Below, one piece after another: positions 1 to 64,000 of a stretch of DNA of 64,000 nucleotides. Within the stretch, counting starts at the first letter, position 1, and every line of letters begins with the position of its first letter. The notes beneath the pieces were generated by a model, which saw nothing but the letters and a program-made list of their open reading frames with translations, ran no database searches and was not told where the DNA came from. The stretch comes from Spirochaetia bacterium. Lineage in GTDB: Bacteria > Spirochaetota > Spirochaetia > Treponematales > Rectinemataceae. The stretch lies in assembly GCA_029975555.1 (NCBI GenBank), contig JARKOY010000024.1, positions 62,001 through 126,000 of the forward strand, written 5' to 3'. The position numbers and the translations under genes are program-made.

Positions 1-644
1 GCAAACACTCGGGCCGACACGCCTTCGGCGAGCGACTGAAGGAGCTCGGCTTCCACTTGGACGCGGAGCGCGAAACGCGCCTTTTCGAGGCCTTCAAGGC
101 CCTGGCCGACAAGAAGAAGGTGGTGACCGACCGCGACATCGAGGCGCTGGCGCGGGGTGCGCTCCCTGAACGGCCTGCCGCGTGGAGGCTGAAACGCTTC
201 ATCATCAACTCGGGCAGCACGATCGCATCGACGAGCGCGGTGTGCCTCGTGTCCGCCGATGGACGCGAATGCGAGCAGGTGGCGATCGGCGATGGCCCTA
301 TCGACGCGTCGTTCAACGCCATCGACAAGATCGTCACCATAAAGCCGGTCCTCGAGACCTTCTCGCTCGATTCCGTGACGGACGGCAAGGACGCCCAGGG
401 CGAGGCCAGAGTCAGAATCCGACAGGGCGACCGCATGTACAACGGCCGCGGAGTCTCCACCGACATCGTCGAAGCGAGCATCCGTGCCTATCTCGACGCG
501 ATCAATGCTGCGCTCGACGACACCGCAGTGGAAGACGGCATCAGCAGCGCGAACATCGAGGCAAAGCGGCCAGAAGACGCGGCGAGCCCGCGGAGCGCCG
601 CCAATGTTCTTGCCGAAACAGAAAGGAGCCCCCAATGCCAATGA
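1..644 (+). CDS. leuA: 2-isopropylmalate synthase, C-terminal part
   Basis: The reading frame is already open at the window edge (frame from base 3) and gives 213 residues beginning [12 protein letters not shown], the conserved GKHSGRHAF segment of LeuA. LeuA condenses acetyl-CoA with 2-oxoisovalerate, the committed step of leucine synthesis. The portion present is the linker plus the C-terminal dimer domain that binds leucine in this family (about residues 75-180, [20 protein letters not shown] onward), so feedback inhibition is probable. The tail after that domain is Ala/Glu rich. The stop overlaps the leuC start by 10 bases, implying translational coupling. The catalytic TIM barrel lies upstream of the window. 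CimA or other LeuA-like synthases share this domain, but leuCDB directly downstream favours leuA. Confidence 0.93.
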
Positions 645-1933
645 CGATGACACAGAAAATCCTCGCGGACCACGCGGGGCTCGCTTCCGTGGAAGCGGGC
701 CAACTCATCGAGGCGAAGGTCGATCTCGTGCTGGGCAACGATGTCACGGCGCCCGTGGCGATCAAAGAATTCGAAAAGATCGGCGTCGCGGAGGTGTTCG
801 ACCGACGGCGGATCGCCCTCGTGCCGGATCACTTCGCGCCGAACAAAGACATCAAGTCGGCCGAACAGTGCAAGATCATGCGCGAGTTCGCCAGGAAGCA
901 GGGCATCGAGCACTACTTCGAGATCGGCCGCATGGGCATCGAGCACGCGCTCTTGCCTGAACAGGGCCTCGTGCTGCCCGGAGAGCTCGTCGTAGGGGCC
1001 GACTCGCACACCTGTACCTACGGCGCGGTCGGTGCTTTTTCCACCGGCGTCGGCTCCACCGATATGGCAGCAGCCATGGCGGCGGGAACCGCCTGGTTCA
1101 AGGTGCCACAGGCCATTCGTTTTGTCCTCCATGGGACGCTGGAAGGCTGGGCGACAGGCAAAGATCTGATTCTCTCCATCATCGGCGAGATTGGGGTCGA
1201 TGGAGCCTTGTACCGATCCATGGAGTTCGTCGGCCCCGGCCTCGCGGCGCTGTCGATGGAGGAGCGCTTTACGGTGGCCAACATGGCCATAGAGGCCGGC
1301 GCGAAGAACGGCATCTTTGCGGTCGACGAGAGGACGCGCGCGTGGGCCGCCTCGGTCTCGTCGCGGCACTACAGAGAGTACGCCGCCGATTCGGACGCTG
1401 AGTACGAGCGGACGATCGTCGTGGACCTGAACCGGATCAAACCCCAGATCGCCTTCCCCCACCTGCCGTCCAATGTACGGCCGGCCGCCGACGCGGAAAA
1501 AACGCCCATCGACCAGGTTGTCATCGGTTCCTGCACCAACGGCCGCATCGAAGACCTCCGCGCGGCGGCCTTTGTCCTGAAGGGCCGCTCGGTCGCGGAA
1601 GGCGTCCGATGCATCGTCATCCCCGCCACCCAGCAGGTCTACAGGCAGGCCCTCCGCGAAGGGCTCGTCGATACCTTCATCGAGGCGGGCGCCGCAGTCT
1701 CCACCCCGACATGCGGGCCCTGTTTGGGCGGCCACATGGGCATTCTCGCCGCAGGCGAGCGCGCGGTGGCCACGACCAACAGAAACTTCGTGGGGCGCAT
1801 GGGCCACCCCGGCTCCGAGGTGTACCTCGCCAGCCCCGCCACAGCCGCAGCCTGCGCCGTCGCAGGCTGCATCGTCGACCCCGGCGAAATCGTGGCCGCT
1901 CCTCCGCGCGGCTACTTCGAAACCCATCTATAA
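635..1933 (+). CDS. leuC: 3-isopropylmalate dehydratase large subunit
   Basis: A 432-residue aconitase-family protein. With LeuD it isomerises 2- to 3-isopropylmalate. The three cysteines expected to hold the 4Fe-4S cluster are visible in [10 protein letters not shown] (about residue 300) and [10 protein letters not shown] (about residue 360). The length fits the short LeuC/HacA-type subclass, so homoaconitase-like specificity cannot be excluded, but the leu operon setting argues for LeuC. The frame extends much further upstream, but ATG 635 is chosen because AGGAG at 624-628 sits six bases before it and family homology begins here; ATG 641 is an in-frame alternative. It overlaps the end of leuA and is followed 15 bases later by leuD. 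Confidence 0.95.
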
Positions 1934-1948
1934 TTTAAGGAAAAAACC

Positions 1949-2506
1949 ATGAAACAAGGACGGAGAGCTTGGAAATACCCGGACAACGTGGATACGGACG
2001 TCATCGTGCCTGCGCGGTACCTCACGACGAGCGACCCTGCGGAGCTCGCCGCGCACTGCATGGAAGACATAGACCCCGATTTTGCCTCCCATGTGGCACA
2101 GGGCGACATCATCGTGGCCGGAGAGAACTTCGGCTGCGGCTCGTCGCGGGAGCACGCACCGATCGCGATCAAGGCATCGGGCGTCTCATGCGTCATCGCG
2201 GCGAGCTTTGCGCGCATTTTTTACCGCAACGCCATCAACATCGGGCTACCTATCCTCGAGTGCGCCGACGCAGCGGCCGAGATCAAGGGCGGCGACATGG
2301 TCAGCGTGGACTTTGAAACAGGGGAAATCTACAATTTGACCCGTGGCGCCCGGTACCGGGCAGCCCCCTTCCCTCCATTCGTGCGCGACATCGTGGCAGC
2401 CGGGGGACTCATCCCATACATCGCCGCAAAGCTGCGCACACCGAAGAGCGCCGCTCCGAGCGCGCCCCTCGCCGAGGATACACCCCAAGGAGGCACACTA
2501 CAATGA
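1949..2506 (+). CDS. leuD: 3-isopropylmalate dehydratase small subunit
   Basis: A 185-residue swivel-domain subunit that pairs with LeuC. Diagnostic stretches are [13 protein letters not shown] near the N-terminus and [19 protein letters not shown], the substrate-binding loop of the short LeuD class. About 20 residues at the C-terminus (Ala/Pro rich, [14 protein letters not shown]) go beyond the usual fold and look like a non-essential extension produced by read-through into the leuB start region. The start is preceded by TAAGGAA. The stop overlaps the leuB start in an ATGA arrangement (2503-2506), indicating translational coupling. Confidence 0.95.
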
Positions 2507-3621
2507 AATACACTATCGCAACCATCCATGGTGATGGCATAGGCCCCGACGTCGTACGCGAGGCGGTGCGCGCGCTCAAGGCCGTCGCCCACTGCTCGGG
2601 CTTCGAGCTTGATTTTGTAGAAGCGCCCATGGGCGGGGCCGCATACGATGCCTTTGGCTGCCCCCTGCCAGACTCGAGCCTTGCAACGTGCCGCGGCTCC
2701 GACGCGATTCTTCTCGGGGCAGTCGGCGGTCCGCGCTGGGATAAGCTCCCCGGCGATCTGCGCCCCGAAGCGGGGCTCCTGGGACTCCGCGCCGGCATGG
2801 GGACCTACGCCAACCTGAGGCCCGCCAGAATATTCCCCGAACTCGCCTCGGCCTGTCCCCTCAAGCCAGAGATCGTGCGCGGCGGACTGGATCTGCTCAT
2901 CGTCCGAGAGTTGACGGGCGGCATCTACTTCGGCGAGCGCGGCAGGAGTCCCGATGGCGGAACAGCGTGGGACACCGAGCGCTACACGAAGGCCGAAATC
3001 GAGCGGCTGCTGGAGGTGGCCTACCGCGCCGCCAGAGCGAGGAGCAAGAAACTCTGCGTCGTCGACAAGGCGAACGTGCTCGAGTCCAGCCGGCTCTGGC
3101 GCCAGACGGCCCAGGAGCTCGCCGCCCACTACCCCGACGTCGAGACCAGCTTCATGTACGTCGACAACTGCGCCATGCAGCTCGTGCGCAATCCCCGGCA
3201 GTTCGACGTCATCGCGACGAGCAACATGTTCGGCGACATCCTCTCCGACGAGGCCAGCATGATCACGGGGTCCATCGGCATGCTTCCCAGCGCGAGCGTC
3301 GGAAGCTCGGGCCCCGGCATCTTCGAACCGATCCACGGCTCTGCCCCCGACCTCGCAGGCAAAGACCAGGCCAACCCCCTGGCCGCTATACTTTCGGCGG
3401 CGATGCTCCTGGCCTACGGTCTGAAGCGCAAGGCCGAGGCAGCGGCGATCGAACGGGCAGTTTCCTCGGTTCTGGCTGCCGGGTACCGCTGCGCCGACAT
3501 CGCCACAGGGGCGGAAGGGGAGATCGTGCTCGGCACGCGCGCCATGGGCGAGACGGTTGCGCGGGCCATCGAGGAGGCTGCGCAAGGAACGCCGCGATCG
3601 GCGGCAGATGCAGGGAGGTAA
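2503..3621 (+). CDS. leuB: 3-isopropylmalate dehydrogenase
   Basis: A 372-residue NAD-dependent beta-decarboxylating dehydrogenase that turns 3-isopropylmalate into 2-oxoisocaproate. Visible family motifs are [10 protein letters not shown] at the N-terminus, [11 protein letters not shown], the substrate-contact stretch [14 protein letters not shown], and the metal/cofactor region [21 protein letters not shown] followed by [12 protein letters not shown]. The RELTGG form is typical of LeuB rather than isocitrate or tartrate dehydrogenases. It overlaps leuD by four bases, and its last codons contain the GGGAGG ribosome-binding site of ilvD. Confidence 0.96.
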
Positions 3622-3628
3622 GGACCAC

Positions 3629-5287
3629 ATGAAAAGCGATAGAGTAAAATTGGGACCCGAGCGCGCGCCGCACAGGTCATTGCTCAAGGCGGCCGGCTAC
3701 ACCGACTGGGAGATCGACCGACCATGGGTCGGCGTCGCCAATGCCTTCAACCAAATCATTCCCGGCCACGTCCACCTCAGGCGGATCACCGACGCGGTGA
3801 AGGCAGGAGTGTATGCGGCTGGCGGACTGCCCATCGAGTTCCCCACCATCGGCGTCTGCGACGGCATCGCGATGAACCACGAGGGCATGAAATTTTCCCT
3901 GCCGTCGCGCGAGCTCATCATGGATTCCATCGAGGTGATGGCCCGTGCCCACGCCTTCGACGCCCTCGTGCTCGTGACGAACTGCGACAAGATCATCCCC
4001 GGCATGGCCATGGCGGCCGCAAGACTGAACATTCCCGCCCTGGTGGTGTCCGGGGGGCCCATGCTCACCGGAACGCTGCATGGAAAAGAAATCGACCTCA
4101 ACACCGTCTTCGAGACCGTGGGCAAGCACATCGCAGGAAAGGCGAGCGACGCCGACCTTCTCGAAGTCGAGAACGCCGCCTGCCCGGGCTGTGGCTCCTG
4201 CGCGGGCATGTTCACCGCGAACACCATGAACTGCATGATGGAAGCGCTCGGCCTGGGGCTTCCCGGCAACGGCACGATTCCCGCCGTCTACGCGGAGCGC
4301 GACCGCCTCGCAAAGGACGCCGGCCGCGCCATTATGGCCCTCATCGAAAAAAACATCCGCCCACGCGACATTCTCACGCGTGAAGCCTTCGAAAACGCGG
4401 TTGCGGTGGATCTTGCCCTGGGCGGCTCGACCAACACCGCCCTTCATCTGCCTGCCATCGCATGGGCTGCGGGCGTAGATTTCGACGTCGAACTCTTCAA
4501 CAGGCTCGGAGAAAAGGTTCCGCATATCTGCAGCATGTCGCCCAGCGGCGCACACCACATCCAGGACCTCCACCGCGCCGGCGGCGTACAGGCGGTCATG
4601 AAGCGGCTCGCGGAGAGGGGCCTCATCCATGAAGATTGCCTCACGGTGACCGGCGCGAGTCAGGGGCACAACATCGCGAAAGCGCACGTCAAAGATGAAG
4701 AGGTCATCCGTCCACTCGATAGACCCTACCATGCCACTGGCGGCCTCGCCATTCTCCGAGGCTCCCTTGCGCCGGACGGCTGCGTCGTCAAACAGGCGGC
4801 CGTCTTGCCAGAAATGCTCGTGCACACGGGCCCCGCGCGCGTCTTCGACAGCGAAGAAGAGGCCTTTGCGGCGATTCAGACAAAAAAAATCCTGGACGGC
4901 GATGTCGTCGTGATTCGCTACGAGGGCCCCAAGGGTGGCCCCGGCATGCGCGAGATGCTCAGCCCGACGTCGGCGCTGGCCGGCATGGGCATGGACAAGA
5001 CGGTGGCGCTCATCACCGACGGTAGGTTCTCGGGGGCTTCGCGGGGCGCATCGATCGGTCACGTCTCGCCTGAAGCGGCGGCGGGCGGGCCTATCGCCCT
5101 CGTGCAGGAAGGCGATTTGATCCACATCGACATCCCTGGCAAAAAAATCGATCTTTTGGTGGACGAGGCCGAGCTCGCCCGCCGCCGCGCCGCGTGGATG
5201 CCGTACGTGCAGGCTGTCGACAGCCCCTTCCTCGACCGTTACCGGCGCGTCGTCACATCGGGCATGAAGGGCGCAGTGCTGGAATAG
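3629..5287 (+). CDS. ilvD: dihydroxy-acid dehydratase
   Basis: A 552-residue IlvD/Edd-family Fe-S dehydratase making the 2-oxo acids for valine, leucine and isoleucine. Cluster ligands are seen in [10 protein letters not shown] (about residue 118) and [17 protein letters not shown] (about 185-200); [20 protein letters not shown] is the C-terminal signature. ATG 3629 is preferred over a longer frame because [19 protein letters not shown] is the normal IlvD N-terminus and GGGAGG at 3613-3618 lies about ten bases upstream. It starts eight bases after leuB ends and is the last gene of the cluster. No ilvBNC genes are in the window, so that part of the pathway must be elsewhere. Confidence 0.96.
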
Positions 5288-5308
5288 TGCCGGAATAACA
5301 GCCGAGGG

Positions 5309-5346
5309 CCATATTCGGCCAGGGCCGCTGCCCCGGCCAAATATGG
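5309..5346 (+). terminator. hairpin after the leu-ilvD operon
   Basis: A long stem: the left arm begins CCATATT and continues into GGCC-GGGC, the right arm ends AATATGG, with a short CGCT loop and one or two mismatches. It starts 21 bases after the ilvD stop. There is no T-run behind it, so it may act as an mRNA 3' stabiliser or a Rho-dependent end rather than a classical intrinsic terminator. Confidence 0.5.
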
Positions 5347-5384
5347 TAACAATCGAACACATCTTTATTTGTCACATCTCGCTA

Positions 5385-5413
5385 TTGAAATATCTGGGAA
5401 ATGGTTGTAGGAT
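5385..5413 (+). promoter_or_regulatory. sigma-70-type promoter for nifJ
   Basis: TTGAAA at 5385-5390, a 17-bp spacer and TAGGAT at 5408-5413, 58 bases before the nifJ start. It agrees well with the housekeeping consensus and follows the ilvD hairpin. The predicted transcript begins near 5420. Confidence 0.5.
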
Positions 5414-5417
5414 TACT

Positions 5418-5437
5418 GCGGCCTCATCTTAGGCCGC
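5418..5437 (+). promoter_or_regulatory. hairpin at the predicted 5' end of nifJ mRNA
   Basis: GCGGCC (5418-5423) and GGCCGC (5432-5437) form a perfect 6-bp stem around an 8-base loop, right at the predicted transcription start. It could protect the 5' end or be an operator; the sequence does not distinguish these. Confidence 0.3.
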
Positions 5438-5471
5438 TCTCAACAATTCTATTTCCCAGAGGAATGCCACA

Positions 5472-9032
<3,561 letters not shown>

Positions 9033-9057
9033 ACGCTTCTCATCCTCGAGTGATGCG

Positions 9058-9091
9058 AGAGGCCGCCCCGGGCGGGGCGGCCTCTCTTTTT
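9058..9091 (+). terminator. intrinsic terminator of nifJ
   Basis: AGAGGCCGCCCC (9058-9069) pairs perfectly with GGGGCGGCCTCT (9074-9085) around a GGGC loop, followed by CTTTTT. A 12-bp GC-rich stem plus T-run is a textbook intrinsic terminator. Confidence 0.92.
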
Positions 9092-9143
9092 CCTCACGCA
9101 CGTGCAGGCATTCTCGACATCGAGCCTCTGTATCACCGCCGCA

Positions 9144-9173
9144 TTGACCTTCTCCATGCTTTTCTTTTAAAGT
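9144..9173 (+). promoter_or_regulatory. possible short-leader promoter for the VanZ-like gene
   Basis: TTGACC (9144-9149), an 18-bp spacer and TAAAGT (9168-9173), only 11 bases before ATG 9185. No Shine-Dalgarno lies between, so the mRNA would have a leader of about four or five bases. Confidence 0.35.
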
Positions 9174-9184
9174 GATGCCACTTC

Positions 9185-9571
9185 ATGGATGGAATAAAAT
9201 CGTACAAGTGGACTATTGCGAGCTCAGTTTCAGTGCTCGTGCTCCTGCTTCTGCCCTCACAGGTCTTTCCAAAAACGTCGCGCGGCCTCATCGAGATCGA
9301 CAAGATAGTGCATGCGCTGCTCTTCGGGTCGGTGACCGCCGTCTTCTGCGCCGAACACCGGGCGTGGAAAAAGAAGAGCCCTCCTTTCTTCCTCAGCCTG
9401 GCAGTAATCGGCGCATTCGCCTTTCTCACCGAAATGAGCCAGCGTCTCACGAAGACGCGACATTTCGACATGAAGGACCTCGCTGCGGATGTCGTTGGGA
9501 TAGCCGCGGCGCTGCTGCTCATGAGACTTGTGGCCAGAACAAGGGCCTCCCGGCACAAAGACGTACAATAA
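9185..9571 (+). CDS. VanZ-like family membrane protein
   Basis: A 128-residue protein with about four hydrophobic segments (roughly 9-27, 42-58, 67-85, 104-118). The pattern DKIVHALLFG, then LTEMSQRLTKTRHFDMKDLAADVVG before the last helix, is that of VanZ-like proteins, a family named for its teicoplanin-resistance member whose biochemical role is unknown. The start is the only in-frame ATG fitting the first helix; there is no Shine-Dalgarno. It stands alone between two hairpins, so it is probably monocistronic. Confidence 0.75.
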   Translation: MDGIKSYKWTIASSVSVLVLLLLPSQVFPKTSRGLIEIDKIVHALLFGSVTAVFCAEHRAWKKKSPPFFLSLAVIGAFAFLTEMSQRLTKTRHFDMKDLAADVVGIAAALLLMRLVARTRASRHKDVQ

Positions 9572-9572
9572 A

Positions 9573-9614
9573 AGAGGGGCCGTCTAGGAAGTTTTCCCCT
9601 AGATGGCCCCCTCT
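9573..9614 (+). terminator. hairpin after the VanZ-like gene
   Basis: AGAGGGGCC-GTCTAGG pairs with CCTAGA-TGGCCCCCTCT with one bulge and one wobble, directly after the stop codon. T-rich tracts (ACATTTT, then seven T) follow within 20 bases. Probably an intrinsic terminator. Confidence 0.7.
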
Positions 9615-9674
9615 ACATTTTGAAATTTTTTTGTTTTGACGACATGAAAGAAGCCTGTAAAAAGTTCGTCCGCT

Positions 9675-9703
9675 CTTTGAGCTCTGATTGCTTGATTTAT
9701 AAT
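9675..9703 (+). promoter_or_regulatory. promoter of the LuxR-type regulator gene
   Basis: CTTTGA (9675-9680), a 17-bp spacer and a consensus TATAAT (9698-9703). The transcript would start near 9710 and carry a leader of about 59 bases. Confidence 0.5.
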
Positions 9704-9728
9704 ACCATCATATTCGCGCGAGCGGTTA

Positions 9729-9742
9729 TAGACACTTGTCTA
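9729..9742 (+). promoter_or_regulatory. palindrome TAGACA-CT-TGTCTA, possible operator
   Basis: A perfect 6-bp dyad around two bases, placed about 20 bases downstream of the predicted start of the regulator transcript. The position suits a roadblock or autoregulatory operator for the LuxR-type protein it precedes; this is inference. Confidence 0.4.
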
Positions 9743-9768
9743 AAAACCGATTTTTTGTGGAGAGAAGC

Positions 9769-10575
9769 ATGAAGAATTCCGAACATCAGGCTTTCGCCCC
9801 CACAAAGAGCGAGCGTCGGCCATCCGTCACTCAGCAGGGCATCGACCAAGCCGCGCTGCCTCTTCTGCAAAAATCCAGTTTCTTCTTTTTTCTGATCGTA
9901 AGTTCCTGTATCGTTCTGAAGATCGTCCTGATCACGATTTCGCCGCCTCGTCCTCTACCACAGCCCTACTACTCGCCCGAGGTTGTGGTACTGGAAGGGG
10001 TCTTTACGGTAGGGCTTCTCATCGCATCAGTGTGCCCACGATACTCGTGGGTTGGCCCTATCCTGCTTCTCGCCTTTATGCCCTTCCACATCCCCAGTCA
10101 CATCTCGTCGATGTACAGCATGTGCGCCTTCCTTGTCGCGCTCGCGGAACTCTACCGCATAGGCTTTTTCAAACGGGCGGGCATGTTCAAAATTTCAGTT
10201 CTGTTCGCATACTATATGCTGATCATCTTGCTTGTAGGCGTAGCGCTCTCGCTCTGTATCATAAAGATCGTCATGCCGGTGATCTTCATTCTCTTGTCGT
10301 TCTTCTATCTGCTGCCGATATTCCAGGGCAAATGGCAGATCAACATCATCCGGCCACGCCAGAAAATCAGGTATAGCGACCTCAACCTGACGAAAAGGGA
10401 GACCGACTTTCTGAAAGACTGTCTAGAAGGCGCCAATTTCAAGGAAATCGCATTACGCCACGGCGTGAGCGCATCCACCGTCCGCAACACCTTCACCCAT
10501 ATTTACCGTAAACTCGAGGTCAGCGACAGAACGGACCTTTTGTCAAAGTTTGCAGATTTTGATATTATTGACTAA
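9769..10575 (+). CDS. membrane-anchored LuxR-family transcriptional regulator
   Basis: A 268-residue protein with an unusual layout for a DNA-binding regulator. After about 25 polar residues there are five to seven hydrophobic segments (about residues 33-55, 75-94, 98-115, 120-135, 145-195). These are followed by a C-terminal LuxR/GerE helix-turn-helix (about 210-262): LTKRETDFLKDCLEGANFKE, then GVSASTVRNTFTHIYRKLEV. The start chosen is ATG 9769, with GGAGAG five bases upstream; a TTG 11 codons earlier lacks such a site. Membrane-bound LuxR proteins are known in several phyla and are thought to sense membrane or small-molecule signals, but the ligand here cannot be read from sequence. Composition is visibly more AT-rich than the leu genes. 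mazG follows after 34 bases. Confidence 0.8.
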   Translation: MKNSEHQAFAPTKSERRPSVTQQGIDQAALPLLQKSSFFFFLIVSSCIVLKIVLITISPPRPLPQPYYSPEVVVLEGVFTVGLLIASVCPRYSWVGPILLLAFMPFHIPSHISSMYSMCAFLVALAELYRIGFFKRAGMFKISVLFAYYMLIILLVGVALSLCIIKIVMPVIFILLSFFYLLPIFQGKWQINIIRPRQKIRYSDLNLTKRETDFLKDCLEGANFKEIALRHGVSASTVRNTFTHIYRKLEVSDRTDLLSKFADFDIID

Positions 10576-10609
10576 ATTGTGCTCTTGCATTGCAAACTCT
10601 GAGGAAACC

Positions 10610-11482
10610 ATGGACTTCGATTCAAATTCGTTGCAGACGATTGCCGGACAATCCCACGAGCAGATTCTCCCCGACGCGGAGAGGACCGCCGAGGCATTCA
10701 AACTGTTCTATGCCGTGGTCGCGCGCCTCCGAGCACGCGACGGCTGCCCCTGGGACCTCGAACAGACTCCTTCGAGCATCCGAGGGAATATCATCGAAGA
10801 GGCATACGAGCTCGCAGAGGCCATCACCGAAAACGACAGCCCCCACATGAAAGAAGAGACGGGGGACCTCTACCTCCTTGCGACGATGGTCGCATACATG
10901 AGCCAGCAGGAAGGCCGCTACACCGTAGCCGACGCCCTCTACGAGGGCGCGCGCAAGCTGATCCGCCGCCATCCGCACGTGTTCGGCGAGGCGGAAGTAG
11001 AAAGCCCCGATCAGGTCGTGCAGCAGTGGAATGAGATAAAAGAGCGCGTCGAGGGGCGCCGCAAGAAAGACTCGCTCCTCGACGAAGTGCACCGCCATCT
11101 GCCGCCGCTCGAGAAAGCCTACAAACTCCAAAAGAAGGCCGCAAAAGTCGGATTTGACTGGAAAACCAGCCGGGACATCTGGCATAAGCTCGAAGAGGAG
11201 TTGACGGAGCTGGAGCATGCGCGCACCGCTTCCGAGGAGACGCCCGACGCCAGAGATGCACTCGAGGAGGAATTCGGGGACCTCCTTTTCACCGTGGTCA
11301 ACGCCGCACGCCTCTACGGCGTCGACCCTTCGATCGCGCTCCACCGCGCCAACGAAAAATTCTCTCGGCGATTCCGCCACGTCGAAACGCGCATGAAAGA
11401 GAACCACCTCGCCATGTGTCCGGAACATATGGAGCAGATGGACGCATTCTGGAATGAGGCGAAGCGGAAGGAGCGTCCATGA
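10610..11482 (+). CDS. mazG: nucleoside triphosphate pyrophosphohydrolase
   Basis: A 290-residue two-domain MazG hydrolysing NTPs or dNTPs to monophosphate and PPi, a house-cleaning role. Both all-alpha MazG domains are present: the first with CPWDLEQTPSSIRGNIIEEA, EEAYELAEAI and EETGDLYLL, the second with LQKKAAKVGFDW, LEEELTEL and EEFGDLLFTVVNAARL. The Glu-rich EExxE...ExxD metal motifs are intact in both. ATG 10610 is chosen for its TGAGGAAA ribosome site; the longer frame overlaps the regulator gene upstream. The linker before the second domain is typical length. The stop overlaps the MATE gene start by four bases. Confidence 0.94.
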   Translation: MDFDSNSLQTIAGQSHEQILPDAERTAEAFKLFYAVVARLRARDGCPWDLEQTPSSIRGNIIEEAYELAEAITENDSPHMKEETGDLYLLATMVAYMSQQEGRYTVADALYEGARKLIRRHPHVFGEAEVESPDQVVQQWNEIKERVEGRRKKDSLLDEVHRHLPPLEKAYKLQKKAAKVGFDWKTSRDIWHKLEEELTELEHARTASEETPDARDALEEEFGDLLFTVVNAARLYGVDPSIALHRANEKFSRRFRHVETRMKENHLAMCPEHMEQMDAFWNEAKRKERP

Positions 11483-12843
11483 GAGACCTCACAAAAGGCG
11501 ACGAAGCCACTACGCTGATCAGCTTTGCACTGCCTTTGCTATTGGGGAATGTGTTCCAACAGTTCTACAACATGGTCGACAGCTTCGTGGTCGGCCGCTT
11601 CGTCGGTACACACGCGCTGGCGGCCGTCGGCGTCTCCTTTCCGGTGATCTTCCTCCTTCTTGCGCTCATCATGGGAATCACCATGGGATCCTCGGTCCTT
11701 ATAAGCCAATTCTTCGGCGCAAAGGACGACAAGCGCCTCGCCGCCACGATCAGCACCAGCTACATCTTCCTCTTTGCGGCGGGCGTCATCATGTCGATAC
11801 TCGGCGTTTTGGCGGTGCCGCTGATCCTAAACCTTCTGGCCGTGCCGCAGGACATCTATGCGGAAGCCAAATCCTACATGGGCATCATTCTCGGCGGGAT
11901 GGTGATCACCTTCGGCTACAACGGCGTCTCGGCCATGCTGCGCGGCGTAGGCGATTCAAAGACCCCCTTATACCTCCTCATCGCAGCCTCGCTCATGAAC
12001 GTCGTCCTCGATCTCATCTTCGTCATCGTGTTCCACTGGGGCGTTGCGGGCGCAGCCTGGGCCACGCTGATCTCTCAAGCCTTCTCTTTCGTCATGGCGA
12101 TGGCTATCTTCAATCGCACCGAATCCCAAATGAAGATCGAGCTGAACAAGCTCTCGTGGAACAAAGAGATTTTCGGCAGCATGCTCAAGATCGGCCTTCC
12201 CACGGGCCTTCAGCAGACCCTCGTGTCGCTCGGCATGATGATGCTCTCCCGTCTCGTCAATGAATTCGGGGCAGCGACGATGGCGGCCTATGCCGCGGCC
12301 TCGCGCATCGACTCATTCGCCTCGATGCCCGCGATGAACTTGAGCCAGGCCCTCATGACCTTTACCGGACAGAACATGGGGGCAGGCAAAACTGAACGCG
12401 TGCAGAAAGGCTACCGCGCCGCCATCGTCATGAACCTCGTCATCTCGCTCAGCATCACGCTGCTCGTCACCCTTGCCGGCAAATGGCTCATCGGCATCTT
12501 CACGACCGATGAAGCGGTCATGCACATCGGAGCGCGGTACCTTCTGATCGTGGGATTGTTTTATCTCATATTCGGCGTCATGTTCATCAACAACGGCGTC
12601 ATGCGCGGCGCAGGCGATGTATTCATTCCGATGATCAGTTCGCTGCTGGCCCTGTGGCTTGTCCGAATTCCGTGCGCACTGCTGTTCATCAGAGTGTTCG
12701 GCATGGGAAGCGACGGGATATGGTGGTCCATCCCTTCAGGGTGGCTTATCGGGTGTGCCTTTACAACGTGGTACTACAGGACCGGCAAATGGAAAACGAA
12801 GGTTCTGGTGCGCCGTCCTGCGTTGGTTGAAGAGGTCGAGTAG
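11479..12843 (+). CDS. MATE family efflux transporter
   Basis: A 454-residue polytopic protein with twelve predicted helices in two similar halves. ALPLLLGNVFQQFYNMVDSFVVGRFVG at the N-terminus and GLPTGLQQTLVSLGMMMLSRLV at the start of the second half are characteristic of the DinF/MepA-like MATE branch. Members export cationic drugs or metabolites against Na+ or H+. The ATGA overlap with mazG makes the two translationally coupled. Substrate is not predictable from sequence. Confidence 0.92.
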   Translation: MRDLTKGDEATTLISFALPLLLGNVFQQFYNMVDSFVVGRFVGTHALAAVGVSFPVIFLLLALIMGITMGSSVLISQFFGAKDDKRLAATISTSYIFLFAAGVIMSILGVLAVPLILNLLAVPQDIYAEAKSYMGIILGGMVITFGYNGVSAMLRGVGDSKTPLYLLIAASLMNVVLDLIFVIVFHWGVAGAAWATLISQAFSFVMAMAIFNRTESQMKIELNKLSWNKEIFGSMLKIGLPTGLQQTLVSLGMMMLSRLVNEFGAATMAAYAAASRIDSFASMPAMNLSQALMTFTGQNMGAGKTERVQKGYRAAIVMNLVISLSITLLVTLAGKWLIGIFTTDEAVMHIGARYLLIVGLFYLIFGVMFINNGVMRGAGDVFIPMISSLLALWLVRIPCALLFIRVFGMGSDGIWWSIPSGWLIGCAFTTWYYRTGKWKTKVLVRRPALVEEVE

Positions 12844-12863
12844 CGCGGTGGGCTTCAATAGGA

Positions 12864-12869
12864 TATACT
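12864..12869 (+). promoter_or_regulatory. -10 box TATACT abutting the MFS-HEAT gene
   Basis: TATACT ends eight bases before ATG 12878 with no Shine-Dalgarno between, so transcription would start at or next to the start codon. A good -35 is not visible. Confidence 0.35.
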
Positions 12870-12877
12870 TCTAGAAT

Positions 12878-15106
12878 ATGGCTGTTCCTCTTTCGGCGCA
12901 GAGGCTCGCGCGGGCGCGTCAGGTATTCGACATCTTCAACCTCTTCAACTCCTTTTCCTTTGTCTTTGTGTCTGGCTCCATCATCACGCTCTTTGCGCTC
13001 AGGATGGGCGCATCCAACAGCGTCATCGGATTGTTGAACGCCCTCGTCTACATCACCTTCTTCATGCTACCCCTCGGCAAGCGCATGGTGCGCCGCACCT
13101 CGATCATAAAAGTATTCGGCTGGGGATGGGTCATTCGCTACATAACCCTCGTGCCCATTCTCTTTGCCCCTCTGTTTGCCTCGCAGGGGCAGACGGGGCT
13201 GGCGATTCTCGTGCTCATCCTCGGAACGGCGGGCTTCCATGTCTCCCGCGGCGTCGCGATGATCGGCAACAACCCCGTGCTCGGCCTGCTCTCCTCCGGA
13301 GGCGGGGACAAACCCCGCAGCGACCAGGGCAGGTATCTCGTCAATGTCTCTGTGGTGAACTCGGTCGCCGCCATTCTGGCGAACATCGTGCTCGCCTTTC
13401 TGCTCGGCGAACAGGCGCCGCTGTGGACGTACGCCATCGCGATCGGAATAGGCATCGTCACCGGCCTTGTAGGCTGCATTTTTCTTTTCAAGGTACCCGA
13501 ACCCGAGGCGTTCTCCAGCAACGACGCTCCCTCGCTGTGGAACGTGACGAAGCAGGCGCTGCTCAAACCCGACTTCCGCGCCTTCATATTCACCTTCATG
13601 CTCTTGTCTTTTCTCTCGGGCATGGGGCGGTCCTTCCTTCCCGTCTACGCAAAAGAAGTGTTCAACCAGGGCGACGACGCCATCATGGTGTACTCGATCG
13701 TCGCAGGACTCGGTTCCATTGCGATGGGCCTCATCACCAGGCTCGTGGTGGACCGCCTTGGCTCCAAGCCGCTGTTCATCATCTACAGCGCGATCGGTCT
13801 CATCTCGTTTTTGCCCATCGCCGTCATTCCGAGTTCGGGCGCCATGATGACCGCACCTGCCATGATAGGCCTCTTCCTCTCCGTCGTCCATTTTCTGTCT
13901 TCGTTCGGGTTCGCCGGCGAGGAAAACGCCGCACAAGTCTACTATTTCGGCCTTGTACCGAAAGAAAAGATGCTCGATCTTGCGGTGATCTACAACCTGG
14001 CGTACGGGATCGGGGGGTCCCTCGGCTCATTCTTAGGCGGCGGCATCCTCGAAGTATTCGGCAACCTCGGCATTTCGACTCAAGGGGCCTTCAGGCTCTA
14101 CTACGCGGCGATAAGCGTCATCCTTGTGGCGGTGATCTACAGCATGCGCAATCTTCCGCACATGGGCGCAAAATCCGTCACTCAGTCGCTGTCTATTTTG
14201 TTCTCTCCGCGCGAGCTGAGGGCCTTCGATCTCTTGACGAGACTCGACCAGAGCGCAAGCGCCCACGAAGAAGTGCGCCTGCTTCAGGAACTGGGCAAGT
14301 CCGAATCTACCCTCACGCAGAAAGAGCTGGTCGAATACCTCCACTCGCCGCGGTTTGAGGTGCGCTCGGAAGCGCTGCTCGCGCTCGAATCCATTCCGGA
14401 GCTCGACGGCGAGACTATTGGCGCATTGATTCATGAAGTGAAGACCAATGTCTATTCGACAGCCTACGTGGCGGCGCGCATTCTCGGAAAGCAACACTCG
14501 CAACTTGCCGTCCCAGCGCTGATCGATTCGCTCAACGAGCCCGACTACATGCTCCAGAGCACCGCGATGGTCGCCCTTGCGCGCATCGGAGCCCGCGAGG
14601 CTATTCCCAAAATAGAAGAAGTCATCCGCTCCACCGAAAATCCAAGAGTCCGCATCTCAGGCTCGTACGCGCTCGAACTCTTTGGGTCCATAGAGTCGAT
14701 TCCCACACTCATCTCGTGCCTGAAGGCCGAAGATAGGCCAGCCAACGTCTCCGACGAGCTCGTGCTCACTATATCGGGCATTCTGGGCATCGACAAAGAG
14801 TTTTACCTTCTGTATTCGGAGTTCATCGACGACAATCGCTCGGGTATCGCCCAGCTGATTGCACACGCGCACGACCTTCCGCTCGGCAAGGAGCGCATCG
14901 AGGCGTGGACCGCGGCGGTCCATGCACTGTTTGCCGCAGTTCCCGATACGACACCCCTCGCGCGGCTCCTCTTAAGTAGCTCCAGAATCACGAGCTCGCT
15001 CCTCATCCTGAGCGATGCGCTGCTGGACCCGAAACTCGATTATCCAGGATTCAACTATCTCTGCGCATACGTCGCGCTCCACATCGAAAATCTGAAGGAC
15101 TATTGA
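12878..15106 (+). CDS. MFS transporter fused to C-terminal HEAT repeats
   Basis: A 742-residue protein. Residues about 15-430 form a major-facilitator membrane domain of about twelve helices (RQVFDIFNLFNSFSFVFVSG at the start, GMGRSFLPVYAKEVFNQ beginning the second half). Residues about 450-640 are soluble helical HEAT-like repeats (PRFEVRSEALLALESI; TAYVAARILGKQHSQLAVPALIDSL; LQSTAMVALARIGAREAIPKIEEVI; RVRISGSYALELFG), then about 100 helical residues. Plain MFS carriers are about 400 residues, so the cytosolic scaffold nearly doubles the protein. A partner-binding or regulatory role for the repeats is inference. There is no ribosome site; a -10-like box abuts the start. The 3' end overlaps the convergent yhbY gene by seven bases. 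Confidence 0.85.
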   Translation: MAVPLSAQRLARARQVFDIFNLFNSFSFVFVSGSIITLFALRMGASNSVIGLLNALVYITFFMLPLGKRMVRRTSIIKVFGWGWVIRYITLVPILFAPLFASQGQTGLAILVLILGTAGFHVSRGVAMIGNNPVLGLLSSGGGDKPRSDQGRYLVNVSVVNSVAAILANIVLAFLLGEQAPLWTYAIAIGIGIVTGLVGCIFLFKVPEPEAFSSNDAPSLWNVTKQALLKPDFRAFIFTFMLLSFLSGMGRSFLPVYAKEVFNQGDDAIMVYSIVAGLGSIAMGLITRLVVDRLGSKPLFIIYSAIGLISFLPIAVIPSSGAMMTAPAMIGLFLSVVHFLSSFGFAGEENAAQVYYFGLVPKEKMLDLAVIYNLAYGIGGSLGSFLGGGILEVFGNLGISTQGAFRLYYAAISVILVAVIYSMRNLPHMGAKSVTQSLSILFSPRELRAFDLLTRLDQSASAHEEVRLLQELGKSESTLTQKELVEYLHSPRFEVRSEALLALESIPELDGETIGALIHEVKTNVYSTAYVAARILGKQHSQLAVPALIDSLNEPDYMLQSTAMVALARIGAREAIPKIEEVIRSTENPRVRISGSYALELFGSIESIPTLISCLKAEDRPANVSDELVLTISGILGIDKEFYLLYSEFIDDNRSGIAQLIAHAHDLPLGKERIEAWTAAVHALFAAVPDTTPLARLLLSSSRITSSLLILSDALLDPKLDYPGFNYLCAYVALHIENLKDY

Positions 15107-15393
15107 AGCGCGACGCGGCGCTTTTCCGGATCGGGGTTCTGCCGGTACAGAACGGCATTGTTGCCGATGACGCGGACAAGCTCCGCGCGAGTCCGGGCGG
15201 CAAGCTCTTCCGAGAGCCGGCGCTTCTCGTCCTTAAAATCGAGGAATTTGATCTTTATGAGTTCGTGGTGCGCGAGGAGCGCTTCAGTCTGAGCGATAAA
15301 GGTCTCGGTGAGCCCATTCTTTCCCAGCGCCTGCACGACGCAATCCTGCGAGGCGAGCGCCGTCAACATGCTTCTCTGCTTCGACGTGAGCAT
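15100..15393 (-). CDS. yhbY: YhbY-type RNA-binding protein (CRM domain)
   Basis: A 97-residue protein that is all CRS1-YhbY (CRM) domain: LTSKQRSMLTALASQ at the N-terminus, GLTETFIAQTEALLAHHELIKIKFLD, then the end of the domain RAELVRVIGNNAVLYRQ. YhbY binds pre-50S particles in E. coli and is counted as a ribosome-assembly factor. It ends convergently with the MFS-HEAT gene, the two frames overlapping by seven bases. The YggT gene ends 13 bases upstream on the same strand, so the two probably form a small operon. Confidence 0.88.
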   Translation of the reverse strand: MLTSKQRSMLTALASQDCVVQALGKNGLTETFIAQTEALLAHHELIKIKFLDFKDEKRRLSEELAARTRAELVRVIGNNAVLYRQNPDPEKRRVALQ

Positions 15394-15406
15394 CCTGCGT
15401 CTCCTC

Positions 15407-16000
15407 TCAGAAGGGCAGCGACATGAGGAGCGAGGTGAGGAGTCGGACGAGCCACCCTCCGAGCCCCCTCGCCACGAGCACCACGACGAACCCCGTGATG
15501 AGTCCCTGCAGATAATTCACCGCGCGCCCGCGGTATATCAGCCTGTTCACCCTGAACAATAGGGGGTTGATGATGCCGTCCAGAATCTGCCAGAGCGGAT
15601 GGAGGGTTGCGAGCCGTCCAATAAACCCAATGGTCCGGATGAACACGATGACCAGAAAAAATCCGAGCAAAAACGAAACCGCCGACCAGCCCGCATCCAG
15701 AAGAAGGCTCAGAATGAAGCCCAACGTAATGCGCACCGCGTACGAAAGCGTTACGAAGAGGTTGTTGATCACCGACAGTACGGCGAGCGCGACGATCGGG
15801 CTGAAGTCGACGTTCGGCGTGCGGAAGAGCGCGATCGACCGAAACAGCTCGAGGTAAGGATCGGTGAGCCTTGCGATGAGCCTGCCCCACTTCGTATTGA
15901 TAAGCGAAGGCACCCACGAGAAGAATATGCGCACGATGCACAAGAGCATATAGATCGAGACCACTGCGCTCACGATTCGGGCCAGCGCCGTAAGTATCAT
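15407..16000 (-). CDS. YggT family membrane protein
   Basis: A 197-residue protein with two YggT repeats. The first carries MLLCIVRIFFSWVP and ARLTDPYLELFRSI, the second LLGFFLVIVFIRTIGFI and HPLWQILDGIINPLLFRVNR; each repeat has two helices with the DPyl/NPll loop between. The family is linked to osmotic or cell-division functions in some bacteria, without a firm biochemical role. GGAGGGTAA lies six bases before the start. Divergent from the DUF72 gene across a 60-base gap. Confidence 0.85.
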   Translation of the reverse strand: MILTALARIVSAVVSIYMLLCIVRIFFSWVPSLINTKWGRLIARLTDPYLELFRSIALFRTPNVDFSPIVALAVLSVINNLFVTLSYAVRITLGFILSLLLDAGWSAVSFLLGFFLVIVFIRTIGFIGRLATLHPLWQILDGIINPLLFRVNRLIYRGRAVNYLQGLITGFVVVLVARGLGGWLVRLLTSLLMSLPF

Positions 16001-16047
16001 GCATTACCCTCCGCACTCTTGTTCTTTATTTCGCAATCGATAGTTAC

Positions 16048-16053
16048 TATACT
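16048..16053 (+). promoter_or_regulatory. -10 box TATACT abutting the DUF72 gene
   Basis: TATACT ends seven bases before ATG 16061, the spacing expected when transcription starts on the A of the start codon. A weak -35 (TTTATT, 16025-16030) lies 17 bp upstream. The centre of this gap, ATAGT-T-ACTAT, is symmetric, so a -10 for the divergent YggT gene is also possible. Confidence 0.4.
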
Positions 16054-16060
16054 GAAATCG

Positions 16061-16852
16061 ATGCACATAGGCAATGTTCTGGTCGGCACATGCGGATTTT
16101 CTTATGAAGCATGGAAGGGAAGGTTCTACCCCTCCGACCTTCCGTCCCACGAGATGCTCCGCTATTATTCGCTCGTCTTTTCGTTCGTGGAACTCGACAA
16201 TACTTGGTACCGCATGCCGAATCCAGGCCAGCTCGAGCGCATGGCCCTCCTCACGCCGAGCGACTTCAGAATCTCGCTCAAGGTCCACCGCAGCCTCACC
16301 CACGAGATCGACGAACATTGGCAGACACACGCGGCCGAATTCCGCACCGCAGTCTCCGCGCTCGCATCCAGCGGGCGCCTCGGCTGCGTCCTCGTGCAGC
16401 TGCCCTACCGCTTTTCATACACACTCGAAAACCGCAAATACCTCGCAAACCTTCTGTCGACGCTTTCGGAGTTTCCGCTCGTCATCGAATTCAGAAACGC
16501 CACGTGGTATCAAGAGAGGGTGTTCAACACTCTCAGGGAGCGAAGGATCGGACTTGTGGTCGTCGACAGGCCTGACCTTCCTGGCCTGCCGCCCGAATCC
16601 ACGATCATCACATCGGACATCTGCTATTACCGCCTGCACGGGCGCAATGCGGACCTGTGGTGGACAGGAGACGCGACGAGCCGCTACGAGTATTGTTACT
16701 CCGAACAGGAACTCAGGGACCGAGCAAGGCTCGTGCGCGCCATGTCCAGACAAGCGAAGACCATCTTCGTCGCCTTCAACAACCATGCGTCGGGGTATGC
16801 CCCCAAAAATGCGGCCCTCCTGCAGTCGATCTTGTCCGAGCAGCAACGCTGA
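16061..16852 (+). CDS. DUF72 (YecE-like) family protein
   Basis: A 263-residue TIM-barrel family protein. LVGTCGFSYEAWKGRFYP is the family N-terminal signature; YYSLVFSFVELDNTWYRMP, the central VIEFRNATW and YYRLHGRN are the other conserved blocks. Biochemical function is unknown for the family, though a nuclease-like or isomerase-like fold has been suggested. The open frame runs far upstream, but ATG 16061 is where homology begins; there is no Shine-Dalgarno, and a -10-like hexamer abuts the codon. It is monocistronic with a weak terminator after it. Confidence 0.87.
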   Translation: MHIGNVLVGTCGFSYEAWKGRFYPSDLPSHEMLRYYSLVFSFVELDNTWYRMPNPGQLERMALLTPSDFRISLKVHRSLTHEIDEHWQTHAAEFRTAVSALASSGRLGCVLVQLPYRFSYTLENRKYLANLLSTLSEFPLVIEFRNATWYQERVFNTLRERRIGLVVVDRPDLPGLPPESTIITSDICYYRLHGRNADLWWTGDATSRYEYCYSEQELRDRARLVRAMSRQAKTIFVAFNNHASGYAPKNAALLQSILSEQQR

Positions 16853-16860
16853 CAAGCCCT

Positions 16861-16877
16861 GGCATGTTGCCTTTTTT
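16861..16877 (+). terminator. short hairpin with T-run after the DUF72 gene
   Basis: GGCA-TGT-TGCC followed immediately by six T, eight bases after the stop codon. The stem is only four base pairs, so it is a weak intrinsic terminator candidate. Confidence 0.45.
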
Positions 16878-17280
16878 ACGCGTCCTTGCCCGCAGCTTTG
16901 CCTGCAAAAACATCGAGGTCCTTCGAAAGTTGCTCCCAGTCTTCGAGGCGCGGAGCCTCGACCGTAAGACAGCCGTCGATCGTGGGCACAAAGACGACAA
17001 GCTTTTTGATCGCGCCTTTGTTCACGTCGAGGAGCATGCGCAGGGCTTCGCGCTGGCGTAAGTCCACAATATCGCGACTTATGACTTCAAGCATGCCGTC
17101 GGAGTACTGCGTAACGGAGAGCCAGCCGCTTTTCTGCACAAAGTCCACGGTGTGGAGGGCGCCGCCAGCGATCGCGGGGTGGGCGGCGAGCCAGCTCTCA
17201 TGAAATGAGGGAACGGCGATCGTGCGCCCGTCGGGGACGACCCACCACGCGCCCGTCGAAATCTCAAAGGGTTTCCTCAT
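16876..17280 (-). CDS. conserved-looking protein of unknown function
   Basis: I do not recognise this 134-residue protein. It has no signal peptide or membrane segment. It is rich in aromatic residues near the N-terminus (STGAWWVVPDGRTIAVPSFH), then VDFVQKSGWLSVTQYSDGML and an alternating hydrophobic stretch KKLVVFVPTIDGCLTV, suggesting a small alpha/beta fold; the tail is Ala/Lys rich. The start is ATG 17280, with GGTGGTG six bases upstream; a longer frame would overlap the pseudouridine synthase gene. It begins 28 bases after that gene, same strand, so they are probably co-transcribed. Codon use resembles its neighbours, which supports it being real. Confidence 0.65.
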   Translation of the reverse strand: MRKPFEISTGAWWVVPDGRTIAVPSFHESWLAAHPAIAGGALHTVDFVQKSGWLSVTQYSDGMLEVISRDIVDLRQREALRMLLDVNKGAIKKLVVFVPTIDGCLTVEAPRLEDWEQLSKDLDVFAGKAAGKDA

Positions 17281-17308
17281 GAATTCACCACCAGTCCTCC
17301 TAGGAATC

Positions 17309-18121
17309 CTACCGTCCGTCCATCTCGGGGTGGCCGCCGCCGAACTGCGGCGCGCGCAAGGACGTCCCGCCGCGCAGCAAAAAGGCCCTGAACGCCGCAA
17401 AGTGAGGAGGTTCAGCCGCCAACAGCGAGGCGCCACCTGGCAGGGACGGCTGTGGCGGCAGCACAAGTTCGCGCGCCCAGAGCATGAGCCGCCTGACCCC
17501 TATGCGCCTGAGGGCCCTGTTGAGCCCAAAGTCGCCGTGGCGGTCGTCGGCCACGATCGGAAGTCCGATGCCTGCCAGGTGGCGCCGGATCTGGTGCATG
17601 CGGCCTGTCGCGAGTTCGAGCTCCAAGAGGGAAACGGTGAACACCTTCGACGCCCCTTGCAGCCGCTCGTGCCGAGGGCCTGTCTCGTCAGGCAGCCAGC
17701 GTCGGCCAGCGGTCTGCATGCCTGACAGGTCTGCTCCTCGCTCTTCCTGAGGGATTCTCCACACTTCTTTGAGGCGCCAGAGGGTGCGTGCCTTTTGCTC
17801 TCCCTTCGCGCCATCGAGCACGGCGTCGATGACGCCTTTTCCCTTGTCGGGCAAACCGAAGACCCATGCCTCGTAGCGCTTTGTCACTTCCCGCCCCGCG
17901 ATGAGCCTCGACCAGCGGCTGGCCGCCTGGCTGTTCTTTGCGAGCATCATGCAGCCGGCAGTCTCTTTGTCCAGCCTGTGCACGGGGAAAGGCCTGTACC
18001 CCAACTGACGCTCCAGCACCGCGACCACGTCGTCGCGCACAGCTTCGCCAGGCTGCGCCGCAAGGCCGGCCGGTTTATCGACGACGAGAATCTCGTCATT
18101 CTCGAACAAGAGAGGAATCAT
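17309..18121 (-). CDS. RluA-family 23S/tRNA pseudouridine synthase
   Basis: A 270-residue enzyme. DEILVVDKPAGLAAQPG opens the catalytic domain, and HRLDKETAG contains the catalytic aspartate (Asp51); KRYEAWVFG and TGRMHQIRRHLAGIGLPIVAD are further family blocks. There is no N-terminal S4 domain, so it resembles the short TruC/RluA group acting on tRNA or 23S rRNA; the exact target cannot be told. The frame runs upstream to 18274, but ATG 18121 begins the homology and has TATGAT nine bases before it instead of a Shine-Dalgarno. The C-terminal 35 residues are a less conserved extension. Confidence 0.88.
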   Translation of the reverse strand: MIPLLFENDEILVVDKPAGLAAQPGEAVRDDVVAVLERQLGYRPFPVHRLDKETAGCMMLAKNSQAASRWSRLIAGREVTKRYEAWVFGLPDKGKGVIDAVLDGAKGEQKARTLWRLKEVWRIPQEERGADLSGMQTAGRRWLPDETGPRHERLQGASKVFTVSLLELELATGRMHQIRRHLAGIGLPIVADDRHGDFGLNRALRRIGVRRLMLWARELVLPPQPSLPGGASLLAAEPPHFAAFRAFLLRGGTSLRAPQFGGGHPEMDGR

Positions 18122-18130
18122 CGGTATTCC

Positions 18131-18158
18131 ATCATAGCAGAATTTCACATTCGCACAA
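18131..18158 (-). promoter_or_regulatory. short-leader promoter of the RluA-family gene
   Basis: On the minus strand: TTGTGC (18153-18158), a 16-bp spacer and TATGAT (18131-18136), ending nine bases before ATG 18121. The transcript would have at most a few leader bases. Confidence 0.4.
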
Positions 18159-18269
18159 AAGCTGGGGAACAGTGTGCCGGCACGCCAAGAAGCCTCCTGC
18201 ATACCTTTTTCAGCGCGCACCCCCAGAAACTGCGGCGCAGCCCGTCCCAGCTGGCCCACCCAGCCATTT

Positions 18270-18323
18270 CGCATTTAATACTATAAAACATCATATATAA
18301 GAAAATTCCGCATTTAATACTAT
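18270..18323 (+). repeat. two 15-bp direct repeats upstream of the antiporter gene
   Basis: CGCATTTAATACTAT occurs exactly at 18270-18284 and 18309-18323, 39 bp apart (close to four helical turns) in an AT-rich gap. The second copy ends on the first base of the -35 box of the antiporter promoter, a position suited to an activator or repressor. The regulator is unknown. Confidence 0.6.
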
Positions 18324-18351
18324 TGCACAAATTATATTAGTAAATTAGAAT
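18323..18351 (+). promoter_or_regulatory. promoter of the antiporter-EIIA gene
   Basis: TTGCAC (18323-18328), a 17-bp spacer and TAGAAT (18346-18351); an overlapping TATACT at 18351-18356 could also serve. The leader of about 17 bases contains CGGAG (18364-18368) before ATG 18375. Confidence 0.5.
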
Positions 18352-18374
18352 ATACTATAGAAACGGAGATCACC

Positions 18375-20519
18375 ATGGCCCATAAGAAATGGCTCGTCGT
18401 CGGCACGATTCTCTTTGCGCTCGTTCTTCCCGTCGTGGCTCAAGGTACCTCGGCGGATACTACCGCCCAGATCACGCTCTTCATTTTCCAGCTCGCCGTC
18501 ATCATATTCGCGGCGAGGCTGGGAGGCATGGCGGCAGAGGCCATTTCTCAGCCTTCCGTGCTTGGAGAACTGCTCGCGGGCATCATCATCGGCCCCTATG
18601 CACTCGGCGCCATTCCGCTTCCAGGCTTTCCTTCCGGGCTGTTCCCCATACAGGGGGGCGAGCCGATTTCCATAATGCTGCAGGCCTTCGCCAACGTCGC
18701 GGCGATTATACTTCTCTTCTCCAGCGGGCTCCAGACCGACCTCGACATGCTCATGAAATATTCTCTGGCAGGGAGCATCGTGGGCCTTGGCGGCGTCATA
18801 TTCTCATTCGGATTCGGCCTTGTGCTCGGCGCATTTTTTACCCACCAGGCGCTCTTTGCGCCCATAAACCTCTTTATCGGCATCATGAGCACCGCAACCT
18901 CGGTGGGCATCACGGCACGCATTCTCTCGGATCGCAAGAAAATGGATTCGCCCGAGGGCGTGACCATTCTCGCCGCCGCGGTCTTCGATGACGTGCTCGG
19001 CATTATTCTCCTCGCCATCGTGCTCGGCATCGTCGCGGTCCTCGAAGGAAGTAAGGCAGGAGGGCTTTCTGCAGGCGCAATCGTCGGCATCGGCATCAAG
19101 GCTTTTGGCCTCTGGCTCTGTTTTACCGCACTTGGACTCATCTTTTCCAGAAAAATTTCAAGCTTTTTGAAAAGAATCGGTGGAGAAGGGCACTTCAATG
19201 TCCTCGCGTTGGGACTTGCATTGTTTATCGCCGGGATCTTCGAGATGCAGGGACTCTCGATGATCATCGGCGCCTACATCGTAGGCCTCAGCCTTTCCAA
19301 GACGGAGATCTCATTTATTATCCAGGACAAGACAAAAGTCCTCTTCGAGCTTTTCGTGCCGCTCTTCTTCGTCGTCATGGGCATGCAGGTACAAATCTCG
19401 AAAATCTTAGAGCCTTCGGTTCTGCTCTTCGGGCTTGCGTTTACCCTCGTCGCCATGCTCGCCAAAGTAGTGGGCTGCGGGCTACCTACCCTCTTCCTCG
19501 GTTTCAACAAAATCGGAGCGCTGAGAATCGGCATCGGCATGATCCCCAGAGGCGAAGTCGCCCTCATCATTGCCGGCATCGGCCTCTCCTCGAAAATCGT
19601 ATCCCAGGAACAGTTCGGTGCGTCCATACTCATGACGATTTTGACCACTATCGCTGCGCCTGTCCTCCTCAACCTCGTGCTGGATAGGGGCGGCCGCGGG
19701 ACCATAAAAGAAGCAAAAGCTACAACCTCAGAAGAATTTGTCGTCGAACTGCCCAACAGCGAGCTTGCGGAACTGTTGTCCTCATACCTGCTCGCAGACC
19801 TCCAGCGTGAAGGGTTCTACGTCCAGCTCATGAGCATCAGCGACGACATCTCCCATATCCGTAAAGGCGACGTCTCCATATCGATGAAAATCGAAGAAAA
19901 AAAGCTCATTCTGGAAGCTGCTCCCGAAGACCTGCCCCTCGTCCGCCTGATGGTGTACGAAACCATGGTCAAGCTCGACGCCAATCTCGACAAACTCAAG
20001 GAAACCTACGATCCCGCCGCAATGCGCAGAGAGTTCAAAGGGATCACCATGACCGCCGTCCGCAAGGACACGACCTTCCGCAAGATTCTCGACCCCCGGT
20101 GCATCGAGATCGACATGAAGGCGTCCACGAAGGAAGAGGCCATTGCCGAGCTCGTCGACCTGCTGGACAGCGTCCATCTCCTGAAGGACAAAGAGAAGGT
20201 GCTCGCCGACGTGCTCGAGCGCGAGAAGAGCATGTCCACAGGCATGCAGAACGGCATCGCCCTCCCCCACGCGCGCACCTCTGGCGTCGATAAACCCGTC
20301 ATGGCCATCGGCATTCACAGAAAAGGCATCGATTTTCAGACCATCGATGGAACACCGGCCCACATCATCGCGCTCATCGCGAGCTCGGAAGGGGACCCTG
20401 CCCCGCACATGCAAATCCTCGCAAGCCTCGGCTCGACCCTCGGCTCCGACATCGTGAGGGAGCAGCTCATGCATGCCAAAACGCGCGAGGAGGCCGCGCA
20501 CGTGCTGGGGCTTGAATAA
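18375..20519 (+). CDS. CPA2-type cation/proton antiporter with C-terminal PTS EIIA domain
   Basis: A 714-residue fusion. Residues about 30-440 are a KefB/NapA-like exchanger of twelve to thirteen helices: SQPSVLGELLAGIIIGPYAL, LLFSSGLQTDLDML, then AAAVFDDVLGIILLAIVLG, whose paired acidic residues are the ion site of electrogenic relatives. Residues about 455-545 are a linker domain I cannot name (LVRLMVYETMVKLDANLDKL). Residues about 560-714 are a PTS EIIA type-2 (fructose/nitrogen-PTS-like) domain with the phosphorylatable histidine in NGIALPHARTS (His632). Known EIIA-fused exchangers suggest control of ion flux by PTS phosphorylation; that is inference. An N-terminal hydrophobic stretch with VVAQG may be a cleaved signal or a first helix. 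A promoter with two direct repeats precedes it. Confidence 0.88.
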   Translation: MAHKKWLVVGTILFALVLPVVAQGTSADTTAQITLFIFQLAVIIFAARLGGMAAEAISQPSVLGELLAGIIIGPYALGAIPLPGFPSGLFPIQGGEPISIMLQAFANVAAIILLFSSGLQTDLDMLMKYSLAGSIVGLGGVIFSFGFGLVLGAFFTHQALFAPINLFIGIMSTATSVGITARILSDRKKMDSPEGVTILAAAVFDDVLGIILLAIVLGIVAVLEGSKAGGLSAGAIVGIGIKAFGLWLCFTALGLIFSRKISSFLKRIGGEGHFNVLALGLALFIAGIFEMQGLSMIIGAYIVGLSLSKTEISFIIQDKTKVLFELFVPLFFVVMGMQVQISKILEPSVLLFGLAFTLVAMLAKVVGCGLPTLFLGFNKIGALRIGIGMIPRGEVALIIAGIGLSSKIVSQEQFGASILMTILTTIAAPVLLNLVLDRGGRGTIKEAKATTSEEFVVELPNSELAELLSSYLLADLQREGFYVQLMSISDDISHIRKGDVSISMKIEEKKLILEAAPEDLPLVRLMVYETMVKLDANLDKLKETYDPAAMRREFKGITMTAVRKDTTFRKILDPRCIEIDMKASTKEEAIAELVDLLDSVHLLKDKEKVLADVLEREKSMSTGMQNGIALPHARTSGVDKPVMAIGIHRKGIDFQTIDGTPAHIIALIASSEGDPAPHMQILASLGSTLGSDIVREQLMHAKTREEAAHVLGLE

Positions 20520-20557
20520 TCATGATGGAGGGCCTAGATTCGTTCTCTGCGGTTTCA

Positions 20558-20563
20558 TATACT
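20558..20563 (+). promoter_or_regulatory. -10 box TATACT close to the deacetylase start
   Basis: TATACT ends 11 bases before ATG 20575 with no ribosome site between, leaving a predicted leader of about four bases. No convincing -35 is seen. Confidence 0.3.
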
Positions 20564-20574
20564 TCAGTGCTGAT

Positions 20575-21345
20575 ATGCCGCGTCACTCAGGGCTCGTCGT
20601 TTTCGTTCTCTCGCTCGTAGCCGCGGCGCATGTGCCTGTCTTCGGGGTGAGTCAGGTCATCATTCTAGACTACCATTCATTTCTGGGGAGCGGAACGTCA
20701 TCGCTGGATTTCAGCCCAGCCGAATTCGCGGCACAGTTAGACAGGTTTCTGGCTCTGGGCTACCACTTTGTGCCCCTCGAAGATGCGCTCGACGGAAAGG
20801 TACAGGGAGACAACAACCTCGCGCTGACCATTGACGACGGGCATAGGACCGACTGGTCTATCTTCTTTCACGTGCTGAAGCCGCGCAATATTCCTGTCAC
20901 GCTGTTTATCCCCGGATTTTCCGTTGGACACGACCGGCATCTTTTGACTGTAGCACAGGTCAGGGAACTTGCCGCGGAAGGCTGCGCTATCGGGGCTCAC
21001 GGATTTTATCACAATTACATGACATCACAAGCCTTTAAGAAGACCCCCTCAAAGGTAATTACAGAGGCCACACGCCCGGGGTTCAGCATCTACAGGATGA
21101 CAGGCAAGCATCCCATACTCTTCGCCTATCCGTTCGGGGCGGCCGGGCCGGAAGGCAAGTCCGCAGTTCAAAAAGCGGGGTATGCCTGGGCATTCGCCGC
21201 AGGTTCAAAAATCACTCCTGTCAGATTTGACGATCCTTCGCTCGATCACTATTACGTGCCTCGTACGATCGTATATCGCTGGAATATAGCGTCTATCTTT
21301 AGAAGCCTATCTGCGCGACGTTCCTCTCGCTCAGCCTTCCCATGA
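20575..21345 (+). CDS. polysaccharide deacetylase (NodB-like) family protein
   Basis: A 256-residue protein with an N-terminal hydrophobic segment (about residues 5-22, LVVFVLSLVAAAHVPVFG) acting as signal peptide or anchor, so the enzyme is envelope-facing. The NodB domain shows motif 1 DDGHRTD (about residues 87-93) and motif 2 H-x3-H in HGFYHNY (His142, His146); FAYPFGAAGPEG is motif 3. TIDDG is TFDDG in most members, a conservative change. It would remove N-acetyl groups from a GlcNAc- or MurNAc-containing glycan. Start ATG 20575 puts the hydrophobic segment at the N-terminus; it lacks a Shine-Dalgarno. It ends convergently with a diguanylate cyclase gene. Confidence 0.82.
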   Translation: MPRHSGLVVFVLSLVAAAHVPVFGVSQVIILDYHSFLGSGTSSLDFSPAEFAAQLDRFLALGYHFVPLEDALDGKVQGDNNLALTIDDGHRTDWSIFFHVLKPRNIPVTLFIPGFSVGHDRHLLTVAQVRELAAEGCAIGAHGFYHNYMTSQAFKKTPSKVITEATRPGFSIYRMTGKHPILFAYPFGAAGPEGKSAVQKAGYAWAFAAGSKITPVRFDDPSLDHYYVPRTIVYRWNIASIFRSLSARRSSRSAFP

Positions 21346-21352
21346 GGAAATA

Positions 21353-21370
21353 GTCCTGTGTTTACAGGAC
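21353..21370. terminator. hairpin in the convergent gap
   Basis: GTCCTGT (21353-21359) and ACAGGAC (21364-21370) form a perfect 7-bp stem around GTTT, spanning the 16-base gap and the stop codon of the leftward gene. It can form in both transcripts; no T-run follows on either strand. Confidence 0.35.
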
Positions 21371-23119
21371 CACACTGCAGTTCTTGCCGCGGCTTTTGGC
21401 CTGGTACATGGCGGCATCGGCGCGGGACAAAAGCGTGTCGATGGTGTCTTCGCCCTCAAGCCCGACGACACCAAGGCTGACGGTCGCCCCAAGACTTTTC
21501 CCATTGATGACTCGCAGGCTCTCGGTTTCGAAGTGCGTGCGGATCCGCTCTGCGATGCGGAGCGCATCTTGTTTTTCGACCTTCGGCATAAATACGACGA
21601 GCTCGTCGCCGCCATAGAGACATGCGCTGTCGGTTTCCCTTGTACAGGTGCGGATCGAATGGGCAAGAGAGATGAGTATGTCATCTCCCACCTCGTGCCC
21701 GAAGCGGTCGTTGACTGTCTTGAAGTCGTCGATATCGAGCATGATGACCGACAGCGGCTCTCCGTTCTGTCGGGCATCTTTCATCGCCTTTGCAAGCTCA
21801 ATCATCAGATAGCGCCTATTTCTGAGCCCTGTCAGCGAATCCGTCAAACTCAGCTCACGGAAATGAGTCTGCCTCGCCTCAAGATTTTTCTTCTCAAGCT
21901 CCAGGTATTTGAAGCGGTCCGCGAGGGCCATGGCGAGGAACATGGACTCGAAGGCGATGCCGATCGAGATCGCATTGGACGTGAAACCATTGACGGGGAG
22001 CACTTTCAGCCCCATGAGCGCAAACACCAGGCCGCCAGCCACAAGGAAAGACCACGCAACAAGGTAATCTCTGGCAGGGCCATAGCCCTGTTTGATGCGC
22101 AGCACGGCAGCGATCGTCACCAGGACGGCGACGATGAGACCGAGGTAATGAGAGAGCACGAACGCAAGATCATCCAGCCTCACGATCGCTGCAACCGAGA
22201 TTAGGCTGCCGACTCCCGCCGCCGTTGCCAGAATATAAAACAGCAGCTTGCTCCCTTTTCTCAAATCCAAAAATGAAATCGTAAATACCGTGCCCCAGGT
22301 AATGAACTGTCCTGCCCACACCCAGAGCATCATCTGATCGAAGCCAGGCATCGTGCCGAAGAGGACCTTCGCGAAGCCCTGCAGATAAAAGACCCAGAGT
22401 CCAATCGCAACATTGTGGAAAATGAAGTAGAGATAGGAATGGTAATGAAAGGACAACAGCAGAAAAAGGCTGTACACGACCATCGCGACCATTATGCCGA
22501 ACAAGGCGCCGTACCCAAGAAAACTTTTCATCTGCTGTTCGGCAAAGAAGGGGGCGGTGACCAATGCAAGGTTCATGAGCACGTCGGTGCTGCTCGAAAT
22601 GCGGAGGTAGCAAGGCTTTTCTCGGAAGGCCCCAGCGGGGAGAGAGAAACAATAATAGCGCGAGTGCGGCGCTGCAGGATCGGACTTGACCTGTGCCCCC
22701 ACGTCGAATCGATCGAAGCCTCCTTCGGCGCGCGGCACATAGAACTCGACACGGTCGAGAATGATTGAAAAGCTCGGTTTTACGAGCAAGAGCCACTGAA
22801 CAGCCCTGTCTTCCGCATTGCTGCCAGGCCCATAGCCTGGCCCGAGCCTGGCCAATGGGATCGTAAACTTAAGCCATGATGCAGGCGCATGCTTGCCCGT
22901 CCAGACAGGCCTTCCATTCACCGGCGAGAAACGCCCGGAGAACTCAGGAGCGCTCACCTCGTCGATGCCGAGCGCCGGGTCTGCGTCGAAGTAGTAGTCG
23001 CTTATTTTTTCAAGGTCTATGACCGATGTAAGGTTTTCTTCTGAAGCGATTCTCTTGGGGAAGACACACGCCAGCCCCACAAAGAAGAGGAAAAGCCAAT
23101 ACTTATATTTTCTGACCAT
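21362..23119 (-). CDS. 7TM-DISM sensor diguanylate cyclase
   Basis: A 585-residue membrane c-di-GMP synthase. Residues 1-25 are a signal peptide; about 30-185 are an extracytoplasmic 7TMR-DISMED2-like sensory domain (ending RYYCFSLPAGAFREKPCYLRI); about 195-400 are seven helices of the 7TMR-DISM type; about 415-580 are a GGDEF domain (LSLTDSLTGLRNRRYL, then the signature loop GGDEL). RETD five residues before the loop is an intact RxxD inhibitory site, so product inhibition is expected. DISMED2 domains are thought to bind carbohydrate-like ligands in related proteins. TATACT abuts the start and there is no Shine-Dalgarno. It is the second of two tandem cyclase genes, 65 bases apart, probably with separate promoters. 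Confidence 0.9.
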   Translation of the reverse strand: MVRKYKYWLFLFFVGLACVFPKRIASEENLTSVIDLEKISDYYFDADPALGIDEVSAPEFSGRFSPVNGRPVWTGKHAPASWLKFTIPLARLGPGYGPGSNAEDRAVQWLLLVKPSFSIILDRVEFYVPRAEGGFDRFDVGAQVKSDPAAPHSRYYCFSLPAGAFREKPCYLRISSSTDVLMNLALVTAPFFAEQQMKSFLGYGALFGIMVAMVVYSLFLLLSFHYHSYLYFIFHNVAIGLWVFYLQGFAKVLFGTMPGFDQMMLWVWAGQFITWGTVFTISFLDLRKGSKLLFYILATAAGVGSLISVAAIVRLDDLAFVLSHYLGLIVAVLVTIAAVLRIKQGYGPARDYLVAWSFLVAGGLVFALMGLKVLPVNGFTSNAISIGIAFESMFLAMALADRFKYLELEKKNLEARQTHFRELSLTDSLTGLRNRRYLMIELAKAMKDARQNGEPLSVIMLDIDDFKTVNDRFGHEVGDDILISLAHSIRTCTRETDSACLYGGDELVVFMPKVEKQDALRIAERIRTHFETESLRVINGKSLGATVSLGVVGLEGEDTIDTLLSRADAAMYQAKSRGKNCSVVL

Positions 23120-23128
23120 TTGGGAGAA

Positions 23129-23157
23129 AGTATAGACAAAAAACAGCTACGTGTGAA
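23129..23157 (-). promoter_or_regulatory. leaderless-type promoter of the DISM cyclase gene
   Basis: Minus strand: TTCACA (23152-23157), a 17-bp spacer and TATACT (23129-23134), ending nine bases before ATG 23119. Good agreement with consensus and optimal spacing, with a predicted leader of about two bases. Confidence 0.5.
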
Positions 23158-23184
23158 TATTACTTTTCTCCATTATCTCCATAT

Positions 23185-24705
23185 TTAGCCTTCCACCCTG
23201 TTGCGCCCCCTGTTTTTTGCCTGATAGAGCGCTCGATCTGCAGCCATCAGCAGCCTATCGACGTTGGGGCCGCACTCACCTGTCTCACAGCAAGAAACCC
23301 CGATGGATACCGTCACTTTCACGGGAATCATGCGCTCATCGATTGCGATGCCATCGATCCCCTTGCGGATACCCTCGGCGATCTCCTTCGCCCGCTGTGT
23401 TTCTGTGTTCTGGAGCAGGACGACAAATTCCTCGCCGCCGTAGCGCCCCGCGAAACCGACATCCTTGCTCCTGCGCCTGATGACGCGGCCCACGGCCGAG
23501 AGCACCTTGTCGCCGGTCACGTGCCCGAACTGATCGTTCACGTTTTTGAAGTGATCGACGTCGATCATGAGAACGGAAACGGGGGTCCGCTTTTTCTGGG
23601 CGCAGGCGAGCGCCTTTTCAGCCTGTTCCATGAAGCGGCGTCGGTTGTAGAGGCCTGTGAGCACGTCGAAATTCGCGAATTTTCGTAGGTGCCTCATGAG
23701 GAGTCTGCTCTGGGTGATATCTCTGAATATATAAATCTTCCCTAACTGTAAACGCCCTTCGTAAATCTGCGTACTCTTGCCTTGGTAGTATCGCCTTGCG
23801 CCTGAAAGCTCGACCACTTTTTCGACGTTTTGATGCTGCGCTGAACTGAACAGCGCGGCATCGGCGGTGATGGATACCGGTTTGCCGATGGAGTTCGCAT
23901 CCAGCCACGGGAAAATTTTCTGCGCTGCGGCGTTGAATTCCGAAATTTTGCCGTCCCGATCCAAGACGACCACTCCTTCGTCGATGCTGGCGAAAATCGA
24001 ATACAAGAGCACTTCCTCTGATCCCAGCGCTCCGAAACGGAACACTGCGACGGCGATAAAAAAGGTCGCGACAGCGATGCCGAATGGCCCTAAATCGATG
24101 TTGTGAGGAGAAAGCCCAAGCTGATACACCAGTATCCAAGGCACCAAGTTCAAGCTCCCCAGCAGCATCCAGGCACTGTCGGTGGCGAATGAGCCTCCCT
24201 TCCTACGCCAGGAGCGAAACTGAAGAAAAAGGCTGAAGGCTATCATGAGAAACAGGTACGCATTTTGCACCCAGTACCAAAGGCCTTTCTCTATGACGAC
24301 CAGATGGTGCCCCTCGACGTTAGCCACGTTCAGAGACCTGTAAAAAAGGCCCTGATACTCCTGCGACGCAACCAGAAAAAGCGTAATAGTCGGTACGACG
24401 AAGACGAGGACCTTCATTCTGAACCGAGGAGCGTGATTATACCAAAGCTTCCATGAGAGCAGAAACCAGAACGAAGCGATGAATGCCAGCCCAAAATATT
24501 CAAAGGTGAGCCAGAACCTGACTTCGGAGAGAGAACGAGCCCCCAACTCCGAAGCATATCCAAAAATGTAGAAGAACGCGCAGAGTGCCGCGAAGAAAAA
24601 ATAGTGGGCCAAATGACTTTTTTGCCGTATGATCGAATAGATGACAAGAAATCCGACCCCTGCGCTCGCGACGTACAGGATCGTCCGCAATGTGTCTATG
24701 CTCAT
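23185..24705 (-). CDS. membrane PAS-GGDEF diguanylate cyclase
   Basis: A 506-residue protein. Residues about 1-210 hold seven hydrophobic segments resembling the 7TM N-terminal region of some histidine kinases; about 220-330 are a PAS domain (FASIDEGVVVLDRDGKISEF); about 345-505 are a GGDEF domain with FDVLTGLYNRRRFMEQ and the active-site loop GGEEF, so it should make c-di-GMP. An RSKD lies seven rather than five residues before the loop, so a canonical inhibitory site is not evident, unlike the neighbouring cyclase. ATG 24705 is preferred, with AGGTGGA upstream; a GTG five codons earlier has no ribosome site. The two cyclases differ in sensory input, suggesting different signals feeding one second messenger. 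Confidence 0.88.
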   Translation of the reverse strand: MSIDTLRTILYVASAGVGFLVIYSIIRQKSHLAHYFFFAALCAFFYIFGYASELGARSLSEVRFWLTFEYFGLAFIASFWFLLSWKLWYNHAPRFRMKVLVFVVPTITLFLVASQEYQGLFYRSLNVANVEGHHLVVIEKGLWYWVQNAYLFLMIAFSLFLQFRSWRRKGGSFATDSAWMLLGSLNLVPWILVYQLGLSPHNIDLGPFGIAVATFFIAVAVFRFGALGSEEVLLYSIFASIDEGVVVLDRDGKISEFNAAAQKIFPWLDANSIGKPVSITADAALFSSAQHQNVEKVVELSGARRYYQGKSTQIYEGRLQLGKIYIFRDITQSRLLMRHLRKFANFDVLTGLYNRRRFMEQAEKALACAQKKRTPVSVLMIDVDHFKNVNDQFGHVTGDKVLSAVGRVIRRRSKDVGFAGRYGGEEFVVLLQNTETQRAKEIAEGIRKGIDGIAIDERMIPVKVTVSIGVSCCETGECGPNVDRLLMAADRALYQAKNRGRNRVEG

Positions 24706-24797
24706 GGCACTCTGTTCCACCTTTCATTCTAGGGGAAGAAGGACAAATATGCTAGTGTTGGCTGTATGAACACATACGCGGACATCCCGGCGCTCTG

Positions 24798-25646
24798 TCA
24801 GAGCCGGTGGGTGGCCTGCATCGAACGCTCCAAGGCAGCGATTGCGCCATCGAGATCGTAGGAAATGAGCACGTTGAAGAGAATGTCTATGGCGGTGAGC
24901 TGGCTGATGCGCGAAAGCTCAGCCGCGCTCCGGTATATCCTCTCCACAGGAGGAATTTCGAGGACAAGATCGGAGTACTCGCGCAGGCGATTCTGGCCCG
25001 CCATGGTCATCGCGATGAGAAAGCAGCCCCGCGCCTTCGCCTGCGCCGCGACCTCCACCATCTCCTGGGTCTCGCCCGAATATGAGATGACAAAGGCGAT
25101 GTCGCTCGGCCGCAGAGAACATGCGGCGGTGATTTGGGCGTGGGTGTCGAAAAGATACGAGCTTGGTATGCCGATGCGCGTCAATTTTTGGTGCAAGTCT
25201 GAAGCCACAAGCCCTGAGGCGCCGATGCCGAATATCGCCGTCATGCCAGCCGCCCTGATCCGCTCGGCCGCCTCTTCCACCGCCTTGGGGTCGAGCGTCT
25301 GCGCGAGGGCGCTCATCGTGCGCCGCACGGCCTCGATCATGTCGTGGAGCGCTCGAGCACCGGGCGTCTGAGATTCAAGTTCGAGGTCGGGCAGATATTT
25401 CTCTCCCCAACCTTGATACACGTCCTTCGCGAGCCATATCTTGAAATCGGTGTATTTGCCCGCACCTATGTGCTTGCAGAATCGGACGACGGCGGCAGGG
25501 CTCGTACCTGCCTGACGGGCCAGCTCACTGATGTTGAGGTGCAGAGCCTTCTGGGGAGAGGCCTGGATAAAGGCCGCTATTTTGCGCTCTGCGTCCGCCA
25601 GCTCGGGCATTGCCGCGACAATCGTGTCAATTGCGCCCTGATTCAT
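24798..25646 (-). CDS. murR: MurR/RpiR-family transcriptional regulator
   Basis: A 282-residue regulator. The N-terminal HTH_6 domain spans about residues 1-77 (ISELARQAGTSPAAVVRFCK is its recognition region). A SIS phosphosugar-binding domain spans about 125-255 (IFGIGASGLVASDLHQKL; FVISYSGETQEMVEVA). In the MurR group the SIS domain senses MurNAc-6-phosphate. It starts one base after the murQ stop codon (TGA 25648-25650 on the minus strand), so murQ and murR are coupled. Naming it murR follows from this context; other RpiR proteins are built the same way. Likely sites of action are the two TGAAA-type dyads at 26601-26669. Confidence 0.87.
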   Translation of the reverse strand: MNQGAIDTIVAAMPELADAERKIAAFIQASPQKALHLNISELARQAGTSPAAVVRFCKHIGAGKYTDFKIWLAKDVYQGWGEKYLPDLELESQTPGARALHDMIEAVRRTMSALAQTLDPKAVEEAAERIRAAGMTAIFGIGASGLVASDLHQKLTRIGIPSSYLFDTHAQITAACSLRPSDIAFVISYSGETQEMVEVAAQAKARGCFLIAMTMAGQNRLREYSDLVLEIPPVERIYRSAAELSRISQLTAIDILFNVLISYDLDGAIAALERSMQATHRL

Positions 25647-25647
25647 C

Positions 25648-26583
25648 TCATTTTCCTACCTCATCCGAATGGATGCGCATGGCATCGGAAAGACGTCCCT
25701 GTCCGCGCTGTAAGAGGCTCCAAGCCTCCTCAGCCCCGATGCCGAGCGCGATCATGAGGATGGCGATCTTCGGTTTGCCGCCAGAAGCCAGAAATGCCGC
25801 CTCGGCCTCATCCTTGGAGCACCCCGTGGCCTGCCGGATAAGACGCTTCGAGCGCTCCACGAGCTTGCGGTTGACAGGCATCAGATCCACCATGAGATTG
25901 CCGTACACCTTGCCTATGCGGATCATGCTCGCCGTGGTGAGCATGTTGAGCACAAGCTTCTGCGCCGTGCCCGCCTTCATGCGGGTTGACCCCGTAATCA
26001 CCTCAGGCCCCACTTCGAGGAGTATCCTATGCTGCGCGAGGGCGAAGGTCTTCGATTCTCTGTTACAGGAGATGGCGCCAACCACTGCACCTAAAGCCTT
26101 CGCATACCGCATTGCACCGAGCACGTAGGGCGCAGACCCAGAGGCGGTGATGCCCACGAGCACGTCTTTCGCAGAGAAATCGATGTCGCGGAGGGCCTTT
26201 TCTCCCCCCTCGGGATCGTCCTCGGCCTTTTCGATCGAATTGCGGAGGGCGGCATCCCCTCCTGCGATGAGGCCCACGACCATTCCCTGCGGAACGCCGA
26301 AGGTCGGAGGGCATTCGGAAGCGTCGAGGACGCCAAGCCTTCCGGACGTCCCGGCGCCGATGTACACGAGTCTTCCTCCCGCGTTGAAGGCGCGGACAAT
26401 GTCTTCGACGAGGGCGGCGATGCTCGGCAGCGCCTTTTCCACCGCAAAAGGCACACCCTTGTCTTCTTCATTGATGATGCGCAAAATCTCAATCACCGGG
26501 AGGGCGTCGATATTCGCAGAGCGCGCATTGCGCGATTCCGTGGTCGCGTGCTCCAGGTAATCATCGATCGAATGAATGTCCAT
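25648..26583 (-). CDS. murQ: N-acetylmuramic acid 6-phosphate etherase
   Basis: A 311-residue SIS-fold lyase that splits the D-lactyl ether of MurNAc-6P to give GlcNAc-6P and lactate. YIGAGTSGRLGVLDASECPP contains the phosphosugar site and the catalytic Glu of DASEC; GITASGSAPYVLGA and ITGSTRMKAGTAQK are further family signatures. The C-terminal UBA-like helical bundle is present. Of the possible starts, ATG 26583 has AAGGA six bases upstream and begins with normal MurQ sequence (MDIHSIDDYLEHATTESRN). Divergent from the ABC importer across 190 bases holding two putative operators; murR follows. Confidence 0.95.
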   Translation of the reverse strand: MDIHSIDDYLEHATTESRNARSANIDALPVIEILRIINEEDKGVPFAVEKALPSIAALVEDIVRAFNAGGRLVYIGAGTSGRLGVLDASECPPTFGVPQGMVVGLIAGGDAALRNSIEKAEDDPEGGEKALRDIDFSAKDVLVGITASGSAPYVLGAMRYAKALGAVVGAISCNRESKTFALAQHRILLEVGPEVITGSTRMKAGTAQKLVLNMLTTASMIRIGKVYGNLMVDLMPVNRKLVERSKRLIRQATGCSKDEAEAAFLASGGKPKIAILMIALGIGAEEAWSLLQRGQGRLSDAMRIHSDEVGK

Positions 26584-26600
26584 GGGGGGTCCTTTCCTTA

Positions 26601-26615
26601 TGAAATTATTTTTCA
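26601..26615. promoter_or_regulatory. putative MurR operator 1 (TGAAA-N5-TTTCA)
   Basis: TGAAATTATTTTTCA, perfect 5-bp arms around five bases, 18 bases upstream of the murQ start codon. It is matched by operator 2 in inverted orientation (13 of 14 bases). Binding by the adjacent RpiR-type regulator is inference. Confidence 0.55.
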
Positions 26616-26654
26616 CACTTTTCGGAGAATTGCAAGCAGACCTTCCCCAAAAAT

Positions 26655-26669
26655 CGAAAAATTATTTCA
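26655..26669. promoter_or_regulatory. putative MurR operator 2
   Basis: CGAAAAATTATTTCA, arms GAAA/TTTC, centred 54 bp from operator 1 and ending nine bases before the -35 box of the importer promoter. The paired arrangement could support looping or joint control of both divergent units. Confidence 0.55.
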
Positions 26670-26677
26670 ATTTTAGA

Positions 26678-26706
26678 TTGACAACGGCAAAAAATCTCAC
26701 AATACT
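26678..26706 (+). promoter_or_regulatory. promoter of the ABC importer operon
   Basis: A consensus TTGACA (26678-26683), a 17-bp spacer and AATACT (26701-26706). The leader is about 60 bases and includes AAGGAGG (26761-26767) before ATG 26774. Confidence 0.6.
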
Positions 26707-26773
26707 GATAAAAAACCAAGGGGGCCACATATCACTGAAGATGTACCCTCATATCCTCACAAGGAGGCAGGCA

Positions 26774-28018
26774 ATGATGAAGAAACTCGCAATCGTAGTG
26801 CTGCTCGCGGCAATCCTGTTCCCCCTCTGTGCTCAGCAGAAAACGGTGAGCATCTGGGGCTGGCGGGCGCAAGATGTCGATGTATGGAAAGGAGTTGAAT
26901 CGGCACTCAGAGCAAAGGGTGAGCAGATCACCATCAAATATGAAGTGTTCCCGCCTACGGAATACGATTCAAAATTATTGGTGTCTCTTCAGGGAGGCGT
27001 GGGTCCGGATATTATGTATACCCGGCGACTTCCTGGCGCACGCACCCAGGCACTGCTCGACAATGGGTATCTCACCCCGCTCAATGGACTCGTGGATCTT
27101 TCCAACTTCGATGCCGTCTCTCTCAGCTTTATTAGCGCAAATAGCAAGGTTTGGGGCGTTCCCTTTGCGAACCAAATCATCGGTATCTTCTACAATAAGA
27201 CCATCTTCGACAAATATAAGCTCAAAGAGCCTCAGACCTGGGACGAGCTCGTCCAGATAGCAGAGACACTCAAGAAAAACGGCGTGACGCCCTTCTTCGT
27301 CTCGGGCAAAGAGGCGTGGACGCTCGCCATGCAGAACGCGATGGTGGGGGTGAGCTATCCCGGCGATGCGTGGATCGGTAAACTCGCGGCCGGCAAGGCC
27401 AAATTCACCGACCCCGAATATGTCGGTATGCTCAAGGACCTCAACGCTCTGAAGAAGTACTACCAGAAAGACTTCATGGCCAACACCACCGCGGAACAGG
27501 ACGTCGCCTTTGCCATGGAGCAAGTGGCCATGGTCTTCTACGGTGTGTGGGGCAATACAAACTGGCTCAAGACCAACCCAGATTTTAAGTTTGATTATTT
27601 CCCCATTCCGCCGAAAGATAAGAGTGTTCCCGCAAGGGCGTATACCTATATGGACGGTGCCTACGGCCTCAATAACGTCTCAAAGAACAAAGATGCCGCA
27701 CTTAAAGTGTTGAACTACACTGGTACAAAGGCTTATGGCGAGCTGTTCTCCTCCATTACCGGCGAGATTACGGCACTGAAAGGCGTGACCATGCCTGCAT
27801 CGAAGCCAATCCTCGTAAAGTGTTACGATAAAATGGTCAACATCGCCGCGACCAACCGTTATTGGGTCGGCTCTCCTTTTGATGCCGGAACGCCGAGCGT
27901 CTACAACATCTTGCAGGAGGATATGCAGACAATGTACCTCGATCAGACGACTCCTGAAGCTCTGGCGAAAAAGCTGCAGGACGGCATCTCTACATGGTTC
28001 CCCGCTTTCAAAAAATAG
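26774..28018 (+). CDS. ABC sugar transporter substrate-binding protein
   Basis: A 414-residue family-1 extracellular solute-binding protein. The first 20 residues are a Sec signal peptide (KKLAIVVLLAAILFPLCAQQ). The Cys at its end might be a relaxed spirochaetal lipobox, but the -3 to -1 residues FPL are poor for one, so signal peptidase I cleavage after CA is also possible. GVGPDIMYTRRLPGARTQALLD, WGVPFANQIIGIFYN and the C-terminal KLQDGISTWF region are typical of carbohydrate-binding members. ATG 26774 has AAGGAGG seven bases upstream; an open frame upstream is not coding. First gene of a three-gene importer; neighbours suggest a MurNAc-containing ligand. Hairpins follow before the permease genes. 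Confidence 0.9.
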   Translation: MMKKLAIVVLLAAILFPLCAQQKTVSIWGWRAQDVDVWKGVESALRAKGEQITIKYEVFPPTEYDSKLLVSLQGGVGPDIMYTRRLPGARTQALLDNGYLTPLNGLVDLSNFDAVSLSFISANSKVWGVPFANQIIGIFYNKTIFDKYKLKEPQTWDELVQIAETLKKNGVTPFFVSGKEAWTLAMQNAMVGVSYPGDAWIGKLAAGKAKFTDPEYVGMLKDLNALKKYYQKDFMANTTAEQDVAFAMEQVAMVFYGVWGNTNWLKTNPDFKFDYFPIPPKDKSVPARAYTYMDGAYGLNNVSKNKDAALKVLNYTGTKAYGELFSSITGEITALKGVTMPASKPILVKCYDKMVNIAATNRYWVGSPFDAGTPSVYNILQEDMQTMYLDQTTPEALAKKLQDGISTWFPAFKK

Positions 28019-28029
28019 GGGGCTTTCAC

Positions 28030-28057
28030 ACGCGTCCTACAACTCCAATGGACGCGT
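28030..28057 (+). other. intra-operon hairpin 1
   Basis: ACGCGTCC (28030-28037) and GGACGCGT (28050-28057), a perfect 8-bp stem with a 12-base loop, 11 bases after the binding-protein stop. Such hairpins often stabilise the upstream message so that the binding protein exceeds the permeases. Confidence 0.55.
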
Positions 28058-28071
28058 AAAACATGTGCTCG

Positions 28072-28105
28072 CGCCGCGGTCCGATACGCTTGTCGTGCCG
28101 CGGCG
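28072..28105 (+). other. intra-operon hairpin 2
   Basis: CGCCGCGG (28072-28079) and CCGCGGCG (28098-28105), a perfect 8-bp GC stem with an 18-base loop, second of two in the 120-base gap between binding-protein and permease genes. No T-run follows either. Confidence 0.55.
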
Positions 28106-28138
28106 TTACACAACAATATACATGACAGTGAGGACATT

Positions 28139-29038
28139 GTGCGGAAATATTCATTTCTGTGGATGCTCTTCCCAGCATTGCTCTTATATACGGTCTTCAT
28201 CGCGTACCCATTCTTTTCGAGTCTCGGCCTCAGTTTTTTCGACTGGCCTGGCATTGGCCCCAAAAAATTCATCGGCCTTGCGAACTACAAAAACATACTC
28301 TCTGGGTTCATGGCATCTGAATTTTACCGCGCACTGTGGCACAACATCGTCTTCTTCATTTGGTCCCTCATCTTATCGGTAGTCCCCGGTCTCTTCTTCG
28401 CGTTCCTGCTCGCCGCGGACATCAAAGGGACCAAATGGCTCAAGATAATCTTTTTCTTCCCAAATACACTTGCGATTGTCGTCGTCGGATTTCTGTGGGG
28501 GCTTCTTCTCAATCCTCAATGGGGATTAGTCAATCAGCTTTTCCGTGTACTGGGCCTCGGATTTCTCGCCAAGCCATGGCTCGGCGACACAAAGACGGCG
28601 CTGCCGACGATTATTTTTGTGACGGCATGGCGTGGCCTTGGGTTTTACATACTCGTATACCTCGCCGCCATCATCGGTGTAGACCGCGAAATGACGGAAG
28701 CAGCGCGCATTGACGGGGCAACAGAACTACAGATCGCCGGCCGCATTATTCTGCCGCATCTCTACCCGATCATCGCAACCACCGCAATGCTCAAATTCAT
28801 ATGGACCTTCAACATATTCGACATTGTGTACGCCATGGAAGGCACGCAGGGCGGACCAGCAGGCTCCACCGATGTGCTTGGCACGTTGTTCTACCGGATC
28901 GCCTTTGGCGGGCTTGGCTCGAGCCAGGTCGGCATGGGCCTCGGTGCGACTGTGGTCACGCTCATATTCCTCGTCGTGTTCCCTGTGTCGATATTCTATG
29001 TCTTTATTGTTGAAAGACGGGTGGAAAGGGGCGAGTGA
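28139..29038 (+). CDS. ABC sugar transporter permease (MalF-like)
   Basis: A 299-residue inner-membrane permease with six predicted helices. The cytoplasmic EAA loop EAARIDGATELQIAGRIILP, which docks the ATPase, is intact. The start is GTG 28139 with AGGA four bases upstream. The next permease gene begins inside or at its stop codon (GTGATG), so the two are translationally coupled. Confidence 0.92.
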   Translation: MRKYSFLWMLFPALLLYTVFIAYPFFSSLGLSFFDWPGIGPKKFIGLANYKNILSGFMASEFYRALWHNIVFFIWSLILSVVPGLFFAFLLAADIKGTKWLKIIFFFPNTLAIVVVGFLWGLLLNPQWGLVNQLFRVLGLGFLAKPWLGDTKTALPTIIFVTAWRGLGFYILVYLAAIIGVDREMTEAARIDGATELQIAGRIILPHLYPIIATTAMLKFIWTFNIFDIVYAMEGTQGGPAGSTDVLGTLFYRIAFGGLGSSQVGMGLGATVVTLIFLVVFPVSIFYVFIVERRVERGE

Positions 29039-29865
29039 TGTTCAGACTGAATCGTTTCCAGAAAGTGATCGTGTGGGCTTTCCTCCTTCTCCTCGCCTTC
29101 GTGAATCTCTACCCGATCGGGATCATGATCTTGTCGAGCTTCAAGTCCACGCGTGAAATATTTTTGAAGCCCTTCAATCTGCCGGCCGTATGGAGGTGGC
29201 AGAATTATGTGTCCGCATGGCAGCGCGCAGACTTCGCGACATACTTCAAGAATTCGATCCTGGTGACGGCTGTCTCGATCGCATCCATACTCCTCGTCTC
29301 TTCGATGGCGGCCTACGTCATCGCGCGCTTCGATTTTAAGTTCAAGCGCAGTATATACCTCTATATGCTCGCAGGGCTCGCACTCCCCACAAGGCTCGCG
29401 ATCATCCCTATTTTCCTCATAATGCGCAATCTGCACCTGCTCGACAAACTTTCGGGACTCGTCATTGTGTATACTGCAGGAGGGATCGCCTTTTCTGTTT
29501 TTCTCCTTGTGAATTTCTTCAAGAAATTACCGCACGACATTGAAGACTCTGCCCAAATAGACGGGGCTGGCCCTTTCCGCATCTACTGGCAGATCGACCT
29601 GCCTTTACTGAAGCCCGCCCTGGTCACGGTGGCCATGTTCAACTTCATCGACGTATGGAACGACTTCTTCTTCCCCCTCATCCTTCTAAGTTCCAAAGTC
29701 AAAAAAACCATTCCTCTCGGACTGCAGGCTTTCTTCGGAGAGTACACGATCGAGTGGGATATCCTCTTCGCTGCCCTGAACATCTCGGTCTTACCGGTAT
29801 TGATACTATTCCTGATCCTCTCTAAGCAATTCATTGCGGGGATGACTGAAGGAGCGCTGAAATAG
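29038..29865 (+). CDS. ABC sugar transporter permease (MalG-like)
   Basis: A 275-residue permease, six helices, with the EAA-type loop EDSAQIDGAGPFRIYWQIDL. ATG 29038 shares one base with the previous stop (TGATG) and has AAGGGG six bases upstream; a GTG at 29035 is an alternative. No ATP-binding subunit follows: the next gene is convergent after three bases. The importer therefore must use an ATPase encoded elsewhere, as is common for CUT1 sugar systems sharing an MsmX/UgpC-type ATPase. Confidence 0.92.
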   Translation: MFRLNRFQKVIVWAFLLLLAFVNLYPIGIMILSSFKSTREIFLKPFNLPAVWRWQNYVSAWQRADFATYFKNSILVTAVSIASILLVSSMAAYVIARFDFKFKRSIYLYMLAGLALPTRLAIIPIFLIMRNLHLLDKLSGLVIVYTAGGIAFSVFLLVNFFKKLPHDIEDSAQIDGAGPFRIYWQIDLPLLKPALVTVAMFNFIDVWNDFFFPLILLSSKVKKTIPLGLQAFFGEYTIEWDILFAALNISVLPVLILFLILSKQFIAGMTEGALK

Positions 29866-29868
29866 AAG

Positions 29869-31053
29869 TTACCGCCCAGTTGCGCCGTACAAGAGATACC
29901 GTGCTCTCCGGGCAAGGAACTTCTCCTCTCCTTGATGAGCAAAAGCTAGACACTCATCGAGAGAAGCGCCGCGCTCGATCATGGATCGAAGCCCCGTCCC
30001 TCCCGCAAGTTTGTCGAAAAAAGTAAGCGCAGGGTTATCCCAGTCTTCGCGCCAGACAAACTCGCGAGGATACATGCGGTGAATGGTGTGAATGATCGCG
30101 ATCCCGGTATCGAGCGAACGCAGCGATTGGCGATCGATCAGAGAGACGAGGACACCTTCGCAGAGCTTGCCTTGGTGTTTGGAGGCGGTTGGGGTAAAGA
30201 ATATCGACGAGAAGACGAGCCCCGGCAACTCAAGCAAAGAAAGCTGTTCACGCAGCGCTTCTCCATCGATAAATGGGGCGCCGATGATTTCGAAGGGGCG
30301 CGCGGTGCCGCGGCCTTCGGAAAGCCATGTGCCTTCGACGAGGCAGGTCCCGGGATACAGCTCGGCGCAGACAAGAGTCGGTAGATTAGGAGACGGCAGA
30401 GGCCAAGGGAGGCCAGTCTCCTCCCATGGCTGGCGTGCGTCCCATCCGGACAAGGGAATGACTTCGAGATTGGAGTTTGGAAAATATTCACCCTTGAGGT
30501 ACATGGCAAACTCGCCTATGGTCATCCCATAGCGAGGTGGCAGGCCATACCCTCCGACAAAGCTCTCGAATTCCCTGAGGATGGGAGAACCCTCGACTTT
30601 GATACCGCCGATGGGATTGGGCCTGTCGAGCACAATGACGGGTGTTCCGACTTTTTCACACACTTCCATGATATACGCCAGAGTATAAAGGTAGGTATAA
30701 TAGCGGCACCCTACGTCCTGCATGTCGAACACGACGGCATCGAGGGACTCGAGCATCCAAGGCTCTGGCTTGAGGCGTTTGCCGTAGAGAGAATATGCGG
30801 GTATGCCCTTAAAATGTTCATCCTCCAGCTGCACCGCATCCTGCGCGGCACCCCGGAATCCGTGCTCCGGGCCAAAAAAACAGACAGGCTTAAGTCCTGC
30901 ATCCATAAAGGCTTTCCATGCCGGAACACCCCCTGCCGTGATCGCGGCAGGATTCGTCGCTAGACCGTAGCGTCCGTTCTGTCTCGTTGGATCACTCAGA
31001 AAACGTTCAAGACCGATTACGACTGAATTCTGCCGGTGATTTTTCTGATTCAT
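29869..31053 (-). CDS. namZ: NamZ-type exo-beta-N-acetylmuramidase (DUF1343)
   Basis: A 394-residue protein that is almost entirely the DUF1343 fold: FFGPEHGFRG, VFDMQDVGCRYYTYLYTL, IVLDRPNPIGG, WPLPSPNLPTL and CLVEGTWLSEGRGTARPFE are visible family blocks. Characterised members (YbbC/NamZ of Bacillus subtilis and of Tannerella) release MurNAc from the non-reducing end of peptidoglycan fragments. Unlike the secreted Bacillus enzyme this protein has no signal peptide: the fold begins right after a polar 12-residue start. It is therefore predicted to act in the cytosol on imported MurNAc-GlcNAc. It ends three bases from the importer genes and diverges from the AmiE-like gene. Confidence 0.85.
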   Translation of the reverse strand: MNQKNHRQNSVVIGLERFLSDPTRQNGRYGLATNPAAITAGGVPAWKAFMDAGLKPVCFFGPEHGFRGAAQDAVQLEDEHFKGIPAYSLYGKRLKPEPWMLESLDAVVFDMQDVGCRYYTYLYTLAYIMEVCEKVGTPVIVLDRPNPIGGIKVEGSPILREFESFVGGYGLPPRYGMTIGEFAMYLKGEYFPNSNLEVIPLSGWDARQPWEETGLPWPLPSPNLPTLVCAELYPGTCLVEGTWLSEGRGTARPFEIIGAPFIDGEALREQLSLLELPGLVFSSIFFTPTASKHQGKLCEGVLVSLIDRQSLRSLDTGIAIIHTIHRMYPREFVWREDWDNPALTFFDKLAGGTGLRSMIERGASLDECLAFAHQGEEKFLARRARYLLYGATGR

Positions 31054-31059
31054 GATAAT

Positions 31060-31088
31060 ATGATATCATTCGACCATATGACAAACAA
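31060..31088 (-). promoter_or_regulatory. promoter of namZ, overlapping that of the divergent hydrolase gene
   Basis: Minus strand: TTGTTT (31083-31088), a 17-bp spacer and TATCAT (31060-31065), ending six bases before ATG 31053. The 10-bp palindrome ATGATATCAT (31060-31069) supplies a TATCAT -10 to both strands; the plus-strand copy (31064-31069) ends eight bases before ATG 31078. Confidence 0.45.
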
Positions 31089-32232
31089 GAACAATGATAT
31101 CCAAAACGAAAGCGACGTGGTTTCCGAAGATTCCTTGAAATTTCTCCTGGAAGAGGCCGTTGCACGGAACCTCTGTACGGGTGCCGCCGCCGCTGTTGGA
31201 CTTGAAGGAAAAACACTCTGGTCATATTGCGTCGGGACGACGGGTACGAAGAAAAAAGATGCTCAAGACGAAGTATGGCCAGCCACAATTACACCAGACA
31301 CACGCTTCGATGTGGCCTCGCTCACAAAGCCCCTGTCGACGGCCCTGCTCACGTTGAAGGCATTCCAAGCAGGAGCGCTCAAACTCGACGATCCTGTCGA
31401 GAAGTTCTTGCCAGAGATGCATTGGAAAGCTAGAACAATTCCTCTGATCGCCCTGCTCACCCACACGGGAGGCATGCCCGCAATCCCTGCGTTACACCGC
31501 TATTTTCCTAACCCGACACATCTCGATCGAAATGTTGCGCTATCGAAGCTCCTCTCAATAGAACCGGAATCGCCTATTGGACAGCGGGTCCAGTATTCAT
31601 GCACGGGGTACATGCTCGTGGGCGCAATCCTCGAACGGATCTCCGGCATGCTTGTCGGCGAACTCTTCCGACAAGAAATCGCCGAACCACTCAATTTGCC
31701 GCACGCTACGTTTGCACAACGCATCTCTGACACGGGAGAACCGGCACCTTTGAAAGACACTGTCGAAACCGAGTTTTGTCCCTGGAGACGGAAACGGGTG
31801 CACGGCCAGGTCCACGATGAAAGCGCCTACTGCCTGGGAGGTCATTCCGGCAATGCAGGGCTTTTTCTCTCCCTGAAAGACGCCATGATCCTCGGCAACT
31901 TCATCTTACAGGAAGGTGCGCATGACGGAAAGCAAGTGCTCAAGCCAGAAATAAGCAGGTTATTGCAGCATGAATTCACTTTTGGGTTAGAAGAGAGACG
32001 CACTATAGGATTCAAACTCCACGATGACGATACTGCGGACGGCCCCTTGTGGCCAGCACAGGCATTCGGACATACCGGTTTTACCGGCACGAGCATTTTT
32101 TTTGAACCACAGCGGCACCTCGTCGCGATCCTATTCACCAATAGAGTCTACTACGGACGGGACGAAACAGCGGATGCCATTGTCGCGCTCCGCAAAGCAT
32201 TCCACACAAAGGTCTGGCGTTTATTCTCTTGA
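31078..32232 (+). CDS. AmiE-like serine hydrolase (class C beta-lactamase family)
   Basis: A 384-residue penicillin-binding-protein-like hydrolase. The catalytic SxxK is SLTK (Ser81, Lys84) and the KTG-equivalent is HTG (332-334). The second motif reads Tyr173-Ser-Cys175 where YSN or YSD is usual, a notable change. GGHSGNAGLFLSLKD matches the AmiE/YbbE group, which in Bacillus trims stem peptides from MurNAc. No signal peptide is seen, so a cytosolic peptide-releasing role on imported muropeptides is inferred; an esterase or beta-lactamase activity is possible. ATG 31078 gives a start clear of namZ; ATG 31060 and 31036 are in frame but 31036 would overlap namZ. Its N-terminal part is clearly more AT-rich than neighbouring genes. 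Confidence 0.8.
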   Translation: MTNKNNDIQNESDVVSEDSLKFLLEEAVARNLCTGAAAAVGLEGKTLWSYCVGTTGTKKKDAQDEVWPATITPDTRFDVASLTKPLSTALLTLKAFQAGALKLDDPVEKFLPEMHWKARTIPLIALLTHTGGMPAIPALHRYFPNPTHLDRNVALSKLLSIEPESPIGQRVQYSCTGYMLVGAILERISGMLVGELFRQEIAEPLNLPHATFAQRISDTGEPAPLKDTVETEFCPWRRKRVHGQVHDESAYCLGGHSGNAGLFLSLKDAMILGNFILQEGAHDGKQVLKPEISRLLQHEFTFGLEERRTIGFKLHDDDTADGPLWPAQAFGHTGFTGTSIFFEPQRHLVAILFTNRVYYGRDETADAIVALRKAFHTKVWRLFS

Positions 32233-32249
32233 TTTTTCCATTGGGAGGA

Positions 32250-32278
32250 TAGATACAACAAAAGACCTAGAATATAAT
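32250..32278 (+). promoter_or_regulatory. promoter of the sugar kinase gene
   Basis: TAGATA (32250-32255), a 17-bp spacer and consensus TATAAT (32273-32278), with a leader of about 55 bases before the kinase gene, which has AGGAG ahead of its start. Confidence 0.45.
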
Positions 32279-32340
32279 GGGAAACGAGTACGTCTTTGAA
32301 TCGGACTACGCATAACCTGTAAAAATTGCCAGGAGCCCCC

Positions 32341-33288
32341 ATGAACCAACAGTGGATTTTTGGCATCGATGGCGGTGGAACGTCGACTCGGCTGAGGGTC
32401 GAAAGTCTCGAGAGGGAACTTCTCTATCAGGCGGAGGGGCCGAGCCTCAACCCGCGATCGGTGGGCTGGGAGGGGTCCCGCACGACGCTCGAGGGGCTCT
32501 TCTCCGCGATGTACGCGACGACTGGCCTTGGTCCTGACGGCTGCGTTGCAGGGTTCGCCGGCGTGGCGGGCATCGACAGAAGTGAAGACACCGGGATCAT
32601 GCGCAGCATCATCAGCGATGCCGCCGACCTTGGCATTGACACCACCCTGGAAGTGCGGAATGACTCGATTCCGGCGCTCGCGGGCGCGTTCGGCGAGCTG
32701 CGCGGCATTCTGCTCATCGCGGGGACAGGCTCCATCGCGGTGGGCTCCGACGGGGCTGGCCGTATTGTACGCTCCGGGGGTTGGGGGCACATTCTCGGCG
32801 ACGAAGGGTCAGCGTACTGGGTCGGGCTGAGAGCCCTCAACGCGGCCACCCGATTCCACGACAGACGAAGCCCGCAGACCGACCTCTTGGGGAGGGCGCT
32901 GGCGTATTTCGGCGAAAAAGAGCCTTTTTCGCTCATCCCCGCGGTATACGAGAATTTCGACAAGGCAAAGGTGGCGGCGTTTGCGCGCATTGTGGCAGAA
33001 GAGCGCGATCGGGGCGACGAGGTCGCGCAGCAGATTTTTAAGGACGCCGCAGAGGAGCTTGCGCTGCTCGCCATCTCCATCGCGACCCGGCTCGGCGAAG
33101 CGCAGTCGGGTGGAAAAATCGCCTTCTCGGGTGGTTTTATCACCAACAACGAGCGCTTGTGGCACGACACCGAGGCGCGCATTCTCTCGGCGCTGCCGCG
33201 CCACCGGATCATCTCGCCTCAGGCGGATGCCGTGAGCGGGGCCTGTCTGCTCGCCTTGACCGCCGTAGGGCAGAGCAGCCTCGGATAG
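32341..33288 (+). CDS. murK: BadF/BadG-family N-acetylhexosamine kinase (MurNAc/GlcNAc kinase)
   Basis: A 315-residue ASKHA-fold kinase. Phosphate loop 1 is FGIDGGGTSTRLRV, loop 2 LLIAGTGSIAVG, and GGWGHILGDEGSAYWVG is the family signature. The BadF/BadG/BcrA/BcrD family includes eukaryotic GlcNAc kinase and clostridial MurK, which phosphorylates both MurNAc and GlcNAc. Because sugar entering by the ABC importer is unphosphorylated, a kinase of this type is what MurQ needs to receive MurNAc-6P. The symbol is therefore assigned from context, and GlcNAc- or glucosamine-specific activity is possible. ATG 32341 has AGGAG five bases upstream. It ends five bases from a convergent permease gene. Confidence 0.78.
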   Translation: MNQQWIFGIDGGGTSTRLRVESLERELLYQAEGPSLNPRSVGWEGSRTTLEGLFSAMYATTGLGPDGCVAGFAGVAGIDRSEDTGIMRSIISDAADLGIDTTLEVRNDSIPALAGAFGELRGILLIAGTGSIAVGSDGAGRIVRSGGWGHILGDEGSAYWVGLRALNAATRFHDRRSPQTDLLGRALAYFGEKEPFSLIPAVYENFDKAKVAAFARIVAEERDRGDEVAQQIFKDAAEELALLAISIATRLGEAQSGGKIAFSGGFITNNERLWHDTEARILSALPRHRIISPQADAVSGACLLALTAVGQSSLG

Positions 33289-33292
33289 AACA

Positions 33293-34159
33293 CTACGCTC
33301 TGCCGCTCGCAAGGTATACGCCGGTCACGGCGATGACTGCGCCGACAAGCTGGAGGAAGCTGAGCCGCTCGCCCAGAATCAGAAATGAAGCCACTACCGA
33401 CACCACGGGGATCAGGTTGATGAACACGCTCGATCGCCCCGGCCCGAGGCGCTCGAGCACAATGACATAGAGCCAGTAGCCGAGGGCGGAAGCCAAAATG
33501 CCCAGAAAGGCGGCATTCAGAAGCGCAGTCGCCGACAGTCCTGTCCACACCTGATGCTCCACGATTGCAAAAGGAATGCAGCCTACGGCGCCGATCACCA
33601 TCTGCCAAAACGTAATGGTCAACATCGGGTAGCGCCCGGAGAGCGGCTTGGTGATGAATCCGTACGCGACCCACGAGAGCACGGCGCCCGCCATGAAGAG
33701 ATAGCCGAGCGGCGAGCTCGTCGCGCTCTCCGAACGCAGTACGATGAGCGCGACTCCCACGAAAGAGAGGATGATGCCCCCGACGACCAGCCTAGGCGGC
33801 CGCACCCGGTACATCACCATTTCGCACAGGAGCGTCACGACCGGAATCGCCCCGATGATGAGCGAAGATTCCGATGCCGTGAGGCGCATGATGCCGTTGT
33901 TCTCGAAGTAAAAGTAGAGCGTAACGCCGACGAAGCTGCTCAATGCGAGCAGAGGGACATCGCGCCAGGCGACCCGGAAGTCGGCCCGCGTCATCAGCAT
34001 GAGGAGCGCGAGCAGGACCGAGGCGATGACAAAGCGGAAGAGAGAAAGACTCATGGGGCCGAACTCGCGGAGCGCCACCTTGATGGAGAGAAACGTCATG
34101 CCCCATATGACCGCGACGACGACTCCGAAGAGCGTCGCTGCGCCTTGTTTTTGCTTCAT
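33293..34159 (-). CDS. EamA-family (DMT) transporter
   Basis: A 288-residue drug/metabolite transporter with ten predicted helices in two EamA repeats (VVVAVIWGMTFLSIKVAL opening the first, LFMAGAVLSWVAYGFITKPL the second, LGERLSFLQLVGAVIAVTGVYL closing). Such proteins export amino acids or other small metabolites; the substrate is unknown. The open frame runs antisense into hutH, but ATG 34159 begins the first helix, and a TGGACA-17-TAGCAT promoter ends eight bases before it, with no Shine-Dalgarno. Divergent from hutH, 67 bases apart. Confidence 0.88.
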   Translation of the reverse strand: MKQKQGAATLFGVVVAVIWGMTFLSIKVALREFGPMSLSLFRFVIASVLLALLMLMTRADFRVAWRDVPLLALSSFVGVTLYFYFENNGIMRLTASESSLIIGAIPVVTLLCEMVMYRVRPPRLVVGGIILSFVGVALIVLRSESATSSPLGYLFMAGAVLSWVAYGFITKPLSGRYPMLTITFWQMVIGAVGCIPFAIVEHQVWTGLSATALLNAAFLGILASALGYWLYVIVLERLGPGRSSVFINLIPVVSVVASFLILGERLSFLQLVGAVIAVTGVYLASGRA

Positions 34160-34167
34160 AATGGCCC

Positions 34168-34196
34168 ATGCTAATGAGAGAATCTCCGCCTGTCCA
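34168..34196 (-). promoter_or_regulatory. leaderless-type promoter of the EamA gene
   Basis: Minus strand: TGGACA (34191-34196), a 17-bp spacer and TAGCAT (34168-34173), ending eight bases before ATG 34159. The -35 hexamer lies exactly 17 bp from the hutH -10 on the other strand. Confidence 0.5.
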
Positions 34197-34213
34197 GATG
34201 CTCTGCTATAGAG

Positions 34214-34219
34214 TATACT
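34214..34219 (+). promoter_or_regulatory. -10 box TATACT abutting hutH
   Basis: TATACT ends seven bases before ATG 34227 and no Shine-Dalgarno intervenes. The only hexamer 17 bp upstream is TGTCCA (34191-34196), a poor -35 that is the complement of the divergent promoter's -35. Confidence 0.4.
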
Positions 34220-34226
34220 CAAGAGC

Positions 34227-35819
34227 ATGGACGAAGTGATCATCGACGGCTGTTCGCTTTCAATTGCAGCGCTCGTGGCCGCAGCCCGCCACCGGGTACG
34301 GGTCAGGCTCGACCCAGATGCGGAAAAACGCATGCTCGCCTCGAGGAAGGTGGTGGAGCTCGCGGTCAAAAAACAACAGGTAAAATACGGCATTACGACC
34401 GGATTTGGAAAATTCTGCAATGTCATCATTTCGGAAGAGGACAATGCGCTGCTCCAAAAGAACCTGATCATGAGCCACGCATGCGGCCAGGGAGAGCCCT
34501 TTGCGGCGGAGGTCGTCCGCGCGATGATGATCCTGAGGGCAAATGCGCTGGCCGTCGGGAACAGCGGGGTGAGGCCGCTCGTGGTGCAGCGCATCCTCCA
34601 GCTCGTCAACGCAGACCTGGTACCGGTGGTGCCTGAGAAGGGTTCGCTCGGCGCCTCAGGAGACCTGGCGCCGCTCGCCCATATCGCTCTGGTGCTGATT
34701 GGGATGGGCGAGGCGGTGTACAAGGGGAAGCGCATGGCTGGAGCGCTCGCGCTCGCAGAAGCCCACATCGAACCGCTCGTGCTCGAGCCGAAAGAGGGGC
34801 TTGCGCTCATCAACGGGACACAGGCCATGACGGCGATCGGAGCCCTCGCCGTCTACGACGCACTCATGCTGTACCGGAGTGCGACCATCGCCTCGGCCAT
34901 GACATTTCAGGCACTCCGTGGCATTACGGAGGCGCTCGACGCCCGCATCCACGAGCTCAGGCGACAGAAAGCCCAGATCGAGGCGGCGCAGGACATGCGC
35001 TACCTGCTTGAAGATTCGCTTCTGACCACCAAACCTTCGGGGACGCGCGTTCAGGATGCCTACGCGCTCCGCTGTACCCCACAGGTCCACGGCGCGTGCC
35101 TCGCCGCAATTCAGCACGTGTGGGGAATAATCGCAGCAGAACTGAACGCGGTCACCGACAATCCCCTCATTTTCCCGCACGTACTCTACGAGGGCGGCGA
35201 CATTCTTTCGGGTGGCAACTTTCACGGCGAGCCCTTGGCGCTCGCGCTCGATTATCTAGGGATCGCGGCCTCGGAATTGGCGAACCTTTCGGAACGCCGT
35301 CTCGAAAGGATGGTGAACCCCACGTTGTCCGAAGGGTTACCCGCCTTTCTCACCATCAACGGGGGGCTCAACTCGGGCTTTATGATTGTCCAGTACAGCG
35401 CCGCGAGCCTCGTTTCGGAAAACAAGGTGCTCGCCCATCCCGCGAGCGTGGATTCCATACCATCGAGCGCAAACCAGGAAGACCATGTGTCGATGGGGAC
35501 TATCGCCGCGCGCAAGGCCAGGCAGATCGTCGACAATGCCGGACGTGTCGTCGCGATGGAAATGCTTGCGGCCTGTCAGGCGCTCGACCTGCGCGCGATT
35601 CAGCTTGGCGTTCCATCGATCGAACATTCATTGTCCCCTGCCACAGTTTCGGCGTACCGAACGGTGCGGGCGGCGGTCCGCTTCAGCGACAGGGACCGCA
35701 CCATGTATCCCGACATCGATGCGGTCGTGGCGCTCCTGCGCGACGAGGGCCTCTGTTCGACTGTGGGCCGATGGAGCTGGAACCCAGAACCAGTTGCCCC
35801 TTGCGAAGATTACGTCTAA
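34227..35819 (+). CDS. hutH: histidine ammonia-lyase
   Basis: A 530-residue lyase deaminating histidine to trans-urocanate. The MIO prosthetic group forms from Ala143-Ser144-Gly145 in GSLGASGDLAPL. YGITTGFGKF, NGTQAM and SQ/SANQEDHVSMG (here SSANQEDHVSMG) are other active-site blocks. Tyrosine and phenylalanine lyases share the fold, but the general pattern and a hutI two genes downstream favour HutH. Length is normal. The first codon abuts a TATACT box. The next gene starts 33 bases later on the same strand. hutU, needed between hutH and hutI in the pathway, is not in the window. Confidence 0.94.
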   Translation: MDEVIIDGCSLSIAALVAAARHRVRVRLDPDAEKRMLASRKVVELAVKKQQVKYGITTGFGKFCNVIISEEDNALLQKNLIMSHACGQGEPFAAEVVRAMMILRANALAVGNSGVRPLVVQRILQLVNADLVPVVPEKGSLGASGDLAPLAHIALVLIGMGEAVYKGKRMAGALALAEAHIEPLVLEPKEGLALINGTQAMTAIGALAVYDALMLYRSATIASAMTFQALRGITEALDARIHELRRQKAQIEAAQDMRYLLEDSLLTTKPSGTRVQDAYALRCTPQVHGACLAAIQHVWGIIAAELNAVTDNPLIFPHVLYEGGDILSGGNFHGEPLALALDYLGIAASELANLSERRLERMVNPTLSEGLPAFLTINGGLNSGFMIVQYSAASLVSENKVLAHPASVDSIPSSANQEDHVSMGTIAARKARQIVDNAGRVVAMEMLAACQALDLRAIQLGVPSIEHSLSPATVSAYRTVRAAVRFSDRDRTMYPDIDAVVALLRDEGLCSTVGRWSWNPEPVAPCEDYV

Positions 35820-35852
35820 AATGAGCCCAACCTCGCATTTAGGAGTATCGCA

Positions 35853-38800
35853 ATGGTAACGAAACGCGATCACGGCATACACCTCGACAGAACATCCCCG
35901 CAAGAGCGGGCCAAACTTATTTCTTACATCAACATAAAGCTGCGGAGTCTGGGGCTGCCGGTCTATTCGAAAGAAGGCACCGGCTTCGTCCAACTCGCGG
36001 CAGACATGCTCGAGAGCTTCAGACAAAAGGATAGGCTGCTTCCCAGAATTCTTCCTCCGTCGGACCAGAGAATTCAGAATTTCATCGACAGGTACCTCGC
36101 GGACCTTGGGCTGGCGCGCGTGCCGCAGCTGCCCTCAAACACCCTCGTGCTCGATCGGTACGGCATGGCGCGGGAGCTCTCGCTGCCGCCCGACGGGCAC
36201 AAGCACATCTCTCCCACCCTCACCTCGTACCGCGTGCGGAACGGCGTGCTGCACAATCCCAAGAGCGATCGCAGGACGACCGAGGGGGTCTTCCACATCG
36301 CCGAAGGCGGCCTTCCCATTCCGTACGACAAGAAGGCGGTTCCGAAACTCACCTTTGCAAAGCTCCTGGAAGCGGCGCTGAATCCTCCTATTGAATTGCT
36401 CGAACTCCCCTTCACCGCGGGCGAGAACGAAAAGGCGTACACCTTCGTGTCGGTACTGCTGCGCCCGATCGTGCGTCCCGAAATTCCAGGCTACTGCGAA
36501 GAGCGCTCTATGGAAGTGCGCTTTTTCGCTCCCGGCTCGCTTGTGGCGAACGTGGATTTCGTCGAGAGCATTTTCGGCAACTCCGGCGATCCTTTCATTC
36601 CAGAGAATGATGCGTCGATCGACCCTCTGCACTGGACGGGGACGACTGGGTGCATCATTCTGGCGACGCACCTCACCGAACTCACCAAAAAGGAACTCGG
36701 GCTGCCGCACTGGGACCAGGCGACCGAGCGACAGCGCCGCGACGGCATGTGCTGGCGCGAACCAACCGAAAAATACAACGACGGGCGGGCCTTCAAGGTC
36801 ACCGCGCGCGACGAGTCGGGCGTCATCATCACCATCATCGCGGACAACTATTTCGGTTACTCAAAAAAGGAGATCAAGTCCCACATTTCCTACTCCGCAA
36901 ACCTCCTTGGCCTCGTGGAGGAAGAGCACGCGGGCGGCGCCCTCGTCTTTCCCTCCTACAACCTCGGCACGCGCTTTGTGCCCGACACCAACCTCAAATC
37001 CAAGGGACACAGCCTCCACGATGTCTATACCATCATGCGCGGCCGCGTCGAAATGAAAGAAAAAGGCTATGCGGTCGACCTCACTTTTCCGAATATCGTC
37101 TATCTGCCCGAAGATGCCTACATCTCGCTCGACGATCAGCATGCGCACTGGGTGAACGACGGTAAGGAAGAGTCCCTGAGAGTTCTGCCAGGCTACGTCT
37201 ATGTGCACCCCACGGGCTATCGCGTGCACATGGAGCGACACCCCACGACCGGAGCATGGCGCCTCATCGGCACCGCGGCAGAGGGACTTTTGTGCCACAA
37301 ACCCTGCACGGTATCGGGCGGCGGCAAATCCGAAATCGCAAAATCGATCCACGATGCGATCACGTACATGCCCATCATCATCGCCGACTTCGAAAAAGAC
37401 ATGCAGGCCGTACGCGAGATCATCGAAAAAGACTACGGCAACCGTTTCCGCGACGAGGCTGAAAATCACGGAAAAGACGCGCGCCCCATCCTCTCGCCGA
37501 AACGCTCCCTCGGTTCGGTGATCAAATTGCTTTCGCCTTCGCCTGCGTACAACGACGAATACAACGAATGGCTCCGCTCGATCCCTGAACGCATTAAAAG
37601 CCTCGTCTTCTTGGTCAAGCGTTTCTACCAGCCGGACTGGGGCAACAACTGGGCCTCGCACTTCTCGGTGGATGCAGTCAATGGCACGACGGGGAACATC
37701 CTCAAGTTCGAGGGACGGCCGATCATGGGCTCCTATCTCCGCGTGGGCAAGAACGAAAACGGTATGAACCGTTTCTTCAAACTGAGGCAGGACTTCATGC
37801 CCGCGTTCAAGCTTCAGTGGGAAGACGACATCTCAGCATCCATCATCGTCCCGGCAAACCAGCTCGAAAACCTACCCGAGTGGGCCTCGAGGCACCCGAG
37901 CCTTAAATTCGCCAAAAACTGCGAGGCGCGCTTCTTCCAGCGACCCGACGACGCCATCATCCGGGGCTACGACAAGCAGACCGAAAAAGACCTGTCGCGC
38001 CAGGACAATTTTCTCTCGAACTTCGAGCCGCTCACTCGGGCCGACGCTTCGCGCATCATAGAAAACACCATTCATTTCTATGAATACACCGAGCCCATGC
38101 GGAAATTCATCGACGAGGCAGAAAAGGACTCCAACTTCGAATACTTCGTCGCGTCCAACTGCTTTAGGATCGTCGACGGCGCTCCTTCCAAAAACCCGCG
38201 CTACCTGCAGCTCGACCCCACCTATGTCAATCCGGAAGCGCGGTACCTCGCCGAGCTCGGTCCGCGGCTCTATCGCCGCATCCCTGCGGACAAGCCGCTT
38301 CCGCAGCCTGTAGGCGCGGTCCTGCCCGGCAGGCGCAACAATCCGCCCGACCCCAAGGCCGGCATACGCCCCCTCGCTGTGTACGGGCCCATTCACTATC
38401 AGGAGCTGCCGGAGCTCTTCATGGACTTCGTGTGCTCGCTCACCGGCAAGAGTCCTTCGACCACAGGCGCAGGCAGTGAGGGGGCGCTCACCAAGGGACC
38501 CTTCAACCCCCTCGTACCCACCAGCGACCTCAACAACGCGCTTCTCGGCTTTATTCTGACGGGGTATTCCGGATTCACGACGGCTGCGGGGCACATCGGG
38601 CACAAATACAAAGTAGACCACGACATATCCCTCCTGATGCCCGAGCTCTGGGCACGCCTTGGGCCAGAAGAGCGCGATCCAGAGTTTTTGAAGAGCCACG
38701 GCTACCTCGAAAAAGTCGACGATTTCACCTACAAGGGGAAGCTCATCCCTGCATCGAGGCTCGGATGGCGCATTACGCCGCTCTTTGCGGCGACCTATCT

Positions 38801-39308
38801 GGGGCGACTGTTCGATACGCCGTCCGTGGTCTTCCCTGAAGACATGCTGAGGCCCGAACTTCAGTCGCTCGAGGAGTTCGTCGACGGCATCGAGAACATT
38901 GCGGCAGCGATGGAAAAGTCCGCCAAGGCCTACTTCGAAGATGGATCGTACGAGGCTGCGATACCGCCGCTCAAGGCAGTGCTCTCCGTCATGGCATACG
39001 GCACCTACGAGGGCAAGAGCATTCAGGATCCCGAAGTCCGCAGGCTCTTCGACCGCGACTACGTGCTCGCCTCGGACTGGTACAAGGCGCGGCTCGAACG
39101 CTACCGCGAACGAGAGATCGCCTACATCGAGTCGTCGATTTCGTACCTGCGCAAATTCCTCGCGGAGCGCGCCGAGCCTAAGAGTCTGACAGAACGCAGG
39201 GTCCAAGCTGAGCTCTCAAACGCCCACGGCAGGCTTGAACAACTCATGGCACCGAACTTCCTCGAGCGGATATGGGGCTCGATCGGGCTCGATCTTCTGT
39301 ATTCATGA
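35853..39308 (+). CDS. probable pyrophosphate-type phosphoenolpyruvate carboxykinase
   Basis: A 1151-residue soluble protein without signal peptide or membrane helices. I identify it tentatively as PPi-dependent PEP carboxykinase, a family of about 1100-1150 residues described from Propionibacterium and Entamoeba that interconverts oxaloacetate plus PPi with PEP, CO2 and phosphate. Supporting features are the length, the block ADNYFGYSKKEIKSHISY (about 330-347) with GGALVFPSYNLG, and the glycine-rich phosphate loop CTVSGGGKSEIAKSI (about 485-499; Lys492) as in PEPCK-like kinases. A second half holds TGKSPSTTGAGSEGALTKGP and ITGY-type segments. It lies between hutH and hutI and overlaps neither; hutI starts ten bases on. 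The alternative is a member of an uncharacterised PEPCK-like family. The identification is from memory of the family, not a search. Confidence 0.6.
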   Translation: MVTKRDHGIHLDRTSPQERAKLISYINIKLRSLGLPVYSKEGTGFVQLAADMLESFRQKDRLLPRILPPSDQRIQNFIDRYLADLGLARVPQLPSNTLVLDRYGMARELSLPPDGHKHISPTLTSYRVRNGVLHNPKSDRRTTEGVFHIAEGGLPIPYDKKAVPKLTFAKLLEAALNPPIELLELPFTAGENEKAYTFVSVLLRPIVRPEIPGYCEERSMEVRFFAPGSLVANVDFVESIFGNSGDPFIPENDASIDPLHWTGTTGCIILATHLTELTKKELGLPHWDQATERQRRDGMCWREPTEKYNDGRAFKVTARDESGVIITIIADNYFGYSKKEIKSHISYSANLLGLVEEEHAGGALVFPSYNLGTRFVPDTNLKSKGHSLHDVYTIMRGRVEMKEKGYAVDLTFPNIVYLPEDAYISLDDQHAHWVNDGKEESLRVLPGYVYVHPTGYRVHMERHPTTGAWRLIGTAAEGLLCHKPCTVSGGGKSEIAKSIHDAITYMPIIIADFEKDMQAVREIIEKDYGNRFRDEAENHGKDARPILSPKRSLGSVIKLLSPSPAYNDEYNEWLRSIPERIKSLVFLVKRFYQPDWGNNWASHFSVDAVNGTTGNILKFEGRPIMGSYLRVGKNENGMNRFFKLRQDFMPAFKLQWEDDISASIIVPANQLENLPEWASRHPSLKFAKNCEARFFQRPDDAIIRGYDKQTEKDLSRQDNFLSNFEPLTRADASRIIENTIHFYEYTEPMRKFIDEAEKDSNFEYFVASNCFRIVDGAPSKNPRYLQLDPTYVNPEARYLAELGPRLYRRIPADKPLPQPVGAVLPGRRNNPPDPKAGIRPLAVYGPIHYQELPELFMDFVCSLTGKSPSTTGAGSEGALTKGPFNPLVPTSDLNNALLGFILTGYSGFTTAAGHIGHKYKVDHDISLLMPELWARLGPEERDPEFLKSHGYLEKVDDFTYKGKLIPASRLGWRITPLFAATYLGRLFDTPSVVFPEDMLRPELQSLEEFVDGIENIAAAMEKSAKAYFEDGSYEAAIPPLKAVLSVMAYGTYEGKSIQDPEVRRLFDRDYVLASDWYKARLERYREREIAYIESSISYLRKFLAERAEPKSLTERRVQAELSNAHGRLEQLMAPNFLERIWGSIGLDLLYS

Positions 39309-39318
39309 CGGCTTAGAC

Positions 39319-40629
39319 ATGCGCGGGCACGATACGGCATCGTATTTCGTCCATAACATCGGGGAGCTTTGGACACCCGAGGGAAAGGCCGCAGCCGCAG
39401 GTGCCGCAATGCAGAGCATAAAGAAAGTACGCGGCGCCTGTCTGTACGTCAAGGACGGCCGCATCGCATGGGTCGGCGAAGAAGCGCTGCTGCGCAGCTC
39501 CGATTCGGCCGTCGCATGGGAAGCGCTCGACGCTCCTGCCTACGACGCCGAAGGGCGCTCCTCTATACCAGGCTTTGTCGACAGCCACACACACTTCATC
39601 TTTGCAGGATGGCGCGAGGAAGAATTTTTCTGGCGTGCCCGCGGGGTGCCTTACATGGACATCCACAGGCGGGGCGGAGGTATCCAGAACAGCGTGCTCG
39701 CCACCCGCGCCGCTACTCTGGAAGACTTGATCTTGCGCGGCCGAAAGCGCCTCGAAGCGATGCTCTCCATGGGAACAACCACGGTGGAGGGCAAATCCGG
39801 CTATGGCCTCGACCTGGACACGGAGATGCGCCAGCTCCATGCGATGCGCGAGCTGGCGAAAACCGGCGCGCCCGACATCGTCCCCACATTCATGGGGGCG
39901 CATTCGATTCCTCCAGAATTCAATGGCCGCCCACGCGCCTACCTTTCTTTCCTCGCAGAGGATGTCCTGCCGCGCGTAAAGCGCGAACGCCTGGCCCACT
40001 TTGTCGACATCTTCTGCGAAGAAGGAGTGTTCGACATCGAGGATTCGCGCTGGTACCTTGAGCGAGCCCGGGCAGCCGGCTTCGCGCTCAAAATCCATGC
40101 CGACGAGGTCGCCCCCTTGGGCGGCACCGCCCTCGCCGCCGAACTCGGCGCCGTCAGCGCGGACCATCTCCTCAAGGCCTCCGACGACCACATCGCCGCC
40201 CTCGCCGCCTCGGGCGCGGTCGCCTGCCTGCTCCCGCTCACAGCCTTCAACCTCCGCGAACCCTACCCTCTCGGCCGCCGCTTCATCGATGCCGGCTGCC
40301 CTGTGGCCTTGGCGAGCGACTTCAATCCCGGCTCCTGCCCCAGCCATTCCATTCCTCTCATCTTCGCCCTGGCGGTGCTGTACATGGGCATGTCAGTGGA
40401 AGAGACGCTCACCGCCCTCACCCTGAACGGAGCAGCGGCGCTCAAACTCGCCGGGCGCACCGGCAGCATCGAAGTAGGAAAAGACGCGGACTTCCTCTTG
40501 CTGGACGCACCCTCGCCAGCACACCTCGCCTACCAGGCAGGGATGAACCTCGTGCACACGGTGTTCAAGCGCGGCGTCCCTGTGTGGCGGAACGGCACTA
40601 CACTCGGGATGGAAGCGGCCGCCCCCTGA
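39319..40629 (+). CDS. hutI: imidazolonepropionase
   Basis: A 436-residue amidohydrolase-fold enzyme hydrolysing 4-imidazolone-5-propanoate to formiminoglutamate. The metal-binding HxH is DSHTHF (His90, His92). YGLDLDTEMRQLHAMREL, LKIHADEVAPLGGTALAAELGA and ASDFNPGSCPSHSIPLIF are HutI blocks, including the further metal ligands His (KIHAD) and Asp (ASDFNPG). ATG 39319 is chosen as the start of homology; the longer frame overlaps the preceding gene, and no clear Shine-Dalgarno is seen, so coupling to the gene ten bases upstream is likely. It is convergent with rarD. Confidence 0.94.
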   Translation: MRGHDTASYFVHNIGELWTPEGKAAAAGAAMQSIKKVRGACLYVKDGRIAWVGEEALLRSSDSAVAWEALDAPAYDAEGRSSIPGFVDSHTHFIFAGWREEEFFWRARGVPYMDIHRRGGGIQNSVLATRAATLEDLILRGRKRLEAMLSMGTTTVEGKSGYGLDLDTEMRQLHAMRELAKTGAPDIVPTFMGAHSIPPEFNGRPRAYLSFLAEDVLPRVKRERLAHFVDIFCEEGVFDIEDSRWYLERARAAGFALKIHADEVAPLGGTALAAELGAVSADHLLKASDDHIAALAASGAVACLLPLTAFNLREPYPLGRRFIDAGCPVALASDFNPGSCPSHSIPLIFALAVLYMGMSVEETLTALTLNGAAALKLAGRTGSIEVGKDADFLLLDAPSPAHLAYQAGMNLVHTVFKRGVPVWRNGTTLGMEAAAP

Positions 40630-40652
40630 GTGCGCCCCCTTAGGGCTTCTGC

Positions 40653-41570
40653 TTAGGGGCTGCCCCTTCCTTGGACTTTTTCGCCCACAGACCGCGCGGC
40701 GTGGATTCGTGTCCCGGCAAAGATCATGACCGCCACCAGTACTCCGGCAAAGGCCACGACGATCGCGCGATTAGGCTTCTCCCCATACGCAAAGAGGCCT
40801 AAGAGCAGCATCGCCGTCGGCGTGATGTACTGAAGAAAGCCCATAAACTGCAGGCTGATGCTCGTCGCCGCGACACCGAAGAGCAGGAGAGGCACTGCCG
40901 TCACGACCCCAGCCAGGGCGAGCAACATGCTCACGTCCAATCCCGCCCCCACGAAGGCCCCTTTCCCCTGCGCGTGCACCACGGAGAGAAAGGCCAGCGC
41001 AAAGGGCGCAGCAAAGAATGTCTCGAGCGCAAGGCTGGTAATCGGCGGGAAGTTGAGTTTTTTCTTCGTAACGCCGTACAGCGCGAAGGTGATGGCGAGC
41101 AGGAGCGACAGCCAGGGCACCTTTCCATAGAGCAGCCCCGCCGCGACAATGCCGGCCGCGGCGATGCCGACCGCAACCGCCGTCCACTTGTCTATTCTTT
41201 CACGAAAGAGCAAGCCTCCCAGCACGACAGAGAGAAGCGGATTGATGTAGTACCCGAGGGCGGATTCGATGACGTGGCCGGAGGTGACGGCGTAAATATA
41301 GAGCCCCCAGTTCAGGGTCACGAGGAGCGCCGCGCAGAGGACGAGCAGGACATGCTTCCTCGTGCCTAGAGCTTTCCGCAGGCTCTTCACATCCCTGGTT
41401 CCCATCAGAAGCACAACACAGAACACGGCGGCCCACAGGATTCGGTGGGCCAATATCTGAAGCGGGTCTACGTCTGAGAGGAGCTTCCAGTAGATGGGCA
41501 AAATCCCCCACAGTCCGTAGGCCAGAGCAGCGGCCCACAAGCCCTGCCTCTTGCTAAATCGTTCAGCCAT
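40653..41570 (-). CDS. rarD: RarD-type EamA family transporter
   Basis: A 305-residue, ten-helix DMT permease. LAYGLWGILPIYWKLLSDVDPLQILAHRILW at the start, NWGLYIYAVTSGHVIESALGYYINPL in the middle and LQFMGFLQYITPTAMLLLGL near the end are RarD hallmarks. E. coli RarD is linked to chloramphenicol sensitivity, but the natural substrate is unsettled. TAGGAT lies just before the start and could serve as ribosome site (AGGA) or -10. It stands between hutI and the end of the ribosomal block, whose terminator lies 15 bases from its start. Confidence 0.88.
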   Translation of the reverse strand: MAERFSKRQGLWAAALAYGLWGILPIYWKLLSDVDPLQILAHRILWAAVFCVVLLMGTRDVKSLRKALGTRKHVLLVLCAALLVTLNWGLYIYAVTSGHVIESALGYYINPLLSVVLGGLLFRERIDKWTAVAVGIAAAGIVAAGLLYGKVPWLSLLLAITFALYGVTKKKLNFPPITSLALETFFAAPFALAFLSVVHAQGKGAFVGAGLDVSMLLALAGVVTAVPLLLFGVAATSISLQFMGFLQYITPTAMLLLGLFAYGEKPNRAIVVAFAGVLVAVMIFAGTRIHAARSVGEKVQGRGSP

Positions 41571-41584
41571 ACTCTATCCTAATG

Positions 41585-41614
41585 AAAAAAGAGCCGCCCA
41601 GATCAGGACGGCCC
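41585..41614 (-). terminator. intrinsic terminator of the ribosomal/rpoA block
   Basis: Minus strand: GGGCCGTCC pairs with GGGCGGCTC (one G-T pair) around TGATCT, followed by six T. It starts 24 bases after the last gene's stop. Confidence 0.85.
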
Positions 41615-41637
41615 TTGCAATATTTCACCATGGAGCA

Positions 41638-41808
41638 TCACTTCGCATGGGCGAGGTGAGCCTTGCATATTTTACATATCTTAAGCTTTTTGCCCTCGAT
41701 CTCCTGCTCGTAGATGACTTTGACGCCGGTACGGCCACACACGGGGCATGTCCCGCGTCCCTTCGACACCAGTTCTTTTAGGCCCTTGCCTCTATGTGCT
41801 TTGGACAT
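41638..41808 (-). CDS. small zinc-ribbon protein at the end of the alpha operon
   Basis: A 56-residue basic protein too short for routine calling. It has two CxxC pairs, TCPVCGRTGVKV and LKICKICKAH, separated by about 22 residues, the spacing of a treble-clef or ribbon zinc site; the rest is Lys/Gly rich. I do not recognise a named family. GAGGAAG five bases upstream and a 22-base gap from rplQ indicate it is translated as part of the ribosomal transcript. A ribosome-associated or RNA-binding role is inference from composition and position. The terminator follows directly. Confidence 0.75.
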   Translation of the reverse strand: MSKAHRGKGLKELVSKGRGTCPVCGRTGVKVIYEQEIEGKKLKICKICKAHLAHAK

Positions 41809-41830
41809 TTCGACTTCCTCCCTGCGACCT

Positions 41831-42256
41831 TCAGGCCTGCTGTTTCTTTGCCTTCCGCGCGGCCTTGCGTTTCTCGCGCTCGGCCCTCTTTTCATCGGCC
41901 TTCTGATCGACCAGTTCGAGCACGACGAGGTTTGCGGCGTCATTTGCGCGATCGCCGAGTTTGAGAATGCGGGTATACCCCCCATTGCGCTCCTTGAAGC
42001 GTGGGCCGATGTCGGTGAACAGCTTTGCCACCGCATCTTCGCCGTAGAGCCTCGCAGCGGCGATCCTGCGATTGTGGACGGAATCGACTTTGGCCCTCGT
42101 AATGAGCTTCTCCGCCGCGCGCCTGGCCTCGATCGCCTTCGCCTTCGTAGTTACGATCTTCTCCTGTTTGAAGAGCACCGTAACCATATTGCGGACAAGG
42201 GCCTTACGGTGAGCGGCGACTCGGTTCAGTTTGTTATAGCCGATCTTATGCTTCAT
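41831..42256 (-). CDS. rplQ: 50S ribosomal protein L17
   Basis: A 141-residue L17, located near the peptide exit tunnel. [24 protein letters not shown] is the family N-terminus and the fold ends near [10 protein letters not shown] highly charged tail of about 25 residues ([22 protein letters not shown]) extends past the usual 115-120-residue length. The start overlaps the end of rpoA by 11 bases, an example of tight coupling in the alpha operon. Confidence 0.97.
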
Positions 42257-43301
42257 CGCTCTCTTCCTTTTTCATATTGAGTTTGATGTGATTTCTCAGC
42301 GCGGAGTAATCCGTCATACCGAGGGTGAGGTTCCATTCGGCGAGCTTCGTCTTGATCTCCTGCAGAGACTTCTTTCCGAAGTTGCGGGTCTTGGTGATTT
42401 CTTCCTCGGTCTTTTTGGTGAGATCGCCGATGGTCCTGATATTCGCGTTTTTGAGGCAGTTGAACGAACGCACCGAGAGTTCGAGCTCTTCGACGGGCAT
42501 ATTGAGAATCTGGCGAACGCGCTCTTCGATCTCGTCGCTCGTCTCCTCGCCGCCAGTCTCGCTCTCGTCGAAATTCACGAATATGGAGAAGTGGTCCTTC
42601 GCAATTTTTCCTGCCTCGCCGAGGGCGTCCTCTGGGCGGATGGTCCCGTCAGTCCATATCTCAAGCACGAGCTTATCGTAGTCCGAGCGCTGGCCGACGC
42701 GGGTCGGCTCGATGGCGTATTTCACCCTCGTCACCGGGGTAAAGATCGCATCCATGGGGATCGTGCCCACGACGTCGATAAATTTTTCGTTCACCTCGCT
42801 CGGAACATAGCCTCGGCCCAGATTTACCTGAAGCTCAAGTCCTAGGTGGACGTTCGGCTCAAGACTGGCGATCTTGAGGTCGGGATTGAGCACAACGAGC
42901 TGGCCCTGTTCTGCAAAAAAACTTCCACGCAGCTCTTCGAGTCCCTTGATCTCATAGTCGAGCGTGAGCTCTTCCTTGTCGTTCGGAAGCCGCAGGCGCA
43001 GCTTCTTCAGGTTGTTCAGAACTTCGATGGTGTCTTCTACCACGCCGGGGATGGTTTCGAACTCGCTGGTGATCACATGCGGGGCACCTTCGTCATCGTA
43101 TCGAGTGATGCGGACGGCAGTGATCGCATACCCCTGAATAGAAGACAACAGGATGCGGCGCAGGGTGTTCCCGACAGTAGTTCCATAGCCCGGCTCAAAC
43201 GGATACGCCACGAACTTCCCGTAGGTGTCGGTCGACTCGCTCTGTTCGTAGGTAATACCCTTCGGCCTCTTGAAACCTTTAAGTAGGCTTTTGCGCGCCA
43301 T
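42246..43301 (-). CDS. rpoA: DNA-directed RNA polymerase alpha subunit
   Basis: A 351-residue alpha subunit. The N-terminal dimerisation domain spans about 1-245 ([25 protein letters not shown] is the assembly motif). The C-terminal DNA- and activator-binding domain spans about 265-340 ([38 protein letters not shown]). The linker is acidic ([15 protein letters not shown]). Length is slightly above the E. coli 329 because of the linker and the Lys/Glu tail. Located between rpsD and rplQ, the usual alpha-operon order. Confidence 0.98.
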
Positions 43302-43310
43302 TTCCGCTCC

Positions 43311-43946
43311 TTATTTCGAGTACAACTCGACGACCAGCTGCTCTTTGATGTCCATGGTATCCGTCACGTCCTGTCGCTGCGGGTTGGTCACATAACGGCC
43401 GGTCATTTCGTCGACATTGACCTCAAGCCACGGCATAACGCCGGACCTCTGCACTTCTTCCAGTGCCTGGCGAATCGTATCCATTTTCTTGGCTGCCCCG
43501 ATCACAGAGATCACATCGCCGGGCTTGACGAGATAGGAAGCGATATTTACCCGCTTTCCGTTCACGGCAATATGGCCGTGGTTGACGAGCTGCCGGGCCT
43601 GGGCCCGCGACGTCGCAAAGTGCAGGCGGTACACAACATTGTCGAGTCTCCGCTCAAGGAGAATGATCAGGTTGTCGCCGGTCTTGCCTGGCAGGCCCAA
43701 GGCCTTCTCAAAAATATTGTGGAACTGCCGTTCCAAAAGACCATAGGTGCGCTTGAGCGCCTGCTTCTCGCGAAGCTGCACGGCATACTCTGATTTCTTC
43801 CCGATCCGCGTCTTCGGCGCCTTGCCGGGTGGAAGGCGCTTCTTGTTGATCGGGCACTTGTCGCTCCGGCAGCGCTCGCCCTTCAAAAAGAGTTTTCTGC
43901 CCTCTGCGCGGCAGAGTCTGCACACAGGTCCAGTATATCTAGCCAT
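43311..43946 (-). CDS. rpsD: 30S ribosomal protein S4
   Basis: A 211-residue S4, primary 16S rRNA binder. The N-terminus keeps four cysteines (CRLCRAEG, then GERCRSDKC), the zinc-binding form. The S4 RNA-binding domain includes [40 protein letters not shown] ribosome site precedes it. In other bacteria S4 autoregulates this operon; no specific control structure is evident here. Confidence 0.97.
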
Positions 43947-43960
43947 TCTGTAACCCCCTC

Positions 43961-44359
43961 TCAGATGCGGCGGGCCTTCCGGGGCCTGCAGCCATTATGG
44001 GGAATCGGTGTCACATCGTTGATCGATTTGACTTTAAGCCCCATTACGCCGAGTTGGCGGATTGCGGACTCACGGCCGATGCCGGGCCCTTTTACGTACA
44101 CATGCGCTTCGCGCAGGCCGGCCTGCATCGCCTTCTGCACTGCGGCCTCCGTCACTGTCTGGGCGGCAAAGGGTGTGGACTTCTTGGCGCCGCGGAATTC
44201 ATGGCTTCCTGAACTCGACCATGAAATCGTATTCCCGTTGAGGTCGGTCACGGTGACAATCGTATTGTTGAAGGTCGCCTGAATGTAGACATTCCCTTCA
44301 TATACGCTCTTCTTCTCTTTTCTCTTCTTCGTCTTTGTCGTAGTCGCAGCCACGTTCAT
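43961..44359 (-). CDS. rpsK: 30S ribosomal protein S11
   Basis: A 132-residue S11 of the platform. [29 protein letters not shown] and the C-terminal [18 protein letters not shown] (18 residues, contacting 16S rRNA near the E site) are visible. The first 17 residues are a Lys/Thr-rich extension. A GGAGGGG ribosome site precedes it; it starts nine bases after rpsM ends. Confidence 0.97.
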
Positions 44360-44368
44360 GCCCCTCCG

Positions 44369-44740
44369 TTAGACGGCCTTCTTCTTGTTCGCGACGGTCT
44401 TTCTCTTGCCTTTGCGCGTGCGCGCATTCGTCCTCGTCCGCTGTCCGCGAACAGGGAGCCCCTTGCGGTGGCGCAGGCCGCGATAGCAGCCAATATCCAT
44501 AAGGCGCTTGATGTTCAACGCGATCTCTGTTCTCAAGCGGCCCTCGACTTTATAGTCGTTCTCGATGACCTTGCGAAGCTCATTGATCTCTTCGTTCGAA
44601 AGATCGTTGATTCTCTTGTTCGGATCGATACCGGTAGTCTCGCAAATCTGAAGTGCGCTAGATCGCCCTATTCCATAGATATAGGTGAGGGCGATGTCGA
44701 CATGCTTGTTAGGGAGGTCGACTCCCGCAATACGCGCCAT
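44369..44740 (-). CDS. rpsM: 30S ribosomal protein S13
   Basis: A 123-residue S13 of the 30S head, contacting tRNA in the P site and the inter-subunit bridge. [20 protein letters not shown] is the family N-terminus, which fixes the start at ATG 44740 with GAGGAAG upstream; the longer frame covers rpmJ and is not used. [20 protein letters not shown] is the conserved basic end. Confidence 0.97.
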
Positions 44741-44756
44741 GAGCTTCCTCCTGCTC

Positions 44757-44870
44757 TCAGCCTTGTTTCTGTTTGTGCTTGGGATTGTCGCAGACAATCC
44801 TAACCACGCCGTTGCGCCGTATCACCTTGCATTTATCGCAGATTTTCTTGACGCTCGTTCTAACCTTCAT
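44757..44870 (-). CDS. rpmJ: 50S ribosomal protein L36
   Basis: A 37-residue protein, below common length cut-offs: [20 protein letters not shown], then [17 protein letters not shown]. The Cys, Cys, Cys, His zinc ligands are complete, so this is the zinc-binding L36 form. It lies 16 bases upstream of rpsM and 52 bases downstream of secY. No adk, map or infA separates secY from rpmJ, unlike in many Firmicutes and Actinobacteria. Confidence 0.97.
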
Positions 44871-44922
44871 GGGTTCCCCCTATTTGCAAACACGCAATTA
44901 AATACCATTTATACAAAAATTT

Positions 44923-46245
44923 CTATAGGTTCCTCGCCCTGATGTGGCCTTTCCGCACGAGGCCATCGTGATGGTGCATCTTGAGGAGCGCCTCCACCTG
45001 CGCCATGGTGTCGAGATCGACGCCGACCAGAATGAGTAAGGAGGTGCCGCCCAGCAGATACGCCATCTGGCTCGGGAAATTGAAGAGCCGCTGCACCACC
45101 GTCGGAATGAGCGCAATGACGGCAAGGTACAGCGATCCCGGCAAGATGATGCGGTTGAGCACCCTCGTGAGGTACTCTTCCATCTTTTCGCTCCTGATCC
45201 CAGGAATGGAGCCGCCGTTCTCCCGGATATTCTTGGAAATCTCCTGTGGATTCAACGTCACCTGCGTGTAGAAGTACGCAAAGAAGATGATGAACACCAC
45301 GTAGAAGAAATTGTACCAGAAGCCGTCCGGTCTGAGCCAGTAGGAAAAATCCCTCAGCCATTTCGCCTGAACGCCGAAACTCTGGGCTATCTGCAGGGGA
45401 AAGGTCAGAAGGCTCGACGCGAAAATGACGGGGATGACGCCCGACGGATTGATCTTGAAGGGGATATACGTATTCTGCGCGCCGTACATCCGCCGCCCCA
45501 CAATGCGCTTCGCATAGTTGACCGGTATTTTTCGCTGCCCCTGCTGCTCGAGCACGACGAGCGCCACCACGGCGACAAACATGATGAGTACGACGATGGC
45601 GTACACCGCGTTGATTTCGCCCATCTGAATCTTCTTGATGAGCTCGTAGGTGGCGTTCGGCAGGCGCGCCACGATGCCGGCAAAAATCAAAAGCGAAATA
45701 CCGTTGCCGATGCCGCGCTTGGTGATCTGTTCACCGATCCAGACCAAGAACATCGTGCCCGTGGTGACGGTGAGAACCGCAATAATCGTATAGAGCGTAC
45801 GGTTGGACATCGCGATCGCATTGGGAATGCGGTCCGCCCATACGGTCACGGAGAAGCTCTGGATGATGGCGACCACGATGGTTCCGAGCCGCGTCCAGCG
45901 CGAAATTTTGCGCCGCCCACCCTCTTCTTCAGCGATGCTCTTGAGCTTCGGAAAGATGACGATCAACAGCTGCATGATGATCTGCGCGCTGATGTAGGGC
46001 ATGACTCCCATCATGAAGAGCGAGAAATTCTTGAATGCGCCACCTGCGAAGAAATCGAGGTAATCGGTGATGCCGCCAGTGCCGCTGCTGGACTGTTGCG
46101 CGAAATATGACTGCAACGCGCTCGCATTGATGCCTGGGATGGGCAAGAAAGCGCCCAAGCGAAAAATTGCGAGCCAGAACAGAGTAAAGAATATCCTATC
46201 CTTCAGTTCTTTGACTCTGAAAATATCGACGAGTGTACCAGCCAT
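44923..46245 (-). CDS. secY: Sec translocon subunit SecY
   Basis: A 440-residue, ten-helix channel subunit. FWLAIFRLGAFLPIPGI is helix 1, FSLFMMGVMPYISAQIIMQL helix 2 with the plug region, and IPVNYAKRIVGRRMYGAQNTY the C5 loop that docks SecA or the ribosome. Length is normal. It starts 19 bases after rplO ends. A gap of 52 bases separates it from rpmJ. Confidence 0.97.
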   Translation of the reverse strand: MAGTLVDIFRVKELKDRIFFTLFWLAIFRLGAFLPIPGINASALQSYFAQQSSSGTGGITDYLDFFAGGAFKNFSLFMMGVMPYISAQIIMQLLIVIFPKLKSIAEEEGGRRKISRWTRLGTIVVAIIQSFSVTVWADRIPNAIAMSNRTLYTIIAVLTVTTGTMFLVWIGEQITKRGIGNGISLLIFAGIVARLPNATYELIKKIQMGEINAVYAIVVLIMFVAVVALVVLEQQGQRKIPVNYAKRIVGRRMYGAQNTYIPFKINPSGVIPVIFASSLLTFPLQIAQSFGVQAKWLRDFSYWLRPDGFWYNFFYVVFIIFFAYFYTQVTLNPQEISKNIRENGGSIPGIRSEKMEEYLTRVLNRIILPGSLYLAVIALIPTVVQRLFNFPSQMAYLLGGTSLLILVGVDLDTMAQVEALLKMHHHDGLVRKGHIRARNL

Positions 46246-46264
46246 TCGCTCCTGCCTTTATTAC

Positions 46265-46738
46265 TCACTTGTCTGCCGAGGAGCCGGTTGCGGCGGGCAC
46301 TTCCACCTTGCCGCCAGCGGCTTCGATTTTCGCCTTCGCACCAGAAGAGACCGCATCGACGCTCAGGGTGAGCGCGACGCTGATCTTACCTTCGCCGAGG
46401 ACCTTGACGGGCAGTTCAGGCTTCCGCACGAGCCCCTTTTGAAACAGGGCTACGGTGTCGACCGTGTCGCCGGCCTGAAATTTGCCCTCGATGTCGCGGA
46501 GATTCACGATCTGGTATTCCTTGCGGAAGGGATGATTGGAAAAACCGCGGCCTGGCAGGCGCCGGTAGAGAGGCATCTGTCCACCTTCAAAGCCGGGATA
46601 GGTCTTTCCGCCCGAACGCGACTGCTGTCCCTTATTGCCGCGACCAGCCGTCCCACCGGAGCCCGAGCTGTCCCCTCTGCCGACGATGTGTTTCTTCTTG
46701 TTCGCGCCTTCCGGGGCGTGGAGATTGAAATCAGCCAT
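46265..46738 (-). CDS. rplO: 50S ribosomal protein L15
   Basis: A 157-residue L15. NLHAPEGANKKKHIVGRG and SGSGGTAGRGNKGQQSRSGG form the Gly/Arg-rich N-terminal extension that threads into 23S rRNA; PGFEGGQMPLYRRLPGRGF follows. ATG 46738 overlaps the rpmD stop (TGATG) with GGAGGTGG four bases upstream, so a GTG one codon earlier is not needed. The C-terminus is Ala/Gly rich. Confidence 0.96.
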   Translation of the reverse strand: MADFNLHAPEGANKKKHIVGRGDSSGSGGTAGRGNKGQQSRSGGKTYPGFEGGQMPLYRRLPGRGFSNHPFRKEYQIVNLRDIEGKFQAGDTVDTVALFQKGLVRKPELPVKVLGEGKISVALTLSVDAVSSGAKAKIEAAGGKVEVPAATGSSADK

Positions 46739-46920
46739 CACTCCACCTCCTTGGTCTCAACTAGATGCCGCACCTTATTCACCATACCAAGAATTTGCGG
46801 ACTTGCTTCCTTGATAGTACTCGAACCAATTTTCCGCAGCCCCAGACAGCGGACCGTCGCGCGCGCCTTCGGCTTCTGACCGATGGTACTGCGAACCAAT
46901 GTTATCTGAATTCTGGCCAT
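46738..46920 (-). CDS. rpmD: 50S ribosomal protein L30
   Basis: A 60-residue L30: [20 protein letters not shown] and the terminal block [17 protein letters not shown] 46920 is fixed by homology; it begins two bases after rpsE ends. The stop overlaps the rplO start by one base. Confidence 0.95.
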
Positions 46921-46922
46921 GA

Positions 46923-47435
46923 TCAACTCCACATGTCTTTGAGCGTCTTGCCCCGGTTCTTCGCCACTTCCTGGGCATCGAGCAGCTGGCTGAGACCGGA
47001 GAATACAGCCCTCACTACGTTGACGGCTGTTCGTGAGCCGACACACTTAGAAAGGATATCGACGTAGCCCGCACATTCCATGATGGCACGCACGGGGCCG
47101 CCTGCGATGACGCCCGAACCGGGGCAGGCCGGCTTAATGTACACCGTCGTCGCCTTGTATTTGCCCGTCACTTCATGGGGCAGCGTGCCTTTCTTCAGGG
47201 GCACGGCGACCATCGCGCGTTTCGCCTTTTCGACACTCTTGCGGATCGCCTCGGTGACGTCGTTCGCCTTGCCGAACCCGAATCCGACGTGACCCTGCTT
47301 GTCGCCGACGACTGTCAATGCGGAGAAAGAAAACCTTCGGCCGCCTTTTACGACTTTGGCGGTCCTGTTCAGCTGAATTAGCTTTTCGGTGTAGCCTTCC
47401 TGCACACCAGAATCTTCTCTTCTCGTTTTTTCCAC
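46923..47435 (-). CDS. rpsE: 30S ribosomal protein S5
   Basis: A 170-residue S5 of the decoding-site back face. The dsRBD-like N-terminal part has [20 protein letters not shown] and the C-terminal part [35 protein letters not shown] is the central conserved block. Length and gene order (rplR-rpsE-rpmD) are standard. Confidence 0.97.
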
Positions 47436-47444
47436 AACCGCCCC

Positions 47445-47810
47445 CTAGAATGTAATGCCGGCTTTTCTAACACCATCGGCGATCGCCTTCACGACGCCGT
47501 GGTACTTGTAGCCGTTTCTGTCGAACACTACCTGGGTAATGCCTTTTTCCAGGAGCCGTTTGCCGAGTTCTTCGCCGATCGTCGCGCCGGTCTGGACGGT
47601 GGGCCGAAGGCTGCGGAACTGCTGTTCCATCGTCGACACGCTCGCGAGCGTGTGCCCCGCCACATCGTCGATCGCCTGCACATAGAGGTGGAGGTTCGAC
47701 CGGAACACGGACAGGCGCGGCTTCTCCGCGGTACCCGCGAGGGTCTTGCGGACGTGGGCCCGGCGTTTTTCGCGCCGGCGGATCTTATCTGATAGTTCTC
47801 TTACGCTCAT
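47445..47810 (-). CDS. rplR: 50S ribosomal protein L18
   Basis: A 121-residue L18 that binds 5S r[23 protein letters not shown] and [14 protein letters not shown] are the family signature, [20 protein letters not shown] the conserved end. It starts ten bases after rplF. Confidence 0.97.
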
Positions 47811-47820
47811 GCTCTCTGCC

Positions 47821-48363
47821 TCACTTCACGCCGGTCTTGCCGACTTTCCTGCGGATTCTCTCTTCTTCGTAGCGGATGCCCTTTCCCTTATAAGGCTCAG
47901 GCCCGCGGAGAGACCGCACTTCACTGGCAAACTTGCCGACTTTGGCACGATCGATGCCTTCGATGACAATCCTCTGTCCGTTCTGTTCGACGGAAACCTT
48001 GAGACCTTCGGGAATCACCGCGGCGACGTCGGTCGAATATCCGATGCTGAGCACCAGGAGGTTGCCCTGAACTTCGGCGCGATACCCGACGCCGCTCACC
48101 ACCAGCGCGCGCTTAAACCCTTGCGTCACGCCGATGACCATATTGTTGAGCAAACTGCGATACAGTCCGTGGTATGCTCTCGCCTGCTTGGAATCATTCT
48201 TGCGCTCCACGACCGCAGCGCCATCTTTGACGGCAATCGTAACGTCGGGGCGGTATTCCTGAGAAAGCCTGCCCTTCGGTCCCTCCACGTGGAAGACCGT
48301 CGGTTCGACAGTCACTTTCACACCCTGTGGGATCACAACAGGCCGCATTCCAATTCTCGACAT
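47821..48363 (-). CDS. rplF: 50S ribosomal protein L6
   Basis: A 180-residue L6 near the factor-binding stalk base. [20 protein letters not shown] starts it; the second repeat ends with [20 protein letters not shown], the family signature. Standard length and order after rpsH. Confidence 0.97.
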
Positions 48364-48377
48364 ACGTGTACCTCGCC

Positions 48378-48776
48378 TTACCAGACCGTGCAGATGAGCT
48401 CGCCGCCGACTTGCTTCTCCACGGCTTTCCTGCCGGTGATGACGCCATCGGAAGTCGAAACGATCATGATTCCATAGCCATTGAGAATGCGCGGCATGTC
48501 GCGGTATCCGGTATAGACGCGACGCCCCGGCTTGGAAACCTTACTCAGCCCATGGATGATGGGGTTGTTCTCCTCGTCATACTTGAGGAAAATGCGGATA
48601 AAATTCTGCCCCTCGGTCTGAATCTTCTTAAAATTCTTGATATAGCCCTCGGTCTTGAGTATCTTCACGATCTCAAGTTTGAGCTTGGAAGTCGGGATGT
48701 CGACCTTCTCATGCCGGGCCATATTTGCGTTCCGGATTTTAGTCAGCATGTCCGCAATGGGATCAGATACGCTCAT
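48378..48776 (-). CDS. rpsH: 30S ribosomal protein S8
   Basis: A 132-residue S8, binder of 16S helix 21. [20 protein letters not shown] at the start and [20 protein letters not shown] near the end are the diagnostic blocks. In E. coli S8 represses the spc operon; no matching leader was sought here. Confidence 0.97.
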
Positions 48777-48785
48777 TGCACCCTC

Positions 48786-48971
48786 CTACCAGCTCGATTT
48801 CGTCACGCCCGGCAATTTGCCTTCGGAAGCGAGCTTCCGGAAGCAAATGCGGCACATATCGAATTTTCTCATATAGCCGCGCGGGCGGCCGCAGATTTTG
48901 CACCGACGGACCAGACGAGTCGAATATTTTGGCGTCTTCAACGCCTTCAGAATCATCGCTTTTCGAGCCAT
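48786..48971 (-). CDS. rpsZ: 30S ribosomal protein S14, type Z
   Basis: A 61-residue zinc-binding S14: [20 protein letters not shown] supplies the four cysteines. This is the short C+ type also found in Gram-positives, not the 100-residue zinc-free type. Located between rplE and rpsH as usual. Confidence 0.97.
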
Positions 48972-48982
48972 GTACGCCTTCC

Positions 48983-49543
48983 TTATTTCCTGAAGGGCAT
49001 GCCCAATCTGGCAAGAAGGCTCTTCGCCTCCGTGTCAGTCTCGGCTGTTGTCACAATCGAGACGCTAAGCCCCATAACTTTCTCGATCTTGTCGAAATCA
49101 ATCTCCGGGAAAATGATCTGCTCGGTAAGGCCAAGGGTGTAGTTGCCATGACCGTCGAATCCGTTCGGATTGACGCCACGGAAATCCTTGACGCGGGGGA
49201 GCGCGACGTTCATGAGCCTGTCGAGGAATTCCCACATCTGGTTTCCCCTGAGCGTGACGCGGGCGCCGATCTCCTGGCCTTTGCGGATCTTGAAGTTTGC
49301 GATGGACTTCTTCGCCTTCGTCTTGACCGCATGCTGGCCAGTGATGGTTTCGATGTCGCTGATCGCGGCATCGAGCAGCTTCTTGTTCTCGCGCGCCTCG
49401 CCGACCCCCATCGACACGATGACTTTCACGAGTCGGGGCACCTGCATCATGGACGTGTAGCCGAGCTCTTTGAAGAGCTCAGGCGCCACCTTTTCGCGGT
49501 AGAGTTTCTTAAGTCGGGGGATATACACTTTCGCTTGCGCCAT
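48983..49543 (-). CDS. rplE: 50S ribosomal protein L5
   Basis: A 186-residue L5 contacting 5S rRNA and P-site t[23 protein letters not shown] and [15 protein letters not shown] are the signature blocks, [20 protein letters not shown] the end. ATG 49543 overlaps the rplX stop (TGATG), indicating coupling; a longer frame of six codons is not supported. Confidence 0.97.
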
Positions 49544-49863
49544 CAGAGGACCTCCCCGCATTTTCTGCAGACTCGCTTCGTCTGGCCATCGACGATCTTG
49601 TAGCCAGCGCGGACGGGCTTATTGCACTTCTTGCACACGATCATCACGTTCGAGATGTGAAGCGGTGCTTCGACTTCCACGATGCCGCCGCGGTCGGTCT
49701 GCGATCTCTTTTTCATGGCCTTCTTCACCATGTTGATCCCCGACACGATCACGCGGCCCTTCTCACGGTCGATCTTGAGGATCTTCCCCTGTTTGCCCCG
49801 ATCCTTGCCGGCGATAACCTGGACAAGGTCTTCTCTTCGAAGTTTGTATTTTGCATTCGCCAT
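49543..49863 (-). CDS. rplX: 50S ribosomal protein L24
   Basis: A 106-residue L24, an assembly-initiating protein. The KOW motif is in [21 protein letters not shown]-terminal zinc-ribbon-like pair is visible ([13 protein letters not shown] and [10 protein letters not shown]), a form found in some bacterial L24 proteins. ATG 49863 has GAGGAG eight bases upstream. Confidence 0.96.
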
Positions 49864-49874
49864 CTTCAAACTCC

Positions 49875-50243
49875 TCACAAGACCTCAGGGGCGAGAGAGA
49901 TGATTTTCATGTAATCCTTCTCGCGCAGTTCACGCGCAACCGGCCCGAAGATGCGCTTGCCTTTCGGGTTTTTGTTCGCATCGATGATCACGCACGCGTT
50001 GTCATCGAACCTGATATAGGTGCCATCGGGCCGCTTGTATTCCTTGTGCGTCCGCACGACGACCGCCTTTTCCACCGCCCCTTTCCTGATCGCCGAGTTG
50101 GGCAGTGCGGTCTTCACCGCGACGACGATGATGTCTCCCACGCTCGCATATCTCCGTCGCGTACCCCCGAGGACCTTGATGCACTGAACGGTCTTCGCAC
50201 CTGAGTTGTCGGCGACATTCAGCATGCTTTCTACCTGAATCAT
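49875..50243 (-). CDS. rplN: 50S ribosomal protein L14
   Basis: A 122-residue L14 at the subunit interface. [20 protein letters not shown] opens it, and [20 protein letters not shown] and [14 protein letters not shown] are the family signatures. It starts 16 bases after rpsQ. Confidence 0.97.
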
Positions 50244-50259
50244 AACCTACTCCCGCTCG

Positions 50260-50532
50260 TTATTTCGCCCGCTCGACGATTTCGACAAGCCGCCACCGCT
50301 TTTCCCGCGACAAGGGCCTGCATTCGACCACCGAAACGGTATCGCCGACATGCGCTTCGTTGTGCTCGTCGTGGGCTTTTACGCGCTTCGTCCTGTTGAC
50401 ATACTTTCTGTAGAGGGGGTGGAGCTTGCGCATAATAATTTCGACAACGATGGTTTTGTCATTCTTGTCCGAAACTACGATGCCTTGAAGAACAAGCTTG
50501 CCCTCAGTCATTTTCTGGATATTGGTATCCAC
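50260..50532 (-). CDS. rpsQ: 30S ribosomal protein S17
   Basis: A 90-residue OB-fold S17. [20 protein letters not shown] and [20 protein letters not shown], then LSREKRWRL, match the family. Standard order rpmC-rpsQ-rplN. Confidence 0.97.
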
Positions 50533-50550
50533 GTTCCGTCTCCTGAAGAA

Positions 50551-50757
50551 TTATGCCTTCTTCGCGGCGCCGCTGCGCTGGGCCTCGGCGATCCTCGTTT
50601 CGATCCGCGCGATTTGGCGGCGGAGATTTCTCTTCTCGAGAGGATTCTCGACGTGCCCGACCACCATCTGGAATCGAAGGTCAAAATATTTCTTTCTCAG
50701 CTCGCTGCGCTTGACGAGCAGCTCTTCCAGCTTCATATCCTTGAACGAATTCTTCAT
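50551..50757 (-). CDS. rpmC: 50S ribosomal protein L29
   Basis: A 68-residue helical-hairpin L29: MKLEELLVKRSELRKKYFDL and NLRRQIARIETRIAE. ATG 50757 is chosen, with GGAG eight bases upstream; the GTG three codons earlier lacks a site and overlaps the rplP stop. Confidence 0.95.
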   Translation of the reverse strand: MKNSFKDMKLEELLVKRSELRKKYFDLRFQMVVGHVENPLEKRNLRRQIARIETRIAEAQRSGAAKKA

Positions 50758-50762
50758 GGCGA

Positions 50763-51179
50763 TCACTCCGTTTCCGCGCGCACCGCGAATCTGGTCTTCA
50801 CGGGGAGCTTAGAGCCAGCGAGGCGCATAGCCTCTTCTGCCACTTTCGGCTCGACGCCGGAAAGCTCGAACAACACGGTGCCCGGCTTGACCACCGCAAC
50901 CCAATACTCCGGGCCAGGCTTACCGCGTCCCATGCGGGTCTCGGCCGGCTTCTTGGAATACGGCTTGTCCGGAAAGATGCGAATCCACATCTTGCCACCG
51001 CGCTTGATGTAACGGTTGAGCGCGATACGGGCAGCCTCGATCTGACGGTTCGTAATCCAGTGCGGCTCCAGGCTCACGAGGCCATAGTCGCCGAACGCGA
51101 TGGTATTGCCCGAATGCGCCTCTCCGTGGATTCGACCGCGCTGCTGCTTTCTGTGTTTTACTCTCTTCGGTAACAGCAT
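50763..51179 (-). CDS. rplP: 50S ribosomal protein L16
   Basis: A 138-residue L16 near the A site. [20 protein letters not shown], then [20 protein letters not shown], and [20 protein letters not shown] are the conserved parts; Arg81-type hydroxylation site context ([16 protein letters not shown]) is present. It starts three bases after rpsC. Confidence 0.97.
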
Positions 51180-51182
51180 AGA

Positions 51183-52013
51183 TTAGCTCCTTGCCTCACC
51201 TTCCGCTTGGTCTGCTTCAGGTTTGGGGTTGGGTCTGCGTTCACCTCGTTCGGAGCGCTCTCCGCGCTCATGGCGCTCACGCCGTTCCTGACCGCCCTCC
51301 CTGCGCTCTCCGCGAGCATCGCCCGCGGTCTCCCGCCGCGACCTCTTCGCGAGCTGGCCAGCATCTTCGTTCTTATCCTGGGTATACACCATACCCTGAT
51401 AAATCCAAACCTTCACACCGATCTTTCCGAAGGTGGTGTCTGCTTCCGCAAACCCATAGTCGATATCGGCACGGAGGGTGTGCAGGGGAATTCGACCATC
51501 CTTAAGCTCTTCGGTGCGCGACATGTCGGCGCCGCCGAGGCGGCCAGAAAGCCTAACCTTGCAGCCCTGCGCCCCTGCCTTCAGCGCGTTCTGAATTGCG
51601 GACTTCATAGCCCTGCGGAAGGACTGCCTGTTTTCGAGCTGACGGGCAATATTCTGGGCGACAATCTGGGCATTGGTGTCGACTTTCTTGATCTCTTTGA
51701 TCTTGATCTGCAGCTTTTTCTGCGTGATCTTCTGAATCTCGGCGCCGATCTTGTCGATGTTCGCCCCTTTGGTCCCGATGAGGACGCCTGGACGCGCGCT
51801 GTGAATCACGATGGTGACGCGCTGCGGATGGCGGATGATCTCGATTTCGGAGATGTCCGCGCCCTTGGTTTCCGGCAGCTCGAGGAGACGGCGACGGATC
51901 GCAAGATCTTCGTGAAGGGTTTTCGCATACTCACGGGGTTCGACGTACCAGTGCGAACTCCAGTCCTTGTTGATGCCGATTCTCAATCCAATCGGACTTA
52001 CTTTCTGACCCAC
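51183..52013 (-). CDS. rpsC: 30S ribosomal protein S3 with charged C-terminal tail
   Basis: A 276-residue S3. [20 protein letters not shown], the KH domain ([20 protein letters not shown]) and the C-terminal domain ([20 protein letters not shown]) are normal. After about residue 218 there is a 55-residue low-complexity tail rich in Arg, Glu and Gly ([20 protein letters not shown], then [16 protein letters not shown]), longer than in most bacteria, where S3 ends near 220-240. The tail would lie on the solvent side near mRNA entry. It starts one base after rplV ends. Confidence 0.96.
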
Positions 52014-52014
52014 C

Positions 52015-52383
52015 TTACGCCTCCGTCTTCTTGCCGATTTCGTCGACGATGCACGAGATGTGGCACATGCGTCTCAGCTGCATATCAGCCCTGCCTCGGG
52101 CACGAAACCAAACCCTTTTAAGCCTCGGTCCCTCATCGATGCGCAGCTCTTTGATGTAGAGCATATCCTCGCCGAGCTTGCGATTCTTGTTCAGAGCATT
52201 TGCAGCCGCGGAGGAAACCACCTTGCGGATCAGTCTGGCGCCCTTGTGCGGCATATTTTCAAGGATGGCCATGGCTTCGACGTACGGCTTGGCGCGAACG
52301 AGATCGGCGACCGGGCGCACCTTGAAAGGCGAAGCGATCAGCCATTTCGACGTGGCTCTATAGCCAGTTTTTGTATTCGCCAT
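52015..52383 (-). CDS. rplV: 50S ribosomal protein L22
   Basis: A 122-residue L22 whose beta-hairpin lines the exit tunnel. [20 protein letters not shown] and the signature [20 protein letters not shown] are seen. ATG 52383 is set by homology; the longer frame is read through rpsS. The macrolide-relevant hairpin tip looks ordinary. Confidence 0.97.
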
Positions 52384-52393
52384 TTCAGCACCC

Positions 52394-52675
52394 CTACTTC
52401 TTCTCGGCTTTCTTGTCGCTCCCGGCGTGCCCACGGAAGACACGGGTGGGAGCGAATTCGCCGAGCTTGTGGCCAACGAGGTTCTCCGTCACATAGACGG
52501 GTATCCACGTCTTGCCGTTATATACAGAGATTGTCTGGCCGACCATTTCGGGAATGATGGTCGATGTGCGGGAGTAGGTCTTGATAAGTTTCTTCTCCCC
52601 CGCCCTGCTCATCTCGATTACCTTCTTGTACAGGCTCTTCTCGATGAAGGGCCCTTTCTTCACGGACCTAGACAC
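52394..52675 (-). CDS. rpsS: 30S ribosomal protein S19
   Basis: A 93-residue S19 of the 30S head. [40 protein letters not shown] and the signature [20 protein letters not shown]. Standard S10-operon order between rplB and rplV. Confidence 0.97.
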
Positions 52676-52692
52676 GGGTTTACTCCTCTATC

Positions 52693-53523
52693 TCACTTGC
52701 GCCGCTTGACGATGAAGCGGCTCGACGGCTTGTGTGGATCACGGGTCTTATAGCCCTTCGCCGGCTGACCCCACGGAGATACAGGCTGTTTGTATCCCTT
52801 GCCTCGCCCTTCTCCACCACCGTGCGGATGGTCGACCGGGTTCATGACGGTACCGCGCACGGTCGGTCTGATGCCGAGCCAGCGCGTACGTCCCGCCTTC
52901 CCAATCCGCTCATTCATGTGCTCATCGTTGCCCACCTGGCCGACGGTCGCCATACACTTTTTGAACACCATGCGCTGCTCGCCCGACGGCAGCCTGAGCA
53001 CGACATAGTCGCCTTCCTGGGCAGCGATGAGCGCGCTCACGCCTGCGGAGCGGGCGAGCTGTCCGCCGCGCCCGAGCGTCAGCTCGACATTGTGCACGGT
53101 GAAGCCGACCGGGATCTTCTCCAGCGGAAGGGCGTTGCCAATCTCTGGCGCGGCGCCGGGGCCCGACAGAATGGTCTGACCGACCTTAAGCCCCTTCGGG
53201 CTGAGAATGTAGCGCTTTTCCCCATCCGCATAGGTAATGAGGGCGATGTTCGCGCTGCGGTTGGGATCGTACTCGATGCTGGTCACCTTGCCCGGCACTC
53301 CGAACTTGTCACGCCTGAAATCGATGACTCTGTATCGACGCTTGTGGCCGCCGCCGTGGTGTCGCACTGAGATGCGACCGTTCGAAGCCCTGCCGCCCGT
53401 GCTCTTCTTGCCCACAGTGAGCGACTTGACCGGCCGGTTCTCTTTGCTCGTGAGCTCTTCGTTGATCACCTGCACACGGTGGCGGAGTCCAGGCGTTACA
53501 GGTCTAAATGTTCTGATCGCCAT
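52693..53523 (-). CDS. rplB: 50S ribosomal protein L2
   Basis: A 276-residue L2 needed for subunit joining and peptidyl-transferase centre structure. The domain with [20 protein letters not shown] and the highly conserved [20 protein letters not shown] are intact, including the essential histidine of the HPHGGG loop. Confidence 0.98.
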
Positions 53524-53539
53524 AGTTCTTCCTCACTCC

Positions 53540-53824
53540 TCATGCGCCTTCGAACACTCTGATCGTCTCGCCCTTCTGGAGCCTGACAATCGCCTTTTTC
53601 CACTCCGCAGTGCGCCCAAGCCTGCCACGCAGCCGTTTCGGCTTCGAGGTGACGTTGATCACTTTGCAGCTTACGGGGTGCACACCGAAGGTCTTGGCAA
53701 CGGCCTCCATGATCATCGGCTTCGTCGCCCTAGGGTCAACTTTGAAGATGTACTGGCCCATTTCGCGCATGATATTGCTCTTCTCGGAGAGCACCGGCTC
53801 AATAAGAATCGCATCATATTCCAT
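53540..53824 (-). CDS. rplW: 50S ribosomal protein L23
   Basis: A 94-residue L23 at the tunnel exit, docking site for trigger factor and SRP. ILIEPVLSEKSNIMREMGQY and GRTAEWKKAIVRLQKGETI are family blocks. It begins two bases after rplD ends. Confidence 0.96.
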   Translation of the reverse strand: MEYDAILIEPVLSEKSNIMREMGQYIFKVDPRATKPMIMEAVAKTFGVHPVSCKVINVTSKPKRLRGRLGRTAEWKKAIVRLQKGETIRVFEGA

Positions 53825-53826
53825 AC

Positions 53827-54474
53827 TCAGCTCTCCTTCGTCACGCCGGCGTAGAACTCATTGAGCTTCGCCGAAGCACCTTCCATCATGATGACTCTGC
53901 GGGCATAGAAAAGATCATGCGCGCGCAGACGATTGTAGGTGAGGTAGCTCAACCAGGGAATGTTCCTGGCAGCGCGCTTCACCATGGGATCGTCATCCCT
54001 GAGGATGAGGACCGTCCTCTCAGGGATCTTGACGTCGACCACATTCGCGAGCACCTTCAGAAGGTCCTTCGTCTTTCCGGACTCGACGGTAAAGTCCTCC
54101 ACGATCGAAACGAGGCCGTCCTGAACTTTCAGGCTCAAAATAGTCTTCAGCGAAAGCTGTTTTTCTTTGCGCGGAAGCGAATAGGAATAATCTCTGGGCT
54201 TCGGCCCAAAAGAGATGCCGCCGCCGACATAGATGTTCGACTTCAAATCGCCGTGGCGAGAACGACCGCCACCCTTCTGGGCAAACGGCTTACGATTGGT
54301 CCCATGGACCTCGCCGCGATCCTTCGTCGACGCGGTGCCCACGCGAGCATTCGCAAGCTCGTTGTTCACCGCATACCAAATAACGTCCTCATTGATTGGC
54401 AATCCGAAGACGGCATCGGACAGCTCAATTGTTCTGAGCTCTTTCCCGCTCAGGGAAATTACTTTGCCTTCCAT
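53827..54474 (-). CDS. rplD: 50S ribosomal protein L4
   Basis: A 215-residue L4 with a tunnel-reaching loop: GTASTKDRGEVHGTNRKPFA, then QKGGGRSRHGDLKSNIYVGG and FGPKPRDYSYSLPRKEKQLS. L4 controls the S10 operon in E. coli; a hairpin upstream of rplC is noted separately. Length is normal. Confidence 0.97.
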   Translation of the reverse strand: MEGKVISLSGKELRTIELSDAVFGLPINEDVIWYAVNNELANARVGTASTKDRGEVHGTNRKPFAQKGGGRSRHGDLKSNIYVGGGISFGPKPRDYSYSLPRKEKQLSLKTILSLKVQDGLVSIVEDFTVESGKTKDLLKVLANVVDVKIPERTVLILRDDDPMVKRAARNIPWLSYLTYNRLRAHDLFYARRVIMMEGASAKLNEFYAGVTKES

Positions 54475-54488
54475 ACAGTCCTCCGCCT

Positions 54489-55112
54489 TCAGCTCTTCTT
54501 AATCGATTTGCGAATCAGGACATCGCAATTCCGCGGTCCAGGAAGTGCGCCGCGGATGAGCACCACGCCTTTCTGCACATCGACCCTCACGACCTTGAGG
54601 TTCTGCACGGTCACCCGCTCGTTGCCCATGTGGCCGGGCATCTTTATGTTCTTGAAGCTGTGGTGCGGGTAGGTGCTGTTGCCGGTCGAACCCGGTTCGC
54701 GGTGGAACTTAGAGCCGTGCGACGCACGGCCGCCGTCAAAGCCCCAGCGCTTGACGACACCCTGGAAGCCCTTCCCCTTCGAACGGGCCACAACGTCGAC
54801 GAAGCGCACTCCCTCGAGCACAGAAGCGTCGAGGGCCTGGCCGACTTCGACCTGTTTTTCAAAATCCCTAAACTCGCGGAGAATTCTCGTAGGCGCGACA
54901 CCCTCGGGGAACTGGCCGGCATAGGGCTTCGTGACGCGAGATTTCTTCTTCTCGTAGACGCCGACGAGGACGGCATTGTAGCCATCTTTCTCGGCAGTCT
55001 TTACGCCGACCACCGTATTAGGGACAACTTGAACGACCGTCACGGGCACAACACGGCCCGTTTCGTCGAACACCTGCGTCATCCCCACCTTCTTTCCAAT
55101 GACACCGATCAT
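54489..55112 (-). CDS. rplC: 50S ribosomal protein L3
   Basis: A 207-residue L3 reaching toward the peptidyl-transferase centre. MIGVIGKKVGMTQVFDETGR begins it; the central GFQGVVKRWGFDGGRASHGS and the finger loop GSTGNSTYPHHSFKNIKMPG are present. The 81-base gap from rpsJ holds a strong hairpin. Confidence 0.97.
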   Translation of the reverse strand: MIGVIGKKVGMTQVFDETGRVVPVTVVQVVPNTVVGVKTAEKDGYNAVLVGVYEKKKSRVTKPYAGQFPEGVAPTRILREFRDFEKQVEVGQALDASVLEGVRFVDVVARSKGKGFQGVVKRWGFDGGRASHGSKFHREPGSTGNSTYPHHSFKNIKMPGHMGNERVTVQNLKVVRVDVQKGVVLIRGALPGPRNCDVLIRKSIKKS

Positions 55113-55129
55113 TCGGCACTCCTGCGTTG

Positions 55130-55156
55130 AACGCTTCCGGCACAGAGCCGGGCGTT
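55130..55156 (-). promoter_or_regulatory. hairpin in the rpsJ-rplC gap
   Basis: Two stacked stems, AACGC/GCGTT outside and CCGGC/GCCGG inside, around TCTGT, located 18 bases upstream of the rplC start. It could shield or regulate rplC translation, perhaps through a ribosomal protein; this is inference. Confidence 0.45.
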
Positions 55157-55193
55157 ACGGCATTAAAAGACTCTGTCGCGACGGACAAAGGTT

Positions 55194-55499
55194 TTACTGT
55201 TTGATTTCGACATCGATTCCCGAGGGAAGTTCGAGCTTCATGAGCGCATCCATGACTTCAGGCGTCGGCTCGATGATGTCGATGAGGCGCTTGTGCGTCC
55301 TCATTTCGAACTGTTCCCGGCTTTTCTTGTGCACGTGAGGAGAGCGCAGGACCGTAAATTTGTTGATGCGCGTAGGAAGAGGCACCGGCCCGGAAACCTT
55401 CGACCCCGCATCCTGCACGGTCTTGATAATACTCTTGGCGCTGTCGTCGACAAGGCGCACATCAAAGCCTCTAAGCCTGACTCGGATTCTGTCTTTCAT
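55194..55499 (-). CDS. rpsJ: 30S ribosomal protein S10
   Basis: A 101-residue S10, also the NusE antitermination factor. [20 protein letters not shown] and the signature [20 protein letters not shown] are clear. ATG 55499 has GGAGG five bases upstream. It is first of the S10 cluster and lies 204 bases after tuf, with a terminator in between. Confidence 0.97.
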
Positions 55500-55619
55500 C
55501 TTTCCTCCAAAGATCTCTTGCACCCGCATCGTCGGCCGTACCCGGGCAGGCGCGCCGACGACCCTGAGTGCCGACGGATTGGGGAACCCGTCGACGGCGA
55601 CACGGTCGCCAATTCACAC

Positions 55620-55648
55620 AAAAACGTGCCCCTGCCTACGAGGGGCAC
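55620..55648 (-). terminator. intrinsic terminator after tuf
   Basis: Minus strand: GTGCCCCT pairs perfectly with AGGGGCAC around a 7-base loop, followed by G and five T. It lies 55 bases after the tuf stop. If efficient, rpsJ needs its own promoter within 55500-55620, where I see no strong -10/-35 pair, so partial read-through is likely. Confidence 0.8.
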
Positions 55649-55703
55649 GCCATAATAGCACTCGTTTAAATGTTTGTCCAGTGGCCGTTTTGATGGACAA
55701 ACC

Positions 55704-56894
55704 TTATTCGATGATCTCGGTCACCTGGCCGGAAGCGACGGTGTGGCCACCTTCACGGATGGCGAACTTGAGCCCTTTTTCCATAGCGATCGGGTAGATG
55801 AGCTCAACCTCGATCTCGGTGTTGTCGCCAGGCATGACCATGTCCTTGCCTTCGGGAAGCTTGACCGCACCGGTGATGTCCGTCGTCCTAAAGTAGAACT
55901 GAGGGCGATAGCCGGTAAAGAACGGGCTGTGGCGGCCACCTTCCTCTTTGGAGAGGCAGTAGATCTGCCCTTTGAACTTGGTGTGCGGGGTGATGGTACC
56001 CGGCTTCGCGAGGACCTGGCCGCGTTCGACTTCCTTCTTGTCGATGCCGCGCAGAAGCGTACCGATGTTGTCGCCGGCCTGGCCTTCGTCGAGCACTTTG
56101 TTGAACATCTCGACGCCCGTGACCACCGTACTCTTGGTGGGGCGGATGCCGACGATCTCAACCGTGTCATTGACGTGGACGGTGCCGCGTTCGACACGAC
56201 CGGTCACAACAGTGCCGCGGCCAGAGATGGAGAACACGTCCTCGATCGGCATAAGGAAGGGCTTGTCGACGAGACGCACAGGATCAGGGAAGAAGCTGTC
56301 CATCGCATCGAGAAGCTCCTGGATGCACTTTGTGGCCTCGGGATTGTCGGGCTCAGTCATCGCCTTGAACGCAGAACCTCGGACAATGGGCGTCTTATCG
56401 CCAGGGAATCCGTAGAAGTTCAGAAGATCGCGCACTTCCTCTTCGACAATGTCGAGGAGCTCGGGGTCATCGACGAGATCGACCTTGTTCAAGAACACAA
56501 GGATCGCAGGAACGCCGACCTGACGAGCCAAAAGCACGTGCTCTCTGGTCTGGGGCATGACAGAGTCAGGGGCCGACACGACCAGAATGGCACCATCCAT
56601 CTGCGCGGCGCCGGTGATCATGTTCTTGATGTAGTCGGCGTGGCCCGGGCAGTCGATGTGCGCATAGTGACGCTTGTTGGACTGATACTCAAGGTGCCTC
56701 GTGTTGATGGTGATACCGCGCGCCTTCTCTTCCGGCGCATTGTCGATGTCTTCGTACTTGAGCACCTTGTCGCCGAACTTGCGCCCGCAGTACATGGTGA
56801 TGGCCGCACTCAGCGTCGTCTTGCCATGGTCGATGTGTCCGATGGTACCAACGTTCATATGAGGTTTGGTACGCTCGAATTTTTCTTTGGCCAT
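55704..56894 (-). CDS. tuf: elongation factor Tu
   Basis: A 396-residue EF-Tu. GTPase motifs are GHIDHGKT (G1), DCPGHADY (G3) and NKVDLVDD (G4); domains 2 and 3 follow with normal length. ATG 56894 is chosen, with AGGAGG eight bases upstream; a longer frame includes leader sequence. It delivers aminoacyl-tRNA to the ribosome. It has a strong promoter of its own and a terminator, so it can be expressed independently of EF-G and the S10 genes. Confidence 0.98.
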
Positions 56895-56965
56895 ATAAAT
56901 CTCCTCCTTGGCTTCGTCAACGGCACTCCACAGCGTTTCACAACATGAAAACTGCAAAGACACCG

Positions 56966-56988
56966 TCCGGCGGCACGATGCCGTCGGA
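56966..56988 (-). promoter_or_regulatory. hairpin in the tuf leader
   Basis: TCCGACGGC and GCCGCCGGA pair with one mismatch around ATCGT, in the predicted 120-base leader of tuf. Possible mRNA-stability or regulatory element. Confidence 0.35.
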
Positions 56989-57022
56989 TGCTACGCCATA
57001 ATTTACTCGTTTGGGCTTTCGG

Positions 57023-57051
57023 ATTATAAGCAAAGAATCAAGATTGCGCAA
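57023..57051 (-). promoter_or_regulatory. promoter of tuf
   Basis: Minus strand: TTGCGC (57046-57051), a 17-bp spacer and consensus TATAAT (57023-57028). The rest of the 306-base gap between tuf and the EF-G-like gene is AT-rich (57062-57120), with a GC-rich imperfect hairpin near 57135-57180 after the EF-G-like stop. Confidence 0.6.
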
Positions 57052-57200
57052 TAGCCCGATACGGCAACAGCAATTTTTTTTGCTCTTCACAAACAATTAT
57101 AATAATTATATCAGAAAAAACCACGTCTGTCAGGCGGGGCTGCGACTGGCGCGCCCCGAAGGCCGCCCCGGCCCCACAAGCCTTTCCACGTGCATTCCGA

Positions 57201-59294
57201 CTATTCGCCTTCGGCCCCGTAGTGGTCGAACTTTGCTTGATAGATGCCGTGCCCCTCCGTGAGGGACCTCAGCGAGGTCGCATACCCGAAGAGCTTCTCC
57301 ATCGCCGTGTAGGCCACGATGGTTTTTATCCCGCCGACATCTTCTACGGATTCGATCCGTGCGCCACGCGCCTGAAGCGAAGCGAGCGCCGCGCCGAACC
57401 ATGCGTCGGGCACTTCCACTGAAATCTGCACGATCGGCACAAGGACAAGGCTCCCCGCAAGGCCCACCGCCCTGCGCAGCACCCAAGAGGCGGCAGCCTC
57501 CACCGCCGTCTCGGCGCGCTTGTCGCTGCCTCCGGGAGGCACAAAATGCTCGATGACCACCTTTGCCCCGATGACGGGCCAGCCCCCTGTCGGCCCTACG
57601 GCCAGCACAGTGTCCATCGCCCGACGGATACAAGCCTCATACCCTGAAGACATTCGTACGCCGCCGGCAAGGATAAGGGTATTCTCTTTCTTGTCTTTGA
57701 GATTTTCAAGCGAAACCCCGAGAGTCACGGACAACCTTTCGCCCCCAAAGTCGCCTACAAACTCATCCGCAAAGCGAACCGGACCCTTCAACCGCTCCAC
57801 CTTAGGAACCTGCGGATCTCCCGCACGGACATGGAGCCCGTACTCTTTCTGAAGGCGTTCCAGCACGATGTCGAGGTGCAGCTCTCCCTGGCCCGAAATG
57901 GTGATTCTGCCGGTCTCCTTCTCTTCACTGACTAGGAGAGAGGTATCTTCGAGGGTGAATCGTTGTAAAGCCTCGCGCAGCCTTGGAAGCTCCTGTTGGG
58001 AAGCTGGCTCGATCGCCATAGAGACAAGGGGATCAGGATTCTTGAACGATTCATAGACGATCTGAAGCCCCGGCTCGCAGAGCGTGCCCCCCGCTTCCAT
58101 ATAAGAAAGACGTGCGGCGACGATTTCGCCCGCTGCGGCCTTCTGCACCGGTTCGACCTCCGCGCCGTGTATGCCGTAGAGATGCTGAAGCTGAACGAGC
58201 TTTTGGGCGGGCATGGCCATGACCCTCATGCCCTCACGAATTGTCCCAGACCACACGCGAAGCCACGCCAAGGCGTCGAGATCGGCGCTGAGCGCCGTCT
58301 TAAAGATATACGCCGAAAACCGGGCGTCGGGCTCGGCTTCAAGCCTCAACTCTCTTGCACTTTTCAGGTCCTTCGCAGGGGGGCAACCCCGGGCAAAGGG
58401 GTCGGGCAGATAATCGATGATCGCATCCAGCAGAAGTGCACTCGAAATATCGCAGAACGATGAGCCACAGAGAGCTGGCGTTATTTCCTGTCTGTACACC
58501 GGCCCACGGAGGGCGGCGCGTATTTCGTCGGGAGAGATAGGCTTTCCATCCACGATCCTTTCCATGAGATTGTCGTCGTACATGCTGGCCCGATCGAGGA
58601 GCTTGTCGCGGTACTCGGCCGCAATGCGCCTCGATTCCTCCGTCAGCGGCGCATCCTCGACAGGAACGGCGGCCGGAAGGCCTGCCTCGGCGACATCCCC
58701 TTCCTCTCTGCGCCCGATCGACACAGGGTACCAGCTCATCTCCACGAGGTCGACGATCCCGTTCCAACAGGAATCCTCGAAGGTCGGGATATGCAGCGGA
58801 ATGACGTGCTCGCCCAGCTCTCCTGCTATTTCCTTGAGCGTCCCGAAGAAATCCGCACCGCGCCGGTCCATCTTGTTGATGAAATAGATGCGCGGAATGT
58901 GGTGGGCCCGGCATCCGCTCGCAATGAACCCCGTGCGCACCTGCACGCCCGACACTGCGCAGAGCACGATGATGGCACCGTCGAGCACGCGCAAGACGCG
59001 GTCGACTTCCGCGCTGAAGTCCACGTGGCCTGGAGTGTCCAGCAGATGGAATTGCACGCCTTTGTGTAAAAATCGCACGGCCGCGGTCTTTATGGTGATT
59101 CCGTGCTGGCGCTCTACCGTGAGGTAGTCGGTGGCGGTGGTGCCCTCGTCGACATTTCCGGCCCTCTCGCGCACGCCCGCAACGTGGAGCAGGCGCTCGG
59201 TGACCGAGGTCTTGCCGGCATCGATGTGGGCGAGGATGCCGATGTTCCGGATGGGGAACAGGGACTTCGCATGAGAGGTGTGCCTCGAATTCAT
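57201..59294 (-). CDS. EF-G-like translational GTPase (divergent fusA paralogue)
   Basis: A 697-residue five-domain GTPase at the position of fusA in the str operon. G1 is AHIDAGKTSVTERLL, G3 DTPGHVDF and G4 NKMD. Yet several segments depart from canonical EF-G and lean toward EF-G2/ribosome-protection proteins: TVERQHGITIKTAAVRF, RVLDGAIIVLCAVSGVQVRT, and a changed domain IV (VIEHFVPPGGSDKRAETAVE). Spirochaetes are known to carry two EF-G types with split translocation and recycling roles; which this is cannot be settled by eye. ATG 59294 is preferred to the upstream TTG because TATACT ends nine bases before it. The gene follows a terminator, so it is transcribed separately from rpsG. Confidence 0.85.
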   Translation of the reverse strand: MNSRHTSHAKSLFPIRNIGILAHIDAGKTSVTERLLHVAGVRERAGNVDEGTTATDYLTVERQHGITIKTAAVRFLHKGVQFHLLDTPGHVDFSAEVDRVLRVLDGAIIVLCAVSGVQVRTGFIASGCRAHHIPRIYFINKMDRRGADFFGTLKEIAGELGEHVIPLHIPTFEDSCWNGIVDLVEMSWYPVSIGRREEGDVAEAGLPAAVPVEDAPLTEESRRIAAEYRDKLLDRASMYDDNLMERIVDGKPISPDEIRAALRGPVYRQEITPALCGSSFCDISSALLLDAIIDYLPDPFARGCPPAKDLKSARELRLEAEPDARFSAYIFKTALSADLDALAWLRVWSGTIREGMRVMAMPAQKLVQLQHLYGIHGAEVEPVQKAAAGEIVAARLSYMEAGGTLCEPGLQIVYESFKNPDPLVSMAIEPASQQELPRLREALQRFTLEDTSLLVSEEKETGRITISGQGELHLDIVLERLQKEYGLHVRAGDPQVPKVERLKGPVRFADEFVGDFGGERLSVTLGVSLENLKDKKENTLILAGGVRMSSGYEACIRRAMDTVLAVGPTGGWPVIGAKVVIEHFVPPGGSDKRAETAVEAAASWVLRRAVGLAGSLVLVPIVQISVEVPDAWFGAALASLQARGARIESVEDVGGIKTIVAYTAMEKLFGYATSLRSLTEGHGIYQAKFDHYGAEGE

Positions 59295-59303
59295 TGCAGT
59301 ATC

Positions 59304-59309
59304 AGTATA
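59304..59309 (-). promoter_or_regulatory. -10 box TATACT abutting the EF-G-like gene
   Basis: Minus-strand TATACT ends nine bases before ATG 59294; the T-run of the upstream terminator falls at the -35 position. No Shine-Dalgarno is present. Confidence 0.4.
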
Positions 59310-59325
59310 CTTCGGGGGCACCAAT

Positions 59326-59350
59326 TAAAAAAGCCGCCTACGAGGCGGCT
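59326..59350 (-). terminator. intrinsic terminator after rpsG and the 78-bp repeats
   Basis: Minus strand: AGCCGCCT pairs perfectly with AGGCGGCT around CGT, followed by six T. It ends the rpsL-rpsG transcript, about 230 bases after the rpsG stop. Confidence 0.9.
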
Positions 59351-59364
59351 CTGATTGCGCGAAA

Positions 59365-59598
59365 GCCTTGTTCGCTAAACGCTGTTCGCTGCGCTCACAG
59401 CTAGAGCCTGCTTTCGCACATTACCATCTGTAATGTGCGAAAGCCTTGTTCGCTAAACGCTGTTCACTGCGCTCACGGCTAGAGCCTGCTTTTGCACATT
59501 ACCATCTGTAATGTGCAAAAGCCTTGTTCGCTAAACGCCGTTCGCTGCGCTCACGGCTAAAGCTCGCTTTCGCACATTACCATCTGTAATGTGCGAAA
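59365..59598 (-). repeat. three tandem 78-bp structured units at the rpsG 3' end
   Basis: Units 59365-59442, 59443-59520 and 59521-59598 each have exactly 78 bp and differ at only a few positions; 12 bp of a fourth copy continue into rpsG. Each unit holds two hairpins. Hairpin A: GCTTTCGCACATTAC and its complement around five bases, at 59410-59444, 59488-59522 and 59566-59600. Hairpin B: GCTGT/ACAGC type around 11 bases, at 59381-59401, 59459-59479 and 59537-59557. In unit 2 hairpin A has TTTTGCAC with GTGCAAAA in place of TTTCGCAC with GTGCGAAA, a compensated change; hairpin B goes from GCTGT/ACAGC to GCCGT/ACGGC between units 1 and 3. The last hairpin A contains the S7 C-terminal codons and stop. 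Confidence 0.9.
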
Positions 59599-60047
59599 GC
59601 CTTGTTCGCTTCAGCCATCTTGTGCATGTCGTCTTTCTTCTTGATGGCGGTGCCGGTGTTGTTGAAGGCATCGAAGAGCTCGTCGGCGAGGCATTCGGAC
59701 ATCGACTTGCCGGTGCGGGCCCGGGCGGCACCGATGATCCAGCGCATGGCGAGCGCCTCGCGGCGCGACTCGCGGATTTCGATGGGCACCTGATAGGTGG
59801 CACCACCGACGCGGCGCGACTTGACCTCGATGGAGGGCTTCACGTTCTCGATTGCCTTGGTAAAGGCATCGAGGGCCGGCTGACCCGACTTCTGCTGAAG
59901 AAGCTCGAGCGCATCATACATGATGTTGGTGCAGATCGATTTTTTGCCCTCCCACATCATGCGGCAAATAAAACGGGAAACAGTAGTCGAGTTGTATTTG
60001 ACATCGGGCGCATGTCCCCTGTCAATCGCTTTCTTTTTTCTGCCCAT
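59577..60047 (-). CDS. rpsG: 30S ribosomal protein S7
   Basis: A 156-residue S7, head-nucleating 16S binder. GRKKKAIDRGHAPDVKYNST, KSRRVGGATYQVPIEIRESR and ADELFDAFNNTGTAIKKKDD are family blocks. Its C-terminal codons (AFAHYRW and stop) are inside the last hairpin of a triplicated 78-bp element. It starts 12 bases after rpsL. Confidence 0.97.
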   Translation of the reverse strand: MGRKKKAIDRGHAPDVKYNSTTVSRFICRMMWEGKKSICTNIMYDALELLQQKSGQPALDAFTKAIENVKPSIEVKSRRVGGATYQVPIEIRESRREALAMRWIIGAARARTGKSMSECLADELFDAFNNTGTAIKKKDDMHKMAEANKAFAHYRW

Positions 60048-60059
60048 GTATCACCTCAC

Positions 60060-60434
60060 TCAAGCCTTGGGCTTTTTGGCGCCATACTTCGAACGGCCCT
60101 GTTTGCGGTCTTCGACGCCAAGCGCATCCTTCGTGCCACGAATGATGTGATAGCGTACACCAGGAAGGTCTTTTACACGGCCACCGCGGACGAGCACCGC
60201 AGAGTGCTCCTGAAGATTGTGCCCGATGCCCGGAATGTATGCAGTCACTTCGACACCATTGGTGAGGCGCACACGGGCGACTTTGCGGAGAGCCGAGTTC
60301 GGTTTCTTCGGCGTTACGGTCATGACGCGCGTGCAGACGCCGCGGCGCTGAGGGCACCCCATGAGCGCGGGCGACTTCGTCTTCCACTGATTCTGCTTTC
60401 TTCCGTTTCGGATAAGCTGGTTAATAGTCGGCAT
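60060..60434 (-). CDS. rpsL: 30S ribosomal protein S12
   Basis: A 124-residue S12 of the decoding centre. [20 protein letters not shown] fixes the start at ATG 60434 (GGAG six bases upstream). [20 protein letters not shown] retains the lysine at the classical streptomycin-resistance position, and [20 protein letters not shown] follows, so the sequence looks streptomycin sensitive. It has its own promoter after rpoC. Confidence 0.97.
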
Positions 60435-60547
60435 ATAAGCTCCAGACTCCCTTTGCGCCCGCACATGTCAGCATCATGCGCAGGCTTCATCTATAAAAAT
60501 GATATTCCAGGCCGCAGAAAATGCGGTGGCTATTTTCGCGGCGGTGT

Positions 60548-60577
60548 AGAATACCTTTCTCGCACACGACATGTCAA
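60548..60577 (-). promoter_or_regulatory. promoter of rpsL-rpsG
   Basis: Minus strand: consensus TTGACA (60572-60577), an 18-bp spacer and TATTCT (60548-60553). The predicted leader is about 107 bases and contains a small CCGCA/TGCGG hairpin at 60512-60526. No terminator is evident in the 100 bases between the rpoC stop and this promoter, so rpoC read-through is also possible. Confidence 0.6.
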
Positions 60578-60676
60578 GGGCTGAACTGTGGGGCACGGTG
60601 CGCCATGAGGAACACTCCCCTTCTTCTTTGAGGCACTCACAGCCGCCCAAGACAGCTCCATGCTCTCTTACATCCT

Positions 60677-64000
<3,324 letters not shown>

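Follow-up and report, generated by a model that had tools for sequence, protein, structure and literature searches.

Positions 24798–33288 of the window (the whole 64-kb stretch of DNA that was analysed) hold genes for a MurR-type regulator, MurQ, an ABC sugar importer, a NamZ-family protein, a serine hydrolase and a BadF-type kinase (Table 1). The sequence-only reading had placed these genes together in one cluster, and each gene it named was recovered there as an intact open reading frame, both in the ORF list and by family profile matches. The window is part of contig C113 of a 3.27-Mb genome (179 contigs, 99% complete; G000). Of the named genomes in the collection, Rectinema subterraneum SURF-ANA1 and uncultured Spirochaetaceae/Spirochaetales lie closest, which makes the free-living host a Rectinema-like spirochaete. 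An assembly artefact was ruled out by the identical gene order in Rectinema subterraneum (G023/L041/L063), and further genomes of the genus have the same order up to where their contigs end.

Table 1. Genes and candidate regulatory sites of the locus, in window coordinates.
Feature	Position	Strand	Basis
MurR-type RpiR/SIS transcriptional regulator	24798..25646	-	HTH_6 + SIS
MurQ, MurNAc-6-phosphate etherase	25648..26580	-	TIGR00274; PDB 1nri/4lzj
Candidate MurR operator TGAAATTATTTTTCA	26601..26615	n/a	Perfect TGAAA-N5-TTTCA palindrome in the divergent intergenic gap between murQ and the binding-protein gene
Second candidate MurR operator CGAAAAATTATTTCA	26655..26669	n/a	TGAAA-N5-TTTCA with one mismatch
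CUT1-type sugar-binding protein, signal peptide	26774..28018	+	SBP_bac_1; hydrophobic N-terminus
ABC permease 1	28139..29038	+	BPD_transp_1
ABC permease 2	29035..29865	+	BPD_transp_1
NamZ (exo-beta-N-acetylmuramidase family), no signal peptide	29869..31053	-	NamZ_N + NamZ_C
S12-type serine hydrolase (beta-lactamase fold), putative cytosolic muropeptide hydrolase	31060 or 31078..32232	+	PF00144
MurK-like BadF/NAGK-type kinase	32341..33288	+	PF01869 (BcrAD_BadFG); best PDB 8zo3

MurQ passes its family profile (381 bits against a curated cut-off of 302), has MurQ proteins as its nearest PDB chains (E about 1e-92) and contains the conserved DASECPPTFG segment. In most genomes of the genus, murQ has a murR neighbour whose product is 79–94% identical to the window MurR. 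The murQ start is most likely at 26580, because the longer GTG form in the ORF list, reaching 26616, would overlap a MurR-box candidate; the binding protein most likely starts at 26774, which corrects an earlier start. The two candidate operators are the sole matches to TGAAA-N5-TTTCA in the 64 kb. Their number is not significant (two or more occurred in 36 of 100 shuffles), and the case for them is built on position and on relatives. The palindrome, with at most one mismatch, is present in 14 of 19 murQ upstream regions, which come partly from related species, and scores highest among 3072 palindromes of the same design; paired sites also recur 5' of murQ in relatives. The sites are thus good candidates, rather than proven operators, to which MurR may bind.

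The importer has the complete CUT1 composition, with an SBP_bac_1 binding protein and two BPD_transp_1 permeases at the locus and a MalK/MsmK-type ATPase elsewhere; no ATPase gene was found within 24798–33288. The only UgpC/MsmK-type ATPase above cut-off in the genome (489 bits) is encoded on contig C112 with no permease alongside. This orphan ATPase would drive the locus permeases, in keeping with the habit of CUT1 importers of sharing one ATPase. The predicted structure of the binding protein is fair (score 78), and its nearest solved relatives with named ligands, both remote, are the chitin-oligosaccharide-binding NagB2 and NagB1.

The kinase and its association with MurQ

The kinase finds its best PDB match in 8zo3, a MurNAc/GlcNAc kinase (E 5e-46), with 160.6 bits against 83 for human NAGK; with the kinase as query, 8zo3 scores nearly twice as high as the next PDB chain. 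The GGWGHxxGDEGS site is retained as GGWGHILGDEGS, and its GGWGH segment is identical in 8zo3 and NAGK. Work on Tannerella forsythia MurK found that MurNAc is admitted where small residues (S133-P134-L135) replace bulky Glu/His (PMC10465942). In a sequence alignment, the window kinase carries G-G-W where the lactyl group sits, free of Glu/His, as do 8zo3 and NAGK, the latter of which phosphorylates muramyl dipeptide (PMC10465942). The G-G-W site appears permissive for MurNAc but is not proof, the motif being common to GlcNAc kinases, and for NAGK-type kinases sequence alone cannot decide between MurNAc and GlcNAc. The kinase is only distantly related to T. forsythia MurK (about 25 bits) and its predicted structure is weak (pLDDT 65). 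The genome encodes one further BadF-family protein, on C112, where it lies some 5 kb away from the orphan ATPase in a neighbourhood that looks unrelated; it has no GGWGH motif. Together, the matches support the assignment of the window kinase as a MurK-like MurNAc/GlcNAc 6-kinase.

The genome was searched family by family for other routes to MurNAc-6P. PF02378 (PTS_EIIC, the EIIC family of MurP), the one PTS family used for this purpose, had no match genome-wide, and a positive control matched in seven genomes. The earlier statement that no PTS permease is present at the locus thus extends to the whole genome for this family. AnmK was likewise not found in the genome by a family search with positive controls in known genomes. 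Among the MurNAc-6P sources tested (PTS_EIIC, AnmK and the kinase), the window kinase alone is present. NagA and NagB are encoded side by side on contig C111, away from the locus.

Across 296 Spirochaetota genomes, with the kinase counted as present at E<=1e-20, the kinase was found in eight, MurQ in 14 and both in seven (Fisher p about 7e-10). The two genes are separated by 20–60 bp in G316, G319 and G278 and share one cluster in G000 and G284. MurQ loci linked to a PTS have no adjoining kinase: murQ lies with a MurP-like EIIBC and MupG in G120 and G304, and beside a mannose-type PTS in G127 and G072. The distant kinase of G072 (26% identical) is on a different contig from MurQ. These results support the view that the kinase tracks MurQ across the phylum. 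For NamZ, the phylum-wide co-occurrence was significant neither with the kinase (5 of 8, p 0.07) nor with MurQ. Outside Spirochaetota, the kinase and MurQ are encoded together at five Acidobacteria loci, of which the one that was read (L072) also encodes a sodium symporter; a Bacillota contig (L070) has a MurR-kinase-NamZ arrangement. The proposal that an ABC importer and a MurK-like kinase feed MurQ in place of a PTS is therefore backed by the kinase match, the absence of PTS_EIIC, the co-occurrence of kinase and MurQ, and the presence of NagA and NagB.

The hydrolases and the variable importer cassette

NamZ matches both family domains (NamZ_N, 232 bits; NamZ_C, 167 bits) and contains the PEHG motif within FGPEHGFRG. 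The S12 hydrolase (PF00144, 165 bits) has the motifs SLTK (SxxK), YSCTGY and HTGF (HTG), and S[LM]TK, YSCTGY and HTGF are common to the readable S12 proteins near murQ or murK. Its best NCBIfam model is PBP4B, at 104 bits against a cut-off of 385. The identity of this protein as an AmiE-like amidase is not established, and its gene position suggests a role in muropeptide hydrolysis.

No signal peptide was found in NamZ, even from the longest in-frame start, and the S12 hydrolase similarly has no hydrophobic N-terminus, a judgement based on hydropathy and on the longest start that each ORF allows. Characterised NamZ members are described as exported, but export is not a sequence-defining trait of the family. 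The NamZ proteins of the murK loci in G278, G284 and Bacillota L070, and the S12 protein of G284, also have no signal peptide, and the window NamZ groups with the cassette NamZ of G284 in a tree (support 100/99). Signal-less NamZ is also found in unrelated contexts, so there is no strict rule. These features suggest that hydrolysis by NamZ and the S12 protein is probably cytosolic, so that import would likely come first and be followed by hydrolysis in the cytosol, then by the kinase and last by MurQ. C. acetobutylicum MurK does not use disaccharides as substrates (PMC4432640), and a cytosolic cutter must therefore precede such a kinase; with a cytosolic NamZ ahead of a kinase that takes only monomers, the steps follow one another consistently.

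The two flanks of the locus, murR-murQ and kinase-EamA-HAL, are mostly 70–95% identical within the genus, and the middle part varies. Type A, the importer-NamZ-S12 arrangement, is present in G000 and G023 and, up to their contig ends, in G018, G019 and G022; permease 1 is 88–94% identical to its relatives in this type. Type B (G015 and G016) has a different importer (29–45% identity) and an N-acylglucosamine 2-epimerase, and type C (G020) has a third importer (54–62%), an S12 protein and an N-acylglucosamine 2-epimerase. The flanks of G015, G016 and G020 are the closest to those of the window, yet their middle cassettes are different, and replacement of the importer cassette between murRQ and the kinase among related species is therefore likely. 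Because several relatives have N-acylglucosamine 2-epimerase in the slot of NamZ, the imported sugar may differ. Beyond the genus, G284, of another family in the same class, has a binding protein, two permeases and a reversed NamZ gene in the same order and orientation as the window (58, 68, 64 and 47% identity), about 17 kb from a second region with murR, murK, namZ and S12, followed by murQ.

Proposed pathway, alternatives and related systems

Taken together, the data make it likely that the locus encodes a MurR-controlled, PTS-free scavenging pathway for peptidoglycan sugars; the substrates given here are in every case those that we infer. The sugar captured by the binding protein would contain MurNAc and would most likely be MurNAc-GlcNAc, either as the plain disaccharide or as a short muropeptide of it; the two permeases, powered by the orphan ATPase, would bring it in unphosphorylated. 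In the cytosol, the S12 hydrolase would take off any peptide or ester and NamZ would split MurNAc from GlcNAc. The kinase would then phosphorylate the 6-hydroxyl of MurNAc, and probably of GlcNAc, MurQ would convert MurNAc-6P to GlcNAc-6P and D-lactate, and NagA and NagB would yield fructose-6-phosphate. NamZ and the kinase would thus stand in for MurP and MupG, with cutting before phosphorylation instead of after. A more detailed version is plausible but held only tentatively: the importer takes intact MurNAc-GlcNAc or muropeptide, cytosolic NamZ cuts it, a dual-specificity kinase phosphorylates both products in replacement of MurP and MupG, and the exchangeable cassette lets related species bring other wall-derived amino sugars into the MurR-controlled slot, ManNAc by way of an AGE epimerase being one example.

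Three other explanations were weighed. A module for amino sugars in general is unlikely: its importer would take up GlcNAc, ManNAc or chitin-type oligosaccharides and its kinase would act mainly on GlcNAc, with MurQ and MurR mainly recycling the cell's own wall. The chitin-oligosaccharide ligands of the binding protein's relatives are consistent with such a module, as are the AGE-type ManNAc/GlcNAc epimerase in the slot of sister species and the sole NCBIfam match of the kinase, NagK_SO3507, which is far under its cut-off. However, NamZ is a family specific to MurNAc glycosides, kinase and MurQ co-occur and adjoin across the phylum, and no other source of MurNAc-6P was apparent in the genome among PTS_EIIC and AnmK. 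Still less probable is external hydrolysis as in Bacillus, with NamZ and the S12 protein exported in some other way and free MurNAc entering through the importer. Bacillus NagZ and AmiE do act extracellularly (PMC5061867), and the NamZ/S12 pairs of some other spirochaetes (L175, L176 and L189) bear signal peptides side by side; but for the window proteins even the longest ORF start is too short for a signal peptide, and the homologues at murK loci agree with them. That the genes are chance neighbours is very improbable: the reversed NamZ gene and its non-significant co-occurrence with the kinase would fit, but at least three congeners keep the order, another family (G284) has a related cassette and a Bacillota contig (L070) has MurR, kinase and NamZ arranged together.

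In Bacillus, Staphylococcus and E. coli, the sugar is phosphorylated during uptake. The scavenging pathway proposed here resembles MurT-MurK-MurQ of T. forsythia, which also combines a transporter, a separate ATP-dependent MurNAc 6-kinase and MurQ, and has no PTS (PMC5790795, PMC10465942); the Acidobacteria locus L072, with its symporter, is close to that design. MurT is a carrier of the sodium-symporter type, whereas the window encodes an ABC importer, and the T. forsythia muramidases are periplasmic (PMC10465942), whereas the window NamZ is probably cytosolic. MurK of Clostridium acetobutylicum belongs to the same kinase family as the window protein, which has GGWGH in common with 8zo3, the PDB entry of that function, and it acts on both GlcNAc and MurNAc with a slight preference for GlcNAc (PMC5790795).

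The murQ-murR-murP-amiE-nagZ-ybbC(namZ) cluster of Bacillus subtilis, like the window, groups MurQ, MurR, a NamZ-family protein and a separate amidase (PMC5061867), although the S12 protein of the window is only a putative amidase. B. subtilis has a PTS EII-BC, extracellular hydrolysis and NagZ in the cluster; the window has an ABC importer and a kinase, and NagZ is not in its cluster. The comparison with Bacillus in the sequence-only reading therefore stands for the contrast of PTS with ABC importer plus kinase and fails for topology, the hydrolases here looking cytosolic. In the MurP-MupG-MurQ system of Staphylococcus aureus, MurNAc-GlcNAc is imported as a disaccharide and cut inside the cell (PMC6262408), as proposed for the window, but the PTS phosphorylates first and MupG then cuts the phosphorylated disaccharide, an order that the proposal reverses. 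The spirochaete loci of G120 and G304 represent this S. aureus-like PTS version. An ABC importer of peptidoglycan fragments is also known in Agrobacterium (YejBEF-YepA; PMC9790009), but it carries anhydromuropeptides and is tied to the AmpD/NagZ route, not to MurK and MurQ.

The principle of transporter, kinase and MurQ is thus already known from Tannerella, and the new part is the ABC importer with a probably cytosolic NamZ. In the open-licence papers searched, MurNAc uptake is ascribed to MurP of the PTS, to the sodium symporter MurT or to muropeptide carriers (AmpG, Yej), and none describes an ABC importer for MurNAc sugars. If the proposal is true, a PTS permease next to MurQ predicts that phosphorylation accompanies uptake, and a kinase of the window type next to MurQ predicts import with phosphorylation later. 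Rectinema cohabitans feeds on necromass, using the biomass of dead Desulfobacterium (PMC6052044); the locus, if it works as proposed, may help to explain at the molecular level how Rectinema lives on necromass in anoxic groundwater, with dead cell walls as part of the diet. The murR/murK/murQ region of G284 additionally encodes peptide importers, an L-Ala-D/L-Glu epimerase-like protein and an FAD-linked oxidase with EtfAB, the last of which is a plausible sink for the D-lactate released by MurQ.

Variable contents of the murQ-murK slot

In related species (L044, L046, L049 and L068; see Table), the segment between murQ and murK encodes an N-acylglucosamine 2-epimerase along with different ABC importers, and palindromes of the MurR type (TGAAA-N5-TTTCA) lie close to the slot at the first three of these loci. 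A ManNAc-like substrate is possible for the epimerase-type slots. The locus L043 carries an additional sugar ABC importer 3' of the S12 hydrolase gene, with two MurR-type palindromes 5' of its binding-protein gene. Similar permeases are encoded in L062, where a HAD phosphatase gene immediately precedes the kinase gene.

Arrangement and signal peptides of NamZ

In both the window and the cassette of G284, a genome from another family of the class, namZ runs opposite to the importer genes. The window namZ starts only a few bases from the start of the divergent S12 gene, leaving almost no space for promoters. In some spirochaetes (L175, L176 and L189), a NamZ with a signal peptide immediately adjoins a large S12 protein, also with a signal peptide; neither MurQ nor a kinase is encoded nearby, and these pairs apparently constitute a separate extracellular system.

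Genes near the murQ loci

Genes for a FAD-linked oxidase and EtfAB adjoin murQ in G284 and in a second genome, G005. They likely form a D-lactate oxidation module, a role that fits the lactate set free by MurQ. Within the window, one protein had no match in Pfam or NCBIfam; PDB sequence comparison aligned 6k31 and 8e1u along its entire length with more than 1150 bits, which identifies it as a PPi-dependent PEP carboxykinase. Two genes for proteins resembling membrane-bound diguanylate cyclases adjoin murR, a position kept in relatives.

Table. Coordinates of features in the window and compared loci
Feature	Location	Strand	Remarks
Diguanylate cyclase-like proteins (two)	window 21362-24720	-	GGEEF/GGDEL-like sequence, read by eye
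Region around namZ	window 29865-31081
PPi-dependent PEP carboxykinase	window 35853-39308	+	1151 aa; full-length match to PDB 6k31 and 8e1u
G284 cassette	L193 7408-11713
murQ with FAD-linked oxidase and EtfAB	L192 4139-10367
murQ with FAD-linked oxidase and EtfAB	L042 5193-8896
Slot with epimerase	L044 13412-14605
Slot with epimerase	L046 14031-15224
Slot with epimerase	L049 7770-8963
Slot with epimerase	L068 2524-3807
Second importer	L043 1-3070
Similar permeases, HAD phosphatase	L062 313-2677

Follow-up and report, generated by a model that had tools for sequence, protein, structure and literature searches.

Conserved, paired candidate operators for a MurR-like regulator of the RpiR family in a MurNAc gene cluster of a spirochaete

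Background

In a stretch of 64,000 nucleotides from a Spirochaetia bacterium of the Rectinemataceae (the whole stretch is called the window here), the gap between murQ and a divergent ABC importer contains two dyads of the form TGAAA-N5-TTTCA. The question raised by this locus is whether the dyads are operators by which the regulator encoded next to murQ controls catabolism and uptake together, as a first-pass annotation had proposed. Among the matches listed from the open-licence literature, none deals with murQ regulation in spirochaetes or with helical spacing of RpiR operators. Rectinema cohabitans is reported to live on bacterial necromass (PMC6052044, seen in excerpt); neither 'peptidoglycan' nor 'muram' occurs in the main text of that paper.

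Organization of the gene cluster

The following genes of the window are considered:

24798..25646, minus strand: RpiR-family regulator (HTH_6 and SIS domains), presumed binder of the dyads, 1 bp after murQ
25648..26583, minus strand: murQ, N-acetylmuramic acid 6-phosphate etherase (NCBIfam TIGR00274, 380.7 bits, cut-off 302)
26774..28018, plus strand: ABC importer sugar-binding protein (Pfam SBP_bac_1, 101.2 bits)
28139..29038, plus strand: ABC importer permease 1 (Pfam BPD_transp_1, 49.3 bits)
29035..29865, plus strand: ABC importer permease 2 (Pfam BPD_transp_1, 63.5 bits)
29869..31053, minus strand: NamZ-type exo-beta-N-acetylmuramidase, pathway partner (Pfam NamZ_N 232.1 bits, NamZ_C 166.9 bits)
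31036..32232, plus strand: beta-lactamase-fold serine hydrolase, pathway partner (Pfam PF00144, 164.5 bits)
32326..33288, plus strand: BadF-type amino-sugar kinase (Pfam PF01869, 137.2 bits)

The MurQ protein shares 94% identity with its counterpart in a Spirochaetaceae MAG and 86% with that of Rectinema subterraneum, and the window is assigned to the genus Rectinema. The murQ gene starts with the ATG at 26583, preceded by AAGGAAAGGA. Since rpiR starts 1 bp past the end of murQ, the two genes form a probable operon, such that the dyad pair would control the regulator itself as well.

Together with MurQ, the neighbouring genes make up a coherent route from MurNAc release through ABC uptake and phosphorylation to the etherase reaction. 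The importer probably carries MurNAc, judging from its neighbours (NamZ, kinase, MurQ). The BadF-type kinase reaches 74.5 bits against NCBIfam NagK_SO3507, under the cut-off of 370, and is probably a MurNAc/GlcNAc kinase, a guess from its family and neighbours; an AmiE-like role of the serine hydrolase is likewise guessed. We take ybbC of Bacillus subtilis to be NamZ. The listed frames of the NamZ-type gene and the hydrolase gene overlap at their 5' ends (window 31036-31053), and the true start of one or both may lie further in. Near the NamZ-type gene, the window scan found no dyad at up to one mismatch.

The adjacent regulator was described as RpiR-type in the first-pass annotation, and both domains score over their cut-offs (PF01418, HTH_6, 61.9 bits; PF01380, SIS, 64.6 bits). 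It stays far under the cut-off for E. coli-type MurR (NCBIfam NF012026; 106.8 vs 408 bits), so that family membership leaves the effector unsettled. The SIS domain aligns with that of E. coli MurR (7EN5) at 71.5 bits, with ISYSG and RSxxxxxRxxQ in both. Concerning solved structures, the whole regulator is nearest to 8JU9, which is P. aeruginosa RccR (PMC12713135, excerpt), to V. vulnificus NanR (4IVN) and to E. coli MurR (7EN5), and its HTH part is nearest to B. subtilis YbbH (2O3F).

The dyad pair and the promoters in the gap

The gap between murQ and the importer measures 190 bp and is AT-rich (39% GC vs 58% for the window). It contains:

26601..26615, no strand: predicted operator A, dyad TGAAATTATTTTTCA, 10/10 to the consensus, at the murQ promoter / 5' leader
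26605..26635, minus strand: possible murQ promoter TTGCAA-19-AATAAT, read by eye; weak, with a long spacer and hexamer matches of 4/6 and 5/6
26655..26669, no strand: predicted operator B, dyad CGAAAAATTATTTCA, 9/10 to the consensus, 54 bp from operator A
26678..26706, plus strand: importer promoter TTGACA-17-AATACT, read in five aligned Rectinema loci

Both 15-bp dyads, 54 bp apart from start to start, lie exactly where the first-pass annotation had placed them, one beside the murQ start and the other just upstream of the importer promoter, which is indeed present; a gap of 8 bp separates operator B from its -35 hexamer. In the five aligned Rectinema loci, both hexamers of this promoter are invariant and the spacer is variable. 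The -10 of the possible murQ promoter falls, by eye, inside operator A. As had also been noticed, each dyad is nearly the reverse complement of the other (13 of 15 positions agree), because both are near-palindromes.

At up to one mismatch to TGAAA-N5-TTTCA, operators A and B are the sole matches in the 64-kb window. This number as such is ordinary, two or more matches being found in 36 of 100 shuffles; the pairing is unusual, as none of 500 dinucleotide shuffles of 26560-26800 yielded an equally good pair.

A GTG start at 26616 would place dyad A inside murQ; this coding reading was rejected, since the ATG at 26583 has a good ribosome site and since the dyads persist where murQ starts elsewhere. 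No Rfam match, as of an RNA leader, was found in 25500-28200, and a terminator-like match at 26581-26602 was judged to be due to chance.

Conservation among close relatives

MurQ was searched for in 58 genomes ranging from genus to order, the window's own included, and MurQ-like matches were found in 24 of them. Three weak matches (G042, G044 and G055; E about 1e-5) were left out, resulting in a set of 20 relatives plus the window, i.e., 21 loci. In 15 of the 20 relatives, murQ is directly followed by rpiR, both genes being on one strand.

The loci were scanned blind over their full length (19-37 kb of the window, plus the stretches of the 20 relatives) for one dyad of at least 9/10 and one of at least 8/10, situated 25-70 bp apart; 18 pairs were returned, and ten shuffles of the whole 21-locus set gave 2, 0, 2 and then seven times 0 pairs. 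The footprinting upstream of murQ that the first-pass annotation had suggested thus bears out its dyads: a pair is found at the operon start in 14 of the 16 loci, window included, with rpiR directly after murQ. The two exceptions are G002, in which operator B alone is clear, and G024, with one clear dyad. None of the five relatives with another gene arrangement holds a pair in the blind scan; three of these have no rpiR match in the stretch (G020, G022, G050), and in the other two rpiR lies upstream of murQ (G025, G043). With at most one mismatch per site and 20-110 bp between sites, 12 pairs occur in the loci of the 20 relatives (296 kb), and each of 20 shuffled sets held at most one. A stricter pair pattern, applied to all 58 genomes, matched at murQ in four, with matches on one strand only in three further genomes (G038, G047, G053), and its reversed control matched none.

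Operator A is kept in G004, G006, G007 and G009 and degenerate in G002, and operator B is kept at 9/10 in G002, G004 and G009 and at 8/10 in G006. In R. subterraneum (G002, locus L048, position 8075), a TATAAT-like -10 is situated near the place of the degenerate operator A.

The position of the sites follows the operon start. In an array of the order importer-murQ-rpiR in G012, the pair stands before the importer, at a distance of about 4.5 kb from murQ and with an epimerase-like gene (by eye) in between; in G008, it precedes a further gene that comes before murQ; and in G007, both dyads remain before murQ although a non-importer gene adjoins it.

Spacing of the dyads

The 18 blind pairs are spaced by 31, 31, 33, 40, 41, 42 (five times), 53 (three times), 54, 56, 62, 62 and 63 bp, and those of the 16 loci group around 31, 42, 53 and 62 bp, i.e., about 3, 4, 5 and 6 helical turns. 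Among periods of 6-18 bp, 10.51 bp fits the 18 pairs best, and none of 50,000 sets of random spacings (25-70 bp) matched their agreement at 10.5 bp. After we had collapsed the pairs to eight lineage/site groups, 391 of 200,000 random sets agreed as well; an earlier test, with hand-picked sites in 12 hand-drawn groups, had given a period of 10.47 bp and 22 of 200,000. This evidence for phasing is good but not decisive, because the idea followed sight of the numbers and the groups are not fully independent. One genome, G007, is off phase (55.5-56 bp, 5.3 turns). The near-whole-turn spacings suggest an RpiR multimer holding two sites on one face of the DNA.

In the 42-bp class (G011, G012, G019, G023, G027, G030), the arrangement, read by eye, is as follows: one dyad shares a single base with a -35-like hexamer (TTTACA in four genomes, TTTACG in one and TGCACA in one), and after 16-17 bp comes a -10, the last T of which opens the second dyad. 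The promoter recurs in G385, a genome of another family, where the second dyad lies one turn (11 bp) farther along. A further dyad 30-33 bp upstream was noted in G030 (L056, 9437), G385 (L132, 4136), G389 (L134, 5740) and G019 (L061, 7746), with a half of the TGGCACA or TGACACA type in three of the four.

A second importer type and the search for further sites

A second type of ABC importer is preceded by its own dyad pair in G005 (63 bp), G008 (62 bp) and G009 (62 bp; locus L050, 3008 and 3070), and it faces the murQ operon in G005 and G008. In the divergent hydrolase/importer gap of G007 (L046, 6469 and 6500), a pair 31 bp apart was observed.

A search of the window's genome for further sites, also suggested at first pass, came up empty with the strict pair pattern, which matches at no other place. 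Exact single dyads occur at six places, operator A included, and the reversed control at one; the five others were not accepted as operators, because they lie within open frames of at least 150 codons. Likewise, a relaxed pair pattern in the genus (seven places in 6 of 10 genomes) was dropped as uninformative, as its reversed control did as well (nine places in 7 of 10).

When the second importer type was searched for in the window's genome, the best match was the window's own importer (32% identity), followed by the gene for a sugar-binding protein on contig C70 (33% identity). Near the start of the latter gene, a single 9/10 dyad is found (L164, 1445), with no second dyad close by; this gene is a possible further member of the regulon.

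Wider search in the phylum

Extending the search to 392 genomes of the phylum, MurQ was found at 1e-30 in 34, and 31 new loci were read. A close regulator (more than 240 bits) directly follows murQ in three of these, with an upstream pair at 53 bp in G385 and pairs at 32 and 53 bp in G389; the locus of G387 is truncated at the end of its contig. With at most one mismatch per site, G389 is the only one of the 31 loci to hold a pair. The relaxed blind scan returned 13 pairs in 12 of the 31 loci and none in the remaining 19, and ten shuffles returned 1-7.

These 13 pairs are spaced by 32, 32, 32, 33, 34, 34, 36, 36, 40, 47, 53, 53 and 53 bp. They are weakly phased at 10.5 bp (equalled by 1,607 of 50,000 random sets, or 4,669 of 200,000 after collapsing), and their best periods differ from this value. 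All groups together gave 21 of 50,000 and a best period of 10.62 bp. We therefore claim phasing for the close clade and not for more distant loci.

In several of the phylum loci with relaxed pairs, the regulator is more distant or none is nearby, and pairs are thus not confined to a murQ-adjacent regulator there. In G360 (L138, 1061 and 1094), a 10/10 and an 8/10 dyad, separated by 33 bp, lie between an importer-murQ operon and an RpiR gene that is divergent and more distant. Three termite-gut Treponema MAGs (L074, L075, L119) possess a regulator of 241-244 bits after murQ, and one strong and one weaker site 50-51 bp apart, i.e., off phase.

Concerning the recognition helix, AA[VI][VI]RFC[KR] is common to the loci with rpiR after murQ, including the pairless G002 and G024, with the exception of L058 (G012), which reads ASVVRFCKR. 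The regulators of G025 and G043, which have no pairs, read RLCKR there; the divergent regulator of G360, which has one, reads RLANR, and some distant loci carry parts of the motif. The near-invariant helix counts as supporting evidence only.

Interpretation and alternatives

The reading of the first-pass annotation, in which the adjacent RpiR-type regulator controls catabolism and uptake together, remains the best supported: the pairs are conserved and tied to rpiR after murQ, and pairs also stand before the second importer type in three genomes. We consider it quite likely that the dyads are two operators of the murQ-rpiR regulator, with repression by a bridging tetramer that is relieved by a sugar phosphate. 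Site sequences, conservation, the link to an rpiR directly after murQ and near-whole-turn spacing are the observations, from which we infer binding, bridging, effector and repression as follows. Each TGAAA-N5-TTTCA dyad would be read by two HTH domains, and a tetramer joined through its SIS domains would bind both dyads on the same helix face, blocking the murQ promoter at operator A and hindering RNA polymerase at operator B, just upstream of the importer -35. Once a cell-wall sugar has entered and been phosphorylated, the resulting sugar phosphate, probably the MurQ substrate MurNAc-6P, would bind the SIS domain and relieve repression, such that importer, etherase and regulator would rise together.

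Relative to an importer start assumed 7 bp past the -10, the operators are centred at about -51 and -105; such a position, upstream of the importer -35 in both cases, would fit an activator as well. The same regulator might thus repress murQ-rpiR at operator A and activate the importer from operator B, the sugar phosphate favouring the bridging tetramer. A centre near -51 suits activators, AATACT, the importer -10, agrees with TATAAT in just 4 of 6 positions, and S. pneumoniae NanR (SpNanR) is an RpiR activator, for which a bridging tetramer favoured by the effector is proposed, the effector stabilising the tetramer and leaving DNA affinity unchanged (PMC12713135, excerpt). The same excerpt, however, says that all other reported RpiR regulators are repressors, and in the 42-bp class and importer type B, by eye, one operator covers the -10/start region, which is a repressor position. 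On this evidence, activation of the importer seems unlikely.

Very improbable, in our estimation, is that the dyads belong to another regulator, either a global one or an RpiR paralogue, instead of the adjacent gene. TGAAA-N5-TTTCA is admittedly a generic AT-rich palindrome, found exactly at six places in the genome against one for the reversed control, and relaxed pairs exist in some loci without this regulator directly after murQ; in the 21 close loci, however, the pairs are tied to rpiR after murQ and to one type of recognition helix, and in the window's genome the strict pair pattern is unique and the other exact dyads lie within open frames. That the dyads arose by chance in an AT-rich promoter region is hardly credible: A/T tracts make matches to TGAAA and TTTCA easy and two sites per 64 kb are ordinary, but none of the 500 shuffles of the same region held an equal pair, and the reading is contradicted by the conservation of the pair, which is retained across genera.

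As far as sequence comparison can tell, the dyads of the window are real and conserved, and constitute a candidate pair of operators for the MurR-like RpiR regulator of this spirochaete MurNAc cluster. While the kind of system is known, the series of near-whole-turn spacings in the close clade is new. A more far-reaching proposal, which we put forward tentatively and rate somewhat short of even, is that the spacing is kept near a whole number of turns (3, 4, 5 or 6) as the distance shifts from one lineage to the next, with an additional, third site about 3 turns upstream in some of them. Natural variation would then argue for an RpiR tetramer whose flexibly tethered HTH domains let it span short stretches of DNA on one face. 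A single operator code would also mark, in spirochaetes, ABC importers of two types, with MurNAc or sugars containing it as their probable cargo.

The pair offers a concrete candidate operator code for the salvage of cell-wall sugars in Rectinema and related spirochaetes. It marks ABC importers as candidates for MurNAc uptake, and its spacing series constitutes a natural experiment on how RpiR tetramers hold DNA.

Comparison with known systems

The system of the window would work like MurR, yet its regulator is not an E. coli-type MurR by the NCBI cut-off. Like the regulator of the window, E. coli MurR is an RpiR-family protein linked to murQ; it has paired operators at the promoter, as predicted here, and its tetramer is proposed to bridge two sites over the -35 and -10 (PMC12713135, excerpt). 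These sites are reported there to be 17 bp apart and to span 47 bp in all, which implies 15-bp sites at 32 bp from centre to centre, or about 3 turns; in the window's relatives, the distance ranges between 3 and 6 turns. The murR gene of E. coli is transcribed divergently from murQ and the transporter there is the PTS protein MurP, whereas in the window rpiR follows murQ and an ABC importer is divergent. By eye, no TGAAA-N5-TTTCA was seen in the murR-murQ gap of E. coli.

The murQ clusters of E. coli and B. subtilis are described in PMC5061867 (excerpt), with the order murQ-murR-murP-amiE-nagZ-ybbC in the latter. Similar to the window, B. subtilis thus possesses murQ followed by the regulator, with an amidase and ybbC alongside, whereas its importer is of the PTS type and the window encodes an ABC importer and a BadF-type kinase. 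The Tannerella proteins MurK and MurQ are treated in PMC10465942 (excerpt).

Concerning the operator sequence, the window's dyads share the TGAAA or GAAA half-site with those of the NanR proteins of S. pneumoniae (TCTGAAAGTACTTTTAGA; PMC12713135, excerpt) and C. perfringens (GAAAAATATTTTC; PMC4509764, excerpt), RpiR regulators of sialic acid genes. SpNanR has a tetrameric SIS core with separate HTH domains (PMC12713135, excerpt). Despite this similarity, its site has a centre of 4 bp (TGAAA-N4-TTTTA; same excerpt), whereas that of the window's dyads is 5 bp, and SpNanR Arg67 enters the minor groove, whereas the regulator of the window would, according to a hand alignment, have Thr at this position.
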